From the NCBI GenBank assembly GCA_016868895.1, contig VGFK01000002.1:62001-126000 (forward strand): a DNA stretch of 64,000 bases, read 5' to 3'. Position 1 is the first letter of the stretch, and every line of letters starts with the position of its first letter. Both the position numbers and the translations under genes were made by a program. Shown here in pieces: positions 1-64,000 of the stretch. The notes under the pieces were generated by a model, which was given only the letters and a program-made list of their open reading frames with translations, did not search any database and had not been told where the DNA came from. The DNA comes from Bacteroidota bacterium. Lineage in GTDB: Bacteria > Bacteroidota > Bacteroidia > Chitinophagales > Chitinophagaceae.

Positions 1-495
1 TGGTGTATCCACCAGGGTGATGATGGGCTTATTGAATTTTTCTGCCAACTTCATGAGCCGCAGGGCTTTTCGGTATCCTTCCGGATTGGCCATTCCAAAA
101 TTCCGGATTTGACGCATTTTGGTATTGGATCCTTTTTGCTGTCCCAGGATCATGACCGTAGCGCCGTCGAGTTTTGCAAACCCCCCTACAATGGCTTTAT
201 CGTCTTTGAAGTTTCGGTCGCCATGCAGCTCAACAAAATCCGTACACATTTTTTCGATGTAGGTCAGAGTGTAGGGCCGATCGGGGTGGCGGCTGAGTTG
301 AACTTTTTGCCAGGGAGTGAGTTGATCGTTGATCTCCTTCTTCTTTTCTTGAACCTTTGATTCAAGGTCTTTTATGGATGGATTCAAATCGATGTTGTTC
401 TTGGCAGCCGTTGTTTTTAATTGTTCAATTTGATCGAAGAGGTCCATTATTGGCTTCTCAAAGTCTAAAAACTGTCGGGTGGTAGATTCAGACAT
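1..495 (-). CDS. accA: Acetyl-CoA carboxylase carboxyltransferase subunit alpha (N-terminal part, runs off window)
   Basis: Subunit of the carboxyltransferase that moves the carboxyl group from biotin carrier protein to acetyl-CoA, making malonyl-CoA for fatty acid synthesis in the cytoplasm. The 165 visible codons start at the ATG at 493-495 ([16 protein letters not shown]) and read through the typical AccA N-terminal helical region into [25 protein letters not shown] and [15 protein letters not shown], stopping in ITLVDTP just before the expected GAYPG motif. The 3' half lies outside the window. It is divergent from gluQ. A near-consensus -7 box (TACCTTTA on the minus strand, 517-524) lies upstream but is not exact. 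Confidence 0.95.
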
Positions 496-636
496 TTCAA
501 ACTATTAATTGGGCCGTAAAGGTAGGAAAAATCAATTTTTGGATACTGAGATACAAAATGCTGATAATCAGCTGATATTATACACGCCTGATCAAACGCT
601 GAAGTGTTGAATCAGGTAGGTATCTTGTGGTAAGAA

Positions 637-1494
637 ATGATCGATTTAGTCAAAAGAACCCGAATTGCACCCACCCCCAGCGGTTTTATCCATTTGGGAA
701 ACCTTGCTTCGTTTGTCTACACGCACGCCCTTGCACGCGTCTCCAATTCCACTTTGATGCTGCGTATAGATGATTTGGACCAGGAGCGGTTCAGAGCATC
801 GTATGTGAACGACATCTTGGATACCCTGCAATTTGCAGGAATCCATTGCCATCAAGAAGAATTTACGCAACGAGAGCGGAAATCGCTCTACGCCTCCGCT
901 TTAGCGCAATTGAGAAATGAAAACAAGGTCTATGCCTGCAAATGTTCCCGAACAGAACGCACAGCCAATTTATCCCATTGCGCCTGCTTGCAGGATCATC
1001 GTTCATTGGATGAACCCGGCGTTCAATGGAAGCTGTTGCCTGCTGCACCTCCTACCATTGAAATGCATGATTGGACACGAGGGGTGTTAGTGTATCCCTT
1101 TCCTGAAGAAATGTCTGCTTTACAAGTACGAAAAAAGAATGGAGATCCAAGTTATCACCTCGCTTCTGTTGTGGATGATATTCACTTTGGAGTCACGCTG
1201 ATAGTTAGGGGAGAAGATTTGCTGGCTTCTACATTGGGGCAGTTGCATCTTGCTGCGGTTATGGGATGGGAACATTTTCGATCCATTCAATTTGTGCACC
1301 ATCCTTTATTGCTGGATACCAATCAACAGAAAATGTCAAAATCATCCGGTTCTGCCTCCATCCAATACATGCGCGCACACGGAATGAGCAAAGAGCACGT
1401 GTTCGCCGAATTATCCCGACATGTTGGAGGTTCACCATCGATTGCAACGCTGGAGGAGTTGGAAGAAGAATTGCTTCGGATTTGGGGGTCGTGA
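637..1494 (+). CDS. gluQ: Glutamyl-Q tRNA(Asp) synthetase (GluQ-RS)
   Basis: Truncated paralogue of glutamyl-tRNA synthetase, without an anticodon-binding domain. In characterised members it activates glutamate and attaches it to queuosine at position 34 of tRNA-Asp. The HIGH-type motif is PSGFIHLGN (residues 14-22) and the KMSKS motif is exact (232-236). Four cysteines, C101-x-C103 and C115-x-C117, match the zinc site of the YadB family. At 285 residues it has the usual GluQ-RS length rather than the roughly 480 of GltX. The next gene, facing it, is tRNA-Asp(GUC), the substrate expected for this enzyme. No clean promoter was recognised upstream. A generic GltX is excluded by the short length and the cysteine pattern. 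Confidence 0.93.
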   Translation: MIDLVKRTRIAPTPSGFIHLGNLASFVYTHALARVSNSTLMLRIDDLDQERFRASYVNDILDTLQFAGIHCHQEEFTQRERKSLYASALAQLRNENKVYACKCSRTERTANLSHCACLQDHRSLDEPGVQWKLLPAAPPTIEMHDWTRGVLVYPFPEEMSALQVRKKNGDPSYHLASVVDDIHFGVTLIVRGEDLLASTLGQLHLAAVMGWEHFRSIQFVHHPLLLDTNQQKMSKSSGSASIQYMRAHGMSKEHVFAELSRHVGGSPSIATLEELEEELLRIWGS

Positions 1495-1498
1495 AACA

Positions 1499-1527
1499 AA
1501 AAATCCCATCGTGAAGAGGGGATTTTT
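1499..1527. terminator. Bidirectional rho-independent terminator between gluQ and tRNA-Asp
   Basis: An inverted repeat pairs AAAAATCCC (1499-1507) with GGGATTTTT (1519-1527) around an 11-nt loop. It begins 4 nt after the gluQ stop and has a T run on one side and an A run on the other, so it can end gluQ on the plus strand and the tRNA-Asp transcript on the minus strand. It is the only convergent junction in the window with a visible terminator. Confidence 0.85.
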
Positions 1528-1529
1528 CG

Positions 1530-1603
1530 CGGACCGGACGGGGCTCGAACCCGCGACCTCCGCCGTGACAGGGCGGCATTCTAACCAACTGAACTACCGA
1601 TCC
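1530..1603 (-). tRNA. tRNA-Asp(GUC)
   Basis: A complete cloverleaf reads on the minus strand: acceptor GGATCGG paired with CCGGTCC (one G-T pair), D-arm GTTC-AGTTGGTTA-GAAT, anticodon stem CCGCC/GGCGG with anticodon GTC in loop CTGTCAC, T-arm with GGTTCGAGC, and discriminator G73, as expected for tRNA-Asp. CCA is not encoded. A -7 promoter box lies at 1624-1631. The GUC anticodon is a substrate for queuosine modification, which links it to the neighbouring gluQ. Confidence 0.97.
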
Positions 1604-1623
1604 AAAACCGATTTTTCGGAGGG

Positions 1624-1631
1624 CAAAGATA
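1624..1631 (-). promoter_or_regulatory. Bacteroidota -7 box for tRNA-Asp
   Basis: TATCTTTG on the minus strand is an exact TAnnTTTG match, 20 nt before the mature tRNA 5' end. The predicted transcript starts near 1619 and would open with a 4-bp hairpin (1608-1619). No TTG sits at the canonical 19-nt spacing. Confidence 0.6.
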
Positions 1632-1660
1632 AAGATTTTTGGTACTCAAAAAATTGAAAT

Positions 1661-2483
1661 TTAGCGAATCCGGTAATCCTTAGCCTCCCATACTGTCCGA
1701 CCAGAAATGGGCTGCAGTGGACGAACATTTAGTTCTTCAAAAACCTCAGCATATTCATGTACCTGCTCCTTTGAAACCGTATTGCGGGATTCAAATACAA
1801 TCCACGTGAGATTTTCTGTAAATGTGGGGGTAGTCAGTGAGCCGCTGTACGTGAAATAACTGCCAGACCCACGGGGCAACAACGAAAGCGGATGGAATTG
1901 CTGGTTCACCGAGACCTTTTGATTGGGCAGTTCAGGTAAGTGCTTGAACAGTGTTTCGAGTTGCTCATTGGTGCGGGGTATTTGCTCAAGAAAAACACCA
2001 AGTACAGCCAACTCTCCGTTCCAGGAAGCATGAACCAAATGAACTTCCATGCCGAATTTTTTCCCTTTCAACGCATGCTCACTGTTTCGGTGAAAGTGAA
2101 ATTGCAGCAAGTCATACCGTTTTCCTTTGATGGTGATGTAATTGTCACCAGTGACTTCCGCCTTCAAATTTTCCCCTTCGAAGTTTTCCAGGTTCTGGTT
2201 GTTCAATGAAAAACGCTCGTAATGAAGAACAGGGTCAGTCGACTCAAATCTTCTTGTTTTTTTCTGGAATGTCGATAGGCGACTGTCCCAAACGCTCGCC
2301 AAAACTCGGGAATCCACTTCTTTTGTTAGAATGGGATTGTTCAAATTCCATCAACGAGATAGAAGCTTTGAATGAAATGGGTCGCTCTTGAACGGGAATG
2401 ATTTGCTGGAGAACAATTTCTTGCTCTTTCTGACATCCGGTAAGCAAAAGGATGGAGGTAGCAATGGCTAATCTGAAATGCAT
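1661..2483 (-). pseudogene. Alpha-class carbonic anhydrase lipoprotein, disrupted by a +1 frameshift
   Basis: Alpha-carbonic anhydrases reversibly hydrate CO2 using a zinc bound by three histidines. The first frame starts at ATG 2483 with a lipoprotein signal (MHFRLAIATSILLLTGC) and reaches the family motif GQSPIDI, then stops at 2244. The rest continues in the next frame with QFHFH and EVHLVH (the zinc histidines), GSLTTP and RPLQPISGR, ending in a stop at 1661. The frames can be joined at a run of seven A residues on the coding strand (plus-strand T7, 2257-2263): one A fewer gives a continuous protein of about 273 residues. All other family hallmarks are intact. It may be a recent pseudogene, a sequencing error or a slippage-dependent gene. 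An in-frame ATG at 2501 is possible but would weaken the signal peptide. It lies just downstream of the STAS gene. Confidence 0.85.
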
Positions 2484-2504
2484 GGGTGTTTTGTTTATCA
2501 ATGA

Positions 2505-2885
2505 TCACTCTGGTCCCGCTCCCAGCTCGCGCTCTATTTCCTCCATCTGAACGATGTCCCAAGCCTCTGATTCGGTCGGGGCTGTATTCAGCATTGAAAA
2601 CAGATCACGGAGCGCAGGATCTTTTTTGAGATTTTCATGGATAGCGCATACGACAAAGGACAGATTCTTGTCTTTAAAAAACGCTTGAAGCTGTACGAAA
2701 TGTTCAACAAGACTTTGGCTGCAAGAGTTAACGTGCTCTAGATTAATGACAAAGCTTCTGCCTTCCAAATCAAAGGTCTTTTCTATGAATACATGAAGTT
2801 CTTCTGCCATATTAGCAGAATAGTGGGTATCCAAAGGGGTTATGACATGGAAGATCTCTTTGGTATCGATTTTGACATTTAGCAT
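2505..2885 (-). CDS. STAS-domain protein (anti-anti-sigma-like), function unknown
   Basis: A 126-residue cytoplasmic protein whose layout fits a single STAS domain: an N-terminal strand pair (MLNVKIDTKEIFHVITP), the conserved segment GRSFVINLEHVNSCSQSLVEHF, then a second strand FVVCAIHENL. In anti-anti-sigma factors a serine just after the central strand is phosphorylated by an anti-sigma kinase. Serines are present in that region (NSCSQS), but no kinase or sigma gene is nearby, so the partner is unknown. Its stop lies a few bases upstream of the carbonic anhydrase gene, implying one transcript. Its promoter box at 2915-2922 is back to back with that of clpC. Confidence 0.7.
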   Translation of the reverse strand: MLNVKIDTKEIFHVITPLDTHYSANMAEELHVFIEKTFDLEGRSFVINLEHVNSCSQSLVEHFVQLQAFFKDKNLSFVVCAIHENLKKDPALRDLFSMLNTAPTESEAWDIVQMEEIERELGAGPE

Positions 2886-2914
2886 GAACGGGATATTTCC
2901 TCTCGTTTGAGCCG

Positions 2915-2922
2915 CAAATATA
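2915..2922 (-). promoter_or_regulatory. Bacteroidota -7 box for the STAS/carbonic anhydrase unit
   Basis: TATATTTG on the minus strand matches TAnnTTTG exactly, 29 nt before the STAS start codon. It lies 6 nt from the -33 element proposed for the divergent clpC promoter, so the two promoters probably share polymerase contacts. Confidence 0.6.
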
Positions 2923-2928
2923 CCCGAA

Positions 2929-2958
2929 TTGTTAAAATGGGTATGTGGACTTTATTTG
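2929..2958 (+). promoter_or_regulatory. Bacteroidota -33/-7 promoter for clpC
   Basis: TTG at 2929-2931 is followed after exactly 19 nt by TTTATTTG at 2951-2958, which matches five of the six fixed positions of TAnnTTTG (T for A at the second). Predicted start is near 2963, giving a leader of about 26 nt before the clpC ATG at 2989. Confidence 0.5.
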
Positions 2959-2988
2959 GTATTATTGTATAGACTGAAAACCTCAACT

Positions 2989-5523
2989 ATGGATAATAAT
3001 TTTTCGGCGCAGGTCAAAGAAATCATCTCCTACAGCAGGGAAGAAGCCTTGCGACTGGGAAATGATTTTATTGGGACAGAACATTTGCTGCTGGGTGTGA
3101 TCAGAGAAGGTGAAAATACGGCGTTGAAGGTGCTTCAAAATCTCAATGTCAACCTCTATGAACTTCGCAAAGAAGTCGAAATGGCGGTAAAGGATAAATC
3201 TGGGAAAAACATCCAAAATATCAACAGCCTTCCTCTGACCCGTCAGGCCGAAAAAGTCATTCGTGTTACCGTTCTGGAAGCAAAAGCACTGAAAAGTCCC
3301 ATGGTGGAAACAGAGCACCTTCTGCTTTCTATTTTGAAGAACAAAGAAAATATTGCAACCCAGATCTTGAATCAATTTGATGTGGATTACGACCTGTTTC
3401 GCAATGAATTGGGAGTGGTGCGCAGCAATGACGTGAAAAGTGAGTTTTCGGACGAACCGGAGGAAGAATTCGATGAGGAACGCAAAGGGGGTCAGGCAAA
3501 GGCACGTCCGGCTGCTTCAGGAGGAAAGAGTAAAACACCGGTATTGGACAATTTTGGTCGCGACATTACCAAGCTGGCTGAATCCGAATCACTGGATCCC
3601 ATCGTTGGTCGAGAAGCTGAAATTGAACGCGTTTCCCAGATTCTTTCCAGAAGGAAAAAAAATAATCCCATTCTCATTGGTGAACCGGGTGTGGGTAAAA
3701 CGGCCATTGTGGAAGGATTGGCATTGCGCATTGTTCAACGAAAAGTTTCGCGCGTATTATTCGATAAACGAGTGGTTTCATTGGACCTTGCTGCATTGGT
3801 GGCAGGCACAAAATACCGTGGTCAGTTTGAGGAGCGGATGAAAGCCATCATGACGGAACTGGAAAAAAACCGGGATGTCATTTTGTTCATCGATGAGATT
3901 CATACTATTGTAGGAGCAGGTGGAGCAAGTGGATCCCTGGATGCCTCCAATATTTTCAAACCTGCACTTTCACGAGGAGAACTGCAGTGCATTGGTGCTT
4001 CAACATTGGATGAGTACCGCATGCACATTGAAAAAGACGGTGCATTGGATCGCCGGTTTCAAAAAGTGTTGGTCGAGCCGCCATCCGTGGGAGAGACGAT
4101 TCAAATCTTGAACAATATCAAGTCGCGCTACGAAGACTACCACAACGTGGATTACTCAGTCGAAGCTATAGAAGCCTGTGTAAAATTGAGCGACCGGTAC
4201 ATGACCGACCGACTCCTTCCCGATAAAGCCATTGATGTGTTGGATGAAGTTGGTGCGCGTGTTCACTTGAAAAATATCAATGTCCCAGATGAAATCATCG
4301 AGCTGGAAAAAAAGATTGAAGACATCAAGCTTGAAAAAAACAGGGTCGTTAAAAGTCAGCGCTTTGAAGAAGCAGCCAGCCTGAGGGATTCAGAAAAAAA
4401 GCTTCAGGAAGAGCTGGAGAATGCAAAAACAAAGTGGGAAGAAGAGTCCAAGCATAAGCGCTTTCCAATTGGAGAAGAAGAAATAGCTGAGGTGGTGAGC
4501 ATGATGACCGGCATACCCGTCAAACGTATGGTTCAGGCTGAAACGGAGAAACTGCGCAACATGGCCACCGATATGAAATCAATGGTGGTGGGGCAGGAAG
4601 ATGCCATTGGAAAAGTAGTCAAGGCCATACAACGCAATCGCGTTGGATTGAAAGATCCCAAAAAGCCCATTGGAACGTTCATTTTCCTGGGACCAACCGG
4701 TGTGGGTAAAACAGAGCTGGCGCGGGCATTGTCTCGGCAGTTGTTCGATTCGGACGATTCACTCATTCGAATCGACATGAGTGAGTACATGGAGAAATTC
4801 ACAGTGAGTCGACTGATCGGCGCACCTCCCGGATACGTGGGATATGAAGAAGGAGGACAACTCACAGAAAAAGTAAGAAGGAAGCCATACTCGGTTATTC
4901 TGCTGGATGAAATTGAAAAGGCGCATCCCGATATCTACAATATTCTACTGCAGGTACTGGATGATGGTCAGCTGACCGATGGACTTGGTCGAAAAGTCGA
5001 CTTTAAAAATACCCTGATCATCATGACCTCCAATATCGGAGTTCGACAACTCAAGGATTTTGGTGAGGGAGTGGGATTTGCCACCAGCGCCCGTCAGGCC
5101 AATGCGGAGGAAGCCAACAAAGCAGTCATTGAAAAAGCACTGAAACGCACGTTCTCTCCTGAATTCCTGAATCGCGTTGATGATGTAATCATTTTCAATT
5201 CCCTGGAGAAACATCACATTTTTGAGATCATCGATATTCTCATGAAAGGGGTGATGAAACGACTCAACAATCTTGGATTCTCTCTTGAATTGACAGAACC
5301 AGCAAAAGAATTCATTGCCGAGAAAGGATACGATCAGCAATTTGGCGCTCGACCCCTTCACAGGGCCATTCAGAAATACCTTGAAGATCCTCTTGCAGAA
5401 GAGATTCTCAACCTGACCATCAAGGCGGGAGATGTGATGATTGCAGATCTGGACAAAGAGAATCAGAAGATTGTATTCTCGCTCAAGCAAAAGCCGGAAA
5501 AAAAGGAGAAGTCCAAGGCCTAA
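2989..5523 (+). CDS. clpC: ATP-dependent Clp protease ATP-binding subunit ClpC
   Basis: Hexameric AAA+ unfoldase that feeds proteins into ClpP and takes adaptor-delivered substrates. From the ATG at 2989 ([13 protein letters not shown]) it is 844 residues. Order: N-domain with two Clp_N repeats (residues 1-150), an acidic linker, AAA-1 with Walker A GEPGVGKT (231-238), a middle domain with a UVR-like segment near 450, AAA-2 with Walker A GPTGVGKT (568-575), and a ClpB-D2-like C-terminal domain. The UVR segment and short middle domain indicate ClpC rather than ClpB. An in-frame start at 2929 exists but would fall inside the promoter. The stop overlaps the next start by one base (TAATG), so it is translationally coupled to the Sua5 gene. 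The adaptor clpS is at 38.4 kb. Confidence 0.96.
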
Positions 5524-6488
5524 TGTTCACTACCGATATTGGTACCGACACAGCGAGAGCCAAGCATTACCTCGAGCACGGTGAATTGGTAGCCATCCCA
5601 ACGGAAACAGTGTATGGACTGGCAGCGAATGGATTGGATGCCTCTGCTGTTGCTAGTATTTACCGGGTTAAAAACAGACCTCAATTCAATCCGCTGATTC
5701 TGCATGTTGCCAATGAAGTGCAGTTCTCTAAATGGGCAAAACAAATCCCTAGTCATTGTCGTTCCTTAATTAAGGCCTTTACTCCGGGCCCCATCACTTT
5801 TTTGCTGGATAAATCAGAACAGGTTCCTGATTTGGTCACTGCAGGAAGCAAACGCGTTGCCTTGCGCATCCCGGATCATGCGCTGACATTGGGGTTGCTT
5901 GCACAATTGGAATTTCCTCTGGCCGCACCCAGTGCTAATCCTTCCGGGTACGTGAGTCCGGTTACCGCCTTACACGTCAAAGAAGGGTTGGACGGAAAGA
6001 TCCCCTATATCCTGGATGGCGGAACCTGTAAGGTGGGATTGGAATCGACCATCGTTTCATTTGATAACAATCTGATTCGCATCCATCGCTTGGGTGGAAT
6101 TTCTGAAAAGGATATTCAACACGCTACCGGAGCCAATACTGAACTATCTCTTGCTCACGATCAACCGGAGTCGCCTGGACAACTCAAAAGTCACTACGCC
6201 ACCTCCACTCCGTTGTTGGTTGGAGATATTTCCCAGATGCTGACCCAGCATCACGGTAAACGAATAGGGGTTATCTCTTTTTATCGTGATTATAATCAGG
6301 TGTCTACCGTTAATTATGTATTATCACCACAAGGAGATGTAACAGAGGCGGCATCCTCCCTGTTTTCGGCAATGCGTGAATTGGACCGAAGCCAATTGGA
6401 TATTATTCTGGCAGAATCATTTCCTGATGAAGGTTTGGGAAAGGCGATCAATGATCGGTTGAATCGAGCTGCATTTTCTGCACAGTGA
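5523..6488 (+). CDS. L-threonylcarbamoyladenylate synthase, Sua5 type
   Basis: Makes threonylcarbamoyl-AMP from threonine, bicarbonate and ATP, the first step of t6A37 formation on ANN-decoding tRNAs. The N-terminal YrdC/TsaC domain (about residues 10-200) shows IPTETVYGLAANG, KNRPQFNPLILHV and a PSANPSGYVSP substrate-pocket segment. The C-terminal part, beginning SPGQLKSHYA, is the Sua5 domain, so at 321 residues this is the long Sua5 form and not the roughly 190-residue TsaC. It starts inside the clpC stop codon. Its stop (6486-6488) abuts the stop of the convergent ABC-F gene in the palindrome TGATCA. MtaB at 45.4 kb acts later on the same nucleotide. Confidence 0.94.
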   Translation: MFTTDIGTDTARAKHYLEHGELVAIPTETVYGLAANGLDASAVASIYRVKNRPQFNPLILHVANEVQFSKWAKQIPSHCRSLIKAFTPGPITFLLDKSEQVPDLVTAGSKRVALRIPDHALTLGLLAQLEFPLAAPSANPSGYVSPVTALHVKEGLDGKIPYILDGGTCKVGLESTIVSFDNNLIRIHRLGGISEKDIQHATGANTELSLAHDQPESPGQLKSHYATSTPLLVGDISQMLTQHHGKRIGVISFYRDYNQVSTVNYVLSPQGDVTEAASSLFSAMRELDRSQLDIILAESFPDEGLGKAINDRLNRAAFSAQ

Positions 6489-8387
6489 TCAGTCGAACAA
6501 TTCACTCAATTCCAGCCATCTCAATTCTTTTTCATCGATCTTGTTGCTGACCTCTTGGAATTGTTTGGAGAGGATTTCCGCATCTTTATAATCCAGTCCG
6601 CCTGCTGAAAGCTGCAGGGAGAGGGACTCTTTCTCTGTTGTGAGTGTACTGATTTCTTTTGTCAATAATTCAAATTCTCTTTTCTCTTTAAATCCTGCTT
6701 TTTTCTTCGGTGCTGTTTGGTTTTGTTGCACTTGATTTTCTTTTCGCTCTATTGAAGAGGGAGTTGGTTGTTGACTGGAACTGTTAATGGCTGGAGCAGT
6801 TTCTTGTTCAAGTCGGTAATCGGCATAATTACCCGGGTAATCACGGATTATACCATTGCCTTCAAATACCAGGAGATGATCAATGAGCCTGTCCATAAAA
6901 TACCGATCGTGGCTTATGATCACCATGCATCCCGGGTAATCTTCCAGAAATTCTTCTAAGACCGATAGTGTGGGAAGGTCGAGGTCGTTGGTCGGTTCAT
7001 CCAAGATCAAAAAGTTTGGATTTTGGAACAACACACTCAATAGGTGCAAGCGCTTTTTTTCTCCTCCGCTCAACTTGCTGATGTAGCTGTACTGTTGATC
7101 GGGGGTGAACAGAAAACATTCGAGAAACTGAGCAGCGGAGAGGGATCCGCCTTTTGCAAGTTCAAACGACTCCGCAATCGATTTTACATATTCTATCACG
7201 CGCATGTCTTGCTTCCATTCCAGCCCCTTTTGTGAAAAATGCCCAAAAACAATCGTATCCCCAACATTCACTTTGCCGCTGTCCGGTTGTTCAAGTCCCT
7301 GAAGGATATTCACAAACGTCGTCTTGCCTGCTCCATTTTTTCCAATGATGCCAACTTTTTCTCCTTTTTTAAAGGTGTAATCAAAGCCTTTTAGCAGGAT
7401 GCGGTCGCCAAACGATTTGTTTACTTTTTTCAGTTCTACAATTTTGCCTCCGAGTCGACTCATTTTCATGTCCAGTGCCAATTGGCGTTCTTCCTTGCGT
7501 TGTTTTGCCAGTTGTTCAACCTGGTAAAATCGATCTTGCCTGCTCTTGGACTTGGTTGTGCGTGCTTTTGGTTGTTTCCTCATCCACTCCAGCTCCTTTC
7601 GGTATTTGTTGCGGGCTTTATCTATGCTGGCCAATTCACTTTCCATTCGGGCCGCCTTTCGTTCGACGAATTGTTCATAACTGCCTTGATGAAAATAGAT
7701 GGTCTCGTCTTCAAGCTCCCAGAACTGGTTGCATATGCTCTCCAGAAAGTAGCGGTCGTGCGAAACTACAATCAGTGTCAGTTGTTCGCGCGTGAGATAG
7801 TCTTCCAGCCATTCCACCATTTCAATATCCAGGTGGTTGGTCGGCTCATCCATGATCAGCAGTGTATGCTGATGCTCGAAGCCGATATCGATCAGCGTTT
7901 TGGCCAAAGCAACCCGCTTGCGTTGGCCACCACTCAGCGTTTTAACAGGTTGCTGGAGATCTGTGATGGCGAGTCGGTGCAACAGGTGTTTGATTTTGGC
8001 TTCCAGGCTCCATGCGGCACGTTCTTCCATTTGTTCGGTTGCTTTGGCAATACGATTGGTATCACCGGAAAACTGGCTGTCTTCGTATTCACGCAGCGCA
8101 TCCATCAAGGGATGCTGATGTTGCAGAATTGTATCCAGGATTGTGTTACGGTCATTGAGTTCGGGATCTTGGTCAAAATAGACAACGTTGACATCTTTGT
8201 GCCGCCACACTTTACCTTCATCCGGTTCTTCCGTTCCGGCTAAAATTTTAAGCAGTGTAGATTTTCCAGAGCCATTTTTTGCCACCATCGCTATACAGTC
8301 GCCTTCCTGTACATGCACATCGATTTCCCTGAACAGGGGTTTTATTCCATAAGATTTTCCAATTCCACGGGTTGACAGGTAATGCAT
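6489..8387 (-). CDS. ABC-F family ATP-binding protein (Uup-like)
   Basis: Soluble protein of 632 residues with two ATPase domains and no membrane segment. ABC-F proteins act on ribosomes or, for Uup, are linked to DNA stability. Domain 1 has Walker A NGSGKST and signature LSGGQRKR; domain 2 has NGAGKTT and signature LSGGEKKR. DEPTNHLD and DEPTNDLD are the Walker B segments. Between the domains lies the charged linker typical of ABC-F, and the C-terminus is a coiled coil (KEKREFELLTKEISTL onward), which points to Uup rather than EttA. The start is the ATG at 8387 (MHYLSTRGIGKSYG), 8 nt after the J-protein stop; further upstream frame is not homologous. Likely co-transcribed with the J-protein. 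Confidence 0.9.
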   Translation of the reverse strand: MHYLSTRGIGKSYGIKPLFREIDVHVQEGDCIAMVAKNGSGKSTLLKILAGTEEPDEGKVWRHKDVNVVYFDQDPELNDRNTILDTILQHQHPLMDALREYEDSQFSGDTNRIAKATEQMEERAAWSLEAKIKHLLHRLAITDLQQPVKTLSGGQRKRVALAKTLIDIGFEHQHTLLIMDEPTNHLDIEMVEWLEDYLTREQLTLIVVSHDRYFLESICNQFWELEDETIYFHQGSYEQFVERKAARMESELASIDKARNKYRKELEWMRKQPKARTTKSKSRQDRFYQVEQLAKQRKEERQLALDMKMSRLGGKIVELKKVNKSFGDRILLKGFDYTFKKGEKVGIIGKNGAGKTTFVNILQGLEQPDSGKVNVGDTIVFGHFSQKGLEWKQDMRVIEYVKSIAESFELAKGGSLSAAQFLECFLFTPDQQYSYISKLSGGEKKRLHLLSVLFQNPNFLILDEPTNDLDLPTLSVLEEFLEDYPGCMVIISHDRYFMDRLIDHLLVFEGNGIIRDYPGNYADYRLEQETAPAINSSSQQPTPSSIERKENQVQQNQTAPKKKAGFKEKREFELLTKEISTLTTEKESLSLQLSAGGLDYKDAEILSKQFQEVSNKIDEKELRWLELSELFD

Positions 8388-8395
8388 AAGTGGGG

Positions 8396-9040
8396 TTAAC
8401 GTCTGGTCATGACAAACATGAATAAACAGATTATAATGGTGAGGATAGCGATGATGCCTATTTTGCGCTCCTTCCATTGTTCTCTGGTTTTTTTTAAATA
8501 CAGGTCTTGGATCCATGCATCCTCGGTATCCGGATGGGTTTTCAGCAAATTGGAAATGTGTTCCATCAATTTTCTGCTGGTAGCATAATCGAGTGAGGCA
8601 GAAATCCTGAACGCGCAGAGTGCAGCTTGCCGGGTCAGTTCATTTTCTTGAACGGATTGGATTTGGGCGATTCGTTCAGGACTAAAAAGAGCCACTAGGA
8701 AGGATGCGATTGTTGTTCCATTTCGGTGTTTTTCCCATTGGGCGACTTCCCGCTCGATTTCAAGAAAATGAGCCAACAGTTGGTAAGGGTCACGGGTAGT
8801 ATCAAACGATTTTCCTTGCGATTTTTCTAGCCAGCGTTCTTGTAAATAGTGTTCTTTCTGAACGGGGTCGATTAAAACGGCATAGGCCTGTTGAATTTCC
8901 TGGAAATAGCTGTATGATGCTTCGCGAGGCTGTTTATCCGGGTGATGTACTATGGCCAGTTTACGAAAGGCTTTGCGGATGGATTGGGCATCGGCACCAG
9001 GTTGGAGGTCCAGAATTTGATAATAATCCTTGATGGGCAC
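8396..9040 (-). CDS. J-domain protein with C-terminal membrane anchor
   Basis: A 214-residue co-chaperone of the DnaK type. The N-terminal J domain (about 3-65) has the essential HPD motif in IVHHPDKQ. There is no Gly/Phe region, zinc finger or substrate domain as in DnaJ. A helical, charged middle region follows, and the C-terminus ends in a hydrophobic helix (IGIIAILTIIICLFMFVM) with a short TRR tail, so it is probably tail-anchored with the J domain in the cytoplasm, recruiting DnaK to the membrane. The start is GTG at 9040; no ATG is in register. An exact -7 box ends 4 nt upstream, so the transcript may be leaderless. It leads the unit with the ABC-F gene. Confidence 0.85.
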   Translation of the reverse strand: MPIKDYYQILDLQPGADAQSIRKAFRKLAIVHHPDKQPREASYSYFQEIQQAYAVLIDPVQKEHYLQERWLEKSQGKSFDTTRDPYQLLAHFLEIEREVAQWEKHRNGTTIASFLVALFSPERIAQIQSVQENELTRQAALCAFRISASLDYATSRKLMEHISNLLKTHPDTEDAWIQDLYLKKTREQWKERKIGIIAILTIIICLFMFVMTRR

Positions 9041-9044
9041 CCTG

Positions 9045-9052
9045 CAAAGATA
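9045..9052 (-). promoter_or_regulatory. -7 box placed for a leaderless J-protein transcript
   Basis: TATCTTTG on the minus strand, then CAGG, then the GTG start codon at 9040. With transcription starting 4-7 nt after this motif, the RNA would begin at or within the start codon. Confidence 0.55.
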
Positions 9053-9061
9053 TTAATTGAA

Positions 9062-9069
9062 TATTTTTG
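9062..9069 (+). promoter_or_regulatory. Bacteroidota -7 box for the NIPSNAP gene
   Basis: TATTTTTG matches TAnnTTTG exactly and ends 18 nt before the ATG at 9088. It is only 9 nt from the divergent J-protein box, so the two promoters must overlap. Confidence 0.55.
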
Positions 9070-9087
9070 GTTCAGAAACTATTTAAT

Positions 9088-9861
9088 ATGCGGTATACAT
9101 TTTTTTTGCTGATGCTGTTTGTCACTGTTTCAGGATTTACTCAGCGAAAGCCAGCAAAACATTTTTACGAACTCAAAGTGTATGAGTACGCTACGGCAGA
9201 ACAGGAGCAATGGATAGATCAGTTCATTGGGGCGGCCTATATTCCGTTCATGCAGAAAAATGGGGTAGGTCCCATTGGAGCTTTCACTGATCGGGCAAAT
9301 GACACGGCTCGCGTCAAGCGGTTGTACGTGATTGTCCCCTATACGGATCTTCGCAAACTGCCGGAGCTGAATAAGCAACTGATGAACGATGATCAAGCAA
9401 TGACTGCTGCAGCATCATACATCCATGCCACGAGTGAAGCTCCAGCTTATCACCGCATAGTGACTTCAATCATGGAGGGATTTCGATTGTCTCCTGCACT
9501 TCAATTGCCAAAGCTCAGTTCATCGATTGCCGATAAAATTTATGAGCTCAGGAGTTACGAAAGTGCTTCGGAAAAAAAATACTGGAAAAAGGTTGAGATG
9601 TTCAATGAAGGAGGGGAGATCGATATCTTTTCCCGATTGGGATTCAACCCTATTTTTTATGCAGAAGTCATCAGCGGTCCAACCATGCCCAATCTGGTGT
9701 ATATGACCAGTTTTGAGAACATGGATGATCGCAATGCACATTGGCTAGCGTTCAGAGATGATCCGCAATGGAAGGCACTGCTGGCGAAAAAAGAATACGA
9801 TAAAACCGTGAGCAAGAATGTCACCCTCTTTTTAAAAGCAAAACCGTACTCGCAGTATTAG
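9088..9861 (+). CDS. Secreted NIPSNAP-family protein
   Basis: A 257-residue protein with a cleavable signal peptide (MRYTFFLLMLFVTVSGFTQ), so periplasmic or surface-exposed. Two similar ferredoxin-like halves are visible, each opening with a YELKVYEYA or YELRSYESA strand and containing an aromatic, charged segment (FRDDPQWKAL in the second), as in NIPSNAP proteins. These are related to dimeric alpha/beta-barrel enzymes, but the bacterial secreted forms have no established reaction. The ATG at 9088 is chosen over an upstream in-frame codon at 9067 because it starts the signal peptide and leaves room for the -7 box. It is a single-gene unit, followed by punA with its own promoter. Confidence 0.85.
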   Translation: MRYTFFLLMLFVTVSGFTQRKPAKHFYELKVYEYATAEQEQWIDQFIGAAYIPFMQKNGVGPIGAFTDRANDTARVKRLYVIVPYTDLRKLPELNKQLMNDDQAMTAAASYIHATSEAPAYHRIVTSIMEGFRLSPALQLPKLSSSIADKIYELRSYESASEKKYWKKVEMFNEGGEIDIFSRLGFNPIFYAEVISGPTMPNLVYMTSFENMDDRNAHWLAFRDDPQWKALLAKKEYDKTVSKNVTLFLKAKPYSQY

Positions 9862-9894
9862 TGGGTTGTTCTTCCTGCTCCCATTTGAACGTAG

Positions 9895-9902
9895 TATCTT
9901 TG
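9895..9902 (+). promoter_or_regulatory. -7 box placed for a leaderless punA transcript
   Basis: TATCTTTG, then CTGC, then the ATG at 9907. Same 4-nt spacing as at the J-protein gene. No TTG at 19-nt spacing. Confidence 0.55.
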
Positions 9903-9906
9903 CTGC

Positions 9907-10740
9907 ATGACCATACACCAGGATTTTAATGCCATTCAAGGTGCAGCTGCATTCATCCAGCAACAGTTTAAGGGTGCGGTGGATAAAGCCGTGGTATTGG
10001 GCAGTGGACTAGGAGCGTTTACAGATGGGTTGGAGATTGAATGTGAGATTCCGTATTCGAGCATTCCTCATTTTCCGGTATCGACCGTGGAAGGGCATAT
10101 TGGGAAGATAGTGGTTGGTTCCCTGGATGGAATACGCGTCTTGGTGCTTTCCGGAAGGTTTCATTATTATGAAGGGTACAGCGCATCAGAAGTGGTCTTT
10201 CCGATCCGTGTCGCTAGTGTTTTAGGGGTGAAGCAGCTTTACATCTCCAATGCAGCAGGGGGAGTGAATACCTCTTTTAAAGTGGGCGATTTGATGATCA
10301 TCCATGATCATATCAGTTTTTCTACAATCAATCCGCTTCTGGGAAAAAACCTTGATGAATTGGGCACACGGTTTCCGGATATGAGTGAGCCTTATTCAAA
10401 GCGGTTGATCGGTAAAGCCATGACCATTGCTGCTCGGTTAGGTATTCATGTGCATCAGGGGGTCTATTTTGGGGTAACCGGTCCCAGTTATGAAACCCAT
10501 GCTGAATACAGGATGATTCAGTTGGTTGGCGCCCATGCTGTGGGGATGAGTACCACACAGGAGGTGATAGCTGCCATTCACTGTGGGATGGAGGTATTTG
10601 CCATGAGTGTGATAACGGATATCGGCATCCGTGAAGAAGAAAATCAAATCAGTCATGAAGATGTTCTGGAAGCCGCGCAGGCATCAGCGCCTATTCTTAC
10701 TCGTGTATTTCAGGAGCTGATTCTCAGTGAAAGAAATTAA
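9907..10740 (+). CDS. punA: Purine nucleoside phosphorylase I (inosine/guanosine type)
   Basis: Trimeric enzyme of purine salvage that splits inosine or guanosine with phosphate into base and ribose 1-phosphate. At 277 residues it has the low-molecular-mass PNP length. Visible signatures are the phosphate-binding loop GSGLG (32-36), GRFHYYEGY, SNAAGGVN, a purine-site region TGPSYETHAEYR, and VGMSTTQEV followed by SVITD. These separate it from the hexameric DeoD class. The start at 9907 is the first ATG and directly follows the -7 box. The putative porin gene follows 18 nt after the stop and is probably co-transcribed. Confidence 0.95.
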   Translation: MTIHQDFNAIQGAAAFIQQQFKGAVDKAVVLGSGLGAFTDGLEIECEIPYSSIPHFPVSTVEGHIGKIVVGSLDGIRVLVLSGRFHYYEGYSASEVVFPIRVASVLGVKQLYISNAAGGVNTSFKVGDLMIIHDHISFSTINPLLGKNLDELGTRFPDMSEPYSKRLIGKAMTIAARLGIHVHQGVYFGVTGPSYETHAEYRMIQLVGAHAVGMSTTQEVIAAIHCGMEVFAMSVITDIGIREEENQISHEDVLEAAQASAPILTRVFQELILSERN

Positions 10741-10758
10741 ATAATACGATTTCAAGGA

Positions 10759-12813
10759 ATGCAATTGGTAGCAACTGGGTTTAATGTTTGTAAATGGCAC
10801 TTCATACTGTTGCTGGCAGTGTTCGTATGGGGTCAGGTTGAGGTTCAAGCTCAGCGGCGAGGCGGGTTGCCAGGAGGCATGCAAAATCTGGGATCGCGGT
10901 TCAGCAGCTCAGGATCGGGGGGAGGTTCAGATTCGCTTTCCTTTGAAAAAAGAAATTTTTCTGACGATTCTGTGAGTGTACGGTTCAAGTATTTAGATAC
11001 GCCTCGGTATCGATTTTTTGATTCCAGTATCTCAGATTTTTATGCCCGTATTCCGTTAAAGCCGGAGTATACCCACATTGGACACAATGGTAATGCGGTT
11101 CGCCCCCTCTTGTTCAATCCGTTGCGTTTGCCGGGTTGGGATATGGGATTTCATGCACTTGATCCCTATGCCTTCACCATTGAGGATACGCGGTTCATGA
11201 ATACCACTAAACCGTTTACGGAACTTGGTTATCTGGTAGGAAGTAAGGCCGAACAGCAGATTTCCGTTGTGCACACACAAAATATTTCTGCGGATTGGAA
11301 TTTTGCATTTCAGTACCGACTGATCAATGCGCCCGGTACATTCAATTCGCAGAATACTAACCACAACAATGTTCGCTTCAATTCGGATTTTACTTCAAAA
11401 AATCAGCGTTATCATGCGTATGTTATTTTGTTGTCCAATGCGTTGCAGTCGTCAGAGAATGGCGGCATAGTGGACGAGTCGTATTTGGTGAATGAAAATC
11501 CTGCGTATACGGATCGTTTCAATATTCCGACGCAGTTGGCCACTACCACGTTTTCAACTCGAAATTTTTTCAATGTTAAGTTGTCGACAGGAAACCGGTA
11601 CGTGGACAAACACACAGTATTTCGTCAGCAATACGATTTTGGCCGCAAAGACTCCATTGTCACCGACAGTTCAGTCGTTCGCTATTTTCTTCCCAAGCTG
11701 CGTATAGAAAATACGGTGCAGTTGAGCAGTTACCGTTACCAGTACCTGGATGTTTTAGCTTCCGGTTCCCCGGATTTTTACACAAAAAATTACGGGTACA
11801 CTACCGTACCCGATACAGTTCGGTTTGCTGCTGAAATGGGCATGACCAAAATCGATGCATCCATCATACAATTTCCCGATTCTAAAAATCCGCTTCAGTT
11901 CTTAAAAGTGGGTGCCTCTCTGTTGCGTTTTTCACCCCGGTATACGAACCAGGAACAATTCAATAATCTGGTCGTGCACGGCGAATACCGTAACCGGACA
12001 CGCAATAGGAAATGGGACATGATCCTGTTCGGAGAATTTTATGCTGCAGGTCGGGATCTGGGCAATTACCGCGCCATGGCAAAAATGGAGCGTGTATTGG
12101 GCAATTTTGGGAATCTGGAATTAGGAGCAGAAAACATCAATCGTTCCCCTTCTGATATCGTTGGAAGAATTCCTGGATTCGCTTTTCCTGTCCTGCAGTC
12201 AGCTGATTTTGGAAACGAAAATGTAACCATGCTCAGTGCTTCGCTTTCACTCCGAAAATGGAGGGCCCGTTTAAGTGTTCAGCAGTACCTGGTTTCCAAC
12301 TATACCTATTTCAGCGGGTTCAGGCAGGCAGATCAATATGCGCCGTTATTCAGTTTTTCAAGGGTGGGTTTAAACCGACAGACCCGTTTGGGAAGAACCT
12401 GGAAATGGTACCTGGATCTCTATGTGCAGTCGACTACCGGCAATGCACCGTTGAACTTGCCCCTGCTCTTCACCCGCAACCGCATTGCCTACGAAGGGAA
12501 ACCGTTCCGCAACCTCGTACTTTCAACCGGATTGGATATCCGCTATTTTAGTCCCTATAAAGCCGATGGATACTCTCCTTTGTTGGGACAGTTCTTTTTT
12601 CAGGACGAGCGGACGCTTTCCATCCGCCCGGATGTGGCAGCCTATACCAACTTCAGGATCAGAAGCTTCAACGCCTATGTGCGCATTGAAAACCTGAATA
12701 CACTGACCACGCAGTATGGCGTTGGGTTTAAGCAGAACAACCTGGCTGCCAGTTTTTATCCTAATCCCGGACTGGTGTTTCGGCTTGGCATCTTTTGGAG
12801 TTTTGTCAATTAG
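10759..12813 (+). CDS. Putative porin, Bacteroidota outer-membrane barrel family
   Basis: A 684-residue outer-membrane protein with an N-terminal signal peptide ending near VEVQAQRR, a Gly/Ser-rich stretch (about 35-60, RGGLPGGMQNLG and SSSGSGGGSDSL), then a long series of alternating amphipathic strands rich in aromatic residues and Asn. It ends in LVFRLGIFWSFVN, a C-terminal strand of barrel type. The segment FNPLRLPGWDMGFHALD followed by RYRLINAPGTFNSQNTN resembles the Bacteroidota 'putative porin' family (PF14121-like). Its cargo is unknown. It lies 18 nt downstream of punA, which would fit nucleoside uptake, but that link is only inferred from proximity. Confidence 0.8.
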   Translation: MQLVATGFNVCKWHFILLLAVFVWGQVEVQAQRRGGLPGGMQNLGSRFSSSGSGGGSDSLSFEKRNFSDDSVSVRFKYLDTPRYRFFDSSISDFYARIPLKPEYTHIGHNGNAVRPLLFNPLRLPGWDMGFHALDPYAFTIEDTRFMNTTKPFTELGYLVGSKAEQQISVVHTQNISADWNFAFQYRLINAPGTFNSQNTNHNNVRFNSDFTSKNQRYHAYVILLSNALQSSENGGIVDESYLVNENPAYTDRFNIPTQLATTTFSTRNFFNVKLSTGNRYVDKHTVFRQQYDFGRKDSIVTDSSVVRYFLPKLRIENTVQLSSYRYQYLDVLASGSPDFYTKNYGYTTVPDTVRFAAEMGMTKIDASIIQFPDSKNPLQFLKVGASLLRFSPRYTNQEQFNNLVVHGEYRNRTRNRKWDMILFGEFYAAGRDLGNYRAMAKMERVLGNFGNLELGAENINRSPSDIVGRIPGFAFPVLQSADFGNENVTMLSASLSLRKWRARLSVQQYLVSNYTYFSGFRQADQYAPLFSFSRVGLNRQTRLGRTWKWYLDLYVQSTTGNAPLNLPLLFTRNRIAYEGKPFRNLVLSTGLDIRYFSPYKADGYSPLLGQFFFQDERTLSIRPDVAAYTNFRIRSFNAYVRIENLNTLTTQYGVGFKQNNLAASFYPNPGLVFRLGIFWSFVN

Positions 12814-12878
12814 CAGTACCGCTGTTAAAATTTCTGTAAAACCTCCCTTAATTGAATTTCTTTTTTTAATTTTAAAGC

Positions 12879-13247
12879 GTGAAAAAGGTATTCATCGTAT
12901 TGCTTTTGTTGGTCCACACCCTCGCCAGCAGCGGGGTAGTGCTCAGTACGCATTACTGCATGGGTGATTTTGCCGGTATCAGCATAGGCGCAACAGAAGA
13001 AGATGGGTGTGGAACCTGCGGCATGAAGGGTAGTGATTGTTGCCATGATGCAGTTGCCATTCTCAAAGTTGATCATACCGACATTCAGCAAGTAAGGGGA
13101 ATTGAGTTTTTCTACGCATCAACAGTCCCGCAGGTGTTCATCCCCATTGTTCCGGTCCATTTCACTGACCTCCCTCTCTGTCCGTTGCATCTCGGAGGCG
13201 TGTCCTCTCCTCCGATCTATTTGGTGAATCGGAATTTCAGAATTTGA
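12879..13247 (+). CDS. HYC_CC_PP-type small secreted protein, probable metal-related
   Basis: A 122-residue protein with a signal peptide (MKKVFIVLLLLVHTLASSG) and a Cys/His-rich mature part: THYCMGD, then CGTCG and CCHD within about 40 residues, the pattern behind the family name. Such proteins often sit next to copper or heavy-metal efflux genes in Bacteroidota, as here; a role in periplasmic metal handling is inferred, not shown. The C-terminal part has several prolines and another Cys-His (CPLHLGG). The start is GTG at 12879, with a TAATTTTA box (one mismatch from consensus) 4 nt upstream. It begins the heavy-metal locus. Confidence 0.75.
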   Translation: MKKVFIVLLLLVHTLASSGVVLSTHYCMGDFAGISIGATEEDGCGTCGMKGSDCCHDAVAILKVDHTDIQQVRGIEFFYASTVPQVFIPIVPVHFTDLPLCPLHLGGVSSPPIYLVNRNFRI

Positions 13248-13328
13248 GTTGACCCTTGTCTCTACTTGCGTGCTAGCATTTGCGGCACATTCATTGTATT
13301 TATTTGTTCATCCTAAAATCATCGTAAA

Positions 13329-13670
13329 ATGAAAATCATTACATCAACATTGGTTGTATTATTCATGTCATTGTCAGTGTTCGCTCAAAAGAAAGAGGAT
13401 ATAAAAGTCTGGGGGAATTGCGGCATGTGCAAGAAAGTAATTGAAGAGGCCACTTTAAAGGCTGGTGCTAAAAAGGCTGCGTGGAATGAAGAGACCAAAG
13501 TATTGACCGTAGAATACAGCCAGCGCAAGACGGATATGGCCAAAATTCAGCAGTCGATAGCTGCTTCCGGTTACGATACGCAGGATTTCACTGCTCCAGA
13601 TGAAGTATACAGCAAATTGCATGGGTGCTGCCAGTACGAGCGAAAGGCAAAAAGTGGTATAAAAAAATAA
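13329..13670 (+). CDS. Secreted heavy-metal-associated (HMA) domain protein
   Basis: A 113-residue periplasmic metal-binding protein. It has a signal peptide (MKIITSTLVVLFMSLSVFAQ) followed by one HMA fold with the metal loop NCGMCKK (CxxC), the central WNEETKVLTVEY strand and IAASGYDTQDF near the end. The C-terminus adds another Cys pair (GCCQYE). HMA domains usually bind Cu(I) or other soft metals through the CxxC. The gene is 81 nt after the HYC_CC_PP gene and 24 nt before a second HMA gene, so it is likely a shuttle feeding the downstream CusA-type pump. Confidence 0.88.
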   Translation: MKIITSTLVVLFMSLSVFAQKKEDIKVWGNCGMCKKVIEEATLKAGAKKAAWNEETKVLTVEYSQRKTDMAKIQQSIAASGYDTQDFTAPDEVYSKLHGCCQYERKAKSGIKK

Positions 13671-13694
13671 CTCGACACGGTTAAACAATAGAGT

Positions 13695-14243
13695 ATGAAA
13701 CATTTAGTTACGGCGATTGTCTTCATGACAATCGCCGCACTAGGACACGCCCAGATCAGGAGTGCGTCCTTACAGGCCAGCGGATTGACCTGCGCCTTGT
13801 GTGCAAAATCAATATACACCAATCTCACTGCGTTGCCCTTTGTAGATAAGGTCGATACGGACCTCAATGCTTCAACCTTTGAAATTTCATTTAAAGAAGG
13901 AAGGCATGTTGACCCGGAAGCGTTGAGAAAAAAAGTTGAAGATGCCGGGTTTTCGGTTTCTCAACTTCATTTGCATTATCAGGCCAGTAACCAAATGATT
14001 GGTCACGATACCCACATAAAAGTGGGAGAAAACTTTTATCATGTGGTCAATGCAAAACCCAAGACATATTCTGGTGTGGTGACCCTTCATGTGATTGATA
14101 AAGAGTTTTTGACGTTGAAAGACCATAAGAAGATCGTGGGTGGCTCCAATCTGGATTGCTATAAGCCAGGCAGCAACTTAAAATGCGTGGTTCCCAATCA
14201 TGAAGTGCATGAGTTGAATCTATTTCATGTAACAATCAAGTGA
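13695..14243 (+). CDS. Secreted HMA-domain protein with C-terminal extension
   Basis: A 182-residue protein with a signal peptide (MKHLVTAIVFMTIAALGHAQ). The HMA domain (about 22-90) has the CxxC loop GLTCALCAKSI and the motif VEDAGFSV. The remaining 90 residues hold His-rich LHLHYQ and GHDTHIKVG and a beta-rich stretch ending in HEVHELNLFHVTIK; this half was not recognised and could add metal ligands. The stop overlaps the next start as GTGA (14240-14243), so it is translationally coupled to the barrel protein. Confidence 0.85.
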   Translation: MKHLVTAIVFMTIAALGHAQIRSASLQASGLTCALCAKSIYTNLTALPFVDKVDTDLNASTFEISFKEGRHVDPEALRKKVEDAGFSVSQLHLHYQASNQMIGHDTHIKVGENFYHVVNAKPKTYSGVVTLHVIDKEFLTLKDHKKIVGGSNLDCYKPGSNLKCVVPNHEVHELNLFHVTIK

Positions 14244-15115
14244 GGGTGAAAAAACGGATTGCTTTTTTTTGTTTGATTTTGGCGATTGGACAGTTGCCGG
14301 CTCAGGAATTATATGTCTATTCCGATCCAGCATCCAACGTTCCTGCTCGGTCTTTGTCTGTTAAATATGCGGGAAAGGCGCTGCGAACGACCGACGCTTT
14401 TTTGCATTCTCATACGATGAGTCGCCACATGCTGGAGTCCTCCATTGGAATACGAAAACAGTGGATGGTGCGTCCGGTGTTGACCATCAGCGATATGTAT
14501 ACGGATCGAAAGCAAAAATTTGAATCATTTGGCATTTATTCAAAATTTCGCTTTCTGTCGCTGGATGAGGTGCATAAGCATTTTCGTGCTGCAGCATTTA
14601 TTAAAGCCGTATACAGCACCAATGACCTGAAATACGATGAACTTACCGGCGAGGGCGACCAGAGCGCTGCTCAAGTAGGTCTTATCCTCACGCAATTGGT
14701 GGGCAAGTTGGCCGTTTCAACTACTCTTGCATTGAATGAGGTGCTGGATGAAGAGCGCTGGTTGAAGTACAGTGGACCTCGAAACTTTGGATACAGCAGT
14801 CTCAATTACAGCATTTCAGCGGGCTACTTGCTTTTCCCTCGTTCGTATACGAGTTATCAGCAAACAAATGTGAATCTGTATGTCGAGTTGATCGGGAGCA
14901 GAGCATTGGATCGGAAGGCCTATTTTGTGGATCTCGCTCCAGCGCTGCAGCTCATCGTTAGCAGCAATACCAAAATCAATGTAGGGTATCGATTTCAGTT
15001 GGATCGGTTTTCCAAGGCCTATCGAATGTCGTATTTGAAGCAAGGTTCAGGGGTTGTTTCACCCAGTATCTTATTTAGCGTAGAACGAACTTTTTTGAAT
15101 ACTTTTAGGAAATAA
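14240..15115 (+). CDS. Outer-membrane beta-barrel protein of the metal-efflux locus
   Basis: A 291-residue protein with a signal peptide (KKRIAFFCLILAIGQLPAQ) and a mature part of alternating strands (LSVKYAGKALRT, SIGIRKQWMVRPVLTISDMY, FGIYSKFRFLSL) ending in VERTFLNTFRK. No enzyme motif was seen. Its place between secreted HMA proteins and the CusA-type pump suggests a role at the outer membrane in metal export, but this is inference. The start is GTG at 14240, overlapping the upstream stop; a second GTG at 14246 is equally possible. It ends 16 nt before the pump gene. Confidence 0.75.
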   Translation: MRVKKRIAFFCLILAIGQLPAQELYVYSDPASNVPARSLSVKYAGKALRTTDAFLHSHTMSRHMLESSIGIRKQWMVRPVLTISDMYTDRKQKFESFGIYSKFRFLSLDEVHKHFRAAAFIKAVYSTNDLKYDELTGEGDQSAAQVGLILTQLVGKLAVSTTLALNEVLDEERWLKYSGPRNFGYSSLNYSISAGYLLFPRSYTSYQQTNVNLYVELIGSRALDRKAYFVDLAPALQLIVSSNTKINVGYRFQLDRFSKAYRMSYLKQGSGVVSPSILFSVERTFLNTFRK

Positions 15116-15131
15116 TTTTTCCTGGGTTTTC

Positions 15132-18100
15132 ATGCTGAATCGGATCATTCATTTTTCGGTCAAGAACAAGTTCATCGTCCTTTTGTGTATCATTGGCTGG
15201 GTGGTCTGGGGTGCAGTGGAATTGCTTCGTCTTCCCATGGACGCACTTCCTGACATCACCTCCAATCAGGTTCAGGTCATCACTGTATCCCCTACATTAG
15301 GTGCCATGGAAGTGGAGCGCCTGATCACATTTCCGATCGAACAAGCCAGTTCCAATATTCCCGGAATTACGGAAATCCGTTCCATTTCCCGTTTTGGACT
15401 TTCTGTAGTCACCCTAGTTTTTCAGGATGATCGCGATGTGTATAGGTGTCGGCAGCAAGTGGCGGAACGCATGAGTGCCATTCGGTCTGAAATCCCTCCA
15501 GAAGCCGGTTCTCCGGAATTGGCTCCTGTTACCACTGGGCTGGGGGAGATCTATCAGTATGTTGTAAAGCCCAAAAAGGGGTATGAGGACCGGTACAATT
15601 TGACAGAGCTTCGAACCATTCAGGATTGGATCATTCGTCGCCAACTCCTCGGAACTCCTGGTGTGGCGGATGTGAGCAGTTTTGGAGGAAAACTCAAGCA
15701 GTATGAGGTGGCCATTGAGCCTGGCCGAATCCAATCCCTCGGTATATCCTTGGATCAGGTCTATGAAGCCCTTCAAAAGAATAACCAGAATTCCGGCGCA
15801 GCGTATATTGAAAAGGGACCCTCTTTACTCTTTATCAGATCGGAGGGAATGGCGCGTTCAATTGAAGAAATCGGAAACATACGGGTTGCAGCGGCTGCTT
15901 CCGGTACACCCATCTTGATTCGGGATATTGCTGAAGTGCGCATTGGAAGTCCCATTCGGTATGGGGCACTCACATACCAAGATCAGGGTGAAGTTTCCGG
16001 TGCGGTTGTGCTGATGTTAAAAGGCGCGAATGCTTCTGAGGTCGTCAAGGGGATTGAGCTTCGTATGCGTCAAATTGAGAAGTCGTTACCGGAAGGGGTT
16101 GAAATAAAAACATTCCTGGATCGCAGGAAAATGGTGACGCGGACGCTGAATACCGTAAAGACCAATTTACTCGAAGGTGCGCTTATTGTTTTATTTGTCC
16201 TGATCATTTTCCTGGGGAATTTCCGTGCCGGGTTGATTGTTGCGTCGGTGATTCCACTTGCGATGCTTTTTGCAGTAGGCATGATGAATGTATTTGGGGT
16301 TTCTGGGAACCTGATGAGTTTGGGGGCATTGGATTTCGGACTGATCGTTGACGGTGCGGTAATCATCGTTGAGGCAGTGCTGTGTCAGTTGCATATTCGA
16401 AAACCGGGACAGGCAGGGTTGAGTCAGCAGGAAATGGACGACACCGTCATCGAATCTTCTGGTCGGATGATGAATGCTGCTGTTTTTGGTCAGTTCATCA
16501 TCCTGGTCGTATACATACCCATTTTATCGTTATCGGGCATTGAAGGAAAAATGTTTCAACCCATGGCCCAGACAGTCATATTTGCATTAATAGGAGCTTT
16601 TTTGTTATCGGTGACCTATGTTCCAATGATTTCCAGTTGGGTCATTCCCAAAAAGAGCCAGCAACATTTTTGGTTTTCGGAACGATTAATGGAAGCAATA
16701 CAATCGGGCTTTCAGCGCCTATTGAAACGGTTGTTGTTGCACCCCGGAAAAGTCATCTTTATTGCCGCTGGATTTTTAGTGTTTTCTCTGTTCATAGCTG
16801 CTCGTTTAGGTGGGGAGTTTATTCCTGAATTGGAAGAAGGTGATTTTGCGGTTGATGCGCGACTCATGACGGGAAGTTCGCTTCAGGAAACGATCAATGC
16901 CACACAAGAAGCTGTGCATGAACTCAAGAAGTTTCCTGAGGTTACGAGTATCGTAACCCGCATTGGTGCAAGTGAAATCCCCACAGATCCTATGCCCATT
17001 GAGATGACCGACATCATCATCAATCTCAAAGAGAAAGGATTGTGGACCAGTGCCACCAGTTATGAAGAACTGGCAAATAAGATGAGTGAGGCCATTGCAA
17101 AGGTGCCTAGATTGTCTGCAGGATTTCAATATCCGGTTCAAATGCGTTTCAATGAATTAATAGCTGGTTCCAAGCAAGATGTGGTTTGTAAATTATTTGG
17201 TGAGAACATCGACACACTGGCAAAGTATGCCTCCATTATCGAGAAGTTAATTGTACAGGTTGAAGGGGCAAAGGATGTATTTGCAGAGCGCGTAACTGGG
17301 TTGCCTCAGGTTGTCATCCGGTTAAAAAAAGATGCATTAGCAGCATATGGCTTTGATGTTGAACAGGTCAATCGTACGATTCGGACAGCTTTTGCCGGTG
17401 AAGTAGCTGGTAAGGTCTACGAAAACGAGCGGAAGTTTGATCTGGTTGTTCGGTTTAAAAAATCCAGTCGAGATGAATTGACTGATTTATCAACCTTAAT
17501 ATTGAGTACTCCATCTGGAAAGCAAGTCCCGTTGGCCCAGGTTGCCGATGTGATCATTGAAGAGGGGCCCAATCAAATTCAGCGGGAAGATGCCAAGCGC
17601 AGGATTACGGTTGGCTTCAACGTTCGTGATCGAGACGTGCAATCGGTTGTAGAAGACGTTCGGAAACGCATCGATCGTTCCGTCAGCTTACCGGCCGGGT
17701 ACTATGTGCAGTTTGGTGGACAGTTTGAGAATTTAACTGAAGCCAAAAATCGATTGATGATTGCTGTTCCTGTCGCATTGCTGTTGATTTTTTTGATTTT
17801 GTATTTTTCTTTTGGTTCTGTAAAATATGGATTGTTGATTTATACGGCTATACCATTATCCGCTATCGGTGGAATTTTATTGTTGTGGCTTAGGGATATG
17901 CCCTTTAGCATATCAGCAGGAATTGGATTCATCGCCCTGTTTGGAGTTTCCGTGTTAAACGGGATTGTCCTGATCAGCGAATTCATACGGTTGGAAAAAC
18001 AAGGCAATAAAGATGTATGGACGATTGTATTAGAGGGATCAGTAACCCGGTTGCGTCCCGTTCTAATGACCGCTGCCGTTGCCTCACTGGGATTCTTGCC

Positions 18101-19487
18101 AATGGCCCTCAGCGATAGTTCCGGTGCTGAAGTGCAGCGACCTTTGGCCACAGTCGTTATTGGTGGATTGATTTCAGCAACATTGCTCACCCTTATTGTG
18201 CTTCCAATGTTATATGTTTGGGTAAGCAAGATGAAGCGAATGCCCCCTCGTGTTGGACTTTCTGCTCTGGTGTTGATCTGTGCGCCTTTTCTAACTAAGG
18301 CGCAGAGCACAACCTATGTTCCACTGTCTGTCGATTCAATTGTTGCGTACACTGAAAAAAATGCAGCTATCGTTCAGGTGGCAAGGCGAAAAATTTTAGC
18401 CAGTGAAGCGGCGGTCAAGCAGTACAGGGAAGTTTCACCCACTTCTGTTTTGATCGAATACGGGAAAATAAACAGCCTGTTCAACGACTCTAAATTTTCC
18501 TTTTCCCAGCCTCTTCAGTTGCCAGTAGTATACAGGCGACAAGAAGCTGCACAAGCTGCAGGTTTGCGAGTTGAACGTGCACAACAATCCGCCAACCTGG
18601 CCGATTATAAACTAGACATTCGAAAGACCTGTTATCAAATCATGGATCTTCAGCGTCGTTTCATGATTCTGCAAGAAATGGAAACGTTATTCAAAGAGTG
18701 GGAAAGGATAACGCAGGTGCAGCTGAAAGAAGGGGAGACCGCTCGTTCTGTTGCACAAGCCATCCGGCTTCAATCTGCGGATATGACACTTCAAAAGGAA
18801 CAGCTAGAAAACGATCGAATAGCACTAATCAATGATTTGCGTCAATCCACTAATTCGGAAGAACTTTTTTATCCTGTACTTACCAATGCATTTATTTCCA
18901 TTCAAACGACTCCTGACTTTTCTTTATCGCGGCATCCTCAGATTACTACCTCGTTGGAAAATATAGCAGCACGGAAAATGGATGTTGGGCTTGCCAAGTC
19001 GCGTTTGTCGCCGGAGTTCTCTTTTGGCTATCAAAGCCAAACTATCATCGGTTGGCAGTCGCCCGACGGAGAGAACATCAAGTACTTTGGAGCCGGCAAG
19101 CGGTTTGGTGTGGTAGAGTTCGGTCTGAATTTCCCTATATTTTCCAATACGCTCAAGGCTAAGATAAAATCGGCGGATTTGGAGCAACAAATCGCTGAAA
19201 TACAGCATGAGCAACTGGTCAGTACGTTTGATAATTATTATGTAAATGTCATCATCCGCTATATCCAGGCCAAAAAAGCCATTGATTATTATGAACGGGA
19301 TGGGCTAAAAACAGCCGATGATCTTTTTCGGCAAGCGGGTATTCGGCTAAAGGCTGGGGATATCAGTTATGCAGAGTGGATGTTATTGGTATCGCAATCC
19401 CTCCAGATAAAATTATCCTATGCTTCTGCCGTTCTTCAAATGCAATTGATCACAGCCGATTATCAGTATCTACAGGAAAAACAATGA
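15132..19487 (+). CDS. CusA/CzcA-type heavy-metal RND pump fused to a TolC-like outer-membrane channel
   Basis: A 1451-residue fusion. Residues 1 to about 1040 form an RND exporter of the heavy-metal subclass, which uses the proton gradient to expel Cu, Ag, Zn, Co or Cd. The TM4 signature DFGLIVDGAVIIVE (401-414) carries both aspartates and the glutamate of the proton relay at nearly the CzcA positions, and two periplasmic halves are visible. After the last TM helices comes a new hydrophobic segment (VGLSALVLICAPFLTKAQ) that looks like a retained signal peptide, cleavable after A1057. Residues 1060-1451 are a TolC-like channel with long coiled-coil helices. The fusion is known in Bacteroidota and is not an assembly fault. 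The stop overlaps the adaptor start as ATGA. Confidence 0.93.
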   Translation: MLNRIIHFSVKNKFIVLLCIIGWVVWGAVELLRLPMDALPDITSNQVQVITVSPTLGAMEVERLITFPIEQASSNIPGITEIRSISRFGLSVVTLVFQDDRDVYRCRQQVAERMSAIRSEIPPEAGSPELAPVTTGLGEIYQYVVKPKKGYEDRYNLTELRTIQDWIIRRQLLGTPGVADVSSFGGKLKQYEVAIEPGRIQSLGISLDQVYEALQKNNQNSGAAYIEKGPSLLFIRSEGMARSIEEIGNIRVAAAASGTPILIRDIAEVRIGSPIRYGALTYQDQGEVSGAVVLMLKGANASEVVKGIELRMRQIEKSLPEGVEIKTFLDRRKMVTRTLNTVKTNLLEGALIVLFVLIIFLGNFRAGLIVASVIPLAMLFAVGMMNVFGVSGNLMSLGALDFGLIVDGAVIIVEAVLCQLHIRKPGQAGLSQQEMDDTVIESSGRMMNAAVFGQFIILVVYIPILSLSGIEGKMFQPMAQTVIFALIGAFLLSVTYVPMISSWVIPKKSQQHFWFSERLMEAIQSGFQRLLKRLLLHPGKVIFIAAGFLVFSLFIAARLGGEFIPELEEGDFAVDARLMTGSSLQETINATQEAVHELKKFPEVTSIVTRIGASEIPTDPMPIEMTDIIINLKEKGLWTSATSYEELANKMSEAIAKVPRLSAGFQYPVQMRFNELIAGSKQDVVCKLFGENIDTLAKYASIIEKLIVQVEGAKDVFAERVTGLPQVVIRLKKDALAAYGFDVEQVNRTIRTAFAGEVAGKVYENERKFDLVVRFKKSSRDELTDLSTLILSTPSGKQVPLAQVADVIIEEGPNQIQREDAKRRITVGFNVRDRDVQSVVEDVRKRIDRSVSLPAGYYVQFGGQFENLTEAKNRLMIAVPVALLLIFLILYFSFGSVKYGLLIYTAIPLSAIGGILLLWLRDMPFSISAGIGFIALFGVSVLNGIVLISEFIRLEKQGNKDVWTIVLEGSVTRLRPVLMTAAVASLGFLPMALSDSSGAEVQRPLATVVIGGLISATLLTLIVLPMLYVWVSKMKRMPPRVGLSALVLICAPFLTKAQSTTYVPLSVDSIVAYTEKNAAIVQVARRKILASEAAVKQYREVSPTSVLIEYGKINSLFNDSKFSFSQPLQLPVVYRRQEAAQAAGLRVERAQQSANLADYKLDIRKTCYQIMDLQRRFMILQEMETLFKEWERITQVQLKEGETARSVAQAIRLQSADMTLQKEQLENDRIALINDLRQSTNSEELFYPVLTNAFISIQTTPDFSLSRHPQITTSLENIAARKMDVGLAKSRLSPEFSFGYQSQTIIGWQSPDGENIKYFGAGKRFGVVEFGLNFPIFSNTLKAKIKSADLEQQIAEIQHEQLVSTFDNYYVNVIIRYIQAKKAIDYYERDGLKTADDLFRQAGIRLKAGDISYAEWMLLVSQSLQIKLSYASAVLQMQLITADYQYLQEKQ

Positions 19488-20629
19488 GTATGGGAAAAAA
19501 TGCATGGATTGTTTTGAGTTCTATTCTTTTTGGGGGTTCTTGCTCCGATGCACCAGTCCAAAACGAAAAAGATACCGTAGCGTCAGTGGTCAATACAATT
19601 GAATTGACAACAGAGCAAATGGCTGGCTTAGGAATTCAATATGGGGATGTACAACAAGAACGCATGCGTTCGATCATAAAAGTATTTGGCAAAATTGATC
19701 TTCCTCCCCAGAATATAATTTCTGTCAATTTTCCACTTGGCGGGTTTTTAAAAAGTACCAAGCTGATACCGGGCATGCGGATCAAGAAGGGAGAAGTTCT
19801 GGCAATTATGGAAGATCAGTCCATTGTTCAGTTGCAGCAGGACTACCTCTCCAATGCCATTCGCTTGCATCAGGCCCAGCAAGAATACAGCCGTCAGAAA
19901 AATCTGTCAGCAGAAAATGCTGGTATTGTGAAGTCGCTTCAAAATGCAGAATCCGAGATGAAGGTTTTGTCGTATAGCGTCAAAGGATTGGAAGAGCGCT
20001 TGAAATTGATTGGAATAAATGTTGATGCGTTGAATGAGCAAACAATTTCTGGTCGTGTTGAAATCAAATCCACCATCAATGGGTATGTATCCAAAGTGTT
20101 TGTCAATACCGGAAAATATGTCCAGCCTACTGAAACGTTATTTGAATTGATTGATCCGGAAGATATTCATGCTGCCCTAACCATTTTTGAAAAGGATCTG
20201 CCCTACATCCGCGCTGGAAAAGAGGTCGAAATACGACTGATTGATGATCCTGCAAAAGTGTATTCAGGAGATGTTATTCTTGTCGACAGAGAAGTGGGAG
20301 ATGACCGAACAGCCACTGCCCATTGCCATTTTGACAATCGACCAGCACAGCTATTGCCAGGCATGTTGGTGTCTGCAGAGATCAGCGTGGAAAATCAATC
20401 GGCTACTGTTCTCCCTGAAACAGCGGTTGTTAAATCCGGCAATGATCAACTTGTTTTTGTAAAGAAAAGTGAGGGTCTTTTTGAAATCAAAAAAGTTCAA
20501 ACAGGAGTAGTGAGTCAAGGGAAAATTCAAATTCTCTCTGGCTTAGAAGATGTGCCTCCTGCTTCAATTGTCTACAATAAAGCTTACCAATTATTGGGCT
20601 CTTTCAAGAATAAGGGCGAAGATGAATAA
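19484..20629 (+). CDS. Periplasmic membrane-fusion protein of the metal RND pump (CusB/CzcB-like)
   Basis: A 381-residue adaptor that links the inner-membrane pump to the outer-membrane channel. The start is the ATG at 19484, overlapping the pump stop (ATGA). The N-terminus is hydrophobic and ends in GGSC, a weak lipobox, so it may be a lipoprotein. The order is membrane-proximal strand, lipoyl half (SVNFPLGGFLKSTKLIPGM), coiled-coil hairpin with many Gln and Glu (about residues 115-185), second lipoyl half (INGYVSKVFVNTGKYVQP), then beta-barrel domain (PEDIHAALTIFEKDLPYI). No His-rich metal tail is present, so the metal cannot be assigned. It is the last gene of the locus; its stop is 3 nt from the convergent gene. 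Confidence 0.92.
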   Translation: MSMGKNAWIVLSSILFGGSCSDAPVQNEKDTVASVVNTIELTTEQMAGLGIQYGDVQQERMRSIIKVFGKIDLPPQNIISVNFPLGGFLKSTKLIPGMRIKKGEVLAIMEDQSIVQLQQDYLSNAIRLHQAQQEYSRQKNLSAENAGIVKSLQNAESEMKVLSYSVKGLEERLKLIGINVDALNEQTISGRVEIKSTINGYVSKVFVNTGKYVQPTETLFELIDPEDIHAALTIFEKDLPYIRAGKEVEIRLIDDPAKVYSGDVILVDREVGDDRTATAHCHFDNRPAQLLPGMLVSAEISVENQSATVLPETAVVKSGNDQLVFVKKSEGLFEIKKVQTGVVSQGKIQILSGLEDVPPASIVYNKAYQLLGSFKNKGEDE

Positions 20630-20632
20630 GCA

Positions 20633-21829
20633 TTACTGCTCAAAGTAAGCCACGCTGCCGCCTACCCAGATTTTGTCTTTGTTGTAGCGAACTCCTATCA
20701 TTTTGCCCTTGCTCAGCCGTGCAAGATTATTGACTAGAATGGGGCGTTGCTCATGGTCTGGCCACAGGTACAACAATCGGATTTCTACTTTTGCAGGGCC
20801 ATCCGGAGTTTCAACGCAGTCGGCATAGCTAACTTTTTTTTGCAGTATCCAATGCTCTTTGTCCTCAATTCGTTCAACGTCTTCTACAGTTGGATCAATG
20901 ATCACCCCTTGTCCCGCAAATGAAAACAACGGCTTGAGCACATAGGATCCAAGATCTTTTGGCCATTCCTTGAACGTATTCAAAAATTCGGTTTTGGGAA
21001 TATTTTCGTCCTCTAAAAACGGCATCGTATACTTGGAAATTCTGTAAAACCAATGTGGGTGAGGCGCCCATTCCACCTGATACGGTTCGTTGAGGTTGAT
21101 GATGGGTCCTAATTCATGTTGCACTGCATTGAGTTCATCCCATATGATTCGGTTATAGATTCGTTTGATCACTTGTTCTCTCCCATCCCGTAGATAATAG
21201 AGTTGATTTTCCTTTGTAAAGACTTCTGTAATGCAGACGGGTCGAACACCTGTATAGGTTTCAGTAGCGTAAAAATCCACCCGAGTTTTTTGTTGATGTG
21301 GACGAATCTCAAGCAACACGACCTCTTCGGGTTGGTGATTTCCCAAAATGGTTTTTTTCAGCAGCTCTATGCACGTGCTTTTGGTGTATCCGTTGAAAAA
21401 ATGGTCGAACCCAGTTGGAATGGTAAAATGCTGTTCCAGGATTTCAGGGTAGAAAAGTTGTAAGCCATAAAGGGAAGGAAATCCCTGCATTTCGATCAGT
21501 GCGGGAAAAAGGCTCCCATCTTCGTGTCTGCAAATACCGTAATCAAAAACCAAAAATTGCGGATGGTCATTTTCTCCGGGAAGGAATTGATTCGAGGGTA
21601 TTGCCGGATCAGTTATGGACCTGAATTGATTGGAGCAGATCACATCTATGATGCGTTCACTGGTCCCAATCATGGCGTTTTTTAGTTGACGGTCGATGAA
21701 TACTGGTGTCTCTGCAACCCGAAAGTCAATTGCTCCTGGATAGCAGGCGTCAAGATCGTTCAAGAAGTTTGAATATGCCTCCTCGGTAAAACGATCGTTG
21801 AATGTTTTTCGAATAGATGGGATCATCAA
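20633..21829 (-). CDS. ATP-grasp-like protein of the amidoligase cluster, function unknown
   Basis: A 398-residue cytoplasmic protein whose last 110 residues look like the nucleotide half of an ATP-grasp enzyme: LKPLFSFAGQG (298-308) with K299 as the likely ATP lysine, hinge ILQKK (328-332), KVEIRLLYLW (347-356) and NNLARLSKG (367-375), giving the E and N positions that bind metal. The first 250 residues were not recognised; they contain FDYGICRHEDGS and EMQGFPSLYGLQLF. If active it would join a carboxylate to an amine through an acyl-phosphate. Its start overlaps the amidotransferase stop by 4 nt, so the two are coupled. It is last in the four-gene minus-strand unit. A catalytically dead relative is possible. 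Confidence 0.65.
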   Translation of the reverse strand: MMIPSIRKTFNDRFTEEAYSNFLNDLDACYPGAIDFRVAETPVFIDRQLKNAMIGTSERIIDVICSNQFRSITDPAIPSNQFLPGENDHPQFLVFDYGICRHEDGSLFPALIEMQGFPSLYGLQLFYPEILEQHFTIPTGFDHFFNGYTKSTCIELLKKTILGNHQPEEVVLLEIRPHQQKTRVDFYATETYTGVRPVCITEVFTKENQLYYLRDGREQVIKRIYNRIIWDELNAVQHELGPIINLNEPYQVEWAPHPHWFYRISKYTMPFLEDENIPKTEFLNTFKEWPKDLGSYVLKPLFSFAGQGVIIDPTVEDVERIEDKEHWILQKKVSYADCVETPDGPAKVEIRLLYLWPDHEQRPILVNNLARLSKGKMIGVRYNKDKIWVGGSVAYFEQ

Positions 21830-22671
21830 TTCAGGGTATTTGCGGATGGGGTGTCCAACGCTTCAATGGCTTGTGCGATGAAATTGGGTAAAATGACTTT
21901 GCTGGTGAGTTCGATTTTGTCCGGATCATTCAGGTGCTCCAGCATGGAGGCCCATTTGTTGAACCCGTGATTTTCGATCACCGTATTTTTTTTATCTTCT
22001 CGCTGCAGGTACATGCTCATGCCTTGTGCATCCGCTTCCGGATGGAATTGTGTGCCGACCATGTAAGGGTTAAACCGGATGGCCATTACAGCTCTTTCCA
22101 GAGGAACGTGGGGTCGTTCCTTTTCAATACAAAGGATTTCTCCACCTGCTTCCTGTATCTTTTTTTTATTGGTTTGTACCACCTGGAAGTCGCGACTGTC
22201 CACTCCATAAAATGGATCATTGAGTCCAGCGAAAATGGGATCAGTATTGGATAAAGCATGCAGCATGTGAATGGGAAATACACCAAATGCTGTCGATTTT
22301 CTTCGAATCACCTCTCCAATTTGAAAATAGCGACAGGCCATTTGAAAAGAGTGGCAAATAAAGAAAATGAATTTCTTTCGGGTGTTGAGCGGTTCATTGT
22401 TCCACTGATCAACTAGTGCAATCCATTTGAAATATGCATTTTCCCATTCGGTTCCCTTGCTTTCCAGGGGGCTACCTGGTCCGCCCGACGAAATGAAAAT
22501 ATCATGATCTACCGTAGGGATCTGCACGCTTTTTCGAACCTCAAATTCTTGTATGCTGATTCGATTGGGATAATGATTCTGTTGTGCTGCCAGAATAGAC
22601 CGAATGCAACGCATTCCTTCATTGGGCATGCCATCGTTCATGTCTAAAATCGCTATGCTGATCTTGCCCAT
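21826..22671 (-). CDS. Class I glutamine amidotransferase domain protein
   Basis: A 281-residue protein with the class I glutaminase fold. The triad is present: nucleophile C106 in FICHSFQ, and H210 and E212 in GTQFHPEAD. The usual GxCxGxQ elbow has lost both glycines, which is odd for a standard glutaminase and may mean a different amide substrate, or hydrolysis of a gamma-glutamyl bond. An oxyanion-type loop SSGGPGSP (61-68) is present. There is no synthetase domain in the same chain, so an ammonia acceptor enzyme, if any, must be one of the neighbouring ligases. It follows the GCS2-type ligase by 17 nt and overlaps the next gene by 4 nt. Confidence 0.85.
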   Translation of the reverse strand: MGKISIAILDMNDGMPNEGMRCIRSILAAQQNHYPNRISIQEFEVRKSVQIPTVDHDIFISSGGPGSPLESKGTEWENAYFKWIALVDQWNNEPLNTRKKFIFFICHSFQMACRYFQIGEVIRRKSTAFGVFPIHMLHALSNTDPIFAGLNDPFYGVDSRDFQVVQTNKKKIQEAGGEILCIEKERPHVPLERAVMAIRFNPYMVGTQFHPEADAQGMSMYLQREDKKNTVIENHGFNKWASMLEHLNDPDKIELTSKVILPNFIAQAIEALDTPSANTLN

Positions 22672-22688
22672 TTGTCAGCAAAATTACA

Positions 22689-23795
22689 TTAAAGCGGGGC
22701 AAGAAACATGGATTCTATATAGGCAGCGACGGATTTAAAGTCGCCTTTCTCATGATGCACCTGAAGCTGCCGATCCGCGCCGGTTCCGACCTCCAAGAGT
22801 TTGTGTATCGTTTTCAGGGCATCTCTGCATCCAAGATCATCCACAACATCGTCTACAAAATCCAGTAGTTCCAGAATGAGTGCACGGGTATTCACTTCCT
22901 GTTCTTTTCCAAAATCAATCAACTTGTCGTCAATGCCATAGCGTGAAGCCCTCCATTTGTTTTCGTTCACCAGTGCGCGCGGATAAATGATGAAGTTGAG
23001 ATTGGAGGCGCGAAGTTGGAATAATTTTACGCAGATGCATTGAAATAAAGCCGCAAATGCAACGCTTTCATCAACGGTCATGGGAACATCACAGATCCTG
23101 AATTCTACCGTTCCGTAAAACGGATGAACCCGAAGGTCCCACCATATTTTTTTTGCATTATCGATGCAATTTGTCTTGATCAGTAGATTGACATAGTTCT
23201 CATATGCGCTGTAGCTATCAAAATAGTCGGGGATTCCGGTCCGGGGAAACTTATCGAATACTTTTGTCCGGTAAGATTTGAATCCGGTGATCCTGCTTTC
23301 CCAAAAGGGAGAGTTGGTGCTCAGCGCGAATACATGCGGAAGAAAATAGCGGGCGGAATTGGCAATGTGAATAGCCATTTCTTTTGATGGCATGCCGACG
23401 TGCACATGTAGTCCAAAGATGAGGTTGGAACGAGCAGCATCCTGCATTTCGTTTACGATTTGCTGATACCGCACATGATCGGTGATGAGTTGTTGACGCC
23501 ACGTACTGAATGGGTGAGTTCCTGCAGCTCCGGTGCTGTATCCCAGCGAAACAGCAATATCCCGTATGGTTTTTCGGAGATGGAAAATATCGTCACGTGC
23601 CTCATCAATCGTGGCGCAGACGTCGGTGCCGACTTCCACGACAGCCTGATGCATTTCAGCTTTCACCTTTTCGCTGATGACTTTCTGGCCCTCTGCGACA
23701 ATTTTTTGCTCATGGCTGACCAATTCTTTACTGACCGGGTCCAGTACCATGTATTCTTCTTCGATGCCGACCGTAAAAATTTTATGATTGATCAT
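22689..23795 (-). CDS. GCS2-family carboxylate-amine ligase (YbdK-like)
   Basis: A 368-residue member of the glutamate-cysteine ligase 2 family, a glutamine-synthetase-like fold that forms amide bonds between a carboxylate (often glutamate) and an amine using ATP. Recognisable segments are TVGIEEEYMVLDP (metal glutamates), EVGTDVCATIDEAR, GLHVHVGMPS, RTGIPDYFDSY, WWDLRVHPFYGTVEFRICD and ENKWRASRYG. Length and motif order agree with YbdK/EgtA-like enzymes. YbdK has only weak glutamate-cysteine ligase activity in vitro, so the true substrate is open. It is the second gene of the cluster, 8 nt after the RimK-like ligase gene. Confidence 0.9.
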   Translation of the reverse strand: MINHKIFTVGIEEEYMVLDPVSKELVSHEQKIVAEGQKVISEKVKAEMHQAVVEVGTDVCATIDEARDDIFHLRKTIRDIAVSLGYSTGAAGTHPFSTWRQQLITDHVRYQQIVNEMQDAARSNLIFGLHVHVGMPSKEMAIHIANSARYFLPHVFALSTNSPFWESRITGFKSYRTKVFDKFPRTGIPDYFDSYSAYENYVNLLIKTNCIDNAKKIWWDLRVHPFYGTVEFRICDVPMTVDESVAFAALFQCICVKLFQLRASNLNFIIYPRALVNENKWRASRYGIDDKLIDFGKEQEVNTRALILELLDFVDDVVDDLGCRDALKTIHKLLEVGTGADRQLQVHHEKGDFKSVAAYIESMFLAPL

Positions 23796-23803
23796 GGCTC
23801 CAT

Positions 23804-24763
23804 TCAGGTTTTCAACGATTGTTGCTTGACGCTTTTCTTGATGTATTCCCCCCAGGATAAATTATCCGTTGTAGGATTAGCATGTTGTGCAATTTCAATT
23901 GCGTACGTGGCAGCTGTTTCTACTACCCATTCAAAATTTTCCTGTCCTACACTTTTTACATCCGCGTCCGGGGCCGGATTACAAAAATCAATCGCATAAG
24001 GGATTCCATCGCGCACGGCCAGTTCAACCGTATTGAAATCATAGCCCAGGTATTGATTGATTTTGAGAACAATCTCTTCCATGGTGCTCAGCAATTCTTT
24101 ACTGGGACGATGATCGGTCACATACCGAAGATGATGCGGATTACGGGGCTCATACGGCATGATGCGAACATGTTTTCTTCCAATGCAGTAACAGCGGTAG
24201 TATTCTTCAAATATGATTTCTTCTTGAAGCAGCATAACCAGTTGCCCGGTTTCAGCATGGCGCTCAAAGAATTCTTCCATGGAGTTCAATTTGTACACAT
24301 GCTTCCAGCCTCCACCTGCGAATGGTTTCATGTACGCAGGAAACCCGACATACTCGAATATTCCGTTCCAATCCAACGGATACGCCAGATTCGAAAACGA
24401 TTCTGACGATGTATCATCCGGTAATTCGCGGGATGGGAGGATGACGGTTTTGGGTACGGGCACACCGATTTTGGTGGCCAGTGCATTGTTGAAAAACTTT
24501 TCATCGGCGCTCCACCAAAATGGATTGTTGATGACTGCGGTCCCGCTGATGGCAGCATTTTTTAGAAAAGCGCGATAGAAGGGAACATCCTGAGAAATTC
24601 TGTCAATGATGACCGTGTATCCAGATGGTTCTCCTTGCGCGACTTTATCAATTTTAACGACCTCTGCTACAATGCCTTTTATTTTTTTATCATTGATGCG
24701 CTGAATAAATGCCTCTGGGAAGGACCGCTCTTTTCCAAACAGGATACCAATCTTTTTTGTCAT
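23804..24763 (-). CDS. ATP-grasp ligase (RimK-like), first gene of the amidoligase cluster
   Basis: A 319-residue ATP-grasp protein. Landmarks are an N-terminal Rossmann-like strand (KKIGILFGKERSFPEAF), the ATP lysine in AYMKPFAGGGWK (K146), the hinge LLQEEI (178-183) and the metal site VELAVRDGIPYAIDFCNPAPDAD with E247, D259 and N262. The Gly-rich lid GGGWKHVYKL is unusual in containing an aromatic residue. Enzymes of this group add amino acids or other amines to carboxylates; no specificity motif was recognised. The ATG at 24763 faces the divergent esterase gene; no exact -7 box was found for it. Confidence 0.85.
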   Translation of the reverse strand: MTKKIGILFGKERSFPEAFIQRINDKKIKGIVAEVVKIDKVAQGEPSGYTVIIDRISQDVPFYRAFLKNAAISGTAVINNPFWWSADEKFFNNALATKIGVPVPKTVILPSRELPDDTSSESFSNLAYPLDWNGIFEYVGFPAYMKPFAGGGWKHVYKLNSMEEFFERHAETGQLVMLLQEEIIFEEYYRCYCIGRKHVRIMPYEPRNPHHLRYVTDHRPSKELLSTMEEIVLKINQYLGYDFNTVELAVRDGIPYAIDFCNPAPDADVKSVGQENFEWVVETAATYAIEIAQHANPTTDNLSWGEYIKKSVKQQSLKT

Positions 24764-24833
24764 GGTTAAGTTGTTATCCCCAAATTATGAAAATTGGGAG
24801 AATTCTCTTCTCTCTTGGGCGGGTTGAATGCAT

Positions 24834-24841
24834 TATTTTTG
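24834..24841 (+). promoter_or_regulatory. -7 box placed for a near-leaderless esterase transcript
   Basis: TATTTTTG, then TCTGC, then the ATG at 24847. A TTG lies 16 nt upstream of the box, slightly closer than the canonical 19. The spacing supports this ATG as the start of the esterase gene. Confidence 0.5.
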
Positions 24842-24846
24842 TCTGC

Positions 24847-25674
24847 ATGTTCAGGCCCCAGCGTTTGCGTACTGCTTTTGAAACGCATCAAGTTCTATCG
24901 GTGCACCTCCAGCGAACGGTCCGGGTAGACCTCTACGTTCCAGTTAGGATGGAGCAGTTGGGACACATTGATCTGTTATTCATCAATGATGGACAAGACT
25001 TGCTGAAAATGGATTTTGATTCGCTGTATGTTGCTGTATCCACGAAACATCCACTGGTGGTTGTGGCACTGCATGCTGGATCCGAACGAAGAAGTGAATA
25101 CGGCGTGGCGGGTCGGCCCGATTATATGAACCGTGGCGACAAAGCCAAAGCATACCAACAGTTTGTTATCGAAGAAGTTTTTTTACTGCTGCATCGTGTT
25201 CTTCCGGGCAGAACCATTGGTCATCGTTGGTTGGCTGGATTTTCACTTGGTGGACTCAGCGCATTTGATTTGCTCATGGATGAACCTGAACTGTTTGATG
25301 CAGTAGGCGTCTTCAGCGGGTCCTTTTGGTGGAGATCCAAACCCCTGGAGGATGGATATGACGAGGAGCGCGACCGCATCATGCATGCAAAAATCCGAAG
25401 CAAACGTTTGCATGCTCATGTCCGGTTCTTTCTGGAAGCGGGACAATTGGATGAACAAGCGGACCGTAATAAAAATGGTATCATCGATTCAATCGACGAT
25501 ACCATGGGGATTATATATGAATTAGAGCGACTGGGATACAGTCGCTCTACTCAAATTTTCTATATTGAACTGGAAGACGGCGCACACGATATTGCAACAT
25601 GGGCCCGTGTCATGCCTCAGTTCATTCAATGGCTTATTTCACCGAAAATGGAACCTGCAGGTTCTCCCATTTGA
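24847..25674 (+). CDS. Alpha/beta-hydrolase of the esterase D / Fes family, in the amidoligase locus
   Basis: A 275-residue hydrolase without a signal peptide, so cytoplasmic. It has a YVP-type strand (VRVDLYVP), LLFINDGQDLL, the nucleophile S133 in AGFSLGGLSAF, and a C-terminal DGAHDIATWARVMPQFIQWL with the catalytic histidine. Relatives cleave esters of siderophores or acyl groups. An EF-hand-like calcium loop (DRNKNGIIDSIDD, D206 to D217) sits between the core and the histidine. The start at 24847 fits the homologous region and the -7 box; an upstream ATG at 24787 adds a hydrophobic stretch with no family match. It is divergent from the ligase genes and its 3' end overlaps the convergent DUF2911 gene by 41 nt. 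Confidence 0.82.
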   Translation: MFRPQRLRTAFETHQVLSVHLQRTVRVDLYVPVRMEQLGHIDLLFINDGQDLLKMDFDSLYVAVSTKHPLVVVALHAGSERRSEYGVAGRPDYMNRGDKAKAYQQFVIEEVFLLLHRVLPGRTIGHRWLAGFSLGGLSAFDLLMDEPELFDAVGVFSGSFWWRSKPLEDGYDEERDRIMHAKIRSKRLHAHVRFFLEAGQLDEQADRNKNGIIDSIDDTMGIIYELERLGYSRSTQIFYIELEDGAHDIATWARVMPQFIQWLISPKMEPAGSPI

Positions 25675-26140
25675 TGGTGACGCCGTTTGATCCAATTTCA
25701 TAGAGCAGTGCTTCATTGAACGATGATGATGCGGATGATTTAACTTTTACCCTCAGCACATCCTCTTCCTGCTTGTACGAATAGGCTCCCCATTGCTTGG
25801 GATTTTTATTGAAGATGATGGTCCATTCTTTTTCGTCTGGAATGGTAAACAATGCGTATTTGCCTTTAGGAAGCGACTGGCCTTCAATTTTTACATCGGC
25901 ATCAAATTCGATGGTAGTCGCCTCATTTGCTCCTGCCCTCCATACTTTTCCATAGGGCACCAGTTCTCCCCAGATTTTTCTTCCCTTCACAGAGGGTGAA
26001 CCGTAGTTAACAGTTACTGTCGTGGATCCAACTTTTCCAGTAGCGGTTTGAGCGGGACTGGGTTTTGAATTTTGTGCACAGGCAGTGAAGCCAAAATGGA
26101 CCAGCATGAGCGCGGTCAAGATGAATGAAATCCTTTTCAT
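25634..26140 (-). CDS. Secreted DUF2911-family protein
   Basis: A 168-residue exported protein with an N-terminal signal (MKRISFILTALMLVHFGFTACAQ); the cysteine in FTAC could make it a lipoprotein. The mature part shows the DUF2911 hallmarks: TVNYGSPSVKGRKIWGELVPYGKVWRAG..., then PKGKYALFTIPDEKEWTIIFNK and WGAYSY. No biochemical function is established for the family. It is the last gene of an ahcY-pdxJ-DUF2911 unit, 13 nt after pdxJ, and its last 41 nt overlap the end of the esterase gene on the other strand. Confidence 0.88.
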   Translation of the reverse strand: MKRISFILTALMLVHFGFTACAQNSKPSPAQTATGKVGSTTVTVNYGSPSVKGRKIWGELVPYGKVWRAGANEATTIEFDADVKIEGQSLPKGKYALFTIPDEKEWTIIFNKNPKQWGAYSYKQEEDVLRVKVKSSASSSFNEALLYEIGSNGVTIKWENLQVPFSVK

Positions 26141-26153
26141 TGGTTATGATGAT

Positions 26154-26882
26154 TTAGTGAGTGACGGTATTCAATTGACGTCGGTACATCTGAATGGTAT
26201 TCTCCCATCCATAGTACAATGCATCGGATACCAACGCATGGCCGATGCTGACTTCATCTATAAAGGTAACTTCTTTTATCAAATAAGAAAGATTGTGCAG
26301 GTCCAGGTCATGTCCCGCATTGATCCCCATTCCCAAGTCATGCGCACGTCTGGCTGCCTTTCGGTAAGGGGCCACTGCTTGTTCTTTGTCCTGAGGATAC
26401 ATTCGCGCATACTGTTCGGTGTACAGCTCGATGCGGTCGGTTCCGGTGGCAGCTGCTCCTTCAATCATTGTCAGATCCGGATCACAAAAAATACTGGTTC
26501 GGATGCCGGCTGATTTGAAGATTCCAATCATTTCACGCAAATAATCCTTGTTGCCAATCGTATCCCACCCATGGTCGGAGGTAAGTTGCCCCTCTGCATC
26601 CGGCACCAGCGTTACCTGTTGCGGGCGTACTTCCAATACCAAGTCAACAAATTTCGATTCTCTGCAATTGCCTTCTATATTGAACTCGGTGGTCAGCACG
26701 GATCGAAGTGCGCGCACATCCGCGTACCGAATATGCCGTTCATCCGGGCGAGGATGAACCGTAATGCCCTGGGCGCCGAATTGTTCAGCGTCCAGGGCCA
26801 TTTGAATTAAATTGGGATTGTTTCCGCCTCTGCTGTTTCGGATCGTAGCGATCTTATTGATATTGACAGAGAGGCGGGTCAT
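26154..26882 (-). CDS. pdxJ: Pyridoxine 5'-phosphate synthase
   Basis: Closes the pyridoxine ring from 1-deoxy-D-xylulose 5-phosphate and 3-amino-2-oxopropyl phosphate in the DXP-dependent vitamin B6 pathway. The 242-residue TIM barrel shows [17 protein letters not shown] at the N-terminus, [66 protein letters not shown] and [13 protein letters not shown], all family signatures. The start is 3 nt after the ahcY stop, so they share a transcript. Confidence 0.96.
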
Positions 26883-26885
26883 GGT

Positions 26886-28214
26886 TTAGTAGCGGTAGTG
26901 ATCAGACTTGAACGGACCATATTGGGGAATGCCCAGGTAGTCGGCCTGTTCTTTGCTGAGCGTGTCCAGCTCTACACCGATTTTAGCCAGATGAAGCCGG
27001 GCTACCTTTTCATCCAGGTGCTTCGGTAACACAAACACGTTATTATCATAATTCGCGTGGTTGGTCCACAACTCAATCTGCGCCAGCGTCTGATTGGTAA
27101 ATGAGTTACTCATCACAAAGCTGGGGTGACCCGTAGCGCAGCCCAAATTCACCAGTCGACCTTCTGCAAGCAGGATGATGTCCTTGCCGTCTACATTGTA
27201 AATGTCTACCTGAGGCTTAATGGTATCTTTGGTATGACCATAATTCGTATTCAGCCAGGCGACATCAATTTCAATATCAAAGTGTCCGATGTTGCAGACA
27301 ATGACTTTGTCTTTCATGGCTTTGAAATGCGTTCCGGTGATGAGGTCGCGGCAACCGGATGCGGTTACCACTATGTCTGCTTCCTTAACTGCATCTGCCA
27401 TTTTTTTGACTTCAAAACCATCCATCGCTGCCTGAAGTGCACAGATGGGATCGATTTCAGTTACAATGACACGGCAACCGGCACCTGCCAATGATGCGGC
27501 AGAACCCTTGCCTACGTCACCGTAGCCGCCCACCACGGCTACTTTACCCGCCAGCATGACGTCGGTCGCCCTGCGGATGGCATCCACCAGTGATTCTTTA
27601 CAGCCGTACTTGTTGTCGAATTTCGATTTGGTGACCGAGTCATTTACGTTGATGGCCGGCATGGGCAGTGTTCCTTTGGCAACTCGCTCATACAAACGAT
27701 GCACACCTGTGGTGGTCTCTTCTGAAATTCCTTTCACGTGTTGAACCAGTTCAGGATATTGATCGAGTACCATGTTGGTCAGATCGCCTCCATCGTCCAG
27801 AATCATATTGAGTGGACGATCAGCTCCGCCAAAAAACAGGGTCTGTTCAATGCACCAATCCGCTTCTTCAATGGATTGACCCTTCCAGGCAAACACCCCA
27901 ATCCCTGCAGCGGCTATTGCAGCAGCGGCATGGTCTTGTGTAGAAAATATGTTGCAGGAGCTCCACTTCACTTCAGCGCCCAGTGCTACGAGGGTTTCAA
28001 TCAATACAGCCGTTTGAATGGTCATGTGCAGGCATCCAGCAACACGAGCTCCTTTCAGGGGTTGGCTGGGACCATACTCTTCACGAATGGCCATGAGTCC
28101 CGGCATTTCTGCCTCTGCGAGTCTGATTTCCTTGCGGCCCCATTCTGCAAGGGTGATATCCTTTACCTTATAGGGAAGAGCAAAGTCCAATTGCTTGTGT
28201 GCGGTGGTTGACAT
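26886..28214 (-). CDS. ahcY: Adenosylhomocysteinase (SAH hydrolase)
   Basis: Splits S-adenosylhomocysteine into adenosine and homocysteine with bound NAD, clearing the product inhibitor of methyltransferases. At 442 residues it is a normal length. Visible motifs are [14 protein letters not shown] near the substrate site, the [10 protein letters not shown] segment, the NAD loop [13 protein letters not shown], and the C-terminal [10 protein letters not shown] that closes the neighbouring active site. It leads the ahcY-pdxJ-DUF2911 unit and has its own -7 box at 28232-28239. Confidence 0.97.
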
Positions 28215-28231
28215 GTGCTTAAAATTTTGCG

Positions 28232-28239
28232 CAAAACTA
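28232..28239 (-). promoter_or_regulatory. Bacteroidota -7 box for ahcY
   Basis: TAGTTTTG on the minus strand, an exact TAnnTTTG match 17 nt before the ATG at 28214, in the 62-nt gap after the GNAT gene. No TTG at 19-nt spacing. Confidence 0.55.
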
Positions 28240-28276
28240 TAGCTAATTGCCTAAAATCCCTAATCCTGTGGAGGCT

Positions 28277-28771
28277 TTAAACGTCCAGTACCATGATAAA
28301 ATCATCCATATAAAAACTATTTCCAATATCAATCAGGGCTTCGGATTCCACCCGAAATCCCATCTTGGTATAAAAGCCGATGGCCGGGTTTCGTTTGTTG
28401 ACATTGAGCTCCAGTTCTTTTCCTCCTGCGGACACTACCTCCTTGCTGATGTACTGGAGCAATTCCCTGCCTCTTCCTCTTCCGTGCAGTTCGGTACGTA
28501 CATAGAGTTTGTTCAGCCGGAACCGGTGGGGGGATTCGTTGTTTTTACGGGAGAAGGAAGCATATCCTGCCGGATTGTTTTCGTCGATCAACAATAGGAA
28601 TTGATGGCCCATAACGTTCATCTGTTCCAAAAGTGAAACCTCGCTGTACATCTTGTCCAGCATATAACGGATCTGATCGACTGAAATAATTGCGGGATAA
28701 TAATCCATCCAAATGCGCTCGCTCAGTTGGCGAATAATGGGGATCTCGGACTGCCCAGCTTTAATGATCAT
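28277..28771 (-). CDS. GNAT-family N-acetyltransferase
   Basis: A 164-residue acetyl-CoA-dependent transferase of unknown substrate. The GNAT core is visible: N-terminal MIIKAGQSEIPIIRQLSERIW, strand FLLLIDENNPAGYASFS, FRLNKLYVRTELHGRGRGRELL with the acetyl-CoA loop (HGRGRGREL), LELNVNKRNPAIGFYTKMGF, and a closing strand FYMDDFIMVLDV. The ATG at 28771 fits the family start; an upstream in-frame GTG at 28807 would add 12 residues. It is divergent from the PQQ dehydrogenase gene. Confidence 0.9.
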   Translation of the reverse strand: MIIKAGQSEIPIIRQLSERIWMDYYPAIISVDQIRYMLDKMYSEVSLLEQMNVMGHQFLLLIDENNPAGYASFSRKNNESPHRFRLNKLYVRTELHGRGRGRELLQYISKEVVSAGGKELELNVNKRNPAIGFYTKMGFRVESEALIDIGNSFYMDDFIMVLDV

Positions 28772-28851
28772 GCCGTTGCTTTTTGGTGAAGTTAATAATT
28801 CAGTCACTCTGCTTGTTTGAAGTTTACTATTTTCAATCCAATGAATTGTGT

Positions 28852-30924
28852 ATGAAAATTATTTGGGTCCTCCTGTTTTTTGTGGGAATGTTCTTCTTGC
28901 CGGTGAAGGATGTAGAATGGCCAGAGTACTTGGGCGGTGCCGATCGCAACCACTATTCCAGCCTGGACCAGATCAACCTGGGAAATGTAAAACGGTTGAA
29001 AAAAGCCTGGGAGTTCCATACCCGCGATACTTCTGGTCAGATGCAATGCAATCCCATCATGGCCGATGGATTGCTGTATGCAACCACCGCATCCGTTGAG
29101 GTGCTCGCGCTGGATCCAGCCACCGGAAAAGAAGTCTGGCGATTTCAACAATCCGGTCATCGGAAATGGTACAGCACCAATCGGGGAGTGAGCTTTTGGA
29201 AAAAAGGAAAAGATGCACGGATCCTTTTTACAGCCGAAAGTTGGCTCTATGCGTTGGATGCAAAAACCGGAAAGCTGATCTACGGTTTTGGCGATAGCGG
29301 AAGAGTGAGCCTGCGAAAAGGATTGGGGGAAGCGAATCAAAACCGGTTTGTGATTTCCTCAACTCCTGGAGGCATTTTCAACAACTCCATCATCATGCCC
29401 CTTCGCTTGTCTGAAAGTGCGGGAGCTGCCCCTGGATATATTCAATCATTTGATGTGGTCACTGGAACACTCAATTGGGTATTCAAGACCATTCCGCATC
29501 CGGGGGAAGCAGGGTATGAAAGCTGGGAGCCCGACAATTACTTGAACGCTCAAGTAGGAGGAGCCAATTCATGGGCAGGCATCAGCATCGATCATCGGCG
29601 GCAACTGGCTTTTGTTCCGACAGGTTCCGCTGCATTTGATTTTTATGGAGGGAACCGCAAGGGGAACAATCTTTTTGCCAACTGTCTGCTGGCGTTGGAT
29701 GCCGTGACAGGAAAATTGCGTTGGTACTTTCAATTCACGCATCATGATGTGTGGGACCGCGACCTGCCGGCTCCACCCAATCTTGTTACCGTTAACCGAA
29801 ACGGGAAAAAGATCGATGCCGTGGCACAGGTGACCAAACAGGGCTTTGTCTATGTGTTCGACCGCGACAGCGGTAAACCCTTGTTTGATATTCAGGAGCA
29901 GAAAGTTCCGGTGGACGGACTTGAGGGAGAAGTACTATCGCTCACGCAGCCTATTCCAATGCAGCCTGCACCGTTCGCACGGCAAGCGATTGCTGAGCAA
30001 GATATCAATCCATGGTCGATCAACCGCAATGATCTGATGCGCCAGTTCCGCACTATTCGCAAAGAGCAGTATGCGCCTCCCTCTCTGGAAGGCACCCTGA
30101 TCTTTCCGGGTTTTGACGGAGGAGCAGAGTGGGGAGGAGCAGCCTTTGATCCTGAAACCGGACTGCTCTACGTAAATGCCAATGAAATGCCATGGATTTT
30201 GACCATGAAAAAATTAAATACCTCGAAATCAATCAATAATGTAGCTTATCGTCAGTATTGCATGAGCTGTCACGGGGATCGTTTTCAGGGCAATCCAGCA
30301 AGCGGATTTCCTTCGCTGGAGGGCATCATTCCGCGAAAAGGTCGCGAGTATGTCAGCCAGATCGTGCGCAGCGGGAAGGGAATGATGCCCGGGTTCCCGG
30401 CACTTACTGCGGCACAGGTCAGTGAAGTGCTGGACTTCATGGAAGGGAAACCATCGGATTCACAAACAAGTGATCAGGATACGGATGAAGGTTCACTTTC
30501 CTATGGGTTCACGGGCTACAACAAATGGCTGGACAAGGAAGGATATCCGGCGGTTGCGCCTCCGTGGGGGACCTTGACCGCTATTGATTTGAACTCCGGA
30601 GCGCACCGGTGGAAGGTGAACCTGGGCGAGTACAAAGAACTCACCGCAAAAGGCATTCCCATCACCGGCACAGAGAACTATGGCGGTGCAGTGGTCACAA
30701 AAGGTGGGTTGCTGGTTATTGCAGCCACCCGCGATGGAAAAGTGAGGGCGTTCAACAAGTTGACTGGAGCGCTGCTATGGGAGTCGGATCTCCCTGCTGC
30801 TGCGCATGCTACCCCCAGCACCTATCTCTATAAAGGCAAACAATATTTCGTTTTAGCCTGCGGCGGAGGTAAATTGGGAACGAAAAAAGGCGATAGTTAT
30901 GTGGCATTTGCATTGGATGAATAA
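28852..30924 (+). CDS. PQQ-dependent dehydrogenase with inserted cytochrome c domain
   Basis: A 690-residue periplasmic quinoprotein with a signal peptide (MKIIWVLLFFVGMFFLP). Propeller repeats fill most of the chain, for example VLALDPATGKEVWRF, LYALDAKTGKLIYGF and LLALDAVTGKLRWYFQ. A single haem c domain is inserted before the last blades: YCMSCHGD with C470, C473 and H474, then MMPGFP as probable distal Met. Propeller blades resume after it (VRAFNKLTGALLWES). Family members oxidise sugars or alcohols and pass electrons from PQQ through haem c to the respiratory chain. No PQQ biosynthesis gene is in the window. The start at 28852 is chosen for the signal peptide. Its end overlaps the next gene by 8 nt. 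Confidence 0.9.
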   Translation: MKIIWVLLFFVGMFFLPVKDVEWPEYLGGADRNHYSSLDQINLGNVKRLKKAWEFHTRDTSGQMQCNPIMADGLLYATTASVEVLALDPATGKEVWRFQQSGHRKWYSTNRGVSFWKKGKDARILFTAESWLYALDAKTGKLIYGFGDSGRVSLRKGLGEANQNRFVISSTPGGIFNNSIIMPLRLSESAGAAPGYIQSFDVVTGTLNWVFKTIPHPGEAGYESWEPDNYLNAQVGGANSWAGISIDHRRQLAFVPTGSAAFDFYGGNRKGNNLFANCLLALDAVTGKLRWYFQFTHHDVWDRDLPAPPNLVTVNRNGKKIDAVAQVTKQGFVYVFDRDSGKPLFDIQEQKVPVDGLEGEVLSLTQPIPMQPAPFARQAIAEQDINPWSINRNDLMRQFRTIRKEQYAPPSLEGTLIFPGFDGGAEWGGAAFDPETGLLYVNANEMPWILTMKKLNTSKSINNVAYRQYCMSCHGDRFQGNPASGFPSLEGIIPRKGREYVSQIVRSGKGMMPGFPALTAAQVSEVLDFMEGKPSDSQTSDQDTDEGSLSYGFTGYNKWLDKEGYPAVAPPWGTLTAIDLNSGAHRWKVNLGEYKELTAKGIPITGTENYGGAVVTKGGLLVIAATRDGKVRAFNKLTGALLWESDLPAAAHATPSTYLYKGKQYFVLACGGGKLGTKKGDSYVAFALDE

Positions 30925-33724
30925 CACGGTGCTGCGTTCATCATTAGCAACAGTTCTAGTGATGGCTTCATCAATTGCGTTGGCTCAGCGTTTTGCGGGC
31001 AATCCAGCATCGTTGAAATGGAAACAGGTGGATCGTCCGGGGGTTCAGCTTATTTTCCCACAGCAGCAACAAAAAAATATTTCTCCGATTCTGGCCCGAC
31101 TGGCACAATCCGATGCAATGCAGGTGGGTCGACTCGGTTCGGAGACCAAAAAAATTCCAATTGTCCTTCAGCCTTTCCCCTTGGTTTCAAATGCGTATGT
31201 GGGACTGGGACCCTGGCGCAGTGAGTTCTACATGTTTGCTCCTCAAAATGCCCTTGAACTTGGGTCCACTGCCTGGGCAGATAACCTTGCTGTGCACGAA
31301 TACCGCCATGCCCATCAGTTTTCAAATTTTAAAAAAGGAATTTCCCGCCTGGGATACTGGGTTGCTGGGGAACAGGGACAAGCATTGCTCAATTCAGCTG
31401 CAGTTCCGGATTGGTTTTTTGAAGGCGATGCGGTCTACCATGAAACGCGGCTCCTTTCGCAGGGCAGAGGCCGACTGCCCATGTTTTTTGATGCCTATCA
31501 TTCTCTCTGGAGGGACAATCGCACCTATCGTTTTCAGAAACTGCGCAATGGGTCACTGAAGCATTTTGTGCCCAATCATTATCAATTGGGATACATGCTG
31601 GTAGCTTATGGCAACGCCAAATATGGAAGCGATTTTTGGAAAGATGTCACCTCCGATGCCGTTCGATACAAAGGGTTGTTCTATCCGTTTCAACGAGCGG
31701 TGAAAACCCATAGCGGACTGAAGTATACAACTTTTGTCAACAATGCTCTCAATGAATTCAAACAAACGATGGGCAATTCCCTGGATGAACATCGGCCATT
31801 GCAGGTAAAGACCAGTCGCGTAACGACCGATTACCAGTATCCTGTTTTTGTGGATCAGGATTCCATCCTGGTATTAAAAAAACCGTACAATCAAATTCCG
31901 CATTGGGTCATCCTCCATAGCGGAACATCCAAGCGAATTGCAACAAAGGAAATCGGGTACGAAGATTATTTCACCTACAAGCGGGGATTCATTGCCTACA
32001 CCCGAACTACTTTTGATCCTCGGTGGGCATGGAGAGAGTACAGTGAGATCGTGTTGAAGAATATATTTGATCATTCTCGTCAGATCATTGTGAAAAAAGG
32101 CCGCTATTTTTCTCCGGATCTTTCTAGCAATGCCGATCGGGTTGTGGCCGTTCAGGTAGATCCAGAAGGAAGGTGTGAATTGCATGTCATCGATCGGGAA
32201 TCAGAAAAAATCTTGTATAGGCTGACCGATAGGACGAATGAATACTTGAGTTATCCGGTGTTTTCAAAAGATGACGACTGCATTTTTTATGTTTCTCGTC
32301 GCCCTGACGGCAAAAGCAGCATTTATTCCTGGAACTTCACCACGCATGAAATCAAACCAATACTCTCGTCGGTAGAAGCCCCCATTGCTTTTCTTCGTCA
32401 AAAAGAAAACGAGTTGATATTTACCCTGACGCAACACCAACGAAATGAGCTTTGGAGCATCCATGCACTAACGGGTACAACAACGCGAATTGCATCTGGT
32501 GTTACGGGGGCCTATGCCGGGGACCTTCATGTAGCCAGTCGGCGGTATGTATTTTCACGCCCTACTGCACAAGGGGAAGCGGTTTATATGGCCAACGGTG
32601 GAATGGATCGCATTCAGCAATTCCCGGCTGCTGTGCACATGGTGCATCCTGTTCAAGCGGAAGAACAAAATGCACTGCGCGGAGGCGATATGGATTCTGT
32701 ATCGGCAGACAAGTATTCGAAGTTCGCTCATCCTATCAATATTCATAGCTGGCGTCCGTTTTACGAGCAGCCTGAATGGAGTTTTTCACTTTACGGAGAG
32801 AATGTGCTCAATACTACACAGACAACGCTGGAATATGTGTACAATGAAAACGAGCGATCCCATAAAGTCGGAGCCAGTTTATTGTATGGTGGTCTTCACC
32901 CCTGGATCACAGCGACTACCAATTACACTATGGACAGGAGTTTTCAAGACAGCAGTCGAAGTCTCCGATGGAATGAATGGAATGGAGCGTTGGGCGTTTT
33001 CTTTCCATTCAACTTTAGTTCAGGTCAGGTGTACAAACGTATAGAACTCTTGTCGCGCATCAATGCTTCATCTGTTCAATATGAAACATCCAGCATTCCA
33101 AAACCGGAAAACAGGTTTCTTCCTTCCATTCAAAATCAATTGGTCTGGTCGGTGCAAAGTCAGCAAGCCATTCAACACATATTTCCGCGCTTTGCCTGGA
33201 CAGTTCGGTTGCAGCATCGCTTTACTACGGGACCCACACGCGCGGGACAATTGTTTGCAGGAACTTCTGTATACCTTCCAGGCGCATTCAAGACCCACTC
33301 GTTTGTCGCTAACCTGTCCTTTCAAGGAAGGGATACGTTGCGGCAATATCTGTTCAGCAATATCTTTCCAAGTGCTAGAGGTTACCAGGCCATTGATTTC
33401 CCACGCATGTGGCGCTACAGTTTCAATTATCATCTGCCATTGGTTTATCCGGATTGGGGGTTTGCCAATGTGGTTTATTTCCTGAGGGTTCGTGGCAATT
33501 TATTTTATGATCAAAGCAACTTGAAGAGCCTCAGGACAGGCCGAATAACACAATTGAGCAGCACAGGCGTAGAACTTTACTTTGACACCCGGTGGTGGAA
33601 CCAGCAGAAGGTAACGTTTGGAGTTCGGTACAGCCGCTTGTTGGATGCCGATAAGTTTATTCAGCCACCCAATCCAAATACGTGGCAGTTCATCATGCCA
33701 GTGGACCTGTTTCCTAATCGATGA
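30917..33724 (+). CDS. Predicted exported metallopeptidase / beta-propeller / outer-membrane barrel protein
   Basis: A 935-residue protein with a signal peptide (NTVLRSSLATVLVMASSIALAQ). Residues about 100-260 look like a gluzincin-type zinc peptidase: HEYRH (127-131) matches HExxH, and WFFEG gives a plausible third ligand E169. Residues about 300-580 hold repeats of the TolB/WD type (YLSYPVFSKDDDCIFYVSRRPDGKSSIYSW). From about 610 to the end, alternating aromatic strands (WSFSLYGENVLNTTQTTLEYVY, YSFNYHLPL) suggest a beta-barrel. The arrangement implies a surface or periplasmic protease held in the outer membrane; the substrate is unknown. The ATG at 30917 overlaps the PQQ dehydrogenase stop, so the two are coupled. 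The stop lies 1 nt from the convergent nitroreductase. Confidence 0.7.
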   Translation: MNNTVLRSSLATVLVMASSIALAQRFAGNPASLKWKQVDRPGVQLIFPQQQQKNISPILARLAQSDAMQVGRLGSETKKIPIVLQPFPLVSNAYVGLGPWRSEFYMFAPQNALELGSTAWADNLAVHEYRHAHQFSNFKKGISRLGYWVAGEQGQALLNSAAVPDWFFEGDAVYHETRLLSQGRGRLPMFFDAYHSLWRDNRTYRFQKLRNGSLKHFVPNHYQLGYMLVAYGNAKYGSDFWKDVTSDAVRYKGLFYPFQRAVKTHSGLKYTTFVNNALNEFKQTMGNSLDEHRPLQVKTSRVTTDYQYPVFVDQDSILVLKKPYNQIPHWVILHSGTSKRIATKEIGYEDYFTYKRGFIAYTRTTFDPRWAWREYSEIVLKNIFDHSRQIIVKKGRYFSPDLSSNADRVVAVQVDPEGRCELHVIDRESEKILYRLTDRTNEYLSYPVFSKDDDCIFYVSRRPDGKSSIYSWNFTTHEIKPILSSVEAPIAFLRQKENELIFTLTQHQRNELWSIHALTGTTTRIASGVTGAYAGDLHVASRRYVFSRPTAQGEAVYMANGGMDRIQQFPAAVHMVHPVQAEEQNALRGGDMDSVSADKYSKFAHPINIHSWRPFYEQPEWSFSLYGENVLNTTQTTLEYVYNENERSHKVGASLLYGGLHPWITATTNYTMDRSFQDSSRSLRWNEWNGALGVFFPFNFSSGQVYKRIELLSRINASSVQYETSSIPKPENRFLPSIQNQLVWSVQSQQAIQHIFPRFAWTVRLQHRFTTGPTRAGQLFAGTSVYLPGAFKTHSFVANLSFQGRDTLRQYLFSNIFPSARGYQAIDFPRMWRYSFNYHLPLVYPDWGFANVVYFLRVRGNLFYDQSNLKSLRTGRITQLSSTGVELYFDTRWWNQQKVTFGVRYSRLLDADKFIQPPNPNTWQFIMPVDLFPNR

Positions 33725-33725
33725 G

Positions 33726-34361
33726 CTAGATTTCGATGAAGAGTTCTGTGTGGGGCCTTCTCACTTTCTTGGCGGAGGATAGAAAATCATTCTGATCATC
33801 GCGGTATCCGAGCGCAAGCAAACAGGTGGCGTGTAGATTTTTCTTTTCCAGCTCTAGCACATCATTTACTCCTTTGGGAATGAAACCTTCCATAGGAGTT
33901 GCATCGATGCGTTCCACTGCTGCCGCTGTCAAGCCAAACCCCAGTGCGATATAGGCCTGTTTTTCTGCCCACTCTCGGAGTTCTTCCGGACTGCTCTCTT
34001 TTATTTTTTTTAAAATGTTTGCAGCAAAACCGTTGAGTGAAGTGCGCTCCACGTTGCGGGTTTCGGAAATTTGTTGCATGTATTGTTCTACTTGATCTTC
34101 TTTGAAAGAAGTCCAGGTAGCAAAGACGAGTAAACATCCAGATTCCACTACCTGTGGTTGATTGAACGCATGGGGGAGGATGCGTTCCCTTGTCGACTTA
34201 TCGCGCACCACCAAAATAGTATACGGTGCAAATCCCATTGAGCTGGGCGAGAGCCGAATCGCCTCCAGGATACGTTTCAACACATCTTCTGGTAACGCTT
34301 TGCCCTTCATTCGCTTTGCAGCATACCGCCATTCTAGTGCTTCCAAGAGTTGTTTTTTCAT
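33726..34361 (-). CDS. Nitroreductase-family NAD(P)H-dependent flavin oxidoreductase
   Basis: A 211-residue FMN enzyme related to NfsB. Signatures are LEALEWRYAAKRM near the N-terminus (FMN phosphate arginine), IRLSPSSMGFAPYTILVV, IALGFGLTAAAVERIDATPMEGF, and the C-terminal LLALGYRDDQND with RRPHTELF. It probably reduces quinones, nitro compounds or similar acceptors; the native substrate cannot be read from sequence. It is a single-gene unit with a -7 box at 34381-34388 and a perfect 12-bp palindrome at the predicted transcript start, suggesting repressor control. Confidence 0.9.
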   Translation of the reverse strand: MKKQLLEALEWRYAAKRMKGKALPEDVLKRILEAIRLSPSSMGFAPYTILVVRDKSTRERILPHAFNQPQVVESGCLLVFATWTSFKEDQVEQYMQQISETRNVERTSLNGFAANILKKIKESSPEELREWAEKQAYIALGFGLTAAAVERIDATPMEGFIPKGVNDVLELEKKNLHATCLLALGYRDDQNDFLSSAKKVRRPHTELFIEI

Positions 34362-34368
34362 TATATTA

Positions 34369-34380
34369 ATGTTTAAACAT
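34369..34380. promoter_or_regulatory. 12-bp perfect palindrome at the nitroreductase promoter (operator candidate)
   Basis: ATGTTTAAACAT is its own reverse complement. It lies between the nitroreductase start codon (34361) and its -7 box (34381-34388) and covers the predicted transcription start, where a repressor dimer would block initiation. No regulator gene is adjacent. Confidence 0.45.
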
Positions 34381-34388
34381 CAAAATTA
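34381..34388 (-). promoter_or_regulatory. Bacteroidota -7 box for the nitroreductase gene
   Basis: TAATTTTG on the minus strand matches TAnnTTTG exactly, with the predicted transcript start near 34376 inside the palindrome at 34369-34380. Confidence 0.55.
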
Positions 34389-34429
34389 CAAATTATTCAC
34401 TGCGCTCAAACTTTTTAATTTTTTCAGCC

Positions 34430-34437
34430 TATATTTG
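34430..34437 (+). promoter_or_regulatory. Bacteroidota -7 box for tRNA-Val(UAC)
   Basis: TATATTTG, an exact match, followed by 10 nt and the mature tRNA 5' end. The same 10-nt spacing occurs at the other tRNA-Val gene. Confidence 0.65.
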
Positions 34438-34447
34438 CAACCCGTTT

Positions 34448-34522
34448 GGGAGTTTAGCTCAGCTGGTTTAGAGCATCTGCCTTACAAGCAGAGGGTCGGC
34501 GGTTCGATCCCGTCAACTCCCA
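34448..34522 (+). tRNA. tRNA-Val(UAC)
   Basis: Complete cloverleaf: acceptor GGGAGTT/AACTCCC, D-arm GCTC/GAGC, anticodon stem TCTGC/GCAGA with loop CTTACAA (anticodon TAC), T-arm GGCGG-TTCGATC-CCGTC, discriminator A. CCA is not encoded. Reads GUA and GUG codons. A strong terminator follows. Confidence 0.97.
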
Positions 34523-34531
34523 CAGGCCTCA

Positions 34532-34567
34532 GGGTTTATGCAGTAATAACTTCATAAACCCTTTTTT
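34532..34567 (+). terminator. Rho-independent terminator after tRNA-Val(UAC)
   Basis: GGGTTTATG (34532-34540) pairs perfectly with CATAAACCC (34553-34561), 12-nt loop, followed directly by six T residues (34562-34567). The tRNA is therefore a separate unit from the S9 peptidase gene. Confidence 0.9.
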
Positions 34568-34650
34568 GTTGCAATTCATCACAATTTTATTGCTTGATCC
34601 GGTAGGTGTTTTTGTCGCTGAATGGTTAACTTGGGACAAAGAACCGGACA

Positions 34651-37059
34651 ATGAAAAAATTGATAATCCTAGTATGTTTTGTTGTAATTGGTAGAAGCAG
34701 TAATGCGCAAGAAGGAATGGCCTACCAAGTTCCTTCTAAAGAAATCATGGAGCTGGCATTGGTGGATCCAACTCCTTCTGTGAGTGTCGACAGTAAAGCT
34801 GCTGTCATGTTGATCATGGGCAGATCTTCTTATCCGATGGTTGAGGAGCTGGGACAAGCAGAAGTGAAATTGGCAGGATTGCGATTGAATCCGCGTAATT
34901 TTTCTCCTACGCGACAGAACTACATCACCTCCCTGCGAGTTCAGCAGTTGAAGTCGGGAAAGGGAATGGGGATTGTTGGTTTACCGGCTCCATTGCATGC
35001 GTTGAGTCCAACCTGGAGTCCAGCAGAATCAAAGATTGCTTTTTACAATGTCACTCCGACAGGAGTGGATGTGCATGTAATTGATGTTGCTACTGCGGTA
35101 TGTAAAAAAATCAACACCAAAAAAGTCAATCTCGTGCTGGGTTCTGGCATTGCCTGGTTGGATGAGGCCACCGTGTTGTATAAAACAAGTGTCAACCTGG
35201 CCGCTGCATTGCGTCCTCGTCCGGTAACACCAAAAGGTCCCACCATTCAGGAGAATCTGGGTAAAGTCGCTCCCAGCGTGACCTATCAGGACTTGATTCG
35301 TTCGGCATACGACGAATATGTTTTTGAGTTTTTAGCCACCAGTCAACTCGTAAAAAATACCAATGGAAAAGAAATGCCTTTGGGTACACCCGCGATTCAC
35401 GGTTCGATTTCGGTCTCACCGGATAAGCGCTATTTGATGACGAGAACCATCCGCAAGCCATTTTCATACTTGGTCACTGCAGGTGGCTTTGCTGCAGATG
35501 TGAATGTGATGTCAATGGATGGATCGTTTGTCAAGACCATCATGCAATTGCCTTCTGCAGAAGGAACTCCAAGTGGATACGATAATGTGCAAAATACTGC
35601 CCGTGCATTCCAATGGAAAGACGATGAAGCAGCCACCTTGGTTTATGTGGTACCGTTGGATAGTGGGTTGATTAAAAAACAAGTCCCACACCACGATGCA
35701 GTCTATGCTCTGCAGGCGCCATTCACCGGTTCTGCAAAAGAGTTGTTCAAAACAGCTGGACGATTTTCCAGTGTAACGTGGGGGAATCAGGAGCTGGCAT
35801 TGGTTACCGAAGTGTCCCGTTCTAAGCAACAGTACCGGGTCAGCAGGTTCAATCAACAATTGAATCAGTTTGATCTTTTATATGAGCGCAGTTTAACAGA
35901 TCAATACAGCAATCCTGGAACACCCGTCATGGTAAAAAACAGTTATGGCAAAGAGGTTATTGCATTGGTGGATCAGGGACAATCCATTTTAATGAACAAC
36001 ACCACAGGTTCTTCTCCAAAAGGGGATCTTCCTTTTTTATCCACGTTTAATCTGCAAACCAAAGCCAATTCAATCATTTGGAGAAGCCAGGAAGATTGTT
36101 TTGAATTTGTTGTCGATGTTTTGAATACCCAATCGCTTTCTTTTGTGACCCGCAGAGAGACGGAAACCGAGCCGCCCAATTATTATCTGAAGTCATTGTC
36201 TCAGAACGCATCTCGGCCGCTTACCGCATTTCAACATCCATATGCTTCAATGACCGGGATCGTCAAGGAAAAAATTAAGTATACCCGAAAAGACGGAGTG
36301 GAACTGACCGGCGATCTTTATTTACCCAACGGGTACAGCAAAGAAAAAGATGGAGCACTGCCCACACTCATCTGGGCCTACCCGCGCGAGTTCACCTCTG
36401 CATCGGATGCCAGTCAGGTGAGAGGCAATCAACACCGCTTCACGCTCCTCAGTTGGGGATCTCCTGTGTTTTATGTGACCCAAGGATATGCGATACTCGA
36501 TAATGCAGAAATGCCCATCGTGGCAACATCCGCAGATAAAAAACCCAACGATGATTTTGTCAATCAGCTGGTGCTCAATGCGACCGCCGCTATCGATAAA
36601 CTGGTGGAAATGGGAGTGGGAGATAAAAATCGAATGGCGATTGGGGGGCACAGTTATGGTGCCTTCATGACCGCCAACCTGTTGGCACATGCTCCGGGAT
36701 TGTTCAAAGCTGGAATTGCACGTAGCGGAGCGTACAACCGCACGTTGACTCCCTTTGGATTTCAAAATGAAGAACGGACCTTGTGGCAAGCGCCACAGCT
36801 GTATTTAGGAATGAGTCCCTTCATGTACGCCGATAAAATCAAGACTCCTATTCTGTTGACCCACGGTGAAATGGATGACAATACCGGAACCTATCCCATC
36901 AACAGCGAGCGGTTGTATGCCGCTATTAAGGGTCACGGTGGAACTGTTCGTTTTGTGTATTTTCCGTATGAGGCACACGGGTACCGGGGAAGAGAGAATG
37001 TATTGCATCTGTTGTATGAGCAAGGCCGATGGTTGGATCAATACGTAAAAGGTAAATAA
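34651..37059 (+). CDS. Secreted S9-family serine peptidase (prolyl-oligopeptidase type)
   Basis: An 802-residue exported peptidase with a signal peptide (MKKLIILVCFVVIGRSSNAQ). An N-terminal beta-propeller (about 60-520) precedes an alpha/beta-hydrolase domain with nucleophile S668 in GGHSYGAFMTA, an aspartate in LLTHGEMDDNTG and a histidine in YEAHGYRGRENV. The segment GTPAIHGSISVSPDKRYLMT and overall length resemble the S9 subgroup related to plant glutamyl endopeptidase, so cleavage after acidic residues is possible but untested. The Gfo/Idh gene follows after 7 nt, probably on the same transcript. Confidence 0.92.
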   Translation: MKKLIILVCFVVIGRSSNAQEGMAYQVPSKEIMELALVDPTPSVSVDSKAAVMLIMGRSSYPMVEELGQAEVKLAGLRLNPRNFSPTRQNYITSLRVQQLKSGKGMGIVGLPAPLHALSPTWSPAESKIAFYNVTPTGVDVHVIDVATAVCKKINTKKVNLVLGSGIAWLDEATVLYKTSVNLAAALRPRPVTPKGPTIQENLGKVAPSVTYQDLIRSAYDEYVFEFLATSQLVKNTNGKEMPLGTPAIHGSISVSPDKRYLMTRTIRKPFSYLVTAGGFAADVNVMSMDGSFVKTIMQLPSAEGTPSGYDNVQNTARAFQWKDDEAATLVYVVPLDSGLIKKQVPHHDAVYALQAPFTGSAKELFKTAGRFSSVTWGNQELALVTEVSRSKQQYRVSRFNQQLNQFDLLYERSLTDQYSNPGTPVMVKNSYGKEVIALVDQGQSILMNNTTGSSPKGDLPFLSTFNLQTKANSIIWRSQEDCFEFVVDVLNTQSLSFVTRRETETEPPNYYLKSLSQNASRPLTAFQHPYASMTGIVKEKIKYTRKDGVELTGDLYLPNGYSKEKDGALPTLIWAYPREFTSASDASQVRGNQHRFTLLSWGSPVFYVTQGYAILDNAEMPIVATSADKKPNDDFVNQLVLNATAAIDKLVEMGVGDKNRMAIGGHSYGAFMTANLLAHAPGLFKAGIARSGAYNRTLTPFGFQNEERTLWQAPQLYLGMSPFMYADKIKTPILLTHGEMDDNTGTYPINSERLYAAIKGHGGTVRFVYFPYEAHGYRGRENVLHLLYEQGRWLDQYVKGK

Positions 37060-37066
37060 TGTCCAT

Positions 37067-38221
37067 ATGAAACGAGAACAATTTCTAAAGCTTACCGCAA
37101 CAGCAGGAGCTGCTGCTTTATTGGGCGACCTGGAAGGATTTGCACACGAGCAAGCCACTAAACTGAAAGTCGCTATAATTGGATGTGGCAGCGTGAGCAA
37201 CCGGTACATCCCGCATTTACAGAGTTCTTCATTGATTGAGATCGTGGCACTCTGTGATATCAAGTACGATCGCGCGATCGCACAGAATCAGCAGTACACT
37301 GTAAACGCTGCTACCTATTCATCCATTGATGCATTGTTGAAGGGTGTGCCCTTTGATATGATGGTGACGTTGACCGATATGCAGGCGCACGGAGAGTTGA
37401 ATAAAAAAGCCTTGATGGCGGGTAAGCATGTTTGGAGCGAAAAGCCAATGGCCAATACCTATGCAGAAGGAAAAGCATTGCTGGAGTTGTCGGTCAATAA
37501 AAAATTAAAGCTGTGGGGTGCACCTGCAGTCGTGAACAGTCCTCAGTTTGCCTTCATGAGCAAATGCATCCAGGAAGGAAAAATTGGGAAAGTGGCGTCT
37601 GCGCATGGACAGTATGGTCATACGGGACCAACCTGGTCGGCATTCTTTTATGAAAAAGGCGGCGGAAGCATGCCGGATCTTGGCGTGTACAACATTGCTA
37701 CGTTGACAGGACTTCTTGGTCCTGCTCATTCGGTGATGGCGATGACCAGCATCGTTAACCCGGAACGTGTTGTAGATGACAAAGGCAAGATCAAGGTAGA
37801 AGCGGAAGACAATGCCCATATTCTGATGGATCATGGTCGCGGTGTCATCAGCCACGTCATGTGTGGATTCAATTATTTTGATCCCTATGGTCATGAAGCG
37901 AAAGATCAGCAGTTACATTCCATTCAAGTGTTTGGCGACAAGGGAAATTTGCGATTGATTGGATACGATTGGGAAACCAATGGAGTGGTATTGAGTGATT
38001 CCTGGGACCGGCCCGCTTCGCTTCACGAAAAAGAATCAGGAGGGTATGTCTGGCAAGAAGGTGCAACAGTTGTGGGTGAGTCAATTGTCCGGGGCAACCA
38101 ACCCCGGATTCATGTTGAGCATGCGCTGCACGTTTTGGAAATCATGGAGGCATCCAGGAATTCTTCAGCACAGGGCAAGCGCATTGAGTTGTCCTCTCGT
38201 TTTCCCTGGCCGGTAGTATGA
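37067..38221 (+). CDS. Gfo/Idh/MocA-family oxidoreductase, probably exported
   Basis: A 384-residue NAD(P)-dependent sugar or polyol oxidoreductase. The N-terminus (MKREQFLKLTATAGAAALLGDLEGFAH) resembles the exported Tat-type members common in Bacteroidota, though the twin arginine is replaced by KR. The Rossmann loop is KVAIIGCGSVSNRYIPHL; the EKP signature appears in HVWSEKPMANTYAEG; the C-terminal domain has GGGSMPDLGVYNIATLTGL with the conserved aspartate region. The substrate is unknown. It ends 40 nt before tRNA-Val(GAC). Confidence 0.9.
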   Translation: MKREQFLKLTATAGAAALLGDLEGFAHEQATKLKVAIIGCGSVSNRYIPHLQSSSLIEIVALCDIKYDRAIAQNQQYTVNAATYSSIDALLKGVPFDMMVTLTDMQAHGELNKKALMAGKHVWSEKPMANTYAEGKALLELSVNKKLKLWGAPAVVNSPQFAFMSKCIQEGKIGKVASAHGQYGHTGPTWSAFFYEKGGGSMPDLGVYNIATLTGLLGPAHSVMAMTSIVNPERVVDDKGKIKVEAEDNAHILMDHGRGVISHVMCGFNYFDPYGHEAKDQQLHSIQVFGDKGNLRLIGYDWETNGVVLSDSWDRPASLHEKESGGYVWQEGATVVGESIVRGNQPRIHVEHALHVLEIMEASRNSSAQGKRIELSSRFPWPVV

Positions 38222-38243
38222 GCGGGGAGTCGACCTAAATATG

Positions 38244-38251
38244 TAAATTTG
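38244..38251 (+). promoter_or_regulatory. Bacteroidota -7 box for tRNA-Val(GAC) and probably clpS
   Basis: TAAATTTG, an exact match, followed by 10 nt and the mature tRNA 5' end. No terminator separates the tRNA from clpS, so this promoter should also drive clpS. Confidence 0.6.
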
Positions 38252-38261
38252 CATCGAACTT

Positions 38262-38336
38262 GGAACATTAGCTCAGTTGGTTTAGAGCATTACTTTGACA
38301 GAGTAGGGGTCACTGGTTCGAGTCCAGTATGTTCCA
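38262..38336 (+). tRNA. tRNA-Val(GAC)
   Basis: Cloverleaf: acceptor GGAACAT/ATGTTCC, D-arm GCTC/GAGC, anticodon stem TTACT/AGTAG (one G-T pair) with loop TTGACAG (anticodon GAC), T-arm ACTGG-TTCGAGT-CCAGT, discriminator A. CCA is not encoded. Reads GUC and GUU, complementing tRNA-Val(UAC) 3.8 kb upstream. The clpS ATG is only 14 nt after the discriminator. Confidence 0.97.
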
Positions 38337-38350
38337 CGAAACAAACGCAC

Positions 38351-38638
38351 ATGCCATACAACAACCCGCTTCATCAGGAGGAGTTTGAGGTAGAGGTATT
38401 GGACAGTTCCCGCTACGCGCTCATCGTTTGGAACGATGACGTCAATACGTTTGACTGGGTCATCAAGACACTCATTGAAGTATGCAGGCACGAGCCGGAA
38501 CAAGCGGAGCAATGCGCAATTCTTATCCACTTCACGGGCAAGACGGATGTGAAGCGTGGCTCTTTTGAAGCCTTGAAGACAATGTGCGAGGCCATCATCG
38601 ACCGAGGCATTGGCGCTACGGTAGAAGAAATCAATTGA
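38351..38638 (+). CDS. clpS: ATP-dependent Clp protease adaptor ClpS
   Basis: A 95-residue adaptor that recognises N-degron substrates and hands them to a Clp ATPase. The core shows YALIVWNDDVNTFDWVIKTL, which carries the NDD motif around the ligand pocket, followed by the helix EQAEQCAILIHFTGKTDVKRG and the C-terminal KTMCEAIIDRGIGATVEE. The start at 38351 begins the family-like N-terminal tail; earlier frame lies inside the tRNA. The gene lies 14 nt after tRNA-Val(GAC) and has no separate promoter. Its last 8 nt overlap the end of the convergent exonuclease gene. The expected partner here is ClpC at 3 kb, since no clpA is seen in the window. Confidence 0.94.
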   Translation: MPYNNPLHQEEFEVEVLDSSRYALIVWNDDVNTFDWVIKTLIEVCRHEPEQAEQCAILIHFTGKTDVKRGSFEALKTMCEAIIDRGIGATVEEIN

Positions 38639-40001
38639 AATAGACGGCCTGCTCCGGATGCTGCTCGGCGTAATACAGTACAAGCGAGCGGACAAATTCG
38701 TTGATGGGTTGTGGTTCCAGCAAGGCAGTAAGTTTTTTGATGCTGCTCTTCCGTTCTTTTACTGAAATGAAACCCACTCCTAAAAAATCCTTTTTCCCCA
38801 GTAGGACGCAGGCAAATTCAGAAGCATCTCTGCCTTCACCAAATACTGCTACCACCGGAGTGGTTTCATGCAGTTGAAGAATGGCGTTTGTTACTTTTTT
38901 ATTGTAGTGCTCAACCTGTTCTTCCTGAACACAAATGCCTTCACAAGGTGAGTCGGTCTGCGTTGTGCACTCAACCTGATCTTTTTGAATGAAACACATC
39001 CTCGGGCAGAGTTTATACTCTTTGCTGATGCCGTTTAAGAGTCGAATACCATCCGCATACAGCGGGAAAGAAGCATGTACCTGCAGGTTGCGTTTTTTCT
39101 TCACAATTCCGAGTCGCAAGACACCCTGCTGATCCAAAAAACTGCATATCCCAAATCGATTTTCAAAACGTTTTTGAGAACGGTTGAATTCCGGCCATAT
39201 TTTTTTTATCTCCAGGCTTTCCATTACACTCATCATCAATTCATTTCCGCAGGCCTTGTAGGTGATGCGGTGGACGTTTCGCAGGAGTTCTTGTTTCCGC
39301 TTGCTGACATCGTTGTTGGAAAAATGACTGGTCACCCTCTTTCGCAACCGAATCGCTTTCCCCACGTAAATAATTTTCCCTTTTTTATCGTGGAAGTAGT
39401 AGATGCCCGGCACATTGGGCATGGATTCTACATCGGTATTCGATAGGTGAATGGGAAGGTAGCTGTCCATGCTTCCTTTCTTCAGCATCTGTTGCACATA
39501 TCCTTTCTGGTCGCGCTCCATCAAACGATGAAACAGTGTAGCAGTTGCTTGTGCATCGCCCATGGCGCGGTGGCGATCGCTGATGGGTATGCTGAGCGAG
39601 CGACACAAGTTTCCAAGGCTGTAACTGTCCAATTGCTCAAATACCTTTCGGCTCCAGCGCACCGTACAGAGCTTTCGAACGGAAAGGGTATGGCCATGCT
39701 GTTGCAGCTGGTGGGCGACAAACGAAAAATCGAAATTGACGTTGTGCGCGACAAAAACTTTATCCCGCAAGAGTTCAAAAATTCTATCTGCAACTTCTGA
39801 AAACACGGGAGCATTTTTCACCAGTTCATCCGAGATGCCGGTCAATTTTTCAATAAAGAGCGGGATGGGCTGCATCGGATTGATCAAAGTGGTGAATCGA
39901 TCCAGCTCGGTGGTTCCATCTGAAACAATGATGGCTATTTCTGTCATTTTACCCGACCCTGCGTTTCCGCCGGTCGTTTCAATGTCTACGATTGCATACA
40001 T
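38631..40001 (-). CDS. DEDD exonuclease fused to a GIY-YIG nuclease domain
   Basis: A 456-residue protein. Residues 1 to about 170 are a DnaQ-type 3'-5' exonuclease: DIETTGG (first acidic pair), HNVNFDFSFV, and SDRHRAMGDAQAT with the final aspartate. Residues about 200-280 form a UvrC-like GIY-YIG domain (NVPGIYYFHDKKGKIIYVGKA, RLRKRV). The last 170 residues contain four cysteines (CPRMCFIQKDQVECTTQ, CEGICVQ) that could hold a metal. Similar exonuclease/GIY-YIG fusions exist in several phyla and are presumed DNA-repair enzymes. It is not the replicative epsilon subunit. Its own -7 box is at 40018-40025. Confidence 0.88.
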   Translation of the reverse strand: MYAIVDIETTGGNAGSGKMTEIAIIVSDGTTELDRFTTLINPMQPIPLFIEKLTGISDELVKNAPVFSEVADRIFELLRDKVFVAHNVNFDFSFVAHQLQQHGHTLSVRKLCTVRWSRKVFEQLDSYSLGNLCRSLSIPISDRHRAMGDAQATATLFHRLMERDQKGYVQQMLKKGSMDSYLPIHLSNTDVESMPNVPGIYYFHDKKGKIIYVGKAIRLRKRVTSHFSNNDVSKRKQELLRNVHRITYKACGNELMMSVMESLEIKKIWPEFNRSQKRFENRFGICSFLDQQGVLRLGIVKKKRNLQVHASFPLYADGIRLLNGISKEYKLCPRMCFIQKDQVECTTQTDSPCEGICVQEEQVEHYNKKVTNAILQLHETTPVVAVFGEGRDASEFACVLLGKKDFLGVGFISVKERKSSIKKLTALLEPQPINEFVRSLVLYYAEQHPEQAVYFN

Positions 40002-40017
40002 GGCACTGGGAGAAGAG

Positions 40018-40025
40018 CAAAACTA
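40018..40025 (-). promoter_or_regulatory. Bacteroidota -7 box for the exonuclease/GIY-YIG gene
   Basis: TAGTTTTG on the minus strand, exact match, 16 nt before the ATG at 40001. It lies in the 35-nt gap behind the interrupted baeRF-like gene. Confidence 0.5.
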
Positions 40026-40036
40026 ACAAGATTTGC

Positions 40037-40468
40037 TCACCCGGTGAGGTTAAAATGATGCTGCATTTCCAATTCCAATGCCCGCTTATCCAATTGCTTG
40101 GCCGCCTTGTTTTCGATCCAGGTAGGGTGATACTGTTTACTTTTTTGCAGCGCTTCCAGCAGTTCAAATCGGGTTTCTCCTGAACCCAAAATCAAAATGG
40201 CATTGGCTTCGCCGAATTCATTGACAATGGACTGTATGAACCGGCTGATCCGGTTGTTCTCGCGGGACTGATCCTGTTTTTCACGGTTGAGGGTGGTGCC
40301 AAAAAGTCCCACTTTATCAGTTGTTTCCCCCCTGTACCGCGTTGTGCCTTCATGCTGGGACTGAATTTCTTAGAACACCGGATCTGCATGCGGGGAGTAT
40401 TTGATGACCAAGGCTTTATTTTTATCGACCCATACTCCATATCGGTTAACGAAATTGCTTGATTTCAT
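40037..40468 (-). pseudogene. baeRF/eRF1-domain-like small protein interrupted by one in-frame stop
   Basis: Reading from ATG 40468 gives MKSSNFVNRYGVWVDKNKAL, then VIKYSPHADPVF, a TAA at 40370-40372 (codon 33), and 110 further sense codons in the same frame to a TGA at 40037-40039. The start (GVWVDKNKA) and the later segment AILILGSGETRFELLEAL belong to one family of roughly 130-150-residue Bacteroidota proteins related to archaeo-eukaryotic release factor domains (baeRF), so both halves are one gene. Either it is a young pseudogene, a base error, or the stop is read through. A restart at the GTG at 40312 would make a 91-residue C-terminal piece. The family assignment rests on motif memory and is moderate. 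Confidence 0.7.
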
Positions 40469-40694
40469 CTAAAATATTGTTTTATAGATTTTTATGAGAT
40501 TTAGCAACATTAAGACTTTATTAATCTGCATTCAATGATTTTACTCATCTTCAGGGCTTCTTCACATCAGGTACTTGCCGACTTGCACATGTTAAATTTT
40601 AACATTAACTTTACAATTGAGCGTAACCATTTTAGTTTTCATCCGTACCAATTTATAATCCGATCCTAGGGAGTCATGACCAATTTCTTCATCC
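40469..40694. other. AT-rich intergenic stretch, no gene recognised
   Basis: Part of the roughly 400-nt gap between the interrupted baeRF-like gene and valS, the largest non-coding interval in the window. It is visibly richer in A and T than its surroundings, with runs such as TTAAATTTTAACATTAA and a near -7 box TAACTTTA. No tRNA, clear hairpin terminator or conserved ORF was recognised; a small RNA or long leader cannot be excluded. Confidence 0.4.
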
Positions 40695-40814
40695 ATGAAA
40701 AAAAACATCATGAAATCACTGGTATCTTTTAAAATGCCGCTCAACGTTAAGATTGCGCTTATCGTTCTTGCACTCTATGGTGCGATTGGATTAGTGACCT
40801 ATCTGGTTTGGTAG
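40695..40814 (+). CDS. Possible 39-residue single-pass membrane protein
   Basis: An ATG-started frame encoding a Lys-rich N-terminus (MKKNIMKSLVSFKMPLNVK) and one hydrophobic helix (IALIVLALYGAIGLVTYLVW), ending in TAG. The positive-inside pattern predicts a cytoplasmic N-terminus. It is too short for most gene finders and has no recognised family. Its stop is 24 nt before the valS -7 box. It could be a real small membrane protein or chance; codon content and absence of another gene in the gap make it plausible. Confidence 0.4.
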   Translation: MKKNIMKSLVSFKMPLNVKIALIVLALYGAIGLVTYLVW

Positions 40815-40837
40815 GCTGAATTCCTTCCTTTTCTCGT

Positions 40838-40845
40838 TACCTTTG
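40838..40845 (+). promoter_or_regulatory. Bacteroidota -7 box for valS
   Basis: TACCTTTG, exact match, with a predicted transcript start near 40850 and about 21 nt of leader before the ATG at 40871. The leader is too short for a T-box element. Confidence 0.55.
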
Positions 40846-40870
40846 AGCCGATTTTAAAGGCTGGAAGGTG

Positions 40871-43516
40871 ATGGAAATTTCCAAGAATTTTGATTTTAAG
40901 AAGGCCGAGCAAAAATGGTATACCCATTGGCTGGATTACAAGTACTTTGAGAGTCATCCCGATGATCGGGAGCCGTTCACTGTTGTGATTCCTCCTCCCA
41001 ATGTGACAGGGATTTTGCACATGGGGCATTGCCTGAACAACACAATTCAGGACATTTTAGTGCGCCGGGCTCGGATGATGGGTAAAAATGCTTGTTGGGT
41101 GCCCGGCACTGATCATGCTTCCATTGCAACAGAAGCGAAAGTGGTGCAGATGCTTAGAGAAAGGAGGATTGCAAAATCCAGTTTGTCCCGTGAAGAATTC
41201 CTGCACTATGCCTGGGAGTGGAAAGAAAAATACGGGGGCATTATTCTTCAGCAATTAAAAAAATTAGGGTGTTCGCTGGATTGGAACCGTGTGAATTTCA
41301 CGATGGATCCCGACTACTATCGTTCTGTCATACAGGTTTTCAACGACCTCTACGAAAAAGGATACATCTACCGCGGAAAGCGGATGATCAATTGGGATCC
41401 AAAAGCCAAAACGGCGTTGAGTGATGAGGAAGTAATTTTCAAAGAAGTCAACGGCAAGCTCTACTTTTTAAACTACAGATTGGAATCGCCCTCCGGTGAT
41501 GTGCAACACATAACCATTGCAACCGTTCGACCTGAAACGATTCTCGGGGATACGGCTATCGCTGTGAATCCCAATGATCCCCGTTATCAACACTTGATTG
41601 GTCAGCATGCGTATGTTCCCATCATTGGAAGAAAAATCCCCATTATTGCGGATGATTACGTGGCCATGGATTTTGGAACAGGGGTATTGAAAATTACTCC
41701 GGCACACGATATGAACGATTACCAGATCGGTACCAAATACGGTTTGGAAGTGGTGGATGTGCTCAACGACGATGGTACCATGAGCGAAGCAGCTCAACTG
41801 CTGGTTGGAATGGATCGGTTTGATGCCCGAAAGGAAATGGTTCGTCTGCTCAACGAATCAGGGAATATGGAGAAGATCGAAGAGTATGTTCACCAGGTGG
41901 GATTTTCAGAACGCACTGATGTTGTGGTAGAACCTCGCTTGTCGCTGCAGTGGTGGGTAGATATGAAAAAAATTTCGGGTCCCGCCCTAGCAGCTGTGAC
42001 AGAAGGTGAAATCAATTTTCACCCTGCAAAATTCAAAAACCTCTATCGCCATTGGATGGAAAATATCAAGGACTGGTGCATTTCACGTCAGCTTTGGTGG
42101 GGCCATCGCATTCCTGCGTGGTACGATGCTGAAGGTCGATTTGTGGTTGCGATGGATGAACAAGAAGCCCTTAAAAAGTTTCAACTATCCTTTGGCATCG
42201 AGCGCCCCACACTCAAACAGGACGAAGATTGCCTGGACACCTGGTTCTCATCCTGGTTATGGCCGTTTGAAGTGTTCAAAGGGATATCCAAGCCTGGAAA
42301 TGCTGAGGTCAATTATTATTATCCCACCCATGCATTGGTCACTGCCCCGGAAATCATTTTCTTCTGGGTGGCCCGAATGATCATGGCCGGATATGAATAC
42401 ACCGGTAAGAAACCTTTTCGCGATGTATATTTTACCGGTATTGTTCGTGACAGCCAGGGACGTAAGATGAGTAAGCAGTTGGGCAACTCACCGGATCTGC
42501 TCGAAATGATTGATGAAATCGGCGCAGACGCCGTGCGTTTTGGCATCCTCATTGCCTCACCAGCCGGAAATGATTTGTTGTGGGATAAAGCATCCAATGA
42601 ACAGGGGAGAAATTTCATCAATAAAATATGGAATGCGTTGAAGCTGGTGCAGATGTGGAAGGAAAAAGAGAAAAGAGATCTGCTGCCTCATGAAATAACA
42701 TTAGATAGTGATTGGGTCCATGACTGGATGAATACCCGATTGCAAGCAGCTCGCGTAGAAATCCATCAACAGATGGAGCAATACAAATTGAGCGAAGCCC
42801 TGAAGACACTTTATTCATTAATATGGGATGATTTTTGCAGTTGGTACCTGGAGTGGGTAAAACCGGGTTATGAAAAGCCAATGGAAAGTCGTCATTTGAA
42901 CCATGTGCTGCAAGTCTTTGAGCAGCTCTTGGAACTCCTGCATCCCTTCATGCCCTTTGTCACAGAAGAAGTGTATCACTTATTGCGTGAACAGTCGATT
43001 GATTTGTGTGTCCGGCAACATACCCCGCCTCAACCCATTGGTGATCAGGAACACATCATTTTAGCCCAAGGTGAACAATTGAAATCTGCTATTACAGCAA
43101 TACGGGATGCAAGGGTAAAAGCCAAGCTGAAAAATAAAGATGAGATCGTAGTCCGTTGTATAACCGCGCAGCAACACGACTGGCAAGCGGTACACAGTAT
43201 TTTGTGCAAACAAGTCAATGCCCGTTCATTTAGTTTTGATAGTGATTCCACTGTGAATGCGGTTGCAATGGTAGTGGGTGCCAATAAATTTTTCATGGAG
43301 ACCGGCCAGCAACTGAATGTTGATGAACAACGCAAGGAGCTGCTCAAAGACCTCAATTACTACGAAGGGTTCCTTGCTTCAGTAGAAAAAAAATTATCCA
43401 ATGAACGTTTTGTGCAAAACGCAAAACCCGAGGTAATTGAACTTGAACGAAAAAAACAATCAGATGCCATCGGCAAAATCTCACTGCTCAAAGAAAGCCT
43501 TCAGGCGCTGGGGTAG
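40871..43516 (+). CDS. valS: Valyl-tRNA synthetase
   Basis: Charges tRNA-Val. The 881-residue class Ia enzyme shows the HIGH motif in PPNVTGILHMGHCLNN, the editing domain that removes misactivated threonine (TVRPETILGDTAIAVNP, then DFGTGVLKITPAHDMNDY), KMSKS in GRKMSKQLGNSPD, an anticodon-binding domain, and a C-terminal coiled coil (EQRKELLKDLNYYEGFL, VQNAKPEVIELERKK). The ATG at 40871 is preferred over the adjacent GTG at 40868. Both tRNA-Val genes of the window lie within 7 kb upstream. A small secreted-protein gene follows 1 nt after the stop. Confidence 0.97.
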   Translation: MEISKNFDFKKAEQKWYTHWLDYKYFESHPDDREPFTVVIPPPNVTGILHMGHCLNNTIQDILVRRARMMGKNACWVPGTDHASIATEAKVVQMLRERRIAKSSLSREEFLHYAWEWKEKYGGIILQQLKKLGCSLDWNRVNFTMDPDYYRSVIQVFNDLYEKGYIYRGKRMINWDPKAKTALSDEEVIFKEVNGKLYFLNYRLESPSGDVQHITIATVRPETILGDTAIAVNPNDPRYQHLIGQHAYVPIIGRKIPIIADDYVAMDFGTGVLKITPAHDMNDYQIGTKYGLEVVDVLNDDGTMSEAAQLLVGMDRFDARKEMVRLLNESGNMEKIEEYVHQVGFSERTDVVVEPRLSLQWWVDMKKISGPALAAVTEGEINFHPAKFKNLYRHWMENIKDWCISRQLWWGHRIPAWYDAEGRFVVAMDEQEALKKFQLSFGIERPTLKQDEDCLDTWFSSWLWPFEVFKGISKPGNAEVNYYYPTHALVTAPEIIFFWVARMIMAGYEYTGKKPFRDVYFTGIVRDSQGRKMSKQLGNSPDLLEMIDEIGADAVRFGILIASPAGNDLLWDKASNEQGRNFINKIWNALKLVQMWKEKEKRDLLPHEITLDSDWVHDWMNTRLQAARVEIHQQMEQYKLSEALKTLYSLIWDDFCSWYLEWVKPGYEKPMESRHLNHVLQVFEQLLELLHPFMPFVTEEVYHLLREQSIDLCVRQHTPPQPIGDQEHIILAQGEQLKSAITAIRDARVKAKLKNKDEIVVRCITAQQHDWQAVHSILCKQVNARSFSFDSDSTVNAVAMVVGANKFFMETGQQLNVDEQRKELLKDLNYYEGFLASVEKKLSNERFVQNAKPEVIELERKKQSDAIGKISLLKESLQALG

Positions 43517-43517
43517 T

Positions 43518-43931
43518 ATGCAATCCATCCGATTGGGATGGTTGCTGCTTGTCTTCGTTCCGTTGCAGCAGCAATTTTCCAGTCAATGGGGCCCGCTCGC
43601 ATCCGGGCACTATTCAGTCGAACAGATGAAAGCCATCCTTCCTGCTGCTCTGCTGGTCAAAGACAATCAAGGAAAAATAATGACTGTCGAATCGTTTCGT
43701 ATCAATTATAAATTCAAGAGTTCGTATCGGGATGCTGAAACCGGTAAGGTTGTTTCTACTGCTGAACTGCGGGTAGGGGAATTCAAGCAAGCTTTTTTGT
43801 CGACTGCCTGGATCGAAAGCGTCCGCGACAATATCAAAAAAGGGGACACTATACTGTTTACGGGAATCTTATTTAGAAACAGCAACCATAAACTTCAACC
43901 TGCACCTCAATTGCAAGTGATTGTCAAGTGA
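43518..43931 (+). CDS. Small secreted protein resembling the GldM C-terminal domain
   Basis: A 137-residue protein with a signal peptide (MQSIRLGWLLLVFVPLQQQFSS). The mature part (SVEQMKAILPAALLVKDNQGK, ESFRINYKF, then IKKGDTILFTGILFRN and PAPQLQVIVK) has the strand order and the 'KGDxxxFxxI' phrase of the C-terminal repeat of GldM, a gliding and type IX secretion protein, but GldM itself is about 500 residues, so this is at most a stand-alone relative. Function unknown. It starts 1 nt after the valS stop and must be co-transcribed with it. Confidence 0.55.
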   Translation: MQSIRLGWLLLVFVPLQQQFSSQWGPLASGHYSVEQMKAILPAALLVKDNQGKIMTVESFRINYKFKSSYRDAETGKVVSTAELRVGEFKQAFLSTAWIESVRDNIKKGDTILFTGILFRNSNHKLQPAPQLQVIVK

Positions 43932-43974
43932 CTTCCAGTCGACATTCTCCGTATATTGTAAAAAAAATTGCACC

Positions 43975-45408
43975 ATGCGGGTAACATTCCTCGTTTTTAC
44001 TTTTTTCCTGAATATGCTCCATGGGGTTGCTCAGGATCATGCATCCCGCATCATCGAACAGCTCAATAAGCAGTCCACGCATTTTGCAGAAATGGCTCAA
44101 ACCATTTGGAATTGGGCCGAACCGGGCTATTTGGAAATTAAAACAACCCAGTTGATGCAACAGGAATTGTCCAAGGCCGGGTTTACTATAGAAACAGGCA
44201 CGGCTGGCATACCAACTGCATTTGTCGCTACCTATGGATCCGGCGCCCCTGTGATTGGCATATTGGCTGAAATGGATGCATTGCCCGGATTGTCGCAACA
44301 GCCTCTTCCAAGCCGCAATCCCGTTACAGAAGGAGGCTATGGCCATGGATGCGGTCACAATTTATTTGGAGCGGGTTCAATTGCAGCTGCGATTGCTGTG
44401 AAAGACTGGATGCAATCCAATCGAATTAAGGGAACCATAAAGCTATTCGGAACGCCTGCTGAGGAAGGTGCTGGCGGGGGAAAAATTTATCTGGTACGAG
44501 AAGGCGCATTCAATGGAGTGGATGCCGTACTGCAATGGCATCCTGGCGATAAAAACAGTGCCAGTCCTTCATCCACATTGGCGTATAAAGTGGCCAACTT
44601 TAGTTTTAGGGGACAAGCAGCACATGCAGCGGCAGCCCCCGACAAAGGAAGATCTGCACTCGATGGGGTAGAGGCCATGAATTTTATGGTCAACCTGATG
44701 CGTGAACATGTATCGCAGGAAACCCGGATTCATTACGTCATCAAAGAAGGCGGACTCACCTCCAATATCGTTCCGGATTACGCCAAAGTGGAATACACCA
44801 TTCGGCATCCGAATGTAAATGGGCTCAATGAAATCTGGAACCGACTCATGAAGGCAGCAGAAGCTGCAGCACTGGGAACCGGAACCACGGTTTCTCATGA
44901 AGTGTTGACCGGTCTCTATAATGTATTGCCCAATGAAACACTGGCTAAGCTGGTGCAAAAGAATTTAGAGAAAGTAGGCGGAGTTGGATACACACCGGAA
45001 GAGCAGGAGTTTGCGCAACAAATCCGAAAAACCGTTGCCTCCACAACCTTGCCTCCGCTCTCTCAATCCTCTGCCATTGAACCCTACTCCTTGAATGGCT
45101 TGACATCTGCTTCAACTGATGTGGGCGATGTGAGCTGGGTTGTGCCTACAGCGGGACTTTCCACGGCTACTTGGGTGCCCGGTATCCCGGCGCACAGCTG
45201 GCAAGCAGTTGCGTGCGATGGTATGTCCATTGGGCATAAAGGCATGATGGTGGCTGCAAAAACGTTGGCGTTAACGGCTGCCGATATTTTACTTAAGCCC
45301 GATGTCATCCCAGTGGCTAGCCAGGAGTTGAAACAGGCGCGTGGCGCTGATTTTATATACCGATCATTGGCAGGTGACCGCAAACCACCACTGGACTACA
45401 GAAAATAA
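43975..45408 (+). CDS. Secreted M20-family amidohydrolase (AbgB/IAA-amino-acid hydrolase-like)
   Basis: A 477-residue zinc-type amidase with a signal peptide (MRVTFLVFTFFLNMLHGVAQ). Metal-site segments are GILAEMDALPGL, GGYGHGCGHNLFG, and LFGTPAEEGAGGGK; the dimerisation domain is visible at GQAAHAAAAPDKGRSALDGVEAM, and the final histidine lies in PGIPAHSWQAV. Relatives remove aminobenzoyl-glutamate or N-acyl amino acids; an exported form would act on amides in the periplasm. The ATG at 43975 starts the signal peptide. It ends 2 nt from the convergent mtaB. Confidence 0.9.
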   Translation: MRVTFLVFTFFLNMLHGVAQDHASRIIEQLNKQSTHFAEMAQTIWNWAEPGYLEIKTTQLMQQELSKAGFTIETGTAGIPTAFVATYGSGAPVIGILAEMDALPGLSQQPLPSRNPVTEGGYGHGCGHNLFGAGSIAAAIAVKDWMQSNRIKGTIKLFGTPAEEGAGGGKIYLVREGAFNGVDAVLQWHPGDKNSASPSSTLAYKVANFSFRGQAAHAAAAPDKGRSALDGVEAMNFMVNLMREHVSQETRIHYVIKEGGLTSNIVPDYAKVEYTIRHPNVNGLNEIWNRLMKAAEAAALGTGTTVSHEVLTGLYNVLPNETLAKLVQKNLEKVGGVGYTPEEQEFAQQIRKTVASTTLPPLSQSSAIEPYSLNGLTSASTDVGDVSWVVPTAGLSTATWVPGIPAHSWQAVACDGMSIGHKGMMVAAKTLALTAADILLKPDVIPVASQELKQARGADFIYRSLAGDRKPPLDYRK

Positions 45409-45410
45409 TA

Positions 45411-46676
45411 CTAAAGCGCCCAATTCACCACCTGGTTGACCCATTCTGCTCGGAAGGGAGTGCTGATACGAATATAATTATCCGTGTATCCCTCCATCAT
45501 GCCATTTTTATTCTCGTGTTCAAAGAGGACGTTTCGCTTTTTCCCTTCCTGTTGCGTTCTAAAGTATTGCGATTTCATATACGAGAGATTGCGTAGTATT
45601 TTATTGCGTTCGTTGCGAACGTGCATGGATACTGAATCGGCAATCTCAAGGGCTTTGGTATTGGGTCGCTCTGAATACGTAAACACATGCAGGTAAGAAA
45701 TATCCAGGCTGTGTAAAAAATCGACCGTTTCGTTGAACTCGGTTTCACCCTCACCCGGAAATCCTACGATTACATCAACACCGATGCCACAGTCGGGCAT
45801 CATTTTTTTAATCAATGCAATGCGTTCAGCGTATAGTTCTCTTCGGTATCTTCTGCGCATTTGTCCCAAGATTCGGTTGCTGCCACTCTGCAGGGGGATG
45901 TGGAAGTGCGGCATGAATGTTTTACTGCTGGCGACCCATTCAATGATTTCGGGGGATAATAAATTGGGCTCTATGGAGGAAATCCGGAATCGTTCTATAC
46001 CCTTGGAATCTTCCAACGCCCGACACAGCTCATAAAAGCTTGAACTGCGCTGCTCGTCAATGATGCCGTAGTCTCCCAGGTTCACACCGGTAAGAACGAT
46101 TTCTTTAACGCCCTGTTGAGCAATTTCTTCTACCTGTTGCAACACGCCTTCTATTGAATTGCTTCTGCTCTTTCCTCTGGCCATGGGTATGGTGCAAAAC
46201 GAACACGTGTAATCACATCCGTCCTGTACTTTTAAAAAAGTGCGGGTACGGTCGGTTACAGAGTACGCCGCATTGAACCCTTGTACTGCATCGATCTCAC
46301 AGCTGTGCACGCTTGCGGTATCGCTTTTTGTGTACTCCCGGAGGTGGTCAACAATATTGAATTTTTCAGCAGCACCCAACACCAAATCCACTCCTGGAAT
46401 GGATGCAATTTCTTGAGGCTTCAATTGAGCATAGCATCCGGTAATGACAACAACGGCTTCTTGGTTCTGGGCTTGAACCCTTCGGACCAATTGTCGACAT
46501 TCTTTATCTGCATTTTCTGTTACAGAACAAGTATTGATCACGTAGATATCTGCTTTTTCCTCGAAATCACGCCGTATAAATCCCTCTTTTTCCAGCATCC
46601 TGCCCAAGGTAGACGTCTCTGAAAAATTCAATTTACAGCCCAGTGTATGCAGCGCTATGGTTTTTTCGGTCCTCAT
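45411..46676 (-). CDS. mtaB: tRNA t6A37 methylthiotransferase MtaB
   Basis: Radical-SAM enzyme that converts t6A37 to ms2t6A37. The 421-residue protein has an N-terminal UPF0004 domain with cluster cysteines (LGCKLNFSET, NTCSVTENADKEC, GCYAQ), the radical-SAM motif CDYTCSFC, and PLQSGSNRILGQMRRRY. The TRAM region at the C-terminus (VLFEHENKNGMMEGYTDNYIRI) is present. The set of motifs distinguishes it from MiaB (which acts on i6A) and RimO. The ATG at 46676 is 8 nt after a -7 box. Its substrate depends on the Sua5 product encoded at 5.5 kb. Confidence 0.93.
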   Translation of the reverse strand: MRTEKTIALHTLGCKLNFSETSTLGRMLEKEGFIRRDFEEKADIYVINTCSVTENADKECRQLVRRVQAQNQEAVVVITGCYAQLKPQEIASIPGVDLVLGAAEKFNIVDHLREYTKSDTASVHSCEIDAVQGFNAAYSVTDRTRTFLKVQDGCDYTCSFCTIPMARGKSRSNSIEGVLQQVEEIAQQGVKEIVLTGVNLGDYGIIDEQRSSSFYELCRALEDSKGIERFRISSIEPNLLSPEIIEWVASSKTFMPHFHIPLQSGSNRILGQMRRRYRRELYAERIALIKKMMPDCGIGVDVIVGFPGEGETEFNETVDFLHSLDISYLHVFTYSERPNTKALEIADSVSMHVRNERNKILRNLSYMKSQYFRTQQEGKKRNVLFEHENKNGMMEGYTDNYIRISTPFRAEWVNQVVNWAL

Positions 46677-46684
46677 GCGGTCGG

Positions 46685-46692
46685 CAAAGATA
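46685..46692 (-). promoter_or_regulatory. -7 box for mtaB, very short leader
   Basis: TATCTTTG on the minus strand, exact match, only 8 nt before the start codon. It faces the plsC box 14 nt away. Confidence 0.55.
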
Positions 46693-46706
46693 CAGCGGGG
46701 AAAATG

Positions 46707-46714
46707 TATATTTG
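46707..46714 (+). promoter_or_regulatory. -7 box for plsC/priA, very short leader
   Basis: TATATTTG, exact match, 9 nt before the plsC ATG at 46724. Its upstream contact region coincides with the divergent mtaB promoter. Confidence 0.55.
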
Positions 46715-46723
46715 AAATATTCT

Positions 46724-47518
46724 ATGGCGCTGTTGCGGTACTTATTATTTGCATTTCAGGTGGTGTATTGTCTATATGCCATGCTGTTGTTTTCCTGCAT
46801 CATTTTATTGCTTTCTCCCTGCTTGCTGGTTTGTTTTTTTATGGGCAGGATCAAGGGGGGAAACATCATGTACCGAATCTTTAGAATCTGTGCGAAAATC
46901 TATTTGGTCTTGATTGGCATTCCACATCGCACATCATACGAATCCCGGCCCGACCCCGATGAGCAATATATTTTCATTGCCAATCACATTGCCTACCTGG
47001 ATGCGGTCATCATCATTGCATCGGTACAACACGATTTTCGTCCCATTGGAAAGTACGAGCTCTTGCGGGTACCGATTTTTGGCATGCTCTATAAGTTTTG
47101 TGTGGTGACGGTTAACCGGTCGAGTGCAGAAGATCGAGCGCGAAGTTTGAATGATCTCCGAAAAATACTTGCGCGGGGAATTTCTATTGTTGTATTCCCG
47201 GAAGGAACGTTCAACATGAGGGATACACCTTTAAAAGAAATGTATGACGGCGCATTCAAACTGGCTGTTGAAATGGGCAAGAAGATACAACCAATTGTTT
47301 TTTTGGACGCCTTTGATCGCATGCACTATCGCCACTGGTTTACACTGACGCCGGGTCGGTCGCGGGCCATTTATCTTCACCCCATTGATCCTGCTGATCA
47401 TCCGGAAGCAGACGCCAAGCAGTTGAAAGAGATGGCTGCTCAACAGATGGCCGAAAAGTTGATTGAATACAAGGCCTCCTGGATAGCCAACGATTATTTT
47501 ACCCGTAACGCAAAATGA
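46724..47518 (+). CDS. plsC: 1-acyl-sn-glycerol-3-phosphate acyltransferase
   Basis: Acylates lysophosphatidic acid to phosphatidic acid in phospholipid synthesis at the inner membrane. The 264-residue protein opens with one or two membrane helices (LLRYLLFAFQVVYCLYAMLL, IILLLSPCLLVCFFMG). The acyltransferase block has NHIAYLD (NHx4D), the KYELLRVPIFG segment, VNRSSAEDRARS and FPEGTFN. The start at 46724 sits just after the -7 box; earlier in-frame codons lie upstream of the promoter. priA follows after 6 nt. Confidence 0.92.
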   Translation: MALLRYLLFAFQVVYCLYAMLLFSCIILLLSPCLLVCFFMGRIKGGNIMYRIFRICAKIYLVLIGIPHRTSYESRPDPDEQYIFIANHIAYLDAVIIIASVQHDFRPIGKYELLRVPIFGMLYKFCVVTVNRSSAEDRARSLNDLRKILARGISIVVFPEGTFNMRDTPLKEMYDGAFKLAVEMGKKIQPIVFLDAFDRMHYRHWFTLTPGRSRAIYLHPIDPADHPEADAKQLKEMAAQQMAEKLIEYKASWIANDYFTRNAK

Positions 47519-47524
47519 TTTGAT

Positions 47525-49969
47525 GTGTTTGCAGAAGTGATCTTGCCATTGGCGCTCCCCAAGACGTTTACATACGCCATTCCACAGTCGCTGATCGATT
47601 CAGCGGTTCCGGGTGTTCGGGTGGAAGTGGTGTTTGGTCGACAAAAACGCTATGCTGGCATCATTAAATCGGTTACCCACATTCCACCACAGGGATTTCA
47701 GGCAAAACCCATTCTGCAAGTACTGGATACAGAGCCGATTCTCCATCCCCAGCAACTCCAACTTTGGTCCTGGATCGCCACCTACTACATGTGCACCGAA
47801 GGTGAAGTGATGGCCGCAGCGCTACCTGCACATTTCAAATTGAACAGTGAAACCGTACTTGTATTCAATGAAGCATATGGAGATGATTTCTCGGCGCTGG
47901 ATGAACAGGAATTCCTGGTTGCGGAAGGGTTACTCTTGAAAAAAGAGTTAAAAATTGATGAGGTTCAGGGTATTCTGGATATCGGACATGTTTATCCGGT
48001 TGTACGAAGGCTACTGGAAAAAAATATTTGCCACGCTTATGAATCGATTCGAGAAAAATATATTCCTAAGCGTGAAAAAGTAGTGAGTCTGCATGTGGAT
48101 TATCACAATGAGTCTGCATTAGAAGCGCTGTTGAACAATTGGTCGAGTAAGGCGCCCAAGCAAATGGAGTTGCTGTTGTCGTTTTTACACCTGCAAAAAA
48201 GTGATGTACCGGTGAGGCAAACCGAATTGCTAAAAAAAGCTGCTGCTTCTCCAGCACAGCTGCGTTCACTGGTGGATAAAAACATTCTAATTGTATCAGA
48301 GCAACAAGCGGATCGAATCCCCATGGGGGAACGTCGCATTTCTGTTGATGTTGAGCTGTCTACCGAGCAACAGCAGGCCTGGGAGTCCATGCAGTCGCAG
48401 TTCTCCCAAAAAGAGACCTGTCTGCTGCATGGCGTTACTTCCAGCGGTAAGACCTTGCTCTACATCAAGCTGATGGAGCAGGCAGTTCGTAACAATACAC
48501 AGGTATTGTTTCTGCTGCCTGAAATAGCCCTTACCAGTCAGATCATCCGAAGATTGCAGCAGCATTTTGGGGGATATATTGCCATTTATCACTCCAAATT
48601 CAATCCCAATGAGCGTGTAGAAATTTGGAATAAAATTCGGAGCGGTGAGGCGAAGATCATCATCGGAGCACGTTCTGCACTGTTTCTTCCTTTTGTCCAC
48701 CTGACTCATATCATCATTGACGAAGAACAGGACGCCTCATTTAAACAACAAGATCCGGCTCCACGGTACAACGCTCGGGATGCAGCTCTGTATTATGCTA
48801 CTTTATTTTCTGCTAAAGTACTCTTGGGAAGTGCAACACCCAGTTTGGAGTCCTATGCTCATGCATCATCGGGCAAGTATGGGTTAGTTAAATTACTGGA
48901 CCGCTTTGGAGGGGTAGCGCTGCCGACTATTGAAGTCATTGATCATCGCCAGCATCGCGCTGAGGGTGGAATTCGTTCAATCGTCACCCCGGCACTCAAA
49001 GAAGCTATTACAGAAAGCCTTCGTCAGAAAAAACAAGTCATTTTATTTCAAAACCGAAGGGGTTACGCGCCGTATAAAATGTGTGCGACCTGCGGCAACA
49101 TTCCCCATTGTGAGCAATGCGATGTTACGCTAAGCTATCATAAGCTGCAACACAAATTGAAATGCCATTATTGCGGAACAGCGTATCCGGTTCAATTGCA
49201 GTGTGCCGCGTGCGGTTCTGCAAAATGGGTAGAACGCAATTTTGGTACAGAAAAAGTAGAGGAGGAGCTGGCTGCCTTGTTTCCCTCAGCCACCATTGCT
49301 AGGATGGATGTGGATACCGTAAAAGGTAAAACTGCACATGAAGAAATGATCAAGAATTTTGAGCAACGCCGTATGGATATTCTGGTTGGGACACAGATGG
49401 TAGTAAAGGGACTCGATTTTGAGCACGTGGCACTGGTCGGAATTTTGGATGCCGATGGATTGCTTTCATTCACCGACTTCCGGGTCAATGAGCGGGCTTT
49501 TCAATTGATGGAACAGGTGAGTGGTCGCGCAGGCAGACGAGGTGAACAGGGCCGTGTTTTGATTCAAACGGCTCAACCTCACCATACGCTGATAGGGTTG
49601 GTGGTGCAGCATGACTATACCGCTATGTATGAATTGGAGATGAAAACCCGGAAAGTATTTCATTATCCTCCCTATTCCCGCATCATACAATTCACGTTCC
49701 GGCATGTCAGCCAAGATATGGCGCTCCATGCCGCTCGTTTTTTTGCAAATCACTTACACAGTTCGTTTGCAGATGCAATGATTGGTCCCGCAGAACCGGT
49801 TGTCAACCGCATCAAAAATCGGTACATCTATGAAATTTTATTGAAACTTCCACGCGAAGGAACTCGTAACGGCCAGGCTCGTGTATTGATTCAGCAAGTG
49901 CTCACAATGCTGGAACACGATAAGGCTTTTCGATCAGTACAGGTCCAGATAAATGTAGATCCTCAGTAG
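47525..49969 (+). CDS. priA: Primosomal protein N' (PriA helicase)
   Basis: Superfamily 2 DNA helicase that restarts stalled replication forks by rebuilding the primosome. The 814-residue protein has the 3'-DNA-binding domain (residues 1-100), Walker A GVTSSGKT, DEEQ box, the eight-cysteine zinc region (CATCGNIPHCEQCD, then CHYCG and CAACG), and helicase motifs GTEKVEEEL and VSGRAGRRGEQG. The start is GTG at 47525, the only in-frame start between an upstream stop and the conserved N-terminus. It is co-transcribed with plsC. Its stop abuts that of dnaG on the other strand. Confidence 0.96.
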   Translation: MFAEVILPLALPKTFTYAIPQSLIDSAVPGVRVEVVFGRQKRYAGIIKSVTHIPPQGFQAKPILQVLDTEPILHPQQLQLWSWIATYYMCTEGEVMAAALPAHFKLNSETVLVFNEAYGDDFSALDEQEFLVAEGLLLKKELKIDEVQGILDIGHVYPVVRRLLEKNICHAYESIREKYIPKREKVVSLHVDYHNESALEALLNNWSSKAPKQMELLLSFLHLQKSDVPVRQTELLKKAAASPAQLRSLVDKNILIVSEQQADRIPMGERRISVDVELSTEQQQAWESMQSQFSQKETCLLHGVTSSGKTLLYIKLMEQAVRNNTQVLFLLPEIALTSQIIRRLQQHFGGYIAIYHSKFNPNERVEIWNKIRSGEAKIIIGARSALFLPFVHLTHIIIDEEQDASFKQQDPAPRYNARDAALYYATLFSAKVLLGSATPSLESYAHASSGKYGLVKLLDRFGGVALPTIEVIDHRQHRAEGGIRSIVTPALKEAITESLRQKKQVILFQNRRGYAPYKMCATCGNIPHCEQCDVTLSYHKLQHKLKCHYCGTAYPVQLQCAACGSAKWVERNFGTEKVEEELAALFPSATIARMDVDTVKGKTAHEEMIKNFEQRRMDILVGTQMVVKGLDFEHVALVGILDADGLLSFTDFRVNERAFQLMEQVSGRAGRRGEQGRVLIQTAQPHHTLIGLVVQHDYTAMYELEMKTRKVFHYPPYSRIIQFTFRHVSQDMALHAARFFANHLHSSFADAMIGPAEPVVNRIKNRYIYEILLKLPREGTRNGQARVLIQQVLTMLEHDKAFRSVQVQINVDPQ

Positions 49970-51904
49970 TTATTTAAAAATGACTGTGCCGGGTGCACGC
50001 ATGAGTTCCATCTCCAGCTGCTTCAGGTGTTGATGGGTTTGCAACAGGATCATCATGTCGTCAGGTTGATGTTCGCGCTCAAGATCCATTTGATTTTCAA
50101 CAATGAGACGCTTTACTTTTTTGAGTTTCAAATAGGTGATGCAGGAAGTGACTTCCTCTTTGTACAATCCATCTCGGTTCTTGATTTCTCCTTTGTAGTA
50201 TTTGTTCCAGTTGGGACTGATCTGATGTTTTTCGGAAAGGAGTCCCACCACAGTTTGCGCGATTGATGGGTTGCTGTGGTACAAAAACATTTTTTCCTGA
50301 ATGGCAGTGCCCGATTGTTTCATCGTTTTATACTCCTGCATGATGTCCAATACATGCCGGTTATCGAACAACTCTTCCAGCCCATCTTTTTCCAGTTCTG
50401 CAAAAATATACTCAGCGACAGAAACAGAATCGTCCCATGCTTTATCTCCAAATTCTAACAGCGCCCTCAATACGGCTTGTTCATTCAGGTCATCTTTGAA
50501 CAACAACTCAACGCTTTCATCTTGAGCAGGAGTTGGCTCGTTTTTTGGACCTTCTTGTGCATCCTTGATTGATTTCTTTTCTTCACGGGTCAGTTTATCC
50601 TGAGCAAGTTTTTTGACAAGTGCCGTTAGCCCTTGTTCATCAACCTTTAAAATCTGGGAACACTTTTTGATATAGTCTTGCTGACGGGTAAAATCTTCTG
50701 CCCGATTAAATTTAGAAATGGATTCGGCGATTTGATTCACTACCGCCGCTTTTTTGATGCTGTCGCTTCCTGCTTCTGTGAGCGCGACGTCCAACTGGAA
50801 TAGAATGAAATCCTTTTTATTGGCACTGATGAACGAACGAAATCCGTCTGCACCAACTTTCTTCACATAACTGTCCGGATCCTCTTTATCGGGAATCAAC
50901 ACTAGTTGCACATGCAGTCCTTCTTCAATGGCCAGATCAAGCCCGCGCAGTGCTGCCTTTACACCAGCGGCATCTCCATCATAAATGATGGTCAGGTTGT
51001 TGGTATACTTGCGAATCAGACGGAGCTGTTCAATGGTAAGAGCCGTACCACCGGAGGCAACAACATTTTCAATTCCGGCTTGGTGCATGGCTGTTACATC
51101 CGTATACCCTTCTACCAAAAAGCATTCATCCGAGCGGTCAATCGTATGACGCGCAAAATAAGACCCATACAGGATCCTGCTTTTGACGTACAACTCGTTC
51201 TCGGGTGTATTGATGTATTTGGGTCCCCGATCACTGCTTCCAATTACACGTGCACCAAACCCAATGATCTTTCCGCTTTGGTTGTGAATGGGGAAAATGA
51301 TTCTGCCCCGGTAGTTGTCAACCAGCTCGCCGTCCCGCTCCACACAGAGTCCACTGCGTTTCAAGAGGGTAGCAGAATATTGATTTTTCAATGCCTCTTT
51401 TGAAAACGCATCTCGCTCGTTGGGCGAATAGCCCAGTTGAAACTTTTCAATTGTTTCATCCTGAAATCCGCGTTCTTTCAAATAACTGAGTGCAATATCT
51501 TTTCCTTCTTCCGTTTCTTTCAGCTGAACAGCGAAAAACTTTGCCGCAAACTGATTGAGGATATGGAGGCTTTCGGCGACTTGTTGCTGTTCTCTATACT
51601 CAGGACTGGTTTCTGTTTCGATGACCTCTATGCCATACCGCTGTGCCAACCATCGAAGTGCTTCAACATAGGAATACTTTTCGTGGTCCATCACAAACCC
51701 AATTGCATTTCCACTTTTCCCACACCCAAAGCATTTATAGATTTCTTTGCTGGGAGAAACTGTAAAAGATGGCGTTTTTTCGTTGTGAAAGGGACAATTG
51801 CCTATATAGTTGGAACCTCTTCGCTTGAGCTTCACGAATGATCCAACAATATCAATGATATCGATTTTAGATTGAATATCCTGTATGGTCTGCTGAGCAA
51901 TCAC
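49970..51904 (-). CDS. dnaG: DNA primase
   Basis: Makes RNA primers for lagging-strand synthesis. The 644-residue protein has the N-terminal zinc site CPFHNEKTPSF and CFGCGKSG, the primase core with FGARVIG and YINTPENELY, the TOPRIM glutamate in VEGYTDV with IYDGDAAGVKAAL, and a C-terminal helicase-interaction domain. Start is GTG at 51904 (IAQQTIQDIQ), matching the usual family start; no ATG is in register. It lies 23 nt after the DUF2231/cytochrome gene, so it may also be transcribed from that operon. Convergent with priA, 0 nt apart. Confidence 0.96.
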   Translation of the reverse strand: MIAQQTIQDIQSKIDIIDIVGSFVKLKRRGSNYIGNCPFHNEKTPSFTVSPSKEIYKCFGCGKSGNAIGFVMDHEKYSYVEALRWLAQRYGIEVIETETSPEYREQQQVAESLHILNQFAAKFFAVQLKETEEGKDIALSYLKERGFQDETIEKFQLGYSPNERDAFSKEALKNQYSATLLKRSGLCVERDGELVDNYRGRIIFPIHNQSGKIIGFGARVIGSSDRGPKYINTPENELYVKSRILYGSYFARHTIDRSDECFLVEGYTDVTAMHQAGIENVVASGGTALTIEQLRLIRKYTNNLTIIYDGDAAGVKAALRGLDLAIEEGLHVQLVLIPDKEDPDSYVKKVGADGFRSFISANKKDFILFQLDVALTEAGSDSIKKAAVVNQIAESISKFNRAEDFTRQQDYIKKCSQILKVDEQGLTALVKKLAQDKLTREEKKSIKDAQEGPKNEPTPAQDESVELLFKDDLNEQAVLRALLEFGDKAWDDSVSVAEYIFAELEKDGLEELFDNRHVLDIMQEYKTMKQSGTAIQEKMFLYHSNPSIAQTVVGLLSEKHQISPNWNKYYKGEIKNRDGLYKEEVTSCITYLKLKKVKRLIVENQMDLEREHQPDDMMILLQTHQHLKQLEMELMRAPGTVIFK

Positions 51905-51927
51905 TGTTCCGGATTGAACCGGTGAAA

Positions 51928-54087
51928 TTAATAGAAAAAGACCTCATCCACAAAAACCCATGCTTTCTGTCCCTTGCCCCCGTGCCATGCAGGTAGAGAA
52001 GTAACATTGATGGCCTCCACTTCAATGTATGCGTAGTTGCCTTTGTTTATAGGGACAATATAGGGAATGACGGCATTTGATCGATAACCAGTAGGCTGAT
52101 CCGGTTGTAGCATTCCAATGGTTCGTAGATGTTGCGGTGAATCACCGCCTCTGATGATGATCTTTGATGGGGGAAATACATAGGCTCCGGTATTGTCTGC
52201 CGCACTGACCACCACCTTGGTAATTTCTGGTACCGTTGTAAGATAAAAGCCTGCTTTGAGGGGTTGTTCGCGATAGCCCAGCCAGTTCATATTGAGAATC
52301 TCCGGGTATCCTTTTTTAAGATCGGTGAGCACCTCCTTTTCATTTTTTCGGTAGCGTTCATGGGGGGGAATAAGCAGGCGAACTGAATCAACAGCAATCC
52401 CTTTTTGAAAATAGGTATAATCGGATGGATCACTGTTCAACCATCCCTTATTGAATGCAACGGAAATGATGCGTGTGATGGGTGAGGGTTCAATGGGTTC
52501 TTTGTAGAGAATCCCGTTGAGGGAGTCGGGTTTGCTGCCATCCAACGTGTATCGGATTGAGGCGCCCGGCAATGGGTGCCGAAGCACAATGCGTTCGTTT
52601 GCAGCGATGATGGTGCGCTCCGTGTTCACGGGACGGGGTGAGGTCAATTTCAATACTTCAGATGGATCTGGCGTATACCCGGTTTCAAAAACGATACGGG
52701 GTAGTTGCTTTTTTGTCACTTCAAGTTCATTGGACGAAACCGCTGTATTCCAGATAAATACTTTTTTTACAGCAGTTCCTTTCAGTTGTTGAAGCGATGC
52801 TATAGTTACCGGAGTATTGGAAACAGAAATGATCTGAAGGTGCTTGTTGGAAGCGATGGACGAAAATGTTTTTCCGGTTACGTTTGTTCCATTCAAATTT
52901 AATTTTTCCAGATTGGGGAATTGGCGAATCACATCCAAGACTTCATCTCCACAAGGCATTCCCGAAAGGTTTAGGTCTACAATTTGTTCTGCAATCGGAC
53001 TGCATTCTTGTAAGAGTGAAAGGGTGAAGTGCTCCTTTAAAAAAAACCGTACACTCAAAGCAGGTGTGTTAGCCGATAAGGGAATGATTCTTCTAAAGGG
53101 ATTATTCAAATCTGAAATGGTGGATGAATTGGCCGCATCAAACGCATAAACGGTTTCATCTTTTTTTTCTGTTGAGCCGGCAGATAATTCCGCTACAGTA
53201 GAACGGAGAGAATCTGTTGGAGTCAGCTCTTTAAAGAGAGTGGAAGGACTGGCTCCTTTGCTGACCCATGCGTGCAGGATGAGCAATTCGGAGGGACTGA
53301 GTTGTGGCTTACCGCTGGGGGGCATGTGTTTCTCGTCTTTCATCTCCAAAACAATACGTTTCAATAATTCACTGTTCAAGGGATCGGTGGCATCCAGTGA
53401 AGATCCTGACTTGCCTCCGGTTTTTAAACTGGCAAACTGCGTCAGGTCCAACTCGCCCTTTTTCTTGTTCGGATTGTGACAGGCCACGCATTTGGTATTC
53501 AATATGGGCTGTACTCCGCCTGCCCATATGGAAATACTGTCGTTTGCACTGAACGGCATAACCGATTTGTTTTCTTGAGGAGTGAATGAAAGAAAATCAC
53601 TGCCATGGGTGAGGGATCCGCCTTGGTGACTGCCAATGAGCAGAGCAACAATCTGGAGACTAAAAAATAGATTCCAGATCTGAGGACGAACATCCAGGTA
53701 TTCACGCAGGTAAACAAGAATCAGCAAGGAGATGCACAAACCAATGCTCCACCATTTATGGGTGTTGAGAAGGGTTGCATCGTATTCGCCTGACGATGAC
53801 AGCAGCAAACCAGCAAGCGCAGTCAAGGATGAAAGAAATGCACTCCAGCGGAGGATTGTCGAATTGAGTTGCCGCAACGCAGCTGCGTCATGACTACTTT
53901 GTTCCAAAATGGAGAGGGGAAGCAGCAGCAGGACCAGTGCAATGGGTAAATGCAACAACACCGGATGGAGCCGACCCGCCGAAAGCCATCCCGAAGGAAT
54001 GGGTTGAGGATCGATGATCACCCATCCCAGTACCAATAACAGAACAAGGACTGTGCAAGCAGAAAGGCGATTCATGGTGATCGGCAT
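51928..54087 (-). CDS. Membrane protein with DUF2231-like helices, Planctomycete-type cytochrome c domain and C-terminal sensory/binding domains
   Basis: A 719-residue protein. About five membrane helices fill residues 8-160 (DUF2231-like, with LHPVLLHLPIALVLLLLP). A cytochrome domain follows with one haem site, CVACHNPNKKKGELDL, and MPPSGKPQLSPSELLILHAWV. Next is a short leucine-rich part (IVDLNLSGMPCGDEVLDVI, FPNLEKLNLNGTNVTG), then a chitobiase-C/FN3-like domain (IRYTLDGSKPDS) and a final beta-sandwich that resembles carbohydrate-binding modules. It looks like a membrane-anchored electron carrier with recognition domains on the outside. It is the third gene of the operon, 1 nt after the DUF1501 gene. 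Confidence 0.8.
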   Translation of the reverse strand: MPITMNRLSACTVLVLLLVLGWVIIDPQPIPSGWLSAGRLHPVLLHLPIALVLLLLPLSILEQSSHDAAALRQLNSTILRWSAFLSSLTALAGLLLSSSGEYDATLLNTHKWWSIGLCISLLILVYLREYLDVRPQIWNLFFSLQIVALLIGSHQGGSLTHGSDFLSFTPQENKSVMPFSANDSISIWAGGVQPILNTKCVACHNPNKKKGELDLTQFASLKTGGKSGSSLDATDPLNSELLKRIVLEMKDEKHMPPSGKPQLSPSELLILHAWVSKGASPSTLFKELTPTDSLRSTVAELSAGSTEKKDETVYAFDAANSSTISDLNNPFRRIIPLSANTPALSVRFFLKEHFTLSLLQECSPIAEQIVDLNLSGMPCGDEVLDVIRQFPNLEKLNLNGTNVTGKTFSSIASNKHLQIISVSNTPVTIASLQQLKGTAVKKVFIWNTAVSSNELEVTKKQLPRIVFETGYTPDPSEVLKLTSPRPVNTERTIIAANERIVLRHPLPGASIRYTLDGSKPDSLNGILYKEPIEPSPITRIISVAFNKGWLNSDPSDYTYFQKGIAVDSVRLLIPPHERYRKNEKEVLTDLKKGYPEILNMNWLGYREQPLKAGFYLTTVPEITKVVVSAADNTGAYVFPPSKIIIRGGDSPQHLRTIGMLQPDQPTGYRSNAVIPYIVPINKGNYAYIEVEAINVTSLPAWHGGKGQKAWVFVDEVFFY

Positions 54088-54088
54088 G

Positions 54089-55540
54089 TTACGCTATGAT
54101 TCCCGGTACGATGTTTCCGGCTACATCGGTCAGTCGGTAACGCCTGCCCAAGTGCCGATAGGTGAGTTGTTCATGATCAATTCCCATCAAGTGCAGAAGT
54201 GTGGCATGAAAATCATGCACGCTTACAGGATCCTTGACAATGTTGTATCCAAATTCATCGGTTTCTCCATAAACAGTGCCCGGGCGAATTCCACCACCCG
54301 CTACCCAGAGCGTAAAGCACTTGGGATGATGATCGCGACCATAATTTTGTGCATCCAGTTTTCCTTGGCAGTAATTGGTCCTTCCAAATTCTCCGCCCCA
54401 AATCACAAGTGTTTCGTCGAGCAATCCCCGTTGTTTCAAGTCCTTGATGAGTCCGGCGGATGCGCGATCCACATCTTCTGCCTGCATGCGCATATCGCCT
54501 GCAAGATTACCGTGCGTATCCCACCCCTGGTGGTAGAGTTGTACGAAACGCACTCCTGATTCAGAGAGTTTTCGCGCCAACAAACAATTTGCAGCATAGG
54601 TTCCGGGCACCAGGCAATCGGGACCATACAGTTTTATTGTCGCATCCGATTCCTTGGTTAGATCGGTGAGTTCAGGGACTGCACTTTGCATGCGATACGA
54701 CATCTCGTATTGTTGAATACGGTTATTGATCTCCGGATCGCCAATCGTTTCAAATGACTCTGCGTTGAATTGCTCCAGCTGATCCAACATGTCTCTTCTG
54801 CTTTGTCGATCATGTCCTGGCGGATTGTTCAAATACAAAACCGGATCTTCTCCACTGCTAAATACCACGCCTTGGTGGATGCTGTCCAAAAAACCGTTGG
54901 TCCATAGTTTGGAATATACACCTTGTCCATTGCCTCTGCCACGCGACAGCAACACCGTAAATGAAGGCATGTTGGAATTTTCACTTCCCAATCCGTAACT
55001 CACCCAGGCGCCCATGCTGGGACGATTGCCCTGCTGAGCTCCGGTCTGAAAAAAAGTAAGCGCAGGATCATGGTTGATGGCTTCGGTATTCATCGAGCGG
55101 ATAAAACACAGCTCATCTACAATGGATGCCATATGGGGGAAAAGTTCGGATACCCAGGCACCCGATTGGCCGTGTTGCGAAAACTCGAAAGTTGACCCTA
55201 CCAGTGGAAATTTTTCCTGATATGCCGTCATGCCCGTCAGCCGTTGTCCCATCCGTATGGATGCGGGCAATTCCTCTCCATGCATTTTATTGAGCAGCGG
55301 TTTATAGTCGAATGTCTCCAACTGCGAAGGCGCACCATTTTGAAACAAGTATATGATGCGTTTTGCTTTTGGGGCAAATTGTGCTATTCCCAGGGGAAGG
55401 GATTGTACATCGTGCGCTCCAAAGAGTTGGTCTTTGAACAGCAGGGTGCCCAATGCAGCACTTCCAATGCCCAGTCCCGCGCCCGTTAAAAAACGACGGC
55501 GCGTGACGTTCAATCGAAACTTTTTTTCCTGTTGTTCCAT
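54089..55540 (-). CDS. DUF1501-family protein with Tat signal
   Basis: A 483-residue exported protein. The Tat signal is clear: TRRRFLTGAGLGIGSAALG. The body carries the DUF1501 pattern, related to alkaline-phosphatase/sulfatase folds: YLFQNGAPSQLETFDYKP, FIRSMNTEAINHDPALTFFQTG, MGAWVSYGLGSEN, and QLYHQGWDTHGNLAGDM, then VIWGGEFGRTNY. These contain Asp and His residues that could bind metal. No substrate is established, but in Planctomycetes such genes pair with DUF1549/DUF1553 genes, exactly as here. It is the middle gene, 4 nt after the DUF1553 stop. Confidence 0.9.
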   Translation of the reverse strand: MEQQEKKFRLNVTRRRFLTGAGLGIGSAALGTLLFKDQLFGAHDVQSLPLGIAQFAPKAKRIIYLFQNGAPSQLETFDYKPLLNKMHGEELPASIRMGQRLTGMTAYQEKFPLVGSTFEFSQHGQSGAWVSELFPHMASIVDELCFIRSMNTEAINHDPALTFFQTGAQQGNRPSMGAWVSYGLGSENSNMPSFTVLLSRGRGNGQGVYSKLWTNGFLDSIHQGVVFSSGEDPVLYLNNPPGHDRQSRRDMLDQLEQFNAESFETIGDPEINNRIQQYEMSYRMQSAVPELTDLTKESDATIKLYGPDCLVPGTYAANCLLARKLSESGVRFVQLYHQGWDTHGNLAGDMRMQAEDVDRASAGLIKDLKQRGLLDETLVIWGGEFGRTNYCQGKLDAQNYGRDHHPKCFTLWVAGGGIRPGTVYGETDEFGYNIVKDPVSVHDFHATLLHLMGIDHEQLTYRHLGRRYRLTDVAGNIVPGIIA

Positions 55541-55544
55541 GGGT

Positions 55545-57857
55545 TTATTTTATGGTAGTTTCATCCAAATTGATCAGCATTTGATTGATCTGCATCAGCG
55601 CTGCGGCTTCAGCAGGGTCAGGAGCGGATACTTGCGGGTATTCGCCGGCAGAGAGCAGCGCGCTGGTTCGTTCTTTATTTCCTTTATATTTTTTGTATTC
55701 GCGTTGATAGTAAGCTTCCAATCGATTGAGTTCATTGTCAGATGGCAGTCGGCACACCAGCTTTCTAAATGAACGATTGATTTTGTCTCGAATGCTTCCC
55801 GTTGAAGCAGCAGTGCGTTGCGCCAGTACACGCGCTGCCTCCAGGTACTGGGGATCATTCATCAATACCAGGGCTTGTAAAGGCGTGTTGGTACGCAAGC
55901 GGGTTACTTCGCACTGGTCTCGGTTGCTGGCGTCCATGATCAAAAGTGAAGGTGGGGGAGCAGTTCGTTTGATGAAATGGTAGAGCCCTCTTCGGTAGAG
56001 TTTTTCGCCATTGTCTTGCACATACCGGGCCAGTTCTCCTCTGCCTGAGGTGGTCGATTCCCATACGCCTTTTGGTTGATAGGGTTTTACACTGGGGCCA
56101 CCGATCTCCGTATTTAAAATGCCTGCAGCAGAAAGAATCAAATCTTTTTGCAGCTCAGCGCTCAAGCGAATCCTGGGAAAATAACTGTAGTATTTGTTTT
56201 CCGGATCCGTTTGTTGTTTTTTCTTGGAACGCGTTTCAGATTGTTGGTAAGTAGCGGAAGTGACGATCAGTTTGATCAGTCGTTTGATGTTCCATCCGCT
56301 TTCGCGAAAATCGACAGCCAGCCAGTCCAGCAACTCAGGATGTGTGGGCAATTCTCCCTGCATCCCAAAATCTCCCACCGTTTTTACAAGTCCCCTTCCG
56401 AAAAAATCATTCCAAATGCGGTTGACGTATACACGCGCGGTCAAGGGGTGTGCTGGCGACAACAACCATTTGGCCAATCCTAGCCGGTTCTGTTCATATG
56501 ATGAAGTAAATCCGAGTATGGAAGCAGGAGTATTCATGTTCACCGTGTCGGTTGGTTGATCGTACACTCCGCGTTTCAGTACACGGGTTTTTCGAATATC
56601 GGCACTGTCCCGCATGATCATGACCGTTACGTCGGATTCTTCTTTTTTGTTGATAAACGAAAGCACATGCTGAACGTCTTGCGTGCTGATTTTCATGTTG
56701 GGTGGATCACCGGGAGATGCAAGTTGTATGTCGCCGACCAATCCTTTTTCGGGAACGCGATCAAAAAATGCGAACATGCTGTAATAGTCTTTTTGCGAAA
56801 CAGGATCGTATTTATGATCGTGGCATTTAGCACATTCGAGTGTGATCGCCATGAATGCTTTGCCAAAGGTGTTGGTTCGGTCGGTTACGTATTCAATTCT
56901 GTATTCTTCATCGATCACGCCACCTTCCTGAGTGATTTTATGGTTGCGATTGAAACCTGTTGCCAGCAACATTTCCTTTGAAGGATGGGGGAGGAGATCA
57001 CCTGCCAGTTGCCAGGTTAAGAATTTAGAAAAGGCATAATTTTTATTGAATGCGTGAATCACCCAGTCGCGCCACGGCCACATGGTTCTGTATCCATCGT
57101 CTTGATATCCGTGGCTGTCGGCATACCGTGCGATGTCCATCCAGGCGATGGCCATTTTTTCTCCGTAGTGCCGACTGCTCAGTAATTCATCCACAATTTT
57201 CTCGTACGCATTTTCTGATGCATCGTTTAAAAACCATTCCTGCATTTCGATGGAAGGAGGAAGACCGGTGATGTCCATACACACCCGTTTGAGCAACCGT
57301 TCTTTGTCGGCCAGCTCATTGGGAGAAAGTCCCATTTCCTCCATTTTGGCGAACACGAAATGGTCGATTGGATTCTTGGGGTTCAGACTGCGATCCACTT
57401 TCGGGATGGAGGGTTTTTCAGGAGCTATGAACGACCAATGGCGTTTGTAGCCCGCTCCTTGTTCAATCCATTTTTTTATGATGGCAATTTCCGTAGTGGT
57501 GAGACTGAGTTTGGAAGAAGGTGGCGGCATGAGTTCGGAAGTATCACTTGTGCTGATGCGGTGATACAGTTCGGAGGACAATGGGTCGCCCGGAACAACC
57601 ACGTGTTGGGAAGGATTGTCTTTCAGCACTGCAAATGCACCTTCCTCTGTATCCAGTCGAAGTCCTGCTTCCCGTTTATTGGCATCCGGTCCATGGCATT
57701 TGAAACAGCGATCAGAGAGGATGGGGCGAACATGGTAGTTGAAATCGACAGTCGTTGGTACGGTCGCTTCTCCCATAGTTGTTTGGTCGCTGAACACAAA
57801 AAAGCCAATGCCAATCAAGATAAGTGTGGCGAGGCCGAAAGTCAATCGTTTGCTCAT
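55545..57857 (-). CDS. Planctomycete-type cytochrome / DUF1549 / DUF1553 protein
   Basis: A 770-residue exported protein with an N-terminal hydrophobic signal (KRLTFGLATLILIGIGFFVF). Order: PSCyt1 cytochrome domain with CFKCHGPDANKREAGLRLD, DUF1549 (IDHFVFAKMEEMGLSPNE, RVCMDITGLPPS, HYGEKMAIAWMDIARYADSHG), a second CxxCH (CAKCHDHKYDP), then DUF1553 (RVYVNRIWNDFFGRGLVKTVGDFG, SGWNIKRLIKLIVTSATYQQSE). It probably carries haem c and works in the periplasm with the next two products. It is the first gene of the operon; upstream, TATTTTCA on the minus strand is only a partial -7 match. Confidence 0.92.
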   Translation of the reverse strand: MSKRLTFGLATLILIGIGFFVFSDQTTMGEATVPTTVDFNYHVRPILSDRCFKCHGPDANKREAGLRLDTEEGAFAVLKDNPSQHVVVPGDPLSSELYHRISTSDTSELMPPPSSKLSLTTTEIAIIKKWIEQGAGYKRHWSFIAPEKPSIPKVDRSLNPKNPIDHFVFAKMEEMGLSPNELADKERLLKRVCMDITGLPPSIEMQEWFLNDASENAYEKIVDELLSSRHYGEKMAIAWMDIARYADSHGYQDDGYRTMWPWRDWVIHAFNKNYAFSKFLTWQLAGDLLPHPSKEMLLATGFNRNHKITQEGGVIDEEYRIEYVTDRTNTFGKAFMAITLECAKCHDHKYDPVSQKDYYSMFAFFDRVPEKGLVGDIQLASPGDPPNMKISTQDVQHVLSFINKKEESDVTVMIMRDSADIRKTRVLKRGVYDQPTDTVNMNTPASILGFTSSYEQNRLGLAKWLLSPAHPLTARVYVNRIWNDFFGRGLVKTVGDFGMQGELPTHPELLDWLAVDFRESGWNIKRLIKLIVTSATYQQSETRSKKKQQTDPENKYYSYFPRIRLSAELQKDLILSAAGILNTEIGGPSVKPYQPKGVWESTTSGRGELARYVQDNGEKLYRRGLYHFIKRTAPPPSLLIMDASNRDQCEVTRLRTNTPLQALVLMNDPQYLEAARVLAQRTAASTGSIRDKINRSFRKLVCRLPSDNELNRLEAYYQREYKKYKGNKERTSALLSAGEYPQVSAPDPAEAAALMQINQMLINLDETTIK

Positions 57858-57936
57858 GCAGAAAGGTCAATCGTTCTAGAAATGAAAATACTCATTTTTT
57901 GCCGCACCCTTCTAAAAATACAGACCTTGAATTCAG

Positions 57937-57944
57937 TAATTTTG
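57937..57944 (+). promoter_or_regulatory. Bacteroidota -7 box for pckG-pulA-thiolase
   Basis: TAATTTTG, exact match, 19 nt before the pckG ATG at 57964. No TTG at the canonical 19-nt spacing. Confidence 0.5.
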
Positions 57945-57963
57945 ATCTACAACTGATTTTGCA

Positions 57964-59808
57964 ATGCAGCACCCAGCTCCCGCGCATTTTCGACATAAAG
58001 AAGCCATTGAGTTTGTGCATGAAATGGCAGACATCTGCACGCCTGCATCTATTTATTGGTGCGATGGTTCCACCGAGGAATATGATCGCATGTGTGCAGT
58101 GCTGGTAGAGAATGGAACCTTTAAGCGACTCGATCCAACAAAATGGCCAAACAGTTATGCGTGTATTTCAGATCCAAGCGATGTAGCACGGGTGGAGGAC
58201 AAAACATTTATCTGCAGCAGAAGAAAAGAAGATGCGGGTCCCACCAACAACTGGGTAGACCCTCGGGAGATGAAACCCAAACTCAAGGAGCTGTTCAAGG
58301 GATCGATGAAGGGACGAACCCTCTACGTGATTCCTTTTTGCATGGGACCCGTTGGGTCGCCTCTGGCAAAACTTGGAATTCAGCTCACCGACTCTCCCTA
58401 TGTTGTGGTAAACATGCACGTCATGACGCGTGTTGGAAAAGCAGTGATCGATTCACTCGGTGAAGAGGGTGAATATGTGAAATGCTTGCATTCGTTGGGG
58501 GCTCCGCTTGAACCGGGACAAAAAGACGTTCCCTGGCCCTGCAATCCCTCTACTAAATACATTGTGCACTATCCGGAAGACCGGGCCATTGCTTCCTACG
58601 GTTCCGGATATGGAGGCAATGCACTGCTGGGAAAAAAATGCCTGGCATTGCGCATTGCTTCTGTCATGGCCAAAGAAGAAGGTTGGCTGGCGGAACACAT
58701 GCTTATTTTGGGTGTTGAAGATCCGCAAGGGCGCAAGACCTATGTTGCAGCAGCCTTCCCCAGTGCATGCGGTAAAACAAATTTTGCCATGCTGATTCCT
58801 CCAGCTGATATGCATGGCTGGAAGGTGACAACCGTGGGAGATGATATTGCCTGGATCAAACCGGGTAAAGATGGAAAATTGTATGCCATCAATCCAGAAT
58901 ACGGATATTTTGGGGTTGCCCCTGGAACCAATGCACATACCAACCCCAATGCCATGAAGGCATTGGCAAAGAACTCTATTTTTACCAATGTCGGGATAAC
59001 AGCAGACGGAGACATCTGGTGGGAAGGCATGAGCAGTCAACCTCCTGCCAATGTGTATAATTGGAGAGGAGAATTGCATGATCCCGCTTCCGGTAAACCC
59101 GTTGCGCACCCCAATGCACGATTCAGGGCCCCGGCACACCAGTGTCCAAGTATAGATCCTGATTGGGAAAATCCAGAAGGTGTGCCCATCAGTGCATTTA
59201 TTTTTGGTGGAAGAAGAAGCAATACGATTCCATTGTTGTATCAAGCTTTTAATTGGAACTTTGGTGTTTACCTGGCAGCAACTATGGGCTCAGAGACCAC
59301 GGCAGCTGCATTTGGTGAAATTGGTAAAGTAAGAAGAGATCCATTTGCGATGTTGCCTTTCTGCGGGTACCACATGGCCGATTATTTCAACCATTGGTTG
59401 CAGTTGGGTAGGAATATTCCCAACCCACCACGGATTTTTGGAGTCAACTGGTTCAGGAAAGATAAAGACGGACAATTCATCTGGCCAGGTTTTGGGGATA
59501 ATGTGCGCATGTTGAAATGGATCGTGAGAAGGGTGTATGGAGAAGTCGTATCCATTGAAAGTCCCGTTGGATGGGTGCCCAAATATGAGGACATTGATTG
59601 GGGAAGTATGAGTTTTTCGCTGGAACAATATGATGCGGTGATGGATGTGGACAGAGAAGCATGGAAAAAAGAGATTCTTGCGCACGAAGAACTGTTTTCC
59701 ATGATGTACGACAAGTTGCCTAAGGAATTTTTCTTCATGCGTGAATTGTTGTTGTCGGGGTTGTGGCGTTCACCCGAGCATTGGTCATTGGCTCCGGAAA
59801 CGGAATAA
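57964..59808 (+). CDS. pckG: Phosphoenolpyruvate carboxykinase (GTP)
   Basis: Converts oxaloacetate and GTP into phosphoenolpyruvate, the entry step of gluconeogenesis. At 614 residues it is the GTP-type enzyme, with the P-loop and reactive cysteine in [50 protein letters not shown] and [17 protein letters not shown]. Many Bacteroidota carry the unrelated ATP-type PckA instead. It is followed after 17 nt by the pullulanase gene, suggesting shared regulation of glucan and gluconeogenic metabolism. Confidence 0.96.
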
Positions 59809-59825
59809 AAACGTATATCTATTTT

Positions 59826-61841
59826 ATGCGATATTTAGCACAAACAGTACTCATCTTGATAATGATGAACGCTCATTTTGGTTATGGACAATTTTTAAAC
59901 ACTCGGCTCTATCCGGTGTATCAGGGAGATGATTTGGGATTGACGTACACACCACAGCAATCCAGTTTTAAAATATGGAGTCCCACTGCAGAAGCGGCGC
60001 GAATCATTTTGTATGGTTCATCCCTTGGGAAAGATCAATTGGGCAGTTACCCCATGACTAAATCGGAACAAGGCACCTGGTCGATTTCATTCAACAGCGA
60101 CCTCAAAGGGCAGTATTACGTGTTTCAGGTGTTGATTCAGGATCATTGGCGGGCAGAAGTCCCTGATCCCTATGCCAAGGCTGTAGGCACCGATGGAAGG
60201 CGAGCCATAGTAGTGGATATGGCAGAAACCCATCCCAGGGGCTGGTCGTCCGACCGTTCTCCGGTTTTTTCAAAACGTAAATCATTGCCAAGCAATACCG
60301 GTGGACTACCGGTAGATGCAATTGTTTATGAATTGCACGTAAGAGATGCCACCATTCATCCCTCTTCCTCAGTGCAACACAAAGGAAAATTCAAAGGACT
60401 TGCAGAGGGAGGTGTGAAAAATGAAAACAAAGTGGGTACGGGACTTGATCATTTGCAGGAGCTTGGAGTAACACATGTTCATCTGCTTCCTTCTTACGAT
60501 TTTTATAGTGTGGTGGAGTCGCGGCCCGACAGCCTTCAGTACAATTGGGGCTATGATCCACTGAACTACAATGTGCCGGAAGGTTCGTATTCAACCAATC
60601 CGGATGATGGAGTGACTCGGATTCGTGAATTCAAAGAACTGATTCAGGCCATGCACAAAAAAGGATTGCGGGTGGTCATGGACGTGGTCTACAACCACAC
60701 CATGCTCACTGAACATTCATATTTCAACCAGTTGGTGCCGGGCTATTATTACCGTCAGCGAACCGACGGCTCATTTTCCAATGCTTCTTCCTGCGGAAAT
60801 GAAACAGCCAGTGAACGGCCTATGATGAGAAAGTTCATGATAGAATCGTTGAAACATTGGGTGAACGAATACCATGTGGATGGATTTCGATTTGACCTCA
60901 TGGGAATTCACGACATCGAAACGATGAATGAAATCTCTAAAGCATTGCATGCCATCAAGCCGGATATCCTGCTCTATGGAGAAGGGTGGACCGCCGGTGA
61001 TTCACCCCTTCCGGAACCGCACCGGGCCATCAAAAAGAATGCCCATCAACTGGAAGGAATTGCAGTTTTCAGCGATGACCTGCGTGATGGAATAAAAGGC
61101 AGTGTGTTCGAGCATCACGACAAAGGATTTGCATCAGGAAAGCCAGGAATGGAAGAAAGCATCAAATTCGGAGTGGTCGCCGCTTGTCCGCACCCTCAGA
61201 TACGCTACCAGCAGGTCAATTATTCCCGCGCGGCTTATGCAGCAGAGCCGGGACAGGTAATTTCTTATTGCGAGTGCCACGATAATCATGTGCTCTGGGA
61301 TAAACTTTCTATTTCCAACGCTGCAGATCCTGAATCCCTTCGAAAGCAAATGCACCTGCTTTCGCTCTCCATCGTTCTTACTTCTCAGGGTATTGCATTT
61401 TTACATGCCGGTACTGAGTTCCTGCGTTCCAAAAAAGGGGTGGAGAATTCATTCAATGCCGGAGACAGCATCAATGCCATCAACTGGTACCTGAAAACAC
61501 AGCACGCGGATGTGGTAGCCTATGTGAAAGGGTTGATCAAGATGCGCAAAGAGCATCCAGCATTTCGACTGAATACCCAACAGCAGATTGCCGATTGGAT
61601 TCGATTCGATGAAGGACTTGCCCCAGGACTAATTGCATACACCATCAATGGCGCGGCAGCAGGAGATGCATGGTCGAGCATTCGCGTGATCTACAACGGA
61701 ACGGGTGAGGTGCGCAGTCTTGAGCTTCCTGACGGCGACTGGAAACCGTTTGTCCATAACAACATGAGTATGACTGCAGGAACCACCGCTGATCTATCGC
61801 GCATTGCTCCTTATTCAGCCAGCATATATTATATAAAATAA
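59826..61841 (+). CDS. pulA: Exported type I pullulanase (glycogen debranching, GH13)
   Basis: Hydrolyses alpha-1,6 branch points of pullulan, glycogen or limit dextrins. The 671-residue protein has a signal peptide (LAQTVLILIMMNAHFGYGQ), an N-terminal CBM48-like domain (about 45-140, KIWSPTAEAARIILYG), and a GH13 barrel with the type I signature YNWGYDPLNYN, VVMDVVYNHT, GFRFDLMG (nucleophile Asp), LLYGEGWTAGD (acid Glu) and CECHDNH (stabilising Asp). The ATG at 59826 starts the signal peptide; an upstream in-frame ATG at 59763 lies within pckG. The thiolase gene follows after 4 nt. Confidence 0.94.
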   Translation: MRYLAQTVLILIMMNAHFGYGQFLNTRLYPVYQGDDLGLTYTPQQSSFKIWSPTAEAARIILYGSSLGKDQLGSYPMTKSEQGTWSISFNSDLKGQYYVFQVLIQDHWRAEVPDPYAKAVGTDGRRAIVVDMAETHPRGWSSDRSPVFSKRKSLPSNTGGLPVDAIVYELHVRDATIHPSSSVQHKGKFKGLAEGGVKNENKVGTGLDHLQELGVTHVHLLPSYDFYSVVESRPDSLQYNWGYDPLNYNVPEGSYSTNPDDGVTRIREFKELIQAMHKKGLRVVMDVVYNHTMLTEHSYFNQLVPGYYYRQRTDGSFSNASSCGNETASERPMMRKFMIESLKHWVNEYHVDGFRFDLMGIHDIETMNEISKALHAIKPDILLYGEGWTAGDSPLPEPHRAIKKNAHQLEGIAVFSDDLRDGIKGSVFEHHDKGFASGKPGMEESIKFGVVAACPHPQIRYQQVNYSRAAYAAEPGQVISYCECHDNHVLWDKLSISNAADPESLRKQMHLLSLSIVLTSQGIAFLHAGTEFLRSKKGVENSFNAGDSINAINWYLKTQHADVVAYVKGLIKMRKEHPAFRLNTQQQIADWIRFDEGLAPGLIAYTINGAAAGDAWSSIRVIYNGTGEVRSLELPDGDWKPFVHNNMSMTAGTTADLSRIAPYSASIYYIK

Positions 61842-61845
61842 CTCC

Positions 61846-63027
61846 ATGAAAAAAGCATACATCCTTTCTGCTGTTCGAACACCCATCGGAAAATTTGGAG
61901 GGACGTTCACCAGTATTCCTGCTACCGTGCTCGGAGGAATTGCCATTCGGGGAGCGGTGCAGCGAGCGGGCGTTGATCCTGCCCGCGTGCAGCAGGTGAT
62001 CATGGGAAATGTCATTGCAGCGAATCTGGGACAGGCGCCTGCCCGACAAGCAGCGCTGCATGCCGGGTTATCCAATTCATGCATCGCCACGACTGTCAAT
62101 AAAGTATGTGCCAGTGGAATGAAGTCCGTCGCCATGGCCTGCCAATCCATTCAATTGGGTGATGCAGATCTAATTGTTGCCGGCGGCATGGAAAACATGA
62201 GCAATGTCCCTTTTTATGTGGAAGGGCATCGGTGGGGGCATAAATACGGGGACACGCGACTGATTGATGGACTTTCAAAAGATGGATTGACAGATCCATA
62301 TGATCAGCAAGCAATGGGCTTGGCAGCAGAACACTGTGCCAGCGAATGTTCAATTGGACGGGAAGAACAGGATGCTTATGCCATGGAAAGCTATCGTCGC
62401 TCTCAACACGCTTGGGAAAAAGGATATTTTGATCAAGAAATTGTTATCGTAGATCTTCCCCAAAAAAAAGGAGCACCCATTCAGATGAACCAAGATGAAG
62501 AACCCTGGAATGTAAAATTTGAAAAAATCCCGATGCTTTCCTCTGCATTTAAAAAAGATGGAACCGTCACCGCTGCCAACGCCAGTACCATGAATGATGG
62601 CGCTGCTGCATTGGTGATTTGTTCAGAGGAGTTCCTGCAGCAAACGGGACTGCAGCCTGTGGCAGAAATTCTCAGTTATGCAGATGCCGAACAAGAGCCG
62701 ATCTGGTTCACTACTGCACCGTCGCTTGCATTGCCGACTGCCTTGAAGAAAGCCGAACTTTCCCCTGATGAGATTGGCGCTTGGGAAATCAACGAAGCAT
62801 TTTCAGTAGTCGCCATCGAAAACGCAAAACGTTTGGGGATCCGGCTCGATCGATTGAATCTATTTGGGGGTGCTGTATCGCTGGGACATCCTTTGGGTTG
62901 CAGCGGAGCCCGAATATTGGTCACCCTTTTATCTGTGTTGCATCACAGTGGCCATTCCCATGGCGCAGCCGGAATTTGCAATGGCGGAGGCGGAGCCTCC
63001 GCCATGGTGCTGAGGCGCTGCAATTGA
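61846..63027 (+). CDS. Acetyl-CoA C-acetyltransferase (thiolase)
   Basis: Condenses two acetyl-CoA to acetoacetyl-CoA or runs the reverse cleavage. The 393-residue protein has the nucleophile cysteine in KVCASGMKSVAMAC, GGMENMSNVPFY, NASTMNDGAAALVI, EINEAFSVVAIENAK and the C-terminal GHPLGCSGARI and CNGGGGASAMV (second active-site Cys). The direction, biosynthetic or degradative, cannot be told. It is the last gene of the pckG-pulA-thiolase unit, 4 nt after pulA. Confidence 0.94.
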   Translation: MKKAYILSAVRTPIGKFGGTFTSIPATVLGGIAIRGAVQRAGVDPARVQQVIMGNVIAANLGQAPARQAALHAGLSNSCIATTVNKVCASGMKSVAMACQSIQLGDADLIVAGGMENMSNVPFYVEGHRWGHKYGDTRLIDGLSKDGLTDPYDQQAMGLAAEHCASECSIGREEQDAYAMESYRRSQHAWEKGYFDQEIVIVDLPQKKGAPIQMNQDEEPWNVKFEKIPMLSSAFKKDGTVTAANASTMNDGAAALVICSEEFLQQTGLQPVAEILSYADAEQEPIWFTTAPSLALPTALKKAELSPDEIGAWEINEAFSVVAIENAKRLGIRLDRLNLFGGAVSLGHPLGCSGARILVTLLSVLHHSGHSHGAAGICNGGGGASAMVLRRCN

Positions 63028-63061
63028 GAACAGCCTGCGAAAAGCAGCGGGGTATTATTTT

Positions 63062-63091
63062 TTGTCTTTAACCGCCCGTGCAATACTTTTG
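63062..63091 (+). promoter_or_regulatory. Full-consensus Bacteroidota promoter for pdhB
   Basis: TTG at 63062-63064, exactly 19 nt spacer, then TACTTTTG at 63084-63091. This is the best -33/-7 match in the window. Predicted transcript start near 63096, 16 nt before the pdhB ATG. Confidence 0.8.
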
Positions 63092-63111
63092 CAGCACAAA
63101 TTTTCGAACAC

Positions 63112-64000
63112 ATGGGAAGGATCATAGCGTTTCGGGAAGCACTTCGTGAAGCAATGCAGGAAGAAATGCGCCGAGATGAGCGAGTACTGCTGATGGGGGA
63201 AGAAGTTGCAGAATACAATGGAGCCTATAAGATAAGCCAGGGCATGTTGGATGAATTTGGTCCCAAGCGCGTAATTGATACACCCATTGCAGAACTGGGA
63301 TTCACAGCTGTCGCCGTTGGCGCTGCCCAAAACGGACTTCGCCCCATCGTGGAATACATGACCTGGAACTTCGCTGTATTGCCATTGGATCAGATCCTCA
63401 ATACCGCATCCAAAATGCTGGCCATGAGCGGGGGACAAGTAGGTTGCCCAATCGTGTTTCGCGGACCCAACGGTTCAGCCGGACAGCTGGGTGCACAACA
63501 CTCCACTGCTTTCGAAAGCATGTATGCCAACATACCGGGTTTGAAAGTCATCTCTGTCTCCAATCCTTACGATGCGAAGGGATTGCTGAAAAGTGCCATT
63601 CGCGACGATGATCCGGTGGTCTTCATGGAAAGCGAAGTGATGTATGGCGATAAAGGAGAAGTGCCAGAAGAAGAATACTTGATTCCAATTGGAAAATCGG
63701 ATATCAAACGCCCGGGCCGAGATGTCACCATCGTTTCATTCAACAAGATGATGAAGGTGGCACTGGGTGCAGCAGAAGAACTGGAGAAAGAGGGAATCAG
63801 TGCCGAAGTGATTGATTTGAGAACCATTCGTCCGTTGGACTGGATGACGATCCTGGAGAGCGTGAAGAAAACCAATCGCTTGGTAATCGTAGAAGAACAA
63901 TGGCCTTTCGCTTCCGTTTCTTCTGAAATCAGCTACCGCATACAAAAAGAAGGATTCGATTACCTGGATGCTCCTATCCGCAGGATCACCGCAGTAGATG
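63112..64000 (+). CDS. pdhB: Pyruvate dehydrogenase E1 component subunit beta (runs off window)
   Basis: Beta subunit of the thiamine-diphosphate E1 enzyme that decarboxylates pyruvate for acetyl-CoA synthesis. The visible 296 residues begin [19 protein letters not shown] and contain [18 protein letters not shown], the thiamine-site glutamate region [44 protein letters not shown], and [12 protein letters not shown] with the start of the transketolase C-terminal domain. The last 30 or so residues lie beyond the edge. The sequence fits the PdhB form of the pyruvate complex better than branched-chain BkdB, but only the neighbourhood beyond the window can settle that. Confidence 0.93.

Follow-up and report, generated by a model that had tools for sequence, protein, structure and literature searches.

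A widespread Bacteroidota operon with three fold-distinct ligases that may make and turn over a small gamma-glutamyl-type (pseudo)peptide

Three predicted amide-forming enzymes of distinct folds are encoded together in a compact operon of the window (the whole 64,000-nt stretch of Bacteroidota DNA analysed here), and the trio is co-inherited in many of the phylum's families. We read the operon, with a probability of about one half, as a pathway that builds and recycles a small gamma-glutamyl-type (pseudo)peptide in the cytoplasm. The genes and the short names used for them are as follows.

23804..24763, minus strand, 319 aa: RIM, a RimK/LysX-like ATP-grasp ligase and the first gene of the operon
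22689..23795, minus strand, 368 aa: GCS, a YbdK-type (GCS2, PF04107) carboxylate-amine ligase, predicted to be a gamma-glutamyl ligase
21826..22671, minus strand, 281 aa: GAT, a predicted amide hydrolase with the class I GATase fold
20633..21826 (ATG) or from 21829 (398-aa ORF), minus strand: X, by predicted fold a ligase of the glutathione-synthetase/GspS type
24847 (ATG)..25674, plus strand: EST, a divergent, cytoplasmic PF00756 (Fes-type) esterase with the nucleophile motif GFSLGG

The four minus-strand ORFs follow one another in the order RIM-GCS-GAT-X and are spaced by 8, 17, and -4 nt in turn; EST starts 83 nt from the RIM gene on the opposite strand, so that the ORF coordinates confirm the arrangement described in the initial annotation. 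The family assignments made there hold as well, weakly for RIM (TIGR00768, 1e-5; LysX, 2.4e-5) and for GAT (PF00117, 2.6e-6, with 27.6 bits passing the cut-off of 22.8), strongly for GCS (PF04107, 1.2e-57; PRK13515, 6.7e-154), and for EST with PF00756 at about 4e-20 to 5e-20. The likelier start of X is the ATG at 21826, in a 1-nt overlap with the GAT stop codon (TGATG), rather than the TTG of the ORF at 21829, because the corresponding Met is invariant in 29 homologues and the TTG is not common to them. Scans for promoters and terminators returned sites no more numerous than in shuffled sequence.

Co-occurrence was assessed in a phylum-wide sample of 395 Bacteroidota genomes. X, RIM, and GCS were found together in 105 of these, with X lacking RIM in only 4 and lacking GCS in only 5, and the pairwise counts were 110 for X and RIM, 109 for X and GCS, and 113 for RIM and GCS. 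A strong RIM match was present in 127 genomes, including 84 of the 86 that carried GAT. Altogether the cluster was linked or co-inherited in about a third of the sampled genomes. Where the genes were linked, the order RIM-GCS-GAT-X was identical across classes, and RIM and GCS were adjacent in 36 of the 39 loci having RIM. The distance matrices were correlated (r 0.79-0.89), these correlations and the Fisher tests being uncorrected for shared ancestry. Order and co-occurrence across many families of the phylum exceed chance. An objection foreseen by the initial annotation, that the genes might keep company only in close relatives, fails since the set co-occurs far beyond these.

In several families the ligase genes lay far apart and yet were all retained in the same genome, as in one in which RIM, GCS, and X stood at 484, 744, and 1229 kb of a single contig. 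X with GAT and RIM with GCS frequently formed two separate blocks, which would suit genes that are merely co-located and serve separate pathways, but both blocks are still found in the same genomes and we consider such independence extremely unlikely. The set also varied in composition. Genomes of one family (f19) retained RIM, GAT, and X and lacked GCS, which means that not every carrier has the gamma-glutamyl step; in the genome of the window, GCS is the sole GCS2 gene. Another 16 genomes had RIM and GAT without X, and where these were inspected a CP_ATPgrasp_2 protein occupied the X slot, which hhalign aligned to X with a probability of 4%. Conservation was poorest for EST, which occurred in 6 of 39 wide loci and in 18 of 80 named loci; it stood divergent beside RIM in the loci drawn, and other lineages had a different esterase upstream. 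The conserved set held no transporter or carrier protein. None of the five proteins was matched by the PADLOC models, and an anti-phage defence system was rejected on that ground; plasmid carriage was rejected after a tblastn search with X and RIM gave no matches among 72,556 plasmids.

GCS exceeded the curated cut-offs for YbdK-type ligases (PRK13515, 512 bits against 371; TIGR02050, 295 against 176), and its nearest solved structure was E. coli YbdK (1r8g, 6e-47), from which it differs in belonging to the PRK13515 branch and in sharing an operon with two further ligases. RIM is named no more than RimK-like, its TIGR00768 score of 25 bits falling below the curated cut-off of 143; in an alignment of 20 sequences many of its residues were invariant. 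RimK-type enzymes are known to be able to tail proteins, and the pairing of ligase and hydrolase genes would suit a reversible tag, which RIM and X might attach to the end or to a side chain of a protein after GCS had made it and which GAT, or an M29 peptidase, might remove. Several RIM homologues in the same alignment end in a Lys/Ala-rich tail with which they might bind a macromolecule, but the tail is absent from the RIM of the window and from most homologues. The conserved set contains no small peptide or carrier ORF of at least 80 aa (shorter ORFs were not listed), and X resembles the small-molecule ligases GSS, YgiC, and Cp1B; protein tagging is on these grounds unlikely.

X is a ligase family without a model in the protein databases searched: it had no match at E<=1 in Pfam or NCBIfam, lying outside the GSP_synth profile (PF03738) as well. 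That profile matched nothing in the genome of the window and was found in 8 of 149 genomes of the class. A full-length AlphaFold (AF2) model of X (pLDDT 92.9) aligned along its whole length with GSS, GspS, and YgiC structures at VIA Z scores of 20-25, the best being YjfC (25.4) and YgiC (25.3), with glutathionylspermidine synthetase at 24.3, each over 340-345 residues. Homoglutathione synthetase (3kal) scored 24.4, human GSS (2hgs) 23.5, and a further glutathione synthetase (1m0w) 23.4. By this model X is a complete fold of the eukaryotic-type glutathione synthetase/glutathionylspermidine synthetase superfamily, and the N-terminal half, which the initial annotation had called unrecognised, is part of it, so that a new fold is ruled out there. 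X thus shares its full-length fold with eukaryotic-type GSS and homoglutathione synthetase, all of them by fold ATP-dependent peptide ligases, but differs in having neither a Pfam or NCBIfam family nor a significant GSS match in a PDB sequence search. That search likewise gave no match to the fungal Cp1B of the E-64 pathway, which has the fold of X (9cjn, Z 22.2). Cp1B is a stand-alone ATP-grasp ligase that builds a small pseudopeptide with another ligase (PMC12568646), although its partner enzymes are an oxygenase and an amide bond synthetase.

The likeness of X to YgiC, YjfC, and GspS extends to sequence, with a weak YgiC match in the PDB search (E 0.05) and an hhalign alignment to GSP_synth (E 2e-4) in which D96, E113, Q115, K266, and K299 fall on the motifs of that family. 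YjfC and YgiC are reported, as cited in PMC12568646, to be peptide-spermidine ligases, and X might accordingly join a polyamine to a peptide made by GCS and RIM, as its highest VIA scores and the GSP_synth link would suggest. However, the RFD and REG signatures of GSP_synth (in full RFD...LExN and KP..xREG) were missing from all 119 members of the X family examined. In the hhalign register, position 94 was never R (A in 76, V in 21, Q in 11, others in the remainder), and all 119 sequences had ExQ in place of ExN and FAG, FSG, or YAG in place of REG. Homoglutathione synthetase, which adds an amino acid, is tied with the polyamine enzymes, and human GSS also comes within about 2 of the best Z. 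We regard a peptide-polyamine conjugate as an improbable product. That a GSS fold could accept a polyamine or an acid no less readily than an amino acid nevertheless counts against the gamma-glutamyl (pseudo)peptide reading.

The combination of a GCS2 ligase, a eukaryotic-type glutathione synthetase, and a gamma-glutamyl peptidase is also that of plant glutathione metabolism, and S-formylglutathione hydrolases are among the PF00756 esterases, the family of EST. The cluster might on this basis make an alternative low-molecular-weight, glutathione-like thiol, with EST hydrolysing S-acyl-thiols. Against this, 66 of the 67 genomes tested had BshC of the bacillithiol pathway whether or not they had the cluster, as does the genome of the window, so there is no thiol gap to fill; X is also missing residues that mark the related GSP family. 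In published surveys, BSH or N-Me-BSH is the thiol attributed to Bacteroidetes (PMC6282198). A thiol pathway is quite improbable, and a role in replacing bacillithiol is disfavoured.

GAT had been called atypical for its nucleophile elbow, FICHSFQ, and the elbow is indeed non-canonical, but it is fixed in the clade. All 81 homologues scanned had [FL][IV]C[HY]S[FY]Q and none had GxCxGx[QE]. The C106-H210-E212 triad is intact, and C106, S108, Q110, H210, and E212 were invariant in homologues, which rules out a degenerate amidotransferase. The best Foldseek match of its AF2 model (pLDDT 90.5) was Arabidopsis gamma-glutamyl peptidase 1 (GGP1; E 1.1e-11), which at a VIA Z of 21.9 was tied with MetA and TM1158. 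GGP1 is only 14-15% identical to GAT, which differs further in its elbow and in a C-terminal helical extension of about 60 residues. In four genomes, all without GAT, an M29 peptidase stood in the GAT slot. Because this aminopeptidase replaces GAT in some lineages, GAT is probably a hydrolase rather than an ammonia donor. Its class I glutamine amidotransferase fold and intact triad would also suit a glutaminase subunit supplying ammonia to one of the ligases for a product with a primary amide, but the M29 exchange, the unlinked position of GAT in one family (f37), the absence of an amidotransferase-type synthetase subunit, and the stand-alone hydrolases among its nearest structures make this very improbable.

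In the pathway that we propose for the gamma-glutamyl-type (pseudo)peptide, all five enzymes would act on one small molecule. GCS would use ATP to link an amine to glutamate, or to an acid like it, through the side-chain carboxylate. Further carboxylates could then be converted to acyl phosphates by RIM and X, ATP-grasp ligases from different fold classes, which would thereby attach another one or two amino acids or amines. GAT, a putative Cys-His-Glu hydrolase of the gamma-glutamyl-peptidase type, may cut an amide for recycling or quality control, and EST may strip an intermediate or conjugate of an ester or thioester group. The suggestion of the initial annotation that the genes make and turn over a small peptide-like or gamma-glutamyl compound is still the best reading, with the three ligases and the hydrolases working as a unit on this putative product.

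The amidoligase survey of Iyer et al. in 2009 reportedly predicted clusters of ligases and peptidases making small peptides, and the present cluster resembles its neighbourhoods in that general ligase-plus-peptidase idea. Our literature search, which did not cover this survey, found no paper with the gene set and no defined product of a homologous cluster. It is a tentative possibility that three fold-distinct ligases make an undescribed gamma-glutamyl (pseudo)peptide widespread in Bacteroidota, with X founding a new GSS-fold enzyme family.

The co-inheritance of three fold-distinct amide-forming enzymes, even when scattered, argues for a genuine metabolite or cofactor-like compound, one that would be invisible to standard annotation. 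Bacteroidota ranks among the most abundant phyla of bacteria, and many of its families carry the three-ligase set; the function of X, once characterised, would cover a gene in about three of every ten sampled genomes of the phylum.

The gene set comprises four tightly packed minus-strand genes, encoding the proteins here called RIM, GCS, GAT and X, and a divergent esterase (EST) beside them:

24763-23804, minus strand: RIM, RimK-like ATP-grasp ligase
23795-22689, minus strand: GCS, YbdK-type GCS2 ligase
22671-21826, minus strand: GAT, class I GATase-fold protein
21829 or 21826 to 20633, minus strand: X, predicted ligase of the glutathione-synthetase/GspS fold
24847-25674, plus strand: EST, Fes-type esterase

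Re-reading the ORFs gave the same intergenic gaps (8, 17 and -4 nt) as the initial annotation. The second codon of X is an ATG at 21826, overlapping the GAT stop as TGATG, and because all 29 homologues compared have this Met the true GAT/X overlap is probably 1 nt. The source genome (1.75 Mb assembly, 95.8% complete) carries one GCS2 gene. A DUF2911 gene (25634-26140, minus) overlaps the 3' end of EST on the opposite strand (25634-25674), and a 1451-AA ORF at 15132-19487 (plus) reads as an RND (CusA-type) pump and then an in-frame TolC-like outer-membrane factor region, with ORFs of similar size at the corresponding position in related loci L097, L098, L101, and L104.

X had no Pfam or NCBIfam match at E<=1, and its N-terminal half had been described as unrecognised, which no longer holds: the whole chain of its AlphaFold2 model (56-sequence alignment; pLDDT 92.9, pTM 0.92) matches one superfamily, glutathione-synthetase/GspS, by Foldseek and VIA-align. 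Structural alignment of the predicted model gave VIA Z scores of 25.4 for YjfC (rmsd 3.6, 345 aligned), 25.3 for YgiC, 24.4 for soybean homoglutathione synthetase, 24.3 for E. coli glutathionylspermidine synthetase, 23.5 for human glutathione synthetase, and 22.2 for fungal Cp1B, whereas the next-ranking ATP-grasps (LysX, RimK, and GshB) scored <=8.3 and covered the C-terminal part only, from about residue 165. Work on Cp1B (PMC12568646) showed pseudopeptide assembly by this fold class together with other stand-alone ligases, and cites YgiC/YjfC as peptide-spermidine ligases. By sequence, X falls outside GSP_synth, matching YgiC weakly in a profile search (E 0.05) and the family weakly in hhalign (E 2e-4, probability 46%), with D96, E113, Q115, K266, and K299 falling on family motifs. 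These five residues, together with R227 and R371, were invariant in 119 X sequences, in which the GSP_synth RFD becomes xFD (x being most often A, V or Q and in no case R), ExN becomes ExQ, and REG becomes FAG/FSG. X thus keeps the catalytic frame, with changes at residues that face substrate and metal in the known family, and would be a GSS/GspS-type ligase in its way of working.

Among the partners, RIM is weakly RimK/LysX-like (25 bits against an NCBIfam cut-off of 143), and profile searches placed GCS clearly among YbdK-type ligases (PRK13515 branch), EST in PF00756, and GAT in the class I GATase fold; none of the five proteins matched a PADLOC defence family. Long Lys/Ala-rich, histone-H1-like C-terminal tails occur in the RIM homologues of L079, L081, L083, and L086 and are absent from the RIM of the window. 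Six genomes (G067, G146, G346, G416, G428, G448), in which searches detected no X, GAT, or strong GCS, hold RIM-like proteins of only 33-38% identity; these may be ATP-grasp paralogues that serve a different function.

The non-canonical elbow that had led GAT to be called an atypical amidotransferase is real, being fixed as [FL][IV]C[HY]S[FY]Q in 81 homologues with C106, H210, and E212 invariant, but the protein is better read as a hydrolase. For its predicted model (pLDDT 90.5), the top Foldseek hit was Arabidopsis gamma-glutamyl peptidase 1 (GGP1), while VIA put MetA, TM1158, and GGP1 level. In L071, L077, L078, and L079, whose genomes lack GAT, one protein family occupies its slot, whose representative in L077 hits PF02073 (M29 peptidase). 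This exchange, and the separate location of GAT in family f37, point to GAT being an independent hydrolase.

Across 395 genomes spread over the Bacteroidota, X was found in 114 (a 115th match, in G094, was a weak fragment and is left out of the count) and GAT in 86, while strong matches to RIM and GCS numbered 127 and 117 genomes. X co-occurred with RIM in 110, X and GCS in 109, RIM and GCS in 113, all three ligases in 105, and all four proteins in 64. Fisher p-values were tiny, but the test ignores shared ancestry, and the stronger argument is that in families f43, f45, f48, and f49 the genes lie apart yet still co-occur, as on one contig of G102 (RIM at ~484 kb, GCS at ~744 kb, X at ~1229 kb). 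Where linked, RIM-GCS-GAT-X was the common order across classes. RIM adjoined GCS in 36 of 39 RIM-holding loci, and GAT directly adjoined X in 62/80 loci of named relatives and 14/39 phylum-wide loci. Pairwise distances correlated at 0.79-0.86 among X, GCS, and RIM (37 loci) and at 0.89 between GAT and X (31 loci), as expected from joint inheritance. Named relatives matched by the X profile were mostly Chitinophagaceae, the other records being labelled Sphingobacteriales or Bacteroidetes, which suggests that the window itself belongs to the Bacteroidota.

The set also varies. Genomes of f19 keep RIM-GAT-X and lack GCS, and in the X-less lineages L181, L183, L184, and L185 a protein of ~450-480 AA, homologous among these loci, fills the X slot beside GAT, matching CP_ATPgrasp_2 (PF14403) in L181 and L183. 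An hhalign comparison of X with this CP_ATPgrasp_2 protein gave a probability of 4%. In L181, a further ATP-grasp gene (ATP-grasp_4) and an opposite-strand Asparaginase_2 gene (11636-12811, 12889-13875) follow the RIM/CP_ATPgrasp_2/GAT/esterase set. EST occurs mainly in Chitinophagaceae-like loci and a few others; a second esterase of ~240 AA from a different family, with a GCSFGG motif in most, lies upstream of RIM in 10 phylum-wide loci (L076, L078, L080-L083, L085, L086, L088, L089) and could be tied to the proposed pathway more widely than EST. An Amidohydro_3 (YtcJ-like) protein adjoins or lies near X in 14 loci (L061, L063, L064, L093, L137, and others), in distant lineages as well as Chitinophagaceae, and a small cupin of ~105 AA lies directly downstream of X in about 22 loci (L101:11207-11521 and about 20 others).

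Co-inheritance, gene order, folds, and conserved active-site residues are thus established for this set. In the pathway we propose, GCS would form a gamma-glutamyl amide, RIM and X would extend it, GAT would cut the amide, and the esterase would act on an ester or thioester. The initial suggestion of a small peptide-like or gamma-glutamyl metabolite was largely right in kind, its errors lying in the fold of X and the nature of GAT. A glutathione substitute is disfavoured, as BshC occurred in 66 of 67 tested genomes whether the cluster was present or absent, in agreement with bacillithiol surveys (PMC6282198). We found no publication on this gene set in the literature searched, and an earlier in-silico prediction of the same neighbourhood (Iyer et al. 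2009) is possible. The conserved gene set of the compared loci includes no transporter or carrier protein, which suggests a cytoplasmic small molecule as the product of a biosynthetic unit that is real, deeply conserved, and apparently uncharacterised.
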